From a virus: a DNA stretch of 28,194 nt. The notes beneath the pieces are model-generated. The model saw only the letters and a list, made by a program, of their open reading frames with translations, was not told the DNA's origin and ran no database searches. Of this stretch, positions 1-28,194 are shown in pieces (position 1 is the first letter of the stretch; every line of letters begins with the position of its first letter). The stretch covers positions 1 through 28,194 of the IMG/VR virus record IMGVR_UViG_3300035698_015139. One strand, written 5' to 3'. Made by a program: the position numbers and the translations under genes.

Positions 1-60
1 ACAGAGTTAGGTAAAGTCTACGAGCTAGATTACACGGGCCATAAGCTCACTGCGGACTAA
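1..60 (+). CDS. 3' end of a convergent plus-strand gene (partial)
   Basis: Reading from base 1 in frame 1, the plus strand stays open for 19 codons and stops at TAA (58-60). The peptide ends ELDYTGHKLTAD, an ordinary-looking soluble protein tail. The other two plus frames stop within the first 12 bases, and the minus frame through this stretch carries no gene. The leftmost minus-strand gene stops at 82, so the two genes would converge with a 21-base gap. This is the only sign of plus-strand coding in the window and may mark the edge of the late module. The product cannot be named from 19 residues, and a short chance reading frame is possible. Confidence 0.4.
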   Translation, partial: TELGKVYELDYTGHKLTAD

Positions 61-81
61 CAGGTACTGTAGAAGTTGAAG

Positions 82-381
82 CTACGGCTGATTCAAAAGA
101 TCCATCAACCCCTTAATAACCCGCTGATTCGCTGCAGCCTGAATCTCCTTCGACTCCGTACACTCATGTCGCGTGTCGTCTAGAAGCTGCTGAATTGATT
201 CCCGCCTGGCAGCCTCACTCAGCCGAGCGTCCTCTAGTTCGAGCTGTAAGGTCTTCCGCTGATTCTTCAGGGCATCGGCCTGAGCGCCTGAGTTAACCCA
301 GTCCATGACCGCGCCACCCCCGCCACCGCTCAATCCTAGTGCAGCAATGATCCCAGCGACTGTCTTCTTATCGGCTTCCAT
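82..381 (-). CDS. Small coiled-coil protein, unknown function
   Basis: A 99-residue protein and the last gene of the leftward operon. The start at 381 is preferred over an in-frame ATG at 405 because AGGGAAGGA lies just upstream of it, within what would otherwise be coding sequence. Residues 6-30 are hydrophobic and glycine-rich (LGLSGGGGG). From about residue 40 it becomes a charged, probably helical or coiled-coil segment with one Cys. The hydrophobic N-terminus followed by a charged helix would suit a small membrane-associated phage protein, but the glycine run makes a true transmembrane helix doubtful. No family recognised. Confidence 0.65.
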   Translation of the reverse strand: MEADKKTVAGIIAALGLSGGGGGAVMDWVNSGAQADALKNQRKTLQLELEDARLSEAARRESIQQLLDDTRHECTESKEIQAAANQRVIKGLMDLLNQP

Positions 382-427
382 CCTGTTCCTTCCCTCACCG
401 CCCATTAGGAGTGCCGCTAGGCGCGAC

Positions 428-455
428 GCTCCGACGCACGCGCAGCGGGCGGAGC
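428..455 (-). terminator. GC-rich inverted repeat between the last two genes
   Basis: On the minus strand GCTCCG (455-450) pairs with CGGAGC (433-428) around a 16-base GC-rich loop that can itself form a short CGC/GCG stem. It sits in the 91-base gap between genes 473-709 and 82-381. No U-tract follows, so it is not a canonical intrinsic terminator. It could attenuate transcription, stabilise an mRNA end or be chance in GC-rich sequence. Confidence 0.3.
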
Positions 456-472
456 CTCCCTGCTCTTAAACA

Positions 473-709
473 CTAAAGTGTAATTTCCCATCGCCCAGTG
501 ATAGCTACTTTCGGAATTGTCATGTCTCCACCAGCTTGATATTTACCCCAGTGGGCTGCGATTGTAAGTGACTTGTCATCTTCGCTAACTAGCCAACCCA
601 CCGAGTGGATATCTTCCATTTCACATGTAAGATCACCGAAATGTGTCCATATAGCGCCACACGAACTTGAGTCTATCCAGGCGATCCAAAGTAGTGTTTC
701 TTTTTCCAA
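473..709 (-). CDS. Small conserved-type phage protein, unknown function
   Basis: A 78-residue protein beginning with a TTG codon. No ATG or GTG lies between the upstream in-frame stop (721-719) and this TTG, and GAGGA sits 6 bases ahead of it, so the rare start is well supported. The pattern is aromatic and acidic at the N-terminus, then VGWLVSEDDKSLTIAAHWG, then GGDMTIPKVAI. The 'VGWL..ED...L.IA' and 'MTIPK.AI' elements resemble a small hypothetical protein common in phages of Gram-negative bacteria; I recall the pattern but not a function. It starts 15 bases after the PurD-like gene stops, so the two are probably co-translated. Confidence 0.75.
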   Translation of the reverse strand: MEKETLLWIAWIDSSSCGAIWTHFGDLTCEMEDIHSVGWLVSEDDKSLTIAAHWGKYQAGGDMTIPKVAITGRWEITL

Positions 710-724
710 TATGCGTCCTCAAAG

Positions 725-1756
725 TTAGCCAAGCACTAAATCTAATTCGTGTTCCAGTATCGCCAAAGTGGTCGCGACTTGAGCGCCCGCATCAGTTCGA
801 TACTGCTTCTCTGGGAATTGAATCGCAGCCGCCACGTCGAGAGCCTGCCCCCGAGCGAGTTCCAGAGAATCCGCAGATCCTCGAGCCACGCCAACAAGCC
901 CATCAAGACCGAGAGTTTCAATAGTACGCTCCTCAGGGTTAGCCTGCACATCGTGCCAGAAGACTTTGCCCATCTGCTCAGGGGTCATGCCGTTGATTAC
1001 ATGTTGTCCCCCCGGGTGCTGCGAGACGTTAGGCCACGGAGGCTGGCTCACTGCAATTCCCACCGTGTAGTTCTTCGCCAACCGGATCGCACCCACGCCT
1101 GAGAATAAATCAATTGCCATATCCTCTTGGTCGGCAATGAACGCATGGAGATGGAGGGGAGTCCAGCCGAGGCTCCGTGACCCGTCTAGCTCAATAGTAG
1201 GGACAGTCTCACCTTCATAACGCAAGCCCCACTGAACCAAACCCTTAAACCCCATCTCCTTCAAAGGATCAATCTCATCCTTCAACACTGGCCCAAGGTC
1301 ACTGTACTCGTGAGAGCGAACCAACGTGACAGATGCATCAACGTTAGCTCCAAGGCCACCAGGATAGGCACCCTCATCAACCACCAAAGCATGTTCTGCT
1401 TGAAAGTTCTCTCCATCAAACCAAGCTCCCCATCTTAGTGTCCCCCGAGGTGTCTGCTCGTCCTTGTAGGTTCCGAATAGATAGGGAGCGTCTCCAAAAT
1501 CCTTAGCCGCTCGATGAGAATCAGTCACCACAATACATTCACCCTCTCGAGCAAGCGCCTTAAGGGCCTCAATTTTCTTGCGCCAATCCTTGTCACCTCG
1601 ATGAGCCACAAGATCGAGCACTCCAGAATAGGCAGCTTCATATTTACCTCCGCGCTTGGCGTGGTACATGAGAGTTTCGACATCGTGACCCTCGCGCTTC
1701 AGCCGATGAGCCAAAGGGAGGATGCCGTGTTGTCGAGATAAGATTAGAAAGTTCAT
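725..1756 (-). CDS. PurD-like (GAR synthetase-like) protein, degenerate
   Basis: A 343-residue protein resembling phosphoribosylamine-glycine ligase (PurD), the ATP-grasp enzyme that joins glycine to phosphoribosylamine in purine synthesis. What I see: a Rossmann-like start (MNFLILSRQHG, 1-11); FDGENF (113-118); PGGLGA (132-137), matching the TGGMGA of PurD; GFKGLVQWGL (169-178), matching its GYRGVLYAGL; and IELDGS (188-193) where PurD has its EFNARFGDPE metal/ATP motif. That motif is not conserved. The protein is also roughly 80 residues shorter than bacterial PurD, with most of the ATP-binding lobe apparently missing between residues 80 and 105. Purine synthesis activity is therefore doubtful; a repurposed fold is more likely. 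SD GGAGGA precedes the ATG. It follows the ejection-protein genes. Confidence 0.7.
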   Translation of the reverse strand: MNFLILSRQHGILPLAHRLKREGHDVETLMYHAKRGGKYEAAYSGVLDLVAHRGDKDWRKKIEALKALAREGECIVVTDSHRAAKDFGDAPYLFGTYKDEQTPRGTLRWGAWFDGENFQAEHALVVDEGAYPGGLGANVDASVTLVRSHEYSDLGPVLKDEIDPLKEMGFKGLVQWGLRYEGETVPTIELDGSRSLGWTPLHLHAFIADQEDMAIDLFSGVGAIRLAKNYTVGIAVSQPPWPNVSQHPGGQHVINGMTPEQMGKVFWHDVQANPEERTIETLGLDGLVGVARGSADSLELARGQALDVAAAIQFPEKQYRTDAGAQVATTLAILEHELDLVLG

Positions 1757-1774
1757 AAGGTGAGTGTCCTCCAG

Positions 1775-4700
1775 CTATAGATTCAGTAGGTCTGCTTGGC
1801 TTAGGGGTTCGGCGGGCGCGGTGAGTTTGTCTTTGGCTTGTTGGAATTGATTGGCAGCTTCAAAAGTCGCCGCCGCCGTAGCCATCACGGCAGTCCGCCC
1901 AAACTGAACAGTAGGCTGTCGGGCTACATCCTTCAAGATACCTTGCACGTCACCCTGAAGCATACGCTCCCCGAATTGTGACATGTCACTGATCGTTGGA
2001 CCTAGGAAAGTGTCTGCCAACCCGCCCCACTGGGCAGCTTGAAAGGTGTCTGAGACAATTCCAATTCCACCATTCATCATGTAGTTAGAAACAACTCGCT
2101 CAATGCCAGTCTCATCTCGACCCTTCCGCTTAGCTATAGCCCTCAAGTCTCCAGTGATTTCACCTGCCACCGGGTAGATAGCAAGAATAGAAGCAATGGG
2201 TTTCATGTTTCCCAGCGCGGCCTCAGCCAACACCTGATCCTTCATGAAGCGTCCCTGGTTCAGGGCGAAACTCTTGAACTGGAAGATCACCTTCCCTACT
2301 GGGTGGGTCCAGAATTCTGGTACGCGCAAGCGGCCAGGCGTGAACTGAGTCAGCTGAGCTGCCCGATACATAGCTCGGTCCTCAAGCACTCGCGCGACAT
2401 CATTCACGTCATCAAGGAAAGCTGGCCCTTCAGATTTATCTCGGGCAACAAGAGACTTTAACTCTCCAGGATCAATACCCAGCGAGTCCATTCGACGTTG
2501 AGCCTGAGTGAAATTCTTCCCCCTAAGCACTCCAGCGGCCATGTCATTCACAGTATCCCTGAACACGTAGCGTCCAGCTCCCCCCGAGATATAGCGATTC
2601 CAAGCTTCAACACGAGTGAAGCCCGACTTAGTCAAAACGAACTCACTCATCGTAGAGAGGGTGTCAGCAGCTTGACCAATCTTACCTCTCATAGCAGTAG
2701 ACGCGCCCGCGGACAAACGCTGAGCCCCAGCCTGACCAACTACACTCTGAATACCTTGGAAGAATCCGACAGCCTTCTCGACATGCTCACGCTCATGTGC
2801 GCGCCCCATCGAGCGCATACCTTTCATGGTATTCCTAAGCCCAGCGAAGGCCACAGTGTTCGCGGTCTGTCCCATATTTGGAAACACAGCCATACCGAGC
2901 TTGGTGGAAATCTGATAGTTCACTGCGATACTACTGAGCTGTCGGGCGTGTTGATTTACATACTTCCGCCCAAACACTTGATCCATAACATTCGCGGCTA
3001 GCGTAGCTGAACCCTGACCAGCCTCCCCACGAACAGCCTTCACGATTGGATCAATCAGCTCACCATTGAGGCCGAACTTCTCTCCGTAGGCAATCTTATA
3101 CTGACCCTTGTTGAGATAGTTATTCACAACAACAAAGGGGTTACTCTCATACAGTCCGCCTAGAACACTGTCGTCAAGTTTAGATTTCAAGGTGCCATTC
3201 TTCACTCGAGCCCAGTCAAACGACCCAACCTTAGAGAGGCCCGGTTTCTGTAGCTCTACAATAATGCGTGAAGCTTCAGCTTCGCCAAGTGACTTCGCCA
3301 GCTTAGACCGAATAACTTCTTCAGAGATATCTGCAATCTCATGTGGGAAGTATTCAGTGACGCCCCGGGCTGCCAAATCATCGGCACTCATGAGAGGCTC
3401 TGAGCCCATAGACTCAAGCTTCTTAGCTACCTGTTCCATCTCGCGTTTCATCTCAAGATGCAGTGAAACTTGATCGTCAATCTGTTCCTTGGTGCGTCCG
3501 AGCTTAGTCATGTGAGCCCGAACTCCGGCCCCACTACCAGACTCAAAGGAATCAAATACATCCGTGAAGATCCTAGAATCCTTCCTCACTTGCTTATTCG
3601 AGAAGCCCATATTCTTCTGTGTACGAGAGACCCAGTCTCCAATGATATGTTCATGTCTAACACCGGCCAGTGTAACCATCTGGTCAGCTTCAGCGATTGG
3701 CTTGAACATCAACTTGTTCGCCAGTCCACCAAGCTTCCCCTTGAGGGCCTCGGGAGTATGCAGCACCTTCAATAGAGTCTGACTAGCTTCCAGTCGGTAG
3801 CTGCTGGGATTAAATGCAAGCCCCCGAGCAGTATTCATATAGAACCCGCCATCATCTGCTACCCGCTGTAAATGGTCCCGGGAAAGGGTTCGATTCTTAA
3901 GAATACGCTCCTGAGCAGGTCGCGTGACCCCTGTGAACTTGGCAAACTTAGCCTCAGCTTTCTCAAGCTTAGCTGTAGTTTTACTGAAGGCTTGCCAGAT
4001 TTCCTCAAGCTTAGTGCCTGGCTTAGGTTTGAAACTAGTCACAGCGCCACGTGCAAGTTCAGCTCTCTGCGCCAAGGCGTCCGTAGCTTTATCCAGACCA
4101 GCCGACAACTGGTCAATCTTCTGAGTTTCCTTAGCAATGATTGGCTTCAGGGCACTCGTGTCCACCTTAGTAGAACGCGCACGGAAGGCCCCCGTCAACG
4201 AACCCGCACCAATCAAAGCCCCCTCAAACCCAAGCGTAAGCCCAGCAACAATCGCTGCACTCTTCGCAGCATCTTCCAAGGAAGCCCCGTCAGCCAACTC
4301 TCGAGCAGCCTCAAAGCCACCCACACCGAGCGAGCCCCCGACAGCCTGAGCGCCACGTGTAGCTGCAAACTTCCCACCGAGCTTAGCTGCGCCATGAGCA
4401 GCTCCCCGCGCGCCAAGACTAAAGGCTCCCGCCCCACCAACGAACAGGGGGAGGGCTGATCCAATAAACTCCCCTACAGTAGAGAGACTAGAATTCCCCG
4501 CCGACCGTGAGAGTGTACGGATAAGGTCATCATCAACCTGGTCTCCGAGAATCAACTCAATACCCTTTCGGATAATGGGATCCTTCGTGAGGCCAAGTCC
4601 AATGGAGGCGGCGAAGCTCCCCACACCATTCAAGAATCCAACATCCTCAGCTTCGGCGAACTGTCGGGTGGCTGGAGTGAAGGTTGGTCCTGCGGGTACA

Positions 4701-4891
4701 GGGGCTTGTTGCTGTTGCTGGGGCTGGCCGTCTTGTTGAGGCGTGGGTTGAGCTTGTTGCTGCTGGGGCGGCTGAGGAGTCGGCCCCGGGCGCTGGGGAA
4801 TTTGCCGAGGCTGCTGTGAGGTTCCACTAACACCCTGTTCAGTTACAGCGAGAGATCCAACGGGCTCGAAGCCTTCTAGTTTTAGGGCCAT
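1775..4891 (-). CDS. Large internal virion / DNA-ejection protein, putative
   Basis: A 1038-residue protein and the largest gene here. It is third of three consecutive genes (310, 727, 1038 residues) that mirror in order and size the internal core proteins of T7-like phages (gp14, gp15, gp16) and the ejection proteins of P22. These leave the virion with the DNA and form a channel across the envelope. Residues about 28-75 are a Pro/Gln-rich linker. Residues about 130-235 are Gly/Ala-rich and moderately hydrophobic, possibly membrane-active, followed by a long helical charged region. No lytic transglycosylase motif was found, unlike T7 gp16. No Cys was noticed. The ATG has AGGA 7 bases upstream. 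The role comes from size and context, not from a recognised domain. Confidence 0.65.
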   Translation of the reverse strand: MALKLEGFEPVGSLAVTEQGVSGTSQQPRQIPQRPGPTPQPPQQQQAQPTPQQDGQPQQQQQAPVPAGPTFTPATRQFAEAEDVGFLNGVGSFAASIGLGLTKDPIIRKGIELILGDQVDDDLIRTLSRSAGNSSLSTVGEFIGSALPLFVGGAGAFSLGARGAAHGAAKLGGKFAATRGAQAVGGSLGVGGFEAARELADGASLEDAAKSAAIVAGLTLGFEGALIGAGSLTGAFRARSTKVDTSALKPIIAKETQKIDQLSAGLDKATDALAQRAELARGAVTSFKPKPGTKLEEIWQAFSKTTAKLEKAEAKFAKFTGVTRPAQERILKNRTLSRDHLQRVADDGGFYMNTARGLAFNPSSYRLEASQTLLKVLHTPEALKGKLGGLANKLMFKPIAEADQMVTLAGVRHEHIIGDWVSRTQKNMGFSNKQVRKDSRIFTDVFDSFESGSGAGVRAHMTKLGRTKEQIDDQVSLHLEMKREMEQVAKKLESMGSEPLMSADDLAARGVTEYFPHEIADISEEVIRSKLAKSLGEAEASRIIVELQKPGLSKVGSFDWARVKNGTLKSKLDDSVLGGLYESNPFVVVNNYLNKGQYKIAYGEKFGLNGELIDPIVKAVRGEAGQGSATLAANVMDQVFGRKYVNQHARQLSSIAVNYQISTKLGMAVFPNMGQTANTVAFAGLRNTMKGMRSMGRAHEREHVEKAVGFFQGIQSVVGQAGAQRLSAGASTAMRGKIGQAADTLSTMSEFVLTKSGFTRVEAWNRYISGGAGRYVFRDTVNDMAAGVLRGKNFTQAQRRMDSLGIDPGELKSLVARDKSEGPAFLDDVNDVARVLEDRAMYRAAQLTQFTPGRLRVPEFWTHPVGKVIFQFKSFALNQGRFMKDQVLAEAALGNMKPIASILAIYPVAGEITGDLRAIAKRKGRDETGIERVVSNYMMNGGIGIVSDTFQAAQWGGLADTFLGPTISDMSQFGERMLQGDVQGILKDVARQPTVQFGRTAVMATAAATFEAANQFQQAKDKLTAPAEPLSQADLLNL

Positions 4892-4904
4892 TAGTTATTC
4901 CTAC

Positions 4905-7088
4905 TTAAGGTTTTAGACGTCGCAGGTTAGCTTTACGCGCGTCCTTACGTCGTTGCTTCTCTTTCCGACGCTCAGCTGCGGAGTTTTTCTCTTTCTGGGT
5001 TTCTTTGTTTGGACTATTCAAAAAGTTAGTGAACCTATTACCTAAAGCTCGAGCCCGTTCTCGAGTTTGTTGTTGTTTTTTCTGCAAGATATCATTGATA
5101 TTGCCAGTAGCCTCAGGTTGCAGCAACTCAGCGACAGTCTTAACGGCCTGAGCAACTGAGAGTGGGTTGGCTCGTAGGTTCTGTACATCCAACTCAGCTT
5201 GCTTAAAGGGTTCCGTTACAGACGAGACTGCTTTATCCATACCAGGTCGAACAGCGGCATCAAATGCGGCATTAAACTCACTTGCATTTTGCGCAAGTCC
5301 AGAGTCTCGGAAGGCTTGAACACCATCGCGTAGCATACCTTCAGCGGCGTCATTAATTTGGTCTGTGAATTCTCCGCCTAACTTTACGGGTTCAGTCAGC
5401 ATACGACCAATGAAAGCTCCAGCCTGCGCTGAACTAGAAGCCCCACCTGTAGCAGAGCCCTCCATGGCCAAGCCAGCTCGTCGTTGCTCCTCCTTGGCTG
5501 AAAGTGTCATAACCTGAGCTTTGTAGTTATTACTCTCTGCGCTGTTCTTCCACAAGTTCAACATCCACTGAGACGCTGCAGCATTAGGGTGGCCAGGGTT
5601 AACTTCATGCATAGGGCGCATTAGGCCATCATTACCTTTTACCAAGATATCCATAGCAAGCAATTTCTCTCGGATAGCTTCTTCGTCTTTTTCTGGGAAG
5701 TCTATACTAGGATCAAAAGCTGCCCCCATGTAGAGCGCCTCAGCCAAGGGCACACCAATGGTTCGGAATCTGTTATTCTCGTCCGAAGCATGACCTTCAT
5801 TCGGGAACAAGTTAAATATCGAGCCTACTTCAGGAGCATCAGGCTCTACAGCAACTGTAATTTCACCATTCTGTACAAGTCGGAGCTTACTGTACATGTT
5901 CCAAGCTTGTTGGTTCTCGATGCCTGCGATCTTACCATCAGAGCCAATACCACGAGTAGCTTTATCAAAGAACTGCTGTTGGTAGTTGATTTGATTAGTG
6001 GCAGCTTGTGAAGTGGTAGCTGGAGTGAGCAAAGACAAATCACCCTTGGCTTCTCGGGCTACCATTTTAGCAATCATGTCAGCATCTGGTCCACCGAGTA
6101 AAGCCGAGCCCGGGTTACCTAGAGCATCAACATAAGCTTTCTTAGTCTGTTCAACTGTAAACTCGCCTTGAGCCACACGAGCTTCAAGTGCACCAAGCTT
6201 CGCACGATTCAACTCGAGGGAAGCGCGAGAGTCTTCAAGCCGAGCCTGATTATAAGCTGCAGTAGTATTCACAAATTGTCCAAGCACCTGTTCAGCCTCA
6301 CGCAAGTAACCCTGAGACCTCATGCGAGCTACTTGCTCAGCCGTACCCGGAGGCAGTGAAGTCCCATCTTCCCTCTTATAAGCGTTATTGATAGTTTCAG
6401 TATGGATTGGAACCTGCTGCTCCTGAAGAACACGCATACCTTCGGCTTTAATTGCGCCGAGCTGGAAAGCTTTGTCAGCGCCCTCACCCTCACCCATAGC
6501 GGCCCTGATTTTCTGTAGGCTCTCCTCTTGGTTCAATCCCGGTGTGGTCATGACTGCGCCAATGGTGGTGGCTGCGCTGTCAATTTCTGCAGTGTTCTCA
6601 AATGTTCGCGTAACTTCACGATCCCCACCTAATGGGATACCAAAAAACTGCGGTCCAGGTGAAGTAGTTGTAGAGGTAGACGTACCAAACTGCCCAGCCA
6701 GAAGACTTTCTCCGACACCTGAGCCTCCAGAGCTAACCTGACCCCCGCCCCCCGAAGTCTGACCTCCGCCACCGGGCTGGCCATTCTCGCCAACACCCAC
6801 GGCACCCTGACCGCCGCCTGCAGCCGCGCCAGGTTTGATGCTAGGGATATTCGCAGGCGCCCGCTGAGGTTGATTTGCTTCAGCTTCCTTTTGAGCCTTA
6901 AGCTGAGCAGCCTCTTCAGTCTTGCCTGCCAATTCTAGAGCCTTAAACCGATGCTCCTCTTGGCGAGCCTGTACAGCCGCCCGTGCATCGGCAGTCACCT
7001 TCTCAATACCAACTTCAAAATTACGCTGCTCTTTAGCAATAGCTAGCTGCTGCTTGAATTTAGCAATGTCTCGATTCTCTTCGGCCAT
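4905..7088 (-). CDS. Internal virion / ejection protein, putative
   Basis: A 727-residue protein, second of the three putative ejection proteins. Residues 1-75 are a highly charged helical or coiled-coil segment. Residues about 78-125 are a Gly/Pro/Ser-rich linker with repeated GGGGQ-type runs. The large remainder is Ala/Gln/Glu-rich and probably helical. The last 40 residues are very basic (KEKQRRKDARKANLRRLKP end), a possible nucleic-acid or membrane-contact tail. The size matches T7 gp15 (about 747 residues), but no family motif is recognised. SD AGGA lies 6 bases before the ATG. Only 13 bases separate its stop from the next start. Confidence 0.6.
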   Translation of the reverse strand: MAEENRDIAKFKQQLAIAKEQRNFEVGIEKVTADARAAVQARQEEHRFKALELAGKTEEAAQLKAQKEAEANQPQRAPANIPSIKPGAAAGGGQGAVGVGENGQPGGGGQTSGGGGQVSSGGSGVGESLLAGQFGTSTSTTTSPGPQFFGIPLGGDREVTRTFENTAEIDSAATTIGAVMTTPGLNQEESLQKIRAAMGEGEGADKAFQLGAIKAEGMRVLQEQQVPIHTETINNAYKREDGTSLPPGTAEQVARMRSQGYLREAEQVLGQFVNTTAAYNQARLEDSRASLELNRAKLGALEARVAQGEFTVEQTKKAYVDALGNPGSALLGGPDADMIAKMVAREAKGDLSLLTPATTSQAATNQINYQQQFFDKATRGIGSDGKIAGIENQQAWNMYSKLRLVQNGEITVAVEPDAPEVGSIFNLFPNEGHASDENNRFRTIGVPLAEALYMGAAFDPSIDFPEKDEEAIREKLLAMDILVKGNDGLMRPMHEVNPGHPNAAASQWMLNLWKNSAESNNYKAQVMTLSAKEEQRRAGLAMEGSATGGASSSAQAGAFIGRMLTEPVKLGGEFTDQINDAAEGMLRDGVQAFRDSGLAQNASEFNAAFDAAVRPGMDKAVSSVTEPFKQAELDVQNLRANPLSVAQAVKTVAELLQPEATGNINDILQKKQQQTRERARALGNRFTNFLNSPNKETQKEKNSAAERRKEKQRRKDARKANLRRLKP

Positions 7089-7109
7089 TTAGTTTCCTAA
7101 TGTATACGA

Positions 7110-8042
7110 TTAACCGGCTTGAAGGCCTAGGCCAACATTACTACCGCTTGACCTATTCTGAGTAGCCTGCGTACTCAGTGAACCCTCAGAGAACAGATTC
7201 GAAGACTGCTGCCCAAAGAGATTATTGAACAGGGACAAAGCTCGTCCACCCTCTGTGGCTTGCTGCTCGAAGCGACTTCCGAGGTCCAGCAAGTTACTAC
7301 TGAAGCCAAGTTGATTCTGCCCTTGAGTCTGAGCCAAGCCGATTCCTTGTAGCTGTCGGCCTAGAGCGGATTCCTGTGCGCTGACATTCAACTCCGAGCC
7401 AAGCCGTAGAGCCTCACTCCGAACATCTGACCCGAAGAGTCCCCCTTGAGTAGAGAACTGCTCCTTCAAATCAGTAACACCTGAGTTCACAATTGCACTC
7501 GTATCGACTGGGTTGCCGTTTGCGATCAGTTGACTCAAGGCATCCGAGGATTGCCCGAACAAGTCTCCCTGAGACTGAGCAGCCTGACGAGTGAGTCCGA
7601 GGAAATCATCTTGGAAAGGATTCCTCTGCCCAAAGAGATCAGTGATCGCCCCGAAGCCGCGCCCGCCATCCTGACCTCCGGCATTGAGGAAGTTACCTGT
7701 AGTACTAGTAGAGTCTCCGAACCGCTGTCGATGAGCGTCTAGACGCGCAGCATTAACTCGGGCGAGCTGCTGTTTCTTAGAGAGTCTACGGCGACTAGAC
7801 TTACTCGTGACGTCCTTTAGCTCACGCTCCTTGACCCCGCCGAGTGAAGTAGCTGGGACGAACTCTGGTGCTGCGCCTAGAACAATCTTCCCACGGTCTA
7901 GGTGAGTCGCTTGCCCAAAGAGATCAGCAAGTACGCCTGCACCAATTCCACCACCGGGAGTAATTGCCTGAGTCTCACTAAAGCTCCTACCTGAGGAACT
8001 GTTAGATCCTACGCCTACATTGGCACCTGATCCAGCGGACAT
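7110..8042 (-). CDS. Internal virion protein with repeated LFGQ motifs, putative
   Basis: A 310-residue protein, first of the three putative ejection proteins, placed like T7 gp14 or P22 gp7. Low-complexity Gly/Ser N-terminus (1-35). The tetrapeptide LFGQ occurs at residues 41-44, 136-139, 161-164 and 275-278, with a variant LFGS at 202-205, and three of the copies are preceded by Asp. A basic segment, SSRRRLSKKQQ, sits at 82-92, and the C-terminus returns to Ser/Gly/Gln-rich sequence. The spaced repeats could be self-assembly or docking motifs. SD TAGGAG lies before the ATG. No enzyme motif is seen. Confidence 0.6.
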   Translation of the reverse strand: MSAGSGANVGVGSNSSSGRSFSETQAITPGGGIGAGVLADLFGQATHLDRGKIVLGAAPEFVPATSLGGVKERELKDVTSKSSRRRLSKKQQLARVNAARLDAHRQRFGDSTSTTGNFLNAGGQDGGRGFGAITDLFGQRNPFQDDFLGLTRQAAQSQGDLFGQSSDALSQLIANGNPVDTSAIVNSGVTDLKEQFSTQGGLFGSDVRSEALRLGSELNVSAQESALGRQLQGIGLAQTQGQNQLGFSSNLLDLGSRFEQQATEGGRALSLFNNLFGQQSSNLFSEGSLSTQATQNRSSGSNVGLGLQAG

Positions 8043-8057
8043 ATCTAACTCCTATCC

Positions 8058-8501
8058 TTAAACATCAATATCAGTTCGAAAGTAATTCGTTCCATCACTT
8101 GCAACTCTGATACTCGCATACTGTGGGGTCAATGTAATTGCTGACCCCGATCCATTTATATTACCTGAAGCTGCCACTACAGTCACGGCGCTGGTGATAT
8201 TGGTAGCCACCACTACGTACTCAGTCCAGTCCGCATCGGCAGCATTAGGCAAGGTGATGAGCACCGTATTGGATGTCCCGTCAGCGAAGATAATTCGATC
8301 CCGCACAGCGTCCATTGTGTAGTTCGCTGTCTTGGTTTTCACATCCCGGTAGGCTCTCGAGTGCTCATTAATCGCCCGACTATTCTCGTACACGCCCCGT
8401 GACATCCCAATGGGGTCATTAGCTGTGGGGCGCTGTTCGCTGAATTCAACGGGGGGTCTAGGCACTCGTGAGTCTCCTGCGGCTGCCTGTGTCGAGGACA
8501 T
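8058..8501 (-). CDS. Small tail-associated beta protein, putative
   Basis: A 147-residue protein whose start overlaps the 3' end of the nozzle-like gene by 44 bases in another frame. Residues 1-60 are polar and charged, possibly an attachment segment. From about residue 65 it becomes beta-rich (ADGTSNTVLITLPNAADADW, then alternating Val/Thr strands ending YFRTDIDV). This resembles the small beta-sandwich modules at the ends of phage tail fibres or tips. No enzymatic motif. The upstream SD is weak, which suits translational coupling to the preceding gene. Tail location is inferred from the neighbours (nozzle before, ejection proteins after). Confidence 0.55.
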   Translation of the reverse strand: MSSTQAAAGDSRVPRPPVEFSEQRPTANDPIGMSRGVYENSRAINEHSRAYRDVKTKTANYTMDAVRDRIIFADGTSNTVLITLPNAADADWTEYVVVATNITSAVTVVAASGNINGSGSAITLTPQYASIRVASDGTNYFRTDIDV

Positions 8502-10350
8502 CTAGCTCAAAGCCCCTGAGTCTCACTGGAGCAGAGCCCGACATGTGCCAAGAGATCTGCTGACTCGTGAACTTGAAGTCCTTCGTGAAGCTCCTCACGT
8601 CTCCGATATTGGCCCCTAAAGTACCGAAGGTGCGCGTGCGGGCTAGCTCCCCAATATTCCCTGATAGGGTGCCTATGATGGGTATGGTGCCTGTCACGAT
8701 AGCCTCAATAGACACCTCACGAACAGTCTTCATCGTGCGGGCCTGGCCCATACCAGATAACACTGTGACATAGGACCAACTAGGTGTAGTGACGACTTTT
8801 GAGTCAATGTCTACCTCAGTGAGGATTGTATTATCGTGAGTGAATACGAGTCCTGTTCGGGTTCCATGGAGGATGGCGTCTAGGCCGAAGCGGGCCGCAG
8901 TGTCACCGATGACACCTTCAGAGTCTCCAATGGCAATGTCGTCATCATCGATCAACTCGGCGATAGATGTCTGAATCTGAGAGGTAGCAAAGACCGTAAC
9001 TGGGATATCCCGAGTGAAGAGTCGATCGCCCCGCACGTCATAAACCCAGACGTCTTGATTACCATCCTCAGCACCGAAAGGCAGCGTGATAAGTACGCGG
9101 CGGTCGGCCGGAACGTAGGTCATGTGAATTCGTGCACGCTTCTCGGTGTCTAGTCTGCGGAAGAAGGTCTTGAGCCAGCGATTGGAATTGATGCCATCGA
9201 TATTGGTGGCTCCGACCTCTTGGAACTGGCCGTTCTCGTTGAGTAGGAACCAGCCGTCAGTGAAGAGGCCAAAGTGAATTCCGCCCCCTAGGTTCACGAT
9301 TGAGTGAGTGGAGAGGAGGCCACGTTCAGTTGTGACGGTCTGGTTCGTATAGGGGTTAGCTGCTTGGCCTGTGCGGCGTAGGAAAGCTACCCCATCTTCG
9401 AAGTAGCAAGCTAGGACATTACCGAGAGCCATAACTCGGAGGCCCTCACCTTGGAAGTCTTTGAGATCTACTACACCTGAGCCGTCATTTGCTGTGTCTG
9501 GGTCGGCGTTGCCGATTGCTGTGCGTCGGAGCCGCTGCTTATGTCGAGTGCCGCCCTCCTCTACGTTGAGGAAGTTAAGCCGGTCGCCCCAAGCTTCTAC
9601 TGAGCGAGCTTTGAAGGATGTGAATGCAGCTTGGGTTAGGTCTTCGTAATCGCCATCTTCAGATGAGCCACCATTAGGGATTGCGTACATCTTCACGTTG
9701 TCGAAGTTGTTAGTGAAGACTAGGGTAGGTTGTCCCGCTGTGGCTGCCGTGAGGTTTGTACGTGGAGCTGCAGAGGCGGGTAGGACAGCCCAGTCTATGA
9801 GCTGTACTCCATGGGGTATTGAGGGATAGCCTCCCTTGAGCCCGACTGAATTAGAGTCTCCGCCTTGAGGCGTGACTTCTACAATCTCTTCCCATACGCC
9901 GCTGGCAGGGACGATTCGATAGAGTTGACAGGAGCTAGCTGTTGATCCGTCACCACTCGTTACAGCTAAGGTGGTGTGCTCGAAGTTTCCAGCTGTGCCC
10001 CCTGTAGTACCGTCTGCCTGAGTTCGTGAGAAGCTCATGAGACCTACGACATGAAGAGTGCTGCTATCGGCCACGACACCGAGTTGATTCGTCCCGCCGT
10101 AGGTTGAGTCGGTATGGGTGAACCCTGGAAAGTGCGACAACACTTCGCCTAAACCGCTGGGGTCGGTCTCAGGAATGACACCTATAATGGTTCTCGAGGC
10201 GTTAAGGCCCACATGAGCTACGTCTACGTCGGGTGTGTAGCCCTGCCAGGGAGCTTGAGCAGAGAGGATGTTGATCTGAGTATTAAGCTCAGCAAGATCC
10301 TTAGCTTGGGCTCGGGAGCTTACTTGATTGAAGCCTAGGATGCTGGGCAT
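8458..10350 (-). CDS. Tail nozzle protein, gp10/gp12-like, putative
   Basis: A 630-residue beta-rich protein. It begins MPSILGFNQVSSRAQAKDLAELN, then runs through many short strands and loops with Gly/Asp turns, including segments such as WGDRLNFLNVEEGG and TDGWFLLNENGQ typical of a beta-propeller. Position after an adaptor-like gene and before the ejection proteins is that of P22 gp10 or T7 gp12, which form the tube below the adaptor ring and stabilise packaged DNA. The QFQEVGATNIDG and MTYVPADRRVLITLP pattern fits a family of podoviral 'packaged DNA stabilisation' proteins as I recall it. SD AGGA lies 9 bases before the ATG; the start is 3 bases after the upstream stop. Confidence 0.65.
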   Translation of the reverse strand: MPSILGFNQVSSRAQAKDLAELNTQINILSAQAPWQGYTPDVDVAHVGLNASRTIIGVIPETDPSGLGEVLSHFPGFTHTDSTYGGTNQLGVVADSSTLHVVGLMSFSRTQADGTTGGTAGNFEHTTLAVTSGDGSTASSCQLYRIVPASGVWEEIVEVTPQGGDSNSVGLKGGYPSIPHGVQLIDWAVLPASAAPRTNLTAATAGQPTLVFTNNFDNVKMYAIPNGGSSEDGDYEDLTQAAFTSFKARSVEAWGDRLNFLNVEEGGTRHKQRLRRTAIGNADPDTANDGSGVVDLKDFQGEGLRVMALGNVLACYFEDGVAFLRRTGQAANPYTNQTVTTERGLLSTHSIVNLGGGIHFGLFTDGWFLLNENGQFQEVGATNIDGINSNRWLKTFFRRLDTEKRARIHMTYVPADRRVLITLPFGAEDGNQDVWVYDVRGDRLFTRDIPVTVFATSQIQTSIAELIDDDDIAIGDSEGVIGDTAARFGLDAILHGTRTGLVFTHDNTILTEVDIDSKVVTTPSWSYVTVLSGMGQARTMKTVREVSIEAIVTGTIPIIGTLSGNIGELARTRTFGTLGANIGDVRSFTKDFKFTSQQISWHMSGSAPVRLRGFELDVLDTGSRRRLTSA

Positions 10351-10353
10351 GGC

Positions 10354-11805
10354 TTAGGTTCCTGAAGGATAGACGATCGCGTTAATCTTGGGGATGCCGT
10401 TAAGTACACAAGCTTGGCCTGAGGCTTCTTTAGCTCGGAGTTGGATTGTTAAAGCTACGCCAGCGGCCGGGTTGATAATTACTGATTCTACCCTGAGTGT
10501 TGTACTAAACGTAGAACCAGCCGAACTGATATTAAATTGAGACTCGTCCAATTGTTGACTATTTGTGTCTTCATAAAGTTCAACAAAGCACTGGTCGTTG
10601 GTACCGCCACCAATATTAACACTTCCCCATACATGGATTAGGTATCCCGGCCCTGGAGGTACAATGTGGATATCTAGAATGTTAGAGCAGCCTGTGGTGT
10701 ATACGTCGTCACAGACCGTTGAAACTGCGATTGAAGTTGCTTGGACTACGTAAGGCCCCGGCATCTGAGAAGCTTGAGCTTGTTCAGTTACAGACGCTTG
10801 GCTCCATCGGCATTGTGTGCCTCCTGTAGCTTCATTTTGTAGGGTCATGGTTAGGTCATTAGCACTAGCATCTGTTTGAGCCCGAACACTAAGCGTTACA
10901 TAGTCATTTGAAATTGTTTCGGATTCTTGAGATGCTGGAATAGTTGTGACTCCCGTACCTGTGACTCTTAGCTGACAAGTAACACCGCTGAGGGCTCTAG
11001 CACGCACTGAGAATCGATACCAAGTAGAAGCTTTAAGGCCGGATAGGGTTTGACTGTGCCCATAGTCGGCAGAGCCACTAACTGTAATAAGCCCTACGCC
11101 AACTCCCTCAGAAGCATTAATGGAGATTAAGTAGGCGACTGTGCCTGTGTTTATTTCTGTCCAAGATACAGGTGTATTCGCACTAGCTAAGTCTCCGTCA
11201 CCGTCACTAGCATCAAAGCCACCATTTGTGAGGAGGTTACGGATACCAAGCTGCGAAGCTGGCACCCAACCGTTAGCTACAGTCGCCGGAGTGTTGTCTC
11301 CAATCTCGCCTTGAAAGAAGTAGAGCTTGTAGTTGTCGTCGGTGTCTACCCAGCAGCGGCCTTGGCCTACGTCGTCCTCGGCTTGGCCTGCAGAGTTTGA
11401 GGCAGAGTCCTCTAAGCCTGTGACGCCTGCGCCACTTCCGAGAGTGTTCAGATAGTCCGTTACAGTTGCTGGCGTGGAGTGGCTATCGTTAAGGGTGGTC
11501 GGAGCTGTGGCCTGAAAGTAGCAGCGAGCTGAGCCTAGGCGATGGAGTCCATTGTCATCATTAGTAGCGTCTCCGTCTCCAACATGATGCTCAACTTCCA
11601 AGCGGTAGCGAACATTCTGACGCTGATTTCGGATGTGATCGTCGATTGCTGAGCGAGCAGTGTTGTTCGTGATGTCACCATGAGTTCCCGCAGCACCTTC
11701 ATAGGTGCCGTCCCAAGTACCCCCAAGCACCACGGGAGGCAGAGCTAGTAGAAATGCTACGGGAACTGCAAAGTAGAGAGTAAGGCGTAGAAGTAGACGA
11801 TCCAT
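10354..11805 (-). CDS. Signal-peptide protein with carbohydrate-binding-like beta domains
   Basis: A 483-residue protein with a convincing Sec signal peptide: a charged start (MDRLLLR), a hydrophobic core (residues 8-27) and a small-residue end (VVLGG). After it come phage-like low-complexity sequence (30-180), a jelly-roll region (about 188-345, LLTNGGFDASDG to RWSQASVTEQ) resembling CBM4/9-type carbohydrate-binding modules, and a C-terminal beta domain. I count eight cysteines, an even number compatible with disulfides. It sits between the adaptor-like and nozzle-like genes, where T7 has nothing. Its ATG overlaps the upstream TAA (TAATG). Either it is an exported protein or a tail protein whose N-terminus only mimics a signal. 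Confidence 0.6.
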   Translation of the reverse strand: MDRLLLRLTLYFAVPVAFLLALPPVVLGGTWDGTYEGAAGTHGDITNNTARSAIDDHIRNQRQNVRYRLEVEHHVGDGDATNDDNGLHRLGSARCYFQATAPTTLNDSHSTPATVTDYLNTLGSGAGVTGLEDSASNSAGQAEDDVGQGRCWVDTDDNYKLYFFQGEIGDNTPATVANGWVPASQLGIRNLLTNGGFDASDGDGDLASANTPVSWTEINTGTVAYLISINASEGVGVGLITVSGSADYGHSQTLSGLKASTWYRFSVRARALSGVTCQLRVTGTGVTTIPASQESETISNDYVTLSVRAQTDASANDLTMTLQNEATGGTQCRWSQASVTEQAQASQMPGPYVVQATSIAVSTVCDDVYTTGCSNILDIHIVPPGPGYLIHVWGSVNIGGGTNDQCFVELYEDTNSQQLDESQFNISSAGSTFSTTLRVESVIINPAAGVALTIQLRAKEASGQACVLNGIPKINAIVYPSGT

Positions 11806-12485
11806 TAGGATCCTCCCATGTGAGGTTGGCTGGTGAGTTGTGTTTCGATACCCCAGTTGTGAGCCTCGAGTACGCCTTTGGTTTCGACGTTCTGTACGAG
11901 GCTATTGTAGAGCTGGAAGGTTTCGTTTGATTTGTCGCGCATGTTGAGTTTGAATTCAGTGAAAGCTTGGGCTCCGGTGATTAGGACTTCATCGAAGTAT
12001 TCGGGGATTACTGTAGCGGTGGATGCTGTCAGAGGGGCAGCCTCACGCCATAGCCGAATGCGCACCGTGTTCGATGAGTTAGGAGAGCCCGAGAGGAAGA
12101 TGCTTTGGTCCTCACCTACAGTGTAGTGGCGGGGCTCTGTCACGGGATGGATCGTGCTGTCATACCATTGGATTGGCTTGGGCTTGAGCATGTGCCTGCG
12201 GGTGAGGTTCGTTATGGACGCTGAGATTGCGTGGTGGTAGGTGACTGATCGGATGGCTAGGATTCGGTGCCCGATGAGGGAGTCGAGAGCGTACTCTTGA
12301 GTTCCGACAACGAGCGCAAGGTCGTAGGTCTCGGCTAGGTCTTCAAACTTGTGCACGGACGGATGCGTGAGGTGCTGGTAGGCGTGATTGATCCAGCGGT
12401 CGAGTCGGGCATCAAGTACATCCTCTCGATTGTCGATATTCTCTCGCAGTTCATTGCGAAAATCTGTTAGGGTCATTGATCCCAT
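11805..12485 (-). CDS. Tail adaptor / head-tail connector, gp11- or gp4-like, putative
   Basis: A 226-residue protein beginning MTLTDFRNELRENID and then REDVLDARLDRWINHAYQHL, the helical opening typical of podoviral adaptor proteins (T7 gp11 tubular protein A, P22 gp4) that bind under the portal ring. A beta-rich middle with ILAIRSVTYHH and RHYTVGEDQSIFLSG follows, then a C-terminal helix (YFDEVLITGAQAFTEFKL). Length is close to the family's usual 170-230 residues. Its stop overlaps the next start by one base (TAATG). SD AAGGA lies about 11 bases upstream of the first ATG; a second ATG three codons in is possible. Confidence 0.65.
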   Translation of the reverse strand: MGSMTLTDFRNELRENIDNREDVLDARLDRWINHAYQHLTHPSVHKFEDLAETYDLALVVGTQEYALDSLIGHRILAIRSVTYHHAISASITNLTRRHMLKPKPIQWYDSTIHPVTEPRHYTVGEDQSIFLSGSPNSSNTVRIRLWREAAPLTASTATVIPEYFDEVLITGAQAFTEFKLNMRDKSNETFQLYNSLVQNVETKGVLEAHNWGIETQLTSQPHMGGS

Positions 12486-12503
12486 GGGGATAGGTTTCCT
12501 TGG

Positions 12504-13343
12504 TTAAATGGGAACTTCATCATCCTTGACGGATTCATTCTCAGGGAGTCGCGTGGGCATTACGTCCTCGGGGTCTACCGGATCCCAGTTGGCTGAGCTT
12601 GTCCAGATGCCCGGGTAGTAGCCGTCCTCGATGAGGTCTTCAGCGAAAGCTGGGGCTCCGGTTTTCATGTCCCGCACAGGGCGACCTTTTGAGGCGGGCT
12701 CATTGTTCCAGCCGGTGTAGAAGGGTGCATACTGACCCTGCATGAAGCCTCGGCTGTAGTCGGCGGGGACGTTGATATTCCAAGCCGTGCCTAGCGTATT
12801 GGGGAAAGTTAGAATGAGACGTCCGTTCCATTTGCAGTTTTTTACAACGCGCCCCATGGAGTTAGCGTTACGGACATTTCCATACTGAGCGTTGAAGTCG
12901 AGTTTGAACGTCATGTCATAGGTGGACCCGTTGAGTACCCAGATTGGCGAGTCTGCCGCGTAGGGGTTTTCAATGGTCTGCACGTCTACGTCGGATACTT
13001 GAAGCGGGAAGTAGCTGGATGTCCAGAGACTGTGATTTGGGTCTGTGCGGAATTCATAGCCACGGGTTGCATCTGTGGACGTTAGATTCGTGGGCAGAGT
13101 TAGGGTGAAGTAGAGGTCAGACTCAGCCTGAGTGTAGAAATTATTGGGCTCAAGGATCAAGCCAAGGTCTGCGTCATTGGAGACTTCGAAATTGTAGACT
13201 TGAGTATAGAGCCCGACGTCTGGGATGACGATTGTGTCATTGGCTGCGGGGAGTGCGAGTTGGATCCAGAACGGACTACCAAAGGCCACGTTACGGTAGC
13301 CGTGCTGCTCGAGGACGGGCGTGTAAGGGATTGGATCAGTCAC
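12504..13343 (-). CDS. Structural protein, unknown function
   Basis: A 279-residue protein starting with GTG that overlaps the o-spanin candidate's stop by 8 bases. It is soluble, aromatic-rich and probably all-beta (VYNFEVSNDADLGLIL, FTLTLPTNLTSTDATRGYEF, FKLDFNAQYGNV), with an acidic C-terminal tail ending DDEVPI. It has one Cys and no signal peptide or membrane segment. Lying between the lysis genes and the adaptor-like gene, it is probably a virion or tail component. No family recognised. Confidence 0.6.
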   Translation of the reverse strand: MTDPIPYTPVLEQHGYRNVAFGSPFWIQLALPAANDTIVIPDVGLYTQVYNFEVSNDADLGLILEPNNFYTQAESDLYFTLTLPTNLTSTDATRGYEFRTDPNHSLWTSSYFPLQVSDVDVQTIENPYAADSPIWVLNGSTYDMTFKLDFNAQYGNVRNANSMGRVVKNCKWNGRLILTFPNTLGTAWNINVPADYSRGFMQGQYAPFYTGWNNEPASKGRPVRDMKTGAPAFAEDLIEDGYYPGIWTSSANWDPVDPEDVMPTRLPENESVKDDEVPI

Positions 13344-13632
13344 GTTTATGCTCGCCTCGGTAAGCGTTGATGCTGGCGCAGTAGGCTTCTAGGTAGTCTA
13401 TGCGACGGGCCAGGTGTGGATAGACTGTGGCGTAACCTTCAGTGTCTACTTCAAAGGCTTTGGATTTGTCTAGAGCTACGCCGAGGTAATTGGGCCACCC
13501 GTCTTTTACAATACACCCCAGAGGCAGCTCACTTGCTGGAAGCTTCCCGGTGTTTACGCAGGCGCTCACGGTCATCAGAAAGATCAGTACCACGCTTAGA
13601 ATTAAAGGTCTCGTGTTGGCGTTCTTGGGCAT
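13336..13632 (-). CDS. o-spanin (Rz1-like) outer-membrane lipoprotein candidate
   Basis: A 98-residue protein from ATG 13632, preferred over a start at 13677 because it gives a clean lipoprotein signal: MPKNANTR, a hydrophobic core, then lipobox MTVSAC, with lipidation expected at Cys 25. An AAAGG/AGGGG stretch precedes the ATG. The mature part is about 74 residues with two further Cys and is less proline-rich than classical Rz1. It overlaps the membrane-anchored protein at 13529-13768 by about 100 bases in a different frame, the usual Rz/Rz1 arrangement. Together they would span the periplasm and fuse inner and outer membranes at lysis. The call rests on lipobox plus architecture. Confidence 0.65.
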   Translation of the reverse strand: MPKNANTRPLILSVVLIFLMTVSACVNTGKLPASELPLGCIVKDGWPNYLGVALDKSKAFEVDTEGYATVYPHLARRIDYLEAYCASINAYRGEHKRD

Positions 13633-13768
13633 TGTCCCCTGCCTTTTGTTGTTTGAGTTGTGTTTCCATTGAGCCATGCTTGCTTTTAGTCCGACCCCAC
13701 CAGTAGAAACCGGCCCCTAGAGCTATGAGAATAGTCAAGTACATGAAGATGGGTTCGAGGAAGCTCAC
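13529..13768 (-). CDS. i-spanin (Rz-like) inner-membrane protein candidate
   Basis: A 79-residue protein with one N-terminal transmembrane segment (about residues 6-24, ending FYWWG) followed by a highly charged, probably coiled-coil tail. This is the topology of an inner-membrane spanin, though shorter than lambda Rz (153 residues). It starts with GTG overlapping the upstream TGA (GTGA, 4 bases). The o-spanin candidate begins inside it in another frame. Confidence 0.6.
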   Translation of the reverse strand: MSFLEPIFMYLTILIALGAGFYWWGRTKSKHGSMETQLKQQKAGDNAQERQHETFNSKRGTDLSDDRERLRKHREASSK

Positions 13769-14040
13769 TGTCGAGCTTCGCGCTCACCTACCTGCACTAG
13801 GCGTGTAAGGCGTTTGATCTCACGCGCAGCCCAGTGACGCTTGGGACTGCGTTGAGCCTCCCACATCGCAAGGTGCTCAGTGAACATCTTGATCTGATCC
13901 TTCTCGACTTGGAAGGCGTCGGCTACAGGTTCAGGCGTAGGGGCTCGTGTGACGGCAGCTTTCGCCTTCGCGATGATACCCTTGGGCTTGGGCTTGTCTT
14001 TCGACTTGGGCGCGTTAACGGGGTCAGGATCAGTGGGCAT
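13765..14040 (-). CDS. Small charged protein, unknown function
   Basis: A 91-residue soluble protein in the lysis cluster. Residues 1-45 are Lys/Pro/Ala-rich and probably disordered (KSKDKPKPKG); residues 45-91 form a charged helix with Trp residues. SD GGAG lies 6 bases before the ATG, and the stop overlaps the i-spanin start by 4 bases. Not recognised; could accompany packaging of the lysis proteins or be a minor virion component. Confidence 0.55.
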   Translation of the reverse strand: MPTDPDPVNAPKSKDKPKPKGIIAKAKAAVTRAPTPEPVADAFQVEKDQIKMFTEHLAMWEAQRSPKRHWAAREIKRLTRLVQVGEREARQ

Positions 14041-14043
14041 GAC

Positions 14044-14271
14044 TTACTCCTCGTCGGCAGGCTTACGGAGGCTGTTGTCTCCTGCCTTACCATGGTTTCC
14101 TGCTACGAAGTCTACGACGCTACGAATTACGCCCTCGACCTTGCTTACGATTTCGTCGTCCTTCTTGCCTGGCGTGACCTGAGCGATTCGGCGCGCGAGC
14201 TCGGCTACGAGCAGGACAATTGCTGCAATAGTGACAATGAGGCTATCAGGGCCTCCGATTGATTCTTCCAC
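14044..14271 (-). CDS. Holin candidate (small single-TM protein)
   Basis: A 75-residue protein starting with GTG; SD AGGAG lies 6 bases upstream. One clear transmembrane segment (about residues 10-25, SLIVTIAAIVLLVAEL), then an amphipathic helix (EIVSKVEGVIRSVVDFVAG) and a charged tail ending KPADEE. Size, single helix, charged C-terminus and place beside the spanin genes fit a holin or pinholin that permeabilises the inner membrane at lysis. Families of such holins share little sequence, so the function is by context. Confidence 0.5.
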   Translation of the reverse strand: MEESIGGPDSLIVTIAAIVLLVAELARRIAQVTPGKKDDEIVSKVEGVIRSVVDFVAGNHGKAGDNSLRKPADEE

Positions 14272-14287
14272 GTGGATCTCCTACCGC

Positions 14288-14566
14288 CTAGACGGTTAGT
14301 TGTTTAATAACGAAGGTACCAATTGTTCCCAGTACAGCTCCGCCACCGGCTGCGAAGCCTGTAGCCCAGATGAGCTTATTGGTTAGGTTTCTTACTTCCA
14401 CTTTTATACCCTCCAAGGCTACTTCATGTTGAGCATTCCATTCGTGTTGGTGTTCCCAGTAGCCAGTCACTTTGCCATTGTAAGCTGACTGTTTGTTCAT
14501 GTGGTCTTCGAGAACAACAACACGCGCCCGGAGGGGATCTTCAACTGCTACGGCACCATTTACCAC
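14288..14566 (-). CDS. XhlA-like coiled-coil membrane protein (lysis-associated)
   Basis: A 92-residue protein starting with GTG, with GGAG 6 bases upstream. Residues 8-65 form a charged coiled coil (RARVVVLEDH, HEVALEGIKVEVRNLTNKL). Residues 66-88 are a single Gly-rich transmembrane helix (ATGFAAGGGAVLGTIGTFVI). This matches the layout of haemolysin XhlA-type proteins encoded next to holins in many phages. It lies directly upstream of the holin candidate and is probably part of the same lysis cluster. Confidence 0.6.
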   Translation of the reverse strand: MVNGAVAVEDPLRARVVVLEDHMNKQSAYNGKVTGYWEHQHEWNAQHEVALEGIKVEVRNLTNKLIWATGFAAGGGAVLGTIGTFVIKQLTV

Positions 14567-14593
14567 GTAGAACTCCTAACCTTATTATTGGGA

Positions 14594-15415
14594 TTAGCGA
14601 GTCTGTGTGGTTAGGACGTAGTCGATGTCCATAGCTTGAACATCGTTATCAGAGATGTTTGCAAAAGTCGGAGTCATTGCTTCATCAAAAGCATCATCAC
14701 TAGTGCGAACATGAACTAGTGTATCGTCGATGTAGAATTCGATAGTTGTGGTCCCTACAAGTCGAATGCCATATTTGTGGTAAGTAGCATCAAGGAGTGT
14801 GAACGGGATCGTATTGCCTTCGTAGTCTATGCCTGCCCCGAGCACTGTATTTTGGATATTGGCTATGGCAATACCGGCTGAGGTTAGGTTGAAGGTTCCT
14901 GAGCTAGCGAATTGATGGTGAAAGCCGATATGATTATCTGCACCGTTGTTCTGTAGGGTACCGTTAGTTGAAACGAATGAAGTATCAACTTCACCCAAAC
15001 CAATGTACCAATCTCCATTGTCTACATCTGTGAGGGAGACGTAGGCTTCGAAGTTTATTACTCGTCCTGCAGCGGCTATAATGGTTGCATTGTCATTTTG
15101 AATAGAAACCCAGCCTTGGTTAAAGGTACCATGAGATGCTCGCATGATACCGCTAGACACACCTGCGACGAGTGCGATATCCGTAATGGTGCCTGCAGTT
15201 TCAGTGGCCGTCCAATCTGCAAGCTCACTCGTATGGGTGAAGTCATTGAAGGTGGTTGAGACTTCACGATTCGAGAGGATGTCCATAGGTGCACCGGGTA
15301 CACGTACATTCGGAGCAGCGACATCATTGGTTCCGGCAATTACATGGGTGCCACGGAAGGCTCCGCCGCCAGAGGTCGTGTCAGCAAAGACACCAGTACT
15401 TCGTAGATCGGGCAT
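14594..15415 (-). CDS. Lectin-like (concanavalin/LamG-type fold) virion protein, putative
   Basis: A 273-residue protein. ATG 15415 is chosen over ATG 15445 because AAGGAGA lies 5-6 bases before it. The N-terminus (residues 5-21, RSTGVFADTTSGGGAFR) closely matches the C-terminus of the preceding 96-residue protein. Residues about 60-270 are beta-rich with the pattern of a jelly-roll lectin: VINFEAYVSLTD, then GDWYIGLGEV, then YHKYGIRLVGTTTIEFYIDD. Such domains occur in phage appendages that bind sugars. No Cys. The gene lies between the secretion-linked genes and the lysis cluster. Head fibre or capsid-decorating adhesin are both possible. Confidence 0.6.
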   Translation of the reverse strand: MPDLRSTGVFADTTSGGGAFRGTHVIAGTNDVAAPNVRVPGAPMDILSNREVSTTFNDFTHTSELADWTATETAGTITDIALVAGVSSGIMRASHGTFNQGWVSIQNDNATIIAAAGRVINFEAYVSLTDVDNGDWYIGLGEVDTSFVSTNGTLQNNGADNHIGFHHQFASSGTFNLTSAGIAIANIQNTVLGAGIDYEGNTIPFTLLDATYHKYGIRLVGTTTIEFYIDDTLVHVRTSDDAFDEAMTPTFANISDNDVQAMDIDYVLTTQTR

Positions 15416-15480
15416 GTGTTTCTCCTTAGGTCGCCCAGAGGGCATCCGACTTAGAGTTTGGGTTGGGTGGTAATGTTAGA

Positions 15481-15771
15481 TCAGCCTTCGCCCCAAGCTT
15501 TGTAGGCTGCACTGCCTGAGACAGTGTCAGCCCAGAAGCCTGTACTGCGAGCTGCGTGGACTATGGTATTTCCCGGGAGGAGACTGTGAACGGCACCATT
15601 CTTCGTAAGGTGGTAGCGCATTGTGATCGTGGCACTATCATTTGCCACGGTTACTTTATTGGCCATGACGCCTTCAGCGTGCCATAGAGCATTGGCATCT
15701 GTGGTTTCAGTGGTGCCTGCCGAGGCACTCTTCTGTACAAATTGATGGCCGTAGCCGACGTCTAAACTCAT
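15481..15771 (-). CDS. Small beta protein sharing a motif with its downstream neighbour
   Basis: A 96-residue protein with GGAG 6 bases before the ATG. Predominantly beta (ANKVTVANDSATITMRYHL), without Cys, signal peptide or membrane segment. Its C-terminal residues 75-91 (RSTGFWADTVSGSAAYK) match the first residues of the lectin-like protein encoded 65 bases downstream, suggesting a shared docking or folding element. Not otherwise recognised; probably a virion or capsid accessory protein. Confidence 0.6.
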   Translation of the reverse strand: MSLDVGYGHQFVQKSASAGTTETTDANALWHAEGVMANKVTVANDSATITMRYHLTKNGAVHSLLPGNTIVHAARSTGFWADTVSGSAAYKAWGEG

Positions 15772-15822
15772 GCGAAACTCCTTGGTTGATGTGGAGAGAT
15801 TAGCTGCCCCTAGGGGAGGATG

Positions 15823-16122
15823 CTACTTTCGGCGACGTTTACCTAGAGCTAGAAGCATTAAGGTTCCGACTAGCAAACTAGAGGCCACATTAGGTTCTGG
15901 CACGAAAAGCATATCGCTGGGAGGGCTGAACATATGAAGATGTCCCTCGAAGTAATTACAATACTCTATAGTGTGATTGGGCGGGACCGAGGTTATTGTC
16001 ACCCCCTCGGGGGTATTTATATCCTCATCAAAATAGTGCTGGCCTGACACTACGATTAATTCAGACTCTGGCCAGCTATGATACAAGGGCTGTTCAATGT
16101 AAGTTTTAGTTATGCAGGGCAT
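15823..16122 (-). CDS. Small protein with a PEP-CTERM-like C-terminal anchor
   Basis: A 99-residue protein. ATG 16122 overlaps the TAA of the adhesin-like gene (TAATG), so reinitiation is likely; an in-frame GTG at 16173 would add 17 residues inside the upstream gene. The C-terminus has the three parts of a PEP-CTERM sorting signal: VPEP at residues 74-77, a hydrophobic helix at about 79-94 and the basic end KRRRK. In known systems exosortase recognises such tails on Sec-exported proteins. This protein has no N-terminal signal peptide, whereas the gene just upstream does. The body (30-70) is short and beta-like. An exported fusion by recoding, an in-cell membrane protein or a captured host fragment are alternatives. 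Confidence 0.65.
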   Translation of the reverse strand: MPCITKTYIEQPLYHSWPESELIVVSGQHYFDEDINTPEGVTITSVPPNHTIEYCNYFEGHLHMFSPPSDMLFVPEPNVASSLLVGTLMLLALGKRRRK

Positions 16123-18101
16123 TAGTTTAGGTCGTCCGAGCCGTGTTGGACGACATTCAGTGTTGCAACGCACTCGACATCAGTGTCGTCTGGGATCTGG
16201 ATTCGAAGCATGAAGCCATTGTTGTTGCGGCCTTGGAGGGTTAATGCCCAGTTTCCTGCAGCGTGGCTGCCACCCTTGAAGACTGATTCCATTTCTACGT
16301 TTTGGTCAGCTTCGTAGACTGCCGAGCCTGTAGAGTAGCTGTTGCCATAGATTGTTGGGGAGTTGATACCATCCCAAGCTGCGATGTTTTGGATACGCCA
16401 CATTTCAACTTCGCTAGGTACGCCACCGTCAGAGGTGACATCGACAGCTTCAGTACAAATGGCATCACCCTTAATCATGTAGATGCCTTGGTGTTTGAGA
16501 ACCATGTCGGGGGCCGAGCCGGATGAGCGCATCAGCATTGTGCTCTCGCCTGTGCCCAGTTGGCGCTTTCGAGCGACGACTTTCCACGATTGGATCGCGC
16601 CGGGGGCCGTGTCTGAGGCGTCCCAGCCTGGGAGGTGGCCGACTACTTCCTGGCCAACGATATGAGCGTAGCCACCGTAGCCTTTGACAGTTGCGTAGTC
16701 TGGACACACTAGGCCAGCGGTGCACTCGACAGTGTTGTTGTGTCCTGACGGAATTCCCGCGCCGCTAAGTATGTCATCGGCACTCCCGTTTATGATCCGG
16801 TTGGTGAATCCTCCTCCTACGACTGACCTTCTTACAGGCTGAATGCCGGTTGAGCTAATGGAGCCAAATCTACCACTTAGAATTCCATTGGATCCGCCCC
16901 CACTTTCAGTGACGCCTCGGTAATCGATTAGGTTTTCAGACCCGCCACCGATTAAATCATATTGTGTCTTAACCCCCGCACCGCCATTGTTTGCACCCCC
17001 CGTAAAGTTTGCTGCAGTAGGTTCGGGGCCGATGATTGCATTGTCTTCGCCATTGTTGATGCCACTATATTCAGCGTTGCCACAGATGATATGTGATGGG
17101 CCTGAGAGGATGGAAAGGTGACCTGAGCCGAAGCCTGGTGAGCAGATTAGGTTATGGCGTCCGCCGACTACAGAGAGCTGAGCGTTGGTGATGTTGTCGC
17201 TACCGCCGACGACTGCGGAGTAGTTTGCGCGTGTGCCGGTAAAGCCCGGATATGTAGACCAAACTGTTCCACCCTCATCCTCTTCAATGAACAGTGCAGT
17301 GGTAACTGTGCCCATGGTTGTAGGCCATTGGCCGGATTTCCCAATGAAGCACGAGTTGGCTTGGCTACCGTCTGTATCTTGGCAGGGTACCGGGATAGCA
17401 GATGCGAATGATAGAGGGTCAATCTCATTCCAGTAGCCTGAGGTGAGTGGATTCGCTGTGATGTTCTGGTTTCGAGCTGTGTTTACGCCGAGGGTTCCAC
17501 TGTCAGTGATCTCTATTGCATCTAGTACGCGCCCGCCACCTGAGGTTCCAGGTTCGGAGATGTGTACTGTGGCTGAAGAAAGGGCGATTGATATGCCTGC
17601 AGCATCGATTGTACCTAGGATTGATATACAATCGTTAGTGACAACGGATAGTGATCCGGCCATAGACCCACTAATGGAATTGGTGCTTCCTACAGTAAAT
17701 TCGACACCCTCACTGAATTCATCTCCGTTGGCCATTGGTAGGCCGGAAGATTGTTCAGTGCCAAACTTGAGGATGAACTTATCTGTAGCGCCACCACCGG
17801 CTGTACGATTAAATGAGATCGCTGCACTGAGTGCGATGACTCTGTTTGTGGCTCCCGTGTAGCAAATTGAACCGGCGTTTACGGTGAACTCATTTGTTAC
17901 GTCAGCAGACTCTGCCCAGCTTGTTGTCATGGGGACATAAGAGCCATTTGTTAGGGCTGTGGTTGCCGCGTTGCCTCCCGTGTCTGCACTTAGGAAGATG
18001 CCGGGAGTTGTTGTTAGGCTACCGTCTGGGCGGGATAGTTGAGCTGAGGCTGTGCTGGAAAACAGCAGTGTGAGTGTCAGGATAGGCAGTACAAATTTCA
18101 T
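16122..18101 (-). CDS. Signal-peptide adhesin-like protein with head-type beta repeats
   Basis: A 659-residue protein. ATG 18101 is preferred over an in-frame GTG at 18119 because it gives a textbook Sec signal: MKFVLPILTLTLLFSSTASAQ, with AxA cleavage before the Gln, and GGA 6 bases upstream. After a beta-rich region (to about 280), residues about 290-480 contain irregular repeats of the type SVVGG..N.I and IGGGSENLI, like the YadA/Hep-Hag head repeats of trimeric adhesins. The C-terminal 180 residues look like a phage appendage domain (GESTMLMRSSGSAPDM, then GNWALTLQGRNNNGF). I count ten cysteines, several in close pairs. It follows the capsid gene after the longest gap in the head-tail region. 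Tail fibre or exported surface adhesin are both open. Confidence 0.6.
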   Translation of the reverse strand: MKFVLPILTLTLLFSSTASAQLSRPDGSLTTTPGIFLSADTGGNAATTALTNGSYVPMTTSWAESADVTNEFTVNAGSICYTGATNRVIALSAAISFNRTAGGGATDKFILKFGTEQSSGLPMANGDEFSEGVEFTVGSTNSISGSMAGSLSVVTNDCISILGTIDAAGISIALSSATVHISEPGTSGGGRVLDAIEITDSGTLGVNTARNQNITANPLTSGYWNEIDPLSFASAIPVPCQDTDGSQANSCFIGKSGQWPTTMGTVTTALFIEEDEGGTVWSTYPGFTGTRANYSAVVGGSDNITNAQLSVVGGRHNLICSPGFGSGHLSILSGPSHIICGNAEYSGINNGEDNAIIGPEPTAANFTGGANNGGAGVKTQYDLIGGGSENLIDYRGVTESGGGSNGILSGRFGSISSTGIQPVRRSVVGGGFTNRIINGSADDILSGAGIPSGHNNTVECTAGLVCPDYATVKGYGGYAHIVGQEVVGHLPGWDASDTAPGAIQSWKVVARKRQLGTGESTMLMRSSGSAPDMVLKHQGIYMIKGDAICTEAVDVTSDGGVPSEVEMWRIQNIAAWDGINSPTIYGNSYSTGSAVYEADQNVEMESVFKGGSHAAGNWALTLQGRNNNGFMLRIQIPDDTDVECVATLNVVQHGSDDLN

Positions 18102-18148
18102 GCTTGTTCCGATGTGCACAGTAGGCCCCGAAGGGAGGTTAGTTTAAG

Positions 18149-18171
18149 TCCTGACGTAACCTAGGTCAGGA
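18149..18171 (-). terminator. Inverted repeat after the capsid gene
   Basis: TCCTGAC and GTCAGGA form a perfect 7-bp stem with a 9-base loop in the 119-base gap between the capsid stop and the adhesin-like start. A run of U is absent on the minus strand, so if it acts on transcription it would be partial, or it may protect capsid mRNA from decay. A weak sigma70-like pair, CTGACC and TAAACT with 17-base spacing, overlaps the same stretch. Confidence 0.35.
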
Positions 18172-18220
18172 GCCGCAGGACCGGAGGACACCGGGGATCC
18201 TTTGGCTAGCCGGGTAGACG

Positions 18221-19129
18221 CTAAGCGTCAGAGCCCCAATTGCCTCTCCAGTCATTGAGCATGACCGAAGCACGGTACATCACCATGTGTTGTGAGTCCT
18301 TGGTGATTGCATCACCGGCAGATGAGAAATCAACACCCATTCGATCGTTCCAAATGAGGTTGTTCTTGCCTGCTGGGGCGTGGAGAGACCATCGCGTGGT
18401 AGACGACAGGTAGGGGACCACGACAGGCGTGATGCCTGAGCGTGAGCTAACGACGGTAGACTTGTCGTTGTTAGCTGTTCCTACCGAGTGCTCCGTGTTC
18501 AGGAGCTGGTACGCGAAGTGCTCTTGCTGTGGATGGATGACGAGCTTGTTCTGCATCAAGTTAATGAAGCGCCCCTCGTCGGAGCGGGTTGTACGAGCAA
18601 GTGTCATCATTGCCTCAAGCCCGGCGATGGAGAGGTCTACTGCCGGAGAGATGATGTTTGACTGGACGAGGGAGTTGTCACGAATCGACGTGTGGGTTGC
18701 GGAGAACATCAAGTCCCCCTCGAGACCCGTCGAGGTCGTGAAGCCGCCGTCGAAGTGAGACCATGCGAGACGTTCGCGATGGTCCTTGGTGCTGTCGCCG
18801 AGGTCTGCTGACATTTGACTCATGATGCCGTGTTGGTCGTCCATGAGCATTTCCATGGATGCGCGCCACCCGAGTGCATAGGTGGTGTGCGTGGCACGGA
18901 CCTTAGTACCCTGCACAGGGGCGTCGAACGCAATGGGTGCGCCTTCGGCCTTCGTGGCGAGGGTGCCGAATCCAGCGACTCGCATACGGTCTTCGTAAGC
19001 TTTCGTGCTGGGTTTCGACTGGTAGATCTGCGACCACATCTCGGGCTGCATCTCGTACTGTTTGAAGAAGATGTCCTTCTGATCTGCCTGAAGGAGTTCG
19101 TAGAACTGCGGAGTGAGTGTCTGGGGCAT
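18221..19129 (-). CDS. Major capsid protein (HK97 fold, Mu gpT-like), probable
   Basis: A 302-residue protein without Cys. The N-terminus (FYELLQADQKDIFFKQYEMQ) is helical, followed by an acidic and Gly-rich region. Then comes YALGWRASMEMLMDDQHGIM and SHFDGGFTTSTGLEGDLMFS, the pattern I know from Mu-type major head subunits, whose later part contains a beta domain and a C-terminal strand-rich segment (HMVMYRASVMLNDWRG). It has a very strong SD (AAAGGAG, 7 bases from the ATG), as expected for the most abundant protein. It follows the scaffold-like and decoration-like genes. The shell protein identity is well supported by context; the exact family is by eye. Confidence 0.75.
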   Translation of the reverse strand: MPQTLTPQFYELLQADQKDIFFKQYEMQPEMWSQIYQSKPSTKAYEDRMRVAGFGTLATKAEGAPIAFDAPVQGTKVRATHTTYALGWRASMEMLMDDQHGIMSQMSADLGDSTKDHRERLAWSHFDGGFTTSTGLEGDLMFSATHTSIRDNSLVQSNIISPAVDLSIAGLEAMMTLARTTRSDEGRFINLMQNKLVIHPQQEHFAYQLLNTEHSVGTANNDKSTVVSSRSGITPVVVPYLSSTTRWSLHAPAGKNNLIWNDRMGVDFSSAGDAITKDSQHMVMYRASVMLNDWRGNWGSDA

Positions 19130-19141
19130 GGTTGGACTCCT

Positions 19142-19705
19142 TTAGGCCGCTGCGAGGGTGCCGGTGATTGTGAAGGTTACGTAGACACCGGCAGCTCCGG
19201 TATTGCGGATGGGGTTCTTGGTAGCGTCGAGGACATCGATAATTGTTGCGATGTAATCGATACCCTCCAAGCCTGCCGTGCGCTCAATGCCCCATTTGGA
19301 AAGAGCTGCGCCATAGGAAATCTGGAATGGATTACCGATGTCAGTTAGGGCTGGAGCTACCTCGGTTGCACCACCTGCGGCATAGAAGTTCTTCGTGATG
19401 AAGAGAATGCCTTGATTGATGGGCCAATAGGGGATCCAGTCTCCCGTGGCGTATGCTACGCCGGTCTCGTTGTTGAGGTTGCCTGCGCCAGGACCCCAAG
19501 CTGCGATGCCTGCTTCGACTCCGCCGCCTGCATCAGTGAGGATCCACTGCGTGTTGTCGTCCGGGGGCTCAGTGAAGGTTCCTGCGGCTACTGAATTGAT
19601 GGGTTCACCAATCTCAAAAACCTCACTGGCTGTGAACTCGCAGTAGCGTGTTTCGTATGTTCCGCCGAGGACAGAGGTCCAGGGCATGATATCTCGTGCT
19701 GCCAT
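19142..19705 (-). CDS. Capsid decoration protein, putative
   Basis: A 187-residue protein placed directly before the capsid gene with a 12-base gap. All-beta with many Gly/Ala/Thr turns (GEPINSVAAGTFTEPP, GGVEAGIAAWG), ending in a strand pair, VYVTFTITGTLAAA. It has one Cys and no membrane segment. Such small beta proteins beside the capsid gene often stabilise the expanded shell. SD AGGAG lies upstream of the ATG, right after a short hairpin. Not assigned to a named family. Confidence 0.55.
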   Translation of the reverse strand: MAARDIMPWTSVLGGTYETRYCEFTASEVFEIGEPINSVAAGTFTEPPDDNTQWILTDAGGGVEAGIAAWGPGAGNLNNETGVAYATGDWIPYWPINQGILFITKNFYAAGGATEVAPALTDIGNPFQISYGAALSKWGIERTAGLEGIDYIATIIDVLDATKNPIRNTGAAGVYVTFTITGTLAAA

Positions 19706-19717
19706 TTGATTCTCCTA

Positions 19718-19734
19718 AGTTCCTCGAGGGAACT
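19718..19734 (-). promoter_or_regulatory. Hairpin immediately upstream of the decoration gene's RBS
   Basis: AGTTCC and GGAACT form a 6-bp stem with a 5-base loop, ending one base before the UAGGAG ribosome site of the gene starting at 19705. It leaves the SD itself unpaired. Such a stem could keep the site open or protect the 5' end of the abundant capsid message after processing. Confidence 0.3.
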
Positions 19735-19751
19735 ACTAGGGTGTGGTGGGA

Positions 19752-20303
19752 TTAGGATATTCCCTGCTCAGGTGACCAGGAATCCATGATGGGATCGGAT
19801 TCACTGGGGCCGTCGGTTACTACAGAGCGATGGTTGGTACCCTTGATTCGGGTCTTTCCACCGTACTGAGCCTCGGCAGCAGATGCGCCTTCGAGGTATC
19901 CTCTTTCGTTTTCTCCACCACGAAGCAGTTGGTCAGAAAAGTCTTTCTGCTCCTGCCTGACTCGCATTTCGTCCTCTGTGGTGCGATACATGAGAACTAG
20001 CCCGGGAAAGCCCGTGCTTGCGGAGTCGTTTTCTACATGGTCATGACCGACCATTTTTGAGTAACCAGCCATTTCGGGATCTTCGGCTGAGACTACATGG
20101 TAGCCATTTACGCGGTTCTCTAGGATGCCGCGCTCGTTGTTGTTGCCCCACTTGTAGAATCGATCGGGCTGGGCGTTTACGATGTTGAGTCCCCGGAAGG
20201 CCCCTGTGTGACAGCCCATCATTGCGTTTGGGTTGTCGGTCTGGAGGTATGCTTCGGGATTGTAAAGGTCAAGGTCTTCTAGGTCGCGTCCGCCACCGAT
20301 CAT
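19752..20303 (-). CDS. Unknown protein between scaffold and decoration genes
   Basis: A 183-residue soluble protein. The start overlaps the scaffold-like stop as ATGA, and AGGAGG lies 6 bases upstream. The N-terminus is Asp/Leu/Tyr-rich (DLEDLDLYNPEAYLQ). A middle with HVVSAEDPEMAGYSKMVGHDHVEND is rich in His and acidic residues. The second half is charged and possibly helical (EDEMRVRQEQKDFSDQLLRGG). One Cys. No recognised family; position suggests a head-assembly or minor capsid role. Confidence 0.6.
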   Translation of the reverse strand: MIGGGRDLEDLDLYNPEAYLQTDNPNAMMGCHTGAFRGLNIVNAQPDRFYKWGNNNERGILENRVNGYHVVSAEDPEMAGYSKMVGHDHVENDSASTGFPGLVLMYRTTEDEMRVRQEQKDFSDQLLRGGENERGYLEGASAAEAQYGGKTRIKGTNHRSVVTDGPSESDPIMDSWSPEQGIS

Positions 20304-21127
20304 TTGGAGCCTCCTGCTGCTTGGGCAGCTTGGTAGGATTTTAGTGTGCCATCACGGGAGCCTGATGCTCGGAGGGCTTGGAGGTCTACGGGGAGGCCCG
20401 CAGCGGCTTTGCTTCGGAGGTACTCAGCTTCGGCCTCGCTGGCTTCACGGTTTACGTCTGGGGCTCCTAGAGCTAGGCCCCCAGTTAGGCCAGTGGCATT
20501 GAATTGCTGCATGAGTTCCTCGCGTTGGGCTGTGAGGGCATCGGCTTGGGCAGTGGCTTGGCCGGTCTTTCGTTCAATTAGCTCGTTCATCTTGAGGCCC
20601 TTGATTCCCATGATCTCATTGGTAACCCACTGAGGGTTCGCTAGAGAGGTTGGGTTGTTCGTGCGGGCGTTTGCAACGCGAGCTTCGAAGACGGTTGCGA
20701 ATTCGCTATCCCATACCTCGGGGCCGAATTCTGCTTCAAGAGCGGTGCGCTGCTGGGTTACGAGCATGTCGTGGTTGGTTAGGATTTGCTGCTCAAGGAG
20801 AGGGGTGAGTTGATTCATTCGCTCGTTTACGAGAGACTCAGCCTCCCGGCGCACAGTGCCTCGAGCGTCCTCTGTGAAGTCGTCGAGGAATTCGGTAGGC
20901 GTTGGGTCGGCCAAGGGAGCTGGGGCGGGGTTGTTGTTCTGGCCCATTGTGCGGAGTTGGCTTTGGAGTTCGCGATTTTCTACGCGAGCTGACTCTAGGT
21001 CAGTTTGCATGGGGAGTAGCATTGCCTGGACGTCAGCGGCGGTTAGGCCTGCGGCAGGCGGGGCTGCGGGCTCAGGCTCGGCCATTAGGCCTGGATTTGG
21101 GGCTGGAAAGAGATTGTCATCGGGCAT
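20300..21127 (-). CDS. Capsid scaffolding protein, putative
   Basis: A 275-residue protein with the composition of scaffolds: an Ala/Pro-rich N-terminus (PEPAAPPAAGLTAADVQ), a long charged helical core (ESARVENRELQSQL; REAESLVNERMNQLTPLLEQQI), a Gln/Ala-rich helix at 190-215 and a Lys-ending tail. No Cys. It is encoded just after the portal and before the capsid, the usual scaffold place. Expected to direct procapsid assembly and be removed before DNA packaging. GGAGGA lies 9 bases before the ATG, and a sigma70-like promoter lies just upstream. Confidence 0.7.
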   Translation of the reverse strand: MPDDNLFPAPNPGLMAEPEPAAPPAAGLTAADVQAMLLPMQTDLESARVENRELQSQLRTMGQNNNPAPAPLADPTPTEFLDDFTEDARGTVRREAESLVNERMNQLTPLLEQQILTNHDMLVTQQRTALEAEFGPEVWDSEFATVFEARVANARTNNPTSLANPQWVTNEIMGIKGLKMNELIERKTGQATAQADALTAQREELMQQFNATGLTGGLALGAPDVNREASEAEAEYLRSKAAAGLPVDLQALRASGSRDGTLKSYQAAQAAGGSK

Positions 21128-21149
21128 TTAATATTGTCCTCCTGAGGAG

Positions 21150-21177
21150 ATTACTTGTTGGTTGTAGGGAATGTCAA
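21150..21177 (-). promoter_or_regulatory. Sigma70-like promoter ahead of the head genes
   Basis: On the minus strand TTGACA (21177-21172, a perfect -35) is followed after 16 bases by AGTAAT (21155-21150, four of six to TATAAT). It lies in a 64-base gap, one of few in the operon, and would start transcription near 21143, giving a very short leader carrying AGGAGGA before the scaffold ATG at 21127. It could boost scaffold, decoration and capsid expression by host RNA polymerase. Other perfect TTGACA hexamers in this orientation lie inside genes. Confidence 0.5.
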
Positions 21178-21191
21178 TCCCCGTGGGGAAA

Positions 21192-21509
21192 TTAGATGTC
21201 TTCGCTTACGAGCATGTAGTTGTCTCCTGAAGAGTCCCCCTCGGGGGTTGGGTCTTTCTCTTCATTAGCCTCGTGGATGATGTTGTTTGTGAGGCGGCCT
21301 AGGAATGTGTCGATGAAGCTTACTACCCCGCGGGCCTCGATTAGGTCGTTTGCTGGGATGTCTTTGGCCATTTGTTCGAGGTAGGATTGCCTACACTGGG
21401 CCAGGAGATGCTCCATTAGGGGCCAAGTTTCCCGGTCCCTCAGTAGGGCCGTTAGGCGCTGCAGTTTGTCGGGCTCGATCTCCAAGAGCAGAGAGTTCGC
21501 TAGCGGCAT
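21192..21509 (-). CDS. Unknown protein overlapping the portal gene's 3' end
   Basis: A 105-residue protein whose first 39 codons lie inside the portal gene in another frame. The long overlap is kept because the ATG at 21509 has GGAGGA 8 bases upstream, one of the best SD sites in the window. Later in-frame ATGs at 21416 and 21371 are the alternatives. The protein is helical and leucine-rich (LLLEIEPDKLQRLTALLRD, MEHLLAQCRQSYLEQMAKD), with an acidic tail ending MLVSEDI. Not recognised; a head-assembly accessory role is possible from its place between portal and scaffold. Confidence 0.6.
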   Translation of the reverse strand: MPLANSLLLEIEPDKLQRLTALLRDRETWPLMEHLLAQCRQSYLEQMAKDIPANDLIEARGVVSFIDTFLGRLTNNIIHEANEEKDPTPEGDSSGDNYMLVSEDI

Positions 21510-23346
21510 TTGGTGTGTCCTCCATTGTTAGGATGAAATTCTCGATGTCGTCTACTTCGGCGGCCTCGAGGAAGCGTTTGTAGGTGTGGGTCATTCCACG
21601 GATCGCTTGGCCGTAAGCGGTTACGAAGAGGGGCTGCATTTCTTGAGGACTGGCCTGAAGGACGGTTGCCCAAGCCTCTACGAATCGGGCGATGTTGCCC
21701 CAGTAGTTTTGGTTCTGTTGGTCGATCTGGACTTGGCGCTGCATTTCACGGTCGGGGTTGTCGGAGCGTGAGAGGCCCTTGATTTGGAATTTGTAGTTTC
21801 CGGGGATGGGGTCTTCTGGGTAGTAGATGGACTCGGCTTTCTCTCCGTCGAGGTCTCCCAGAACCTGCTTAAGTTTTTCAGGACTGACGCCGAACTGTTG
21901 GTTGAGCGTGGAGATGAATTCGCCAGCGCGACCGAGAGTTCCTTGGAGAAGTCCACGATCTGGAGCTGCAAGGGTGTTGCCGCGCTCGAGGAGGGCGAGG
22001 GTGGTTGTTGCTGGGGCACTGTGGCCGCCTAGGCGAGTTTCGCGACCCTGGGCGGGGTCTGATTGGCCGGAGATTCGTTCGGCTGCGGCTTGGATGACTT
22101 GCATGAGTTGGATGTTGTTGAAGGAGGAGCCTTGGAGGGCTAGGGGTTCTACTCCTTGCATAGTCGGATCCCAAACCCAACGAGCCATATCGATGGGCTG
22201 CTCTTGGAGTTCTCGGATGTTTGTCTTGCCCCATACGGAGTTTGCTCGGGTCTGAGCGTCAATGCCTTGGTTGAAAATTACTGTGTAAGAGGCTTGGAGT
22301 TGCTCGAGGATCTTGGACATCCCTACGGAGTGGCCGCGTCCAGGGCGTTTATGGAAGTAGCCGTCGAAGAAGGGCTTGCCCGGGTAGTAGTAGGGTTGGG
22401 TGGTGAGGCGTAGGATCTTTCCCGTCTTGCGGTGAATGGTTGCTCGGATGTCTACGTTGACGGTGTCTATGCTGGCATTGCCGGGTGTGGCTATGTCGGA
22501 GCCGTGGATGTCGAGGGCGTTGATTTGAGGCCAGCTTACGGTTAGTTCACGGATATCGTGGGGCTCGAAGCCTGTGGGAGCTTTGGCACGGTTGTCGAGG
22601 TCGTCTCGGGCCTTTTGGATTGAGGCACCGAATTCACAAAGGCCGTGTTGGTTGCGGACTGATTCTATGGCCTCGTCTATCCAGCCATCGGAGCCACGGG
22701 AGGCCGCGACTAGTTCGGTGTGGGTCATGTTGAATTGGCGGGAGACTGCCGGGGCTTCACTGATGCTGGGGTAGTTTGTATCCCAGAGGATTTGATGGCG
22801 CGGGACGTGTTCTAGGATTGGGCCTACGTTCCAAGAGACTGGGACGGCTTCTACGCCTTTGTTACCTTTTACGTATACATAGGAACGGTTGTCGCGCCAG
22901 TTGCCTGCGAGGACCGAGGAGCCCATGACGTTGGACTCTAGGAGCCAATCGTAGCTAGTGGGGCCGAAGTCGAAGTCGTTACCGGAGGCTTGCCAGTTGA
23001 GGTAGCGAGCGATTGTTTTGGATTGGTCTTCGAAATTTTCATTGAGGCGTTTGGTTATCCATATGGAATCGCCAAAGGCGTGCATTGATTCCCAGATGGA
23101 GGCTGTGCGGCTGTCTACCATGGACCTAATCAAAGGGATGACTACGTTGCTGGCATTCTTGAATGGGTAGTTTTTTACTTTATGCCTAGGTTGGGCTTCG
23201 TAGTTCTTTTCCCAGATCTCCATGGCGGTGATTAGGGGCTTGGACTGGGTCTCTAGGTCGGTTACGAGGTTACCTAGGTGGATCTCTAGCTGCCGGAGTT
23301 TGTCTTCTGAGAGGCGGATTGGAGTTGCGGGGTTTAGATTTGCCAT
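21391..23346 (-). CDS. Portal protein
   Basis: A 651-residue protein of portal size for podoviruses. It begins with an acidic helical region (LSEDKLRQLEIHLGNLVTDL), then YPFKNASNVVIPLIRSMVDSRTASIWESM, a segment typical of portal proteins of this type. A long mixed alpha/beta body follows (VMGSSVLAGNWRDNRSYVYV, KPFFDGYFHKRPGRGHSVGM), then a helical region and a Pro/Gly/Ala-rich C-terminal tail. A dodecamer at one capsid vertex would serve as DNA entry and tail docking site. It sits between the terminase and scaffold genes as expected. SD AGGA lies upstream of the ATG. One Cys noticed. Confidence 0.75.
   Translation of the reverse strand: MANLNPATPIRLSEDKLRQLEIHLGNLVTDLETQSKPLITAMEIWEKNYEAQPRHKVKNYPFKNASNVVIPLIRSMVDSRTASIWESMHAFGDSIWITKRLNENFEDQSKTIARYLNWQASGNDFDFGPTSYDWLLESNVMGSSVLAGNWRDNRSYVYVKGNKGVEAVPVSWNVGPILEHVPRHQILWDTNYPSISEAPAVSRQFNMTHTELVAASRGSDGWIDEAIESVRNQHGLCEFGASIQKARDDLDNRAKAPTGFEPHDIRELTVSWPQINALDIHGSDIATPGNASIDTVNVDIRATIHRKTGKILRLTTQPYYYPGKPFFDGYFHKRPGRGHSVGMSKILEQLQASYTVIFNQGIDAQTRANSVWGKTNIRELQEQPIDMARWVWDPTMQGVEPLALQGSSFNNIQLMQVIQAAAERISGQSDPAQGRETRLGGHSAPATTTLALLERGNTLAAPDRGLLQGTLGRAGEFISTLNQQFGVSPEKLKQVLGDLDGEKAESIYYPEDPIPGNYKFQIKGLSRSDNPDREMQRQVQIDQQNQNYWGNIARFVEAWATVLQASPQEMQPLFVTAYGQAIRGMTHTYKRFLEAAEVDDIENFILTMEDTPNAASELSALGDRARQTAAPNGPTEGPGNLAPNGASPGPV
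21518..21523 (-). promoter_or_regulatory. Ribosome-binding site inside the portal gene
   Basis: GGAGGA in the portal coding sequence, 8 bases before the ATG at 21509 of the overlapping downstream gene. It decides that long overlapping start. Confidence 0.6.
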
Positions 23347-23353
23347 GGGTTTC

Positions 23354-24343
23354 CTACTGCGGGCTCTCGGGAGGGGTTGCGCTGCTATTGGGTAAACCCA
23401 ACTCGGATAACCAATATGTTTTCTGGATTAACCTGCGGTTATCTGGGGTTTGGGTAGGCGAGCTACCGGAGTTAGCTGGGGCCGGGGTTAGATTGGCGAA
23501 GCCGTCTAAGGCTAGGTTTGCGTTGCCAGACATGATTCCACGCATCATATCGGAGTTACCGAATGCAGAGTCTCCAAGCTCGTACCTAACAGAAGCTGCC
23601 GCTACGAATTGATTCTCGTTCAAAAGTAGCTTGGACTTTGAGGTTAGACGTTTGAGGTGGAGTAGCTCATTGAGCACACGCTTACTTAGCATGGTATCGG
23701 AAGCTTTCTCAGTTATTGTGTCACCTTCGGAAACGGGAGAGCCGTCGGGACGTTCGGTTGAACCCCAGCCATAGACCCAGGCTCCCTGACTGTTCTGTTT
23801 GGCTTTCGGGGTGAATACCTTGGCTCCCCGACCTAGTGCACGGCGCTCCCATAGTTTAGGGTCGCGTGCGTTTAAGCCATCGTCGATGTGTACGGTGTCC
23901 GGCGTGGCGAAATCTCCACCCCACCGTAGGCGTTTAGATGCCTGTACGCCTTTTAGAACTTTCGTGATTTCAAGTGGTAGGTTTTTCCAGTTCGATTTAG
24001 CTAAGGCTTTGGAGTTGAAGAAACCCGCTTTAGACTGCAGGTTCATGTCGAAAGCATGGCCCGCCATGTGGTTTGATTTCTGTGCGGGCTCTACGATAGC
24101 CCCGTTAACTTTTGCGTTTTCACGCGCGGAGCTAGTAACATGAACTTTTACGCTGTGGCGTTTTGCAAGCTTATTCATTTCGTCTAAGGCGGAGAAGAAA
24201 TTCTCGTCTGCCATGATGGGCTTACCCACGAACTGAGAACCCGTGTAGACTTTTCGCTCTGTGCTTGGACTATCACCCTCTAGGGTTTTTAGCAGTGCAG
24301 AGAGTTTTTCGGCCATGGCACTCAGGTTGTCAAAACTTCCCAT
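23354..24343 (-). CDS. Peptidoglycan hydrolase: M15-type peptidase plus lysozyme-like domain
   Basis: A 329-residue protein from ATG 24343 (AAAGG 10 bases upstream, 14 bases after the previous stop). A longer form from ATG 24490 (AAAGGA 7 bases upstream) would add 49 residues, including a hydrophobic segment. Numbered from 24343: the M15 zinc motif SxHxxGxAxD has His 92 and Asp 99; DxxH supplies Asp 149 and His 152, as in L-alanyl-D-glutamate or D-Ala-D-Ala peptidases. From about residue 165, GAWVYGWGST and GDTITE, then NQFVAAASVRYELGDSAF and a later RR, recall GH24 muramidase, but the catalytic Glu position appears to be Leu. It could be the endolysin or a virion-associated wall enzyme; it lies far from the holin candidate. 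Confidence 0.7.
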   Translation of the reverse strand: MGSFDNLSAMAEKLSALLKTLEGDSPSTERKVYTGSQFVGKPIMADENFFSALDEMNKLAKRHSVKVHVTSSARENAKVNGAIVEPAQKSNHMAGHAFDMNLQSKAGFFNSKALAKSNWKNLPLEITKVLKGVQASKRLRWGGDFATPDTVHIDDGLNARDPKLWERRALGRGAKVFTPKAKQNSQGAWVYGWGSTERPDGSPVSEGDTITEKASDTMLSKRVLNELLHLKRLTSKSKLLLNENQFVAAASVRYELGDSAFGNSDMMRGIMSGNANLALDGFANLTPAPANSGSSPTQTPDNRRLIQKTYWLSELGLPNSSATPPESPQ

Positions 24344-24356
24344 GGCGTCAGAACCT

Positions 24357-24836
24357 TTAAGCAGACTTACCGCTTCCTTTCTTTTGGGCACGATGGGAAG
24401 CACCCGAGGGTGGGTTTTGATTGGGGGCGGGAGTAGTAGTGATAGGAAGTGGATCAGGAGTGGCCACGCCGTCTTTAGCCTCTGAAGCATCAAAGATTCC
24501 TTTCTGCCCGTCGATTCCAGTAATCTCAGAGATTGACTTATGGATATACATGGTTCGTCGATTGGAGCTGGGGCTCGCGCCTCGGAGGATTGTTCCCCTA
24601 CAGAGGAGTTCGCAACTTACCATTCCTGAGGGGCCTTCGATTGTGTAGACCTTGGTGCCTTCGGTTTGGTGCCAGCCTGCGTCTTGGGCTTCTTTCTTTC
24701 CACCAACAGGCCACTGGGCGTAGGTTACGCCGGGCCACCCGCCTTGCTTGGGGAGCAGGGAAGGGTGGGTGTCTCCCTTGATGGCTGGGCCGAGTTTGGG
24801 AATTACGTTGAGGAATGTGTATGGAGACTGGTTCAT
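24357..24836 (-). CDS. Unknown protein with disordered C-terminal tail
   Basis: A 159-residue protein; GGAGGA lies 10 bases before the ATG, partly in a small hairpin. Residues 1-110 look folded (GWPGVTYAQWPVGGKKEAQD, then TKVYTIEGPSGMVSCELLCRG), with two Cys. The last 40 residues are Pro/Thr/Ser/Lys-rich and probably disordered (PDPLPITTTPAPNQNPPSG). The same bases, in another frame, would encode the hydrophobic N-terminus of the longer hydrolase form. No family recognised. Confidence 0.55.
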   Translation of the reverse strand: MNQSPYTFLNVIPKLGPAIKGDTHPSLLPKQGGWPGVTYAQWPVGGKKEAQDAGWHQTEGTKVYTIEGPSGMVSCELLCRGTILRGASPSSNRRTMYIHKSISEITGIDGQKGIFDASEAKDGVATPDPLPITTTPAPNQNPPSGASHRAQKKGSGKSA

Positions 24837-24846
24837 GCTGGATGTC

Positions 24847-24858
24847 CTCCTTCAGGAG
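24847..24858 (-). promoter_or_regulatory. Hairpin covering an SD site
   Basis: CTCC and GGAG pair around a UGAA tetraloop; the GGAG is the core of the GGAGGA site for the gene starting at 24836. The stem is only 4 bp, so any effect on translation would be mild or need a partner. Confidence 0.3.
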
Positions 24859-24868
24859 TGGTTGCGGG

Positions 24869-25126
24869 TTAGTTTAACTGCCCCTCGGGGGTTGGTGCAA
24901 GGGGGTTTCCGTGGGTTGTGGCGGTGGCGTAGAGGATGGGGCTGAGTACGTACTCGGGGCCTAGGGATGTGAAGTCGGTGGGGAAGTTTGGGAGGGATTG
25001 GAGTTCTTCAAGGAGGAGATTGAATTCTAGGGAGAAGACCTCTACCTCGGTGAGCTTTAGCAGGATGAGGCTGTAGGCTTCGAAGGTGCGCTCGGACATG
25101 CGCCAGGGGACTTTGATTTCTTTCAC
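24869..25126 (-). CDS. Small protein after terminase, unknown function
   Basis: An 85-residue protein starting with GTG; AGGA lies 7 bases upstream and 12 bases separate it from the terminase stop. It is leucine/glutamate-rich in the middle (AYSLILLKLTEVEVFSLEFNLLLEELQ), predicted helical, with a Pro/Gly tail. No Cys or signal peptide. Not recognised; probably translated with the terminase. Confidence 0.6.
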   Translation of the reverse strand: MKEIKVPWRMSERTFEAYSLILLKLTEVEVFSLEFNLLLEELQSLPNFPTDFTSLGPEYVLSPILYATATTHGNPLAPTPEGQLN

Positions 25127-25138
25127 AGCGGGTTCCTT

Positions 25139-26971
25139 TTAGGAAGTTTCGTAGGTGAATTCGCCATAGCCGGTGATTCCACGGTCATTTCCGTGTTTGT
25201 TTAGCCACCAGGCGCGTTGGATTGCGTCTGGGGTTTGGGGGCGGGTTATTGATTCTGGGAGATAACTTGCAGCATCGAGGGTGTCAACTGTTTGCCCGTG
25301 GGGGAATTCGTTCTTTTCCTTCACGAGGGCGTGGGTGGGGGCTATGGATTGGCTCCCCGGGGGGCCGACGTTGTAGTGAACTAGACCCAGTTCGTGGTTG
25401 GCAATGAGGTTGTTTCGGATCCGTCCCTGCTTGTCCCTGCCTTTGGGAAAGACGGGCTTCCATTGAGGGCGGAGATGTTTGTATTCGGGTTTGAGGTTCA
25501 TGATTGTTCGCCAGAGGGGCTCGTAGACGGCTGAGAAGACTACTTCTTCGACAGACCAGGTCCAGGCTTGCCACTTTTGGGAGAGGGCAATGGTTAGGTC
25601 GAGGATGATTTCTGGGGTTTCGTTCGAGGTGACGGACTCGAGGTAGAACCATCGTCCCCAGGGGTCGATTGCGCAGGCGACTAAGCCGTTTCGCGCGTGG
25701 TGGTTTTGGCGTACCTCGGGGCCTTTGGACGGGGCGGGGTCGAGGATGATTGCTTTCTCACACCAACTGAGGGGGACTCGCTGGGGGGCAAAGTCTGGTG
25801 GGTGGCTCATGTCGGGGTTGAAGATGAGACCGTTGTAGGTTTCGTGGTTGCCGGTCTTGGAGATGTGAATTGTGGGCTCGCCTCCCTCGGAGACTATATA
25901 GAAGGAGCCGTCCCATACTTCTGTGAAGGATTGGGATTTTCCTGCCTTGGGGACGCACTGGTATTGAGCACTGAAGACGAAGATGTTACGCTTCGCCATG
26001 ATCTTGGCTTTCTTGGTGGAGATTTTCTTGGGTAAGGTTGATTCCCCGTGGGTGGTGTCGGGTTCTCCTGTTTCGGGGTTCTCTAGGAGGGCTCTCTGGT
26101 AGATTTGCCACTCTCCAGGCCAGGTTTGTTCCATGTGCTTGTAGACATCATGGTAGGCCCAGGTTGTGTGGTTCACGAGGACGTTGCCGCCTTCTGCAGG
26201 GCGCTCGAGGGGCCGGGAGTTGTCTACCCATTCGAAGGCAGACTCCATTACGGCGGGGCTGCGCTGGGCTTTGAGGCCGATGATGTCATCCCAGATCATA
26301 TCGGTGAAGTGCTTGCCGACTGCGGTGCCGCCGATTCCATGGGGTTCGATGGAGAGTTCAGCGATGCCTGGAGTGCCCCGGTTGAAGAGCATTCCGGTGC
26401 CGCCCCATTTTAGCTTGCGGGAGGTGGTGATTCCTTTTTCTCGGTCCCAGTAGCCGATTCCCTTGGGGATGAGGTCTCGGTAGAGGGTCTGGAAGAGGTG
26501 GTTGGATTCGACTACTTGGCGGATTGCGTCGATCCATTGGATGGGTTTGTCTTCGGTTTCGTTGAAGATGGCGATTGTTGCCGCACCGTCGGTCTTGGCT
26601 AGACGGTAGAGGGCGTTCGCTCGGGTGAAGCATGAGGTCTTGAAGGTCTCACGGGGGATGCGGATCATTATTCGCCGGAAGGACTCTTGGATGTTGTCTT
26701 CTTCGTAGCCTCCCCGCGGGGTGTTGTAGAGAATTTGGCCGTCGTTTAGGTGGGTTTCGCCCCAGTGGCCTACGAGTTGGCAGGGTTCGGCGTGGAATTC
26801 CCAAGTCATGTCGCGGAAGTCGAATATTTCTTTGCAGAAATACCAGAGGCCGACGTCGGGATCGGTGAAGAGTTGCCGGAGGGCGGTGATTTGAGGATTG
26901 GACAGGTCTCGAGCGGAGCCCCGGGAGTCTCGCATGTCGGTTAGGATTTCTGACTGGGGGGCGGCTGACAC
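25139..26971 (-). CDS. Terminase large subunit (packaging ATPase/nuclease)
   Basis: A 610-residue protein of usual TerL size, starting with GTG after AAAGG. ATPase domain: a Walker A-like region with a non-classical IRIPRETFKTS (103-113), Walker B-like MIWDDI (225-230) and a coupling-type region after it. Nuclease domain: D411 in IILDPAPS, E475 in the VEEVVFS region, and D563/D566 in TVDTLDAASYLPE, the acidic cluster that binds metal in RNase H-like terminase nucleases. It would pump DNA through the portal and cut the concatemer. A terminase small subunit candidate lies upstream, separated by the RyR-domain gene. Confidence 0.85.
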   Translation of the reverse strand: MSAAPQSEILTDMRDSRGSARDLSNPQITALRQLFTDPDVGLWYFCKEIFDFRDMTWEFHAEPCQLVGHWGETHLNDGQILYNTPRGGYEEDNIQESFRRIMIRIPRETFKTSCFTRANALYRLAKTDGAATIAIFNETEDKPIQWIDAIRQVVESNHLFQTLYRDLIPKGIGYWDREKGITTSRKLKWGGTGMLFNRGTPGIAELSIEPHGIGGTAVGKHFTDMIWDDIIGLKAQRSPAVMESAFEWVDNSRPLERPAEGGNVLVNHTTWAYHDVYKHMEQTWPGEWQIYQRALLENPETGEPDTTHGESTLPKKISTKKAKIMAKRNIFVFSAQYQCVPKAGKSQSFTEVWDGSFYIVSEGGEPTIHISKTGNHETYNGLIFNPDMSHPPDFAPQRVPLSWCEKAIILDPAPSKGPEVRQNHHARNGLVACAIDPWGRWFYLESVTSNETPEIILDLTIALSQKWQAWTWSVEEVVFSAVYEPLWRTIMNLKPEYKHLRPQWKPVFPKGRDKQGRIRNNLIANHELGLVHYNVGPPGSQSIAPTHALVKEKNEFPHGQTVDTLDAASYLPESITRPQTPDAIQRAWWLNKHGNDRGITGYGEFTYETS

Positions 26972-27031
26972 TAGGCGGGGCCTTTATTGATGGCTGGAGC
27001 GGGGACAGGAGACGGGGCACTCTTCCGGTAC

Positions 27032-27045
27032 GCCAGCGAGCTGGC
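27032..27045 (-). repeat. Stem-loop B, downstream of the RyR gene
   Basis: On the minus strand GCCAG-CTCG-CTGGC, a 5-bp stem with a 4-base loop, begins 6 bases after the RyR stop and is preceded by GCACT. It matches stem-loop A (27428-27441) in order and loop, with one base pair swapped (C-G for G-C). A further AGTGC 10 bases beyond its 3' arm can pair with the preceding GCACT to extend the structure. Confidence 0.55.
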
Positions 27046-27051
27046 AGTGCT

Positions 27052-27381
27052 CTAAAGCATTGCGTGTACGATGGCTCGAAAAATGAAATCCTTAGCTTGC
27101 TGTTCTACAGGTAATGCTGTAAACGGGACTATACAAGGATGTGTTTTAGCTATCTCGTCCTTTGTGTTGCCATAAACCCAACCAGCTTTTACCTTTTCAG
27201 CCATCCAACTTACGTGGCTGTTCTCAGGCCCAGCATCTAGATTTTCGGAGTGGAAGTTAACTCCATTTATAGCACTTGTGCGCTGCCATTCTGGAGCATC
27301 TTCCCAAGATTTCTGGCTATGATCTCCTAAGGCTAGGCAATAGGCACGATTTGCTTCGTGGCATACTTTGGCAATGTTCAT
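27052..27381 (-). CDS. RyR-domain protein
   Basis: A 109-residue protein matching, along most of its length, the RyR domain first seen in ryanodine receptors and also found in small bacterial and phage proteins: CHEANRAYC near the start, WEDAPEWQRTSAINGV, then SWMAEKVKAGWVYG and KTHPCIVPFTALPVEQQAKD. These are the most recognisable residues of the family (PF02026). Function in phages is unknown; no enzyme is implied. SD AAGGG lies 7 bases before the ATG. About 45% GC by counting four 60-base lines, against roughly 55-70% in sampled lines of both neighbours. It separates the two terminase genes and is bracketed by related stem-loops, all of which point to a late insertion. Confidence 0.85.
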   Translation of the reverse strand: MNIAKVCHEANRAYCLALGDHSQKSWEDAPEWQRTSAINGVNFHSENLDAGPENSHVSWMAEKVKAGWVYGNTKDEIAKTHPCIVPFTALPVEQQAKDFIFRAIVHAML

Positions 27382-27427
27382 TTAGGTACCCTTTAGTTAG
27401 GCGGATTGGGGATCTATTGTTGGGAGA

Positions 27428-27441
27428 GCGAGCAAGCTCGC
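27428..27441 (-). repeat. Stem-loop A, upstream of the RyR gene
   Basis: On the minus strand GCGAG-CTTG-CTCGC, 5 bp with a 4-base loop, preceded by GTACT, about 13 bases after the stop of the upstream HTH gene. It is the partner of stem-loop B. Fifteen of 19 aligned bases agree and the stem differences are compensatory. Confidence 0.55.
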
Positions 27442-27454
27442 AGTACTTCAGTCT

Positions 27455-28194
27455 TCAGTCGGGCTCCGGTATTGAACTCGAGTCCATTACGTCCATTGCC
27501 TCGGGGGCGGCCTCGGAGACTCTACGGTGTCGGGAGGGGGCTGTAATCGGCTGCAAGGGTCCGGTGATTTGCTCGGAGATCTTCTCAATTGAGGCGTAGG
27601 CTTTGAGGACGATTGCCTGATCCTCAGGAGAGGTGCCCATGTTGATTTGGGTGTTTACCTGAGTGTCGGGCGCGGCCTTCTCGGCGGTGACGATTACCCC
27701 GGCGTTCTGGAGGACTCGCCAAGAGGTTTCGGCGGCGAGCTTTAGGTCGTCTCGCTGCTCCACTACGTGGGCAATGGTTAGGTAGGCGGGAGCTACGAGC
27801 TTCTCCATCTCTCGAGCGTGGCGAAGTTCAACCATAGCCTCGTGTTGGTTGGCTTGGACTTCATAGGAGGTGAAGATTGCTAGCTCTTGGGCACGGAGAC
27901 CCTCTTTGGCGAGGACGCGCTTCACTAGCTTCTCGCTGATTCCTACGGAGCGCCCGATGTCGGCTGCGCTTCGACCTAGGGAATGTCCACGTGCAATGGC
28001 CTGGAGTTCGATCTCGTGGAAACGGTGGCTGCCGTGGCCTGGCTCGGGAGGAGCTTCCTCAGTTGTGAGATAGGGATCGGAGGCTGGTGAGAGGAGACGC
28101 TCGCGGTCCCAATCGGGGTCTCGTCCGATGATGACGGGCTCACTGGGATCGTGGTCTGGGGAGAGGGATCCGACATGCGAGGGCGACTCCGGCG
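27455..28194 (-). CDS. HTH protein, terminase small subunit candidate (5' partial)
   Basis: The frame is open from the stop at 27455 to the window edge (245 codons). A GTG at 27925 would give 156 residues, but the codons before it encode good protein sequence (IELQAIARGHSLGRSAADIG and SVGISEKLVKRVLAKEG), which forms a helix-turn-helix that the short start would cut. No ATG, GTG or TTG is in frame upstream, so the true start is outside the window. The upstream part is acidic and Pro-rich; the C-terminal half is helical (HAREMEKLVAPAYLTIAHVVEQRDDLKLAAE) and ends in a disordered tail. HTH plus position before terminase suggests the DNA-recognising small subunit. A host-like regulator is the alternative. 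Confidence 0.6.
   Translation of the reverse strand, partial: PESPSHVGSLSPDHDPSEPVIIGRDPDWDRERLLSPASDPYLTTEEAPPEPGHGSHRFHEIELQAIARGHSLGRSAADIGRSVGISEKLVKRVLAKEGLRAQELAIFTSYEVQANQHEAMVELRHAREMEKLVAPAYLTIAHVVEQRDDLKLAAETSWRVLQNAGVIVTAEKAAPDTQVNTQINMGTSPEDQAIVLKAYASIEKISEQITGPLQPITAPSRHRRVSEAAPEAMDVMDSSSIPEPD

Follow-up and report, generated by a model that had tools for sequence, protein, structure and literature searches.

Introduction

The substrates of the PEP-CTERM/exosortase (EpsH) system, for which TIGR02595 is a profile model, are distinguished by a PEP motif, a hydrophobic helix and a basic cluster at the very C terminus, and by few basic residues before this tail (Haft et al. 2006, PMC1569441). 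Such proteins adopt an N-out/C-in topology (Haft et al. 2006, PMC1569441) and about 97% of them carry a signal peptide (PMC1569441). The locus considered here, located in a window that comprises the whole 28,194 nucleotides of a linear IMG/VR virus record (a metagenomic contig), encodes a protein that resembles these substrates in its tail, which closes with five basic residues, and in the scarcity of basic residues before it, is otherwise unlike known proteins, and departs from the described substrates in its length of 99 aa, in lacking an N-terminal signal peptide, in being encoded by a phage and in having two Cys in 77 residues. To our knowledge, the host exosortase sorting route has not previously been linked to phages, and no report of phage PEP-CTERM genes was found in the literature searched. 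A second system that comes to mind is that of the -1 frameshift pairs of phages, namely the tail assembly chaperones, which likewise consist of overlapping -1 frames; here, however, there is no slippery site, and both the position and the type of protein are different, so that the likeness is one of layout only.

Gene organisation of the window

All the main predicted genes of the window, tail genes included, lie on the minus strand (Table 1). The phage is a deep branch: its closest capsid matches are about 30% identical to the window capsid, and the identity of the terminase to its nearest relatives is about 25%. Terminase, portal and capsid genes, the only ones shared with the nearest phages, are common to a set of contigs whose stretch behind the capsid gene differs contig by contig, and the two-gene cassette therefore sits in a variable fibre/cargo region. 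The 483-aa fibre-like protein of the window matches an ORF of the PEP-CTERM-carrying phage G046 (E 1.3e-5).

Table 1. Positions of features discussed in the text, in window coordinates
Feature	Position	Strand	Remarks
Terminase large subunit	25139..26971	-	phrog_38, E 9e-31
Lysozyme-like endolysin	23354-24493	-	
Portal protein	21391..23346	-	phrog_1216, E 3e-4; relatives found
Major capsid protein (gpT-like)	18221..19129	-	PF25209, E 1.5e-16; phrog_371; directly upstream of the two-gene cassette
659-aa fibre-like protein	16122..18101	-	N-terminal signal peptide MKFVLPILTLTLLFSSTASA/Q (crude signal-peptide scan)
Overlap of the two frames, 52 bases	16122..16173	-	TAATG junction at 16120-16124
99-aa ORF with C-terminal PEP-CTERM-like tail	15823..16122	-	TIGR02595 match; no signal peptide
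PEP-CTERM match (VPEP, hydrophobic stretch, KRRRK)	15826..15903	-	six-frame profile search of the contig
96-aa gene 3' of the cassette	15481..15771	-	good Shine-Dalgarno; weakly similar to the next gene
283-aa gene, SPRY/lectin-like region	14594..15445	-	PF00622, E 6e-4, below cut-off
483-aa fibre-like protein, FN3-like region	10354..11805	-	signal-peptide-like N terminus MDRLLLRLTLYFAVPVAFLLALPPVVLGG

Two further parts of the window may be mentioned. A RyR-domain protein (27052-27381), 60-68% identical to proteins from phages of several unrelated hosts, stands out from the rest of this very divergent genome, and a lipoprotein-like protein (LIFLMTVSAC) together with two small membrane proteins (13336-13677, 14044-14271 and 14288-14566) probably constitute a lysis cassette.

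The 99-residue protein and its tail

The C terminus of the 99-aa ORF is VPEPNVASSLLVGTLMLLALGKRRRK, in which VPEP is followed by a hydrophobic helix of about 14 residues, NVASSLLVGTLMLLALG, and by the basic cluster KRRRK at the extreme end. The earlier note had recognised a PEP-CTERM-like tail in this arrangement, and the NCBI PEP-CTERM model TIGR02595 (curated cut-off 16 bits) bears this out, both with the protein itself (17.7 bits, E 0.0048; hmmscan) and with the whole contig searched in six frames (19.3 bits, E 9.1e-5), whereas the stricter Pfam model PF07589 gives the tail 10.2 bits, short of its cut-off of 20.7, such that the profile check proposed in that note holds for one model and fails for the other. 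In about 1.7 Mb of sequence from 62 related viral records, TIGR02595 produced a single match above cut-off, itself a PEP-CTERM-family protein, and 2 of 14 whole control genomes passed the same cut-off. The likelihood of a chance tail match in 28 kb is small, yet not negligible given the number of windows read. A profile made from 13 phage tails, and biased by the pattern through which these had been selected, did not score the 99-aa tail, and tblastn searches with short PEP-CTERM tails gave no information, even when a consensus tail served as query.

The distribution of charge is strongly asymmetric. Up to and including VPEP (77 aa) there is one K or R and there are 11 D and E, and in the 22 residues after VPEP five K and R and no D or E, a pattern for which the positive-inside rule predicts an N-out/C-in orientation, as in the PEP-CTERM topology. 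AlphaFold yielded unusable models for the single sequences of the pair (pLDDT 46 and 34), that of the small protein agreeing with expectation only in the C-terminal helix 79-93. As had been noted earlier, no signal peptide is present at the N terminus (MPCITKTYIEQPLYHSW...) or in frame upstream of it. Because the signal peptide is a defining feature of the family, we class the 99-aa product as a signal-less protein with a PEP-CTERM-like tail and not as a canonical PEP-CTERM protein. Some acidic N-terminal tails, tens of residues long, traverse the inner membrane without a signal peptide, and its absence thus does not strictly forbid the N-out/C-in topology.

The codon usage of the 99-aa frame is the highest of the six frames but weak, at -0.10 bits per codon as against +0.25 to +0.41 for the neighbouring genes. 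No convincing relative of the protein was found in IMG/VR, GTDB genomes, INPHARED or PDB, nor did a pattern scan of IMG/VR and GTDB genomes reveal a homologue of either protein of the pair. The contig contains no exosortase, as expected for a phage.

Junction and translation of the cassette

The two ORFs share one base, as TAATG, and the small frame, which is open from 16173 and thus overlaps the fibre frame by 52 bases, is -1 relative to it; on all these points (15823-16122, 16122-18101, the open frame, the -1 relation and the length of the overlap), as well as on the strong signal peptide of the upstream gene and the TAATG junction, the earlier note was accurate. Most neighbouring genes have a Shine-Dalgarno sequence, unlike the 99-aa gene, before which none is recognisable (the upstream sequence is cggacgacctaaactaATG). 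A TAATG junction lacking a Shine-Dalgarno sequence is what coupled translation would give, and for this reason two products are preferred, coupled translation of two proteins being simpler than recoding. A promoter and terminator scan of the cassette revealed no clear excess over shuffled sequences.

PEP-CTERM proteins in other viral contigs

The earlier note had regarded a phage that places a host-sorted surface protein as unusual, a premise which proves to be wrong, since complete signal-peptide + PEP-CTERM genes recur beside packaging genes in viral contigs. In two pattern scans of IMG/VR, PEP-CTERM proteins turned up on at least about 130 viral contigs, and nearly all of these proteins have signal peptides. 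A degenerate DNA pattern for VPEP[ST]T...LL returned 28 viral stretches, with a TIGR02595 match above cut-off in 14 of the underlying records. In one contig of this kind (G047), a signal-peptide + PEP-CTERM gene is flanked by a capsid gene (phrog_138, E 3e-93) on one side and by a virion structural, fibre-like gene on the other, a position comparable to that of the 99-aa gene; comparable genes occur on contigs that also hold structural genes (G045/G046) and on a 245-kb viral contig.

The second pattern, VPEPA[ST]...LL..G, gave at least 120 stretches. Among the matches listed, 120 of 121 are C-terminal, before a hydrophobic stretch, and a lenient scan detects a signal peptide in 110 of the 114 non-truncated proteins; the pattern itself is biased towards C-terminal tails, though not towards signal peptides. 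At no fewer than 46 of the 120 loci listed, a terminase or portal gene lies within 6 kb, nearly always on the same strand, and the packaging genes concerned belong to several families (phrog_2, 979, 9; 156, 1216). As some records may carry host flanks, the count beside packaging genes is the safer number. In 12 records, no phage-encoded exosortase scored above cut-off. The 99-aa protein has in common with the phage signal-peptide + PEP-CTERM proteins (L127-L246, G046, G047, G071) that it is a phage gene product with a PEP-CTERM tail, but these are mostly of about 180-270 aa, nearly all have a signal peptide, are often encoded near terminase or portal genes, and show no sequence similarity to it.

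At least 83 of the listed matches belong to one blastp-linked family. This family of at least about 83 signal-peptide + PEP-CTERM proteins, spread over L127-L246 of the IMG/VR set (for example L133:2767-3504, L174 and L148), is often encoded beside terminase or portal genes and is apparently unreported, and one member compared with INPHARED matched no isolated phage. Another record (L114:7231-7413, G049) encodes a phage protein of 60 aa in which a PEP-CTERM tail is combined with a lipoprotein-like N terminus.

Two of the PEP-CTERM-carrying contigs share packaging or capsid genes with the window. L224, which like L174 belongs to the VPEPA[ST] set, has the capsid in common (MCP, E 4.9e-26), and its portal falls in the same PHROG as that of the window, phrog_1216. 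L237/L254 (G071) shares the terminase (E 9.7e-14) and encodes a PEP-CTERM protein that scores 23.7 bits. These contigs are distant relatives and prove only that PEP-CTERM cargo occurs in the wider lineage. By eye, the G071 protein (L237:5852-6463) appears to lack a signal peptide and to begin at the mature N terminus, ATG-STFIQF, although it is not among the proteins that the lenient scan listed as signal-less; its ATG stands behind a GAGGT Shine-Dalgarno-like site and directly before the mature N terminus of the family, as though a precise deletion had taken out the signal peptide.

If phages do encode host exosortase substrates, then the surface of the infected or lysogenic cell could be changed through a sorting route of the host, and the signal-peptide + PEP-CTERM genes beside terminase and portal would suggest a host prediction for many uncultured phages, restricted to exosortase-bearing Gram-negatives. 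The gene pair of the window would then be a variant with the tail and the signal peptide divided between two proteins.

Interpretation of the gene pair

The reading that we tentatively favour, at a little under even confidence, is that of an exported fibre-like protein with a coupled, membrane-anchored 99-aa partner bearing a host-type sorting tail, both of which would act at the infected cell's envelope. Sequence, profile match, junction and the precedent of other phages are observed; translation, topology, processing and function are inferred. The cassette would consist of two translationally coupled late genes in the variable region behind the capsid gene, the first giving rise to a fibre-like protein exported via its signal peptide, and the second translated as a separate protein by coupling or reinitiation at TAATG. 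The C-terminal helix and KRRRK would anchor the 99-aa protein in the inner membrane, with its acidic and nearly K/R-free N part lying in the periplasm and its basic end in the cytoplasm. Probably the VPEP-helix-basic tail derives from, or has been adapted to, the sorting system of a host with an exosortase, as in other PEP-CTERM phages, and the likely role of the protein would be to retain the exported fibre at the envelope or to pass it on there, possibly for surface masking or superinfection exclusion. In favour of such an anchored partner are the TIGR02595 pass, the charge asymmetry and the TAATG junction without Shine-Dalgarno sequence; furthermore, the interval 15772-16121, if noncoding, would form a gap out of keeping with the tight packing of the operon, and PEP-CTERM genes occur next to terminase or portal genes, in G047 between a capsid and a fibre gene, and in L224 and L237/L254. 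Against it are the missing signal peptide, the failure of PF07589, the weak codon signal, the phage-tail profile that missed this tail, and the lack of homologues of either protein. The more specific proposal of a split surface anchor, in which a signal-peptide fibre and its signal-less PEP-CTERM partner, a distinct product of coupled translation, together display the phage fibre on the infected cell via the host exosortase, as an outlier of a widespread and apparently unreported phage habit of encoding exosortase substrates, we consider unlikely.

The same shortcomings of the 99-aa protein, the departure of its tail from the consensus of phage PEP-CTERM proteins and a look-elsewhere effect over many windows speak for a tail without sorting function. 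Such a tail could be a membrane anchor that carries a VPEP by coincidence, or what is left, after decay, of the C terminus of a PEP-CTERM gene captured from a host or phage, the front part having been lost. This main rival is possible but somewhat doubtful, given the TIGR02595 pass, the absence of any unrelated chance match in the 1.7 Mb of related viral DNA and an intact reading frame that starts exactly at the junction. Both the earlier suggestion of -1 recoding within the overlap, which would join signal peptide, fibre and tail into one surface protein of about 775 aa, and the notion that a one-base error of assembly or sequencing, or else an indel of recent origin, has split a former gene of this composition, draw on the fact that the composite has the PEP-CTERM parts in their canonical order; the former has the right frame relation, and the latter is consistent with a metagenomic contig and with the weak codon signal of the small ORF. 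Recoding is nevertheless highly improbable: a scan of the last 60 fibre codons and the overlap found no X XXY YYZ heptamer in the fibre frame, as the earlier note had stated for classical slippery heptamers, RNA folding at the junction is no more stable than in shuffled sequences (z -0.41), with no sign of a stimulatory downstream structure, no fused homologue was found, and the codon score of the overlap favours the fibre frame (0.055 as against -0.233 in the small frame, over only 16 codons). That these codons fit the fibre frame up to its stop argues also against an error or indel, as does a break lying exactly on a TAATG junction typical of coupled phage genes, and we regard this explanation as improbable.

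The fibre-like protein

The 659-aa gene encodes a textbook N-terminal signal peptide, and the VVGG..N repeats of its product, as judged by eye, suggest a trimeric beta-roll. Searches of Pfam, PDB, phages (INPHARED), IMG/VR and GTDB genomes returned no convincing relative. Among the capsid relatives, signal peptides were counted 14 times as against 7.7 in shuffles, a figure too crude for a general enrichment, although individual cases are clear. Apparent signal peptides, odd for virion proteins, occur on fibre or tail-region proteins of several phages, including those in L121 (G046; 11279-17708), L053 and L031 and the window protein at 10354-11805.
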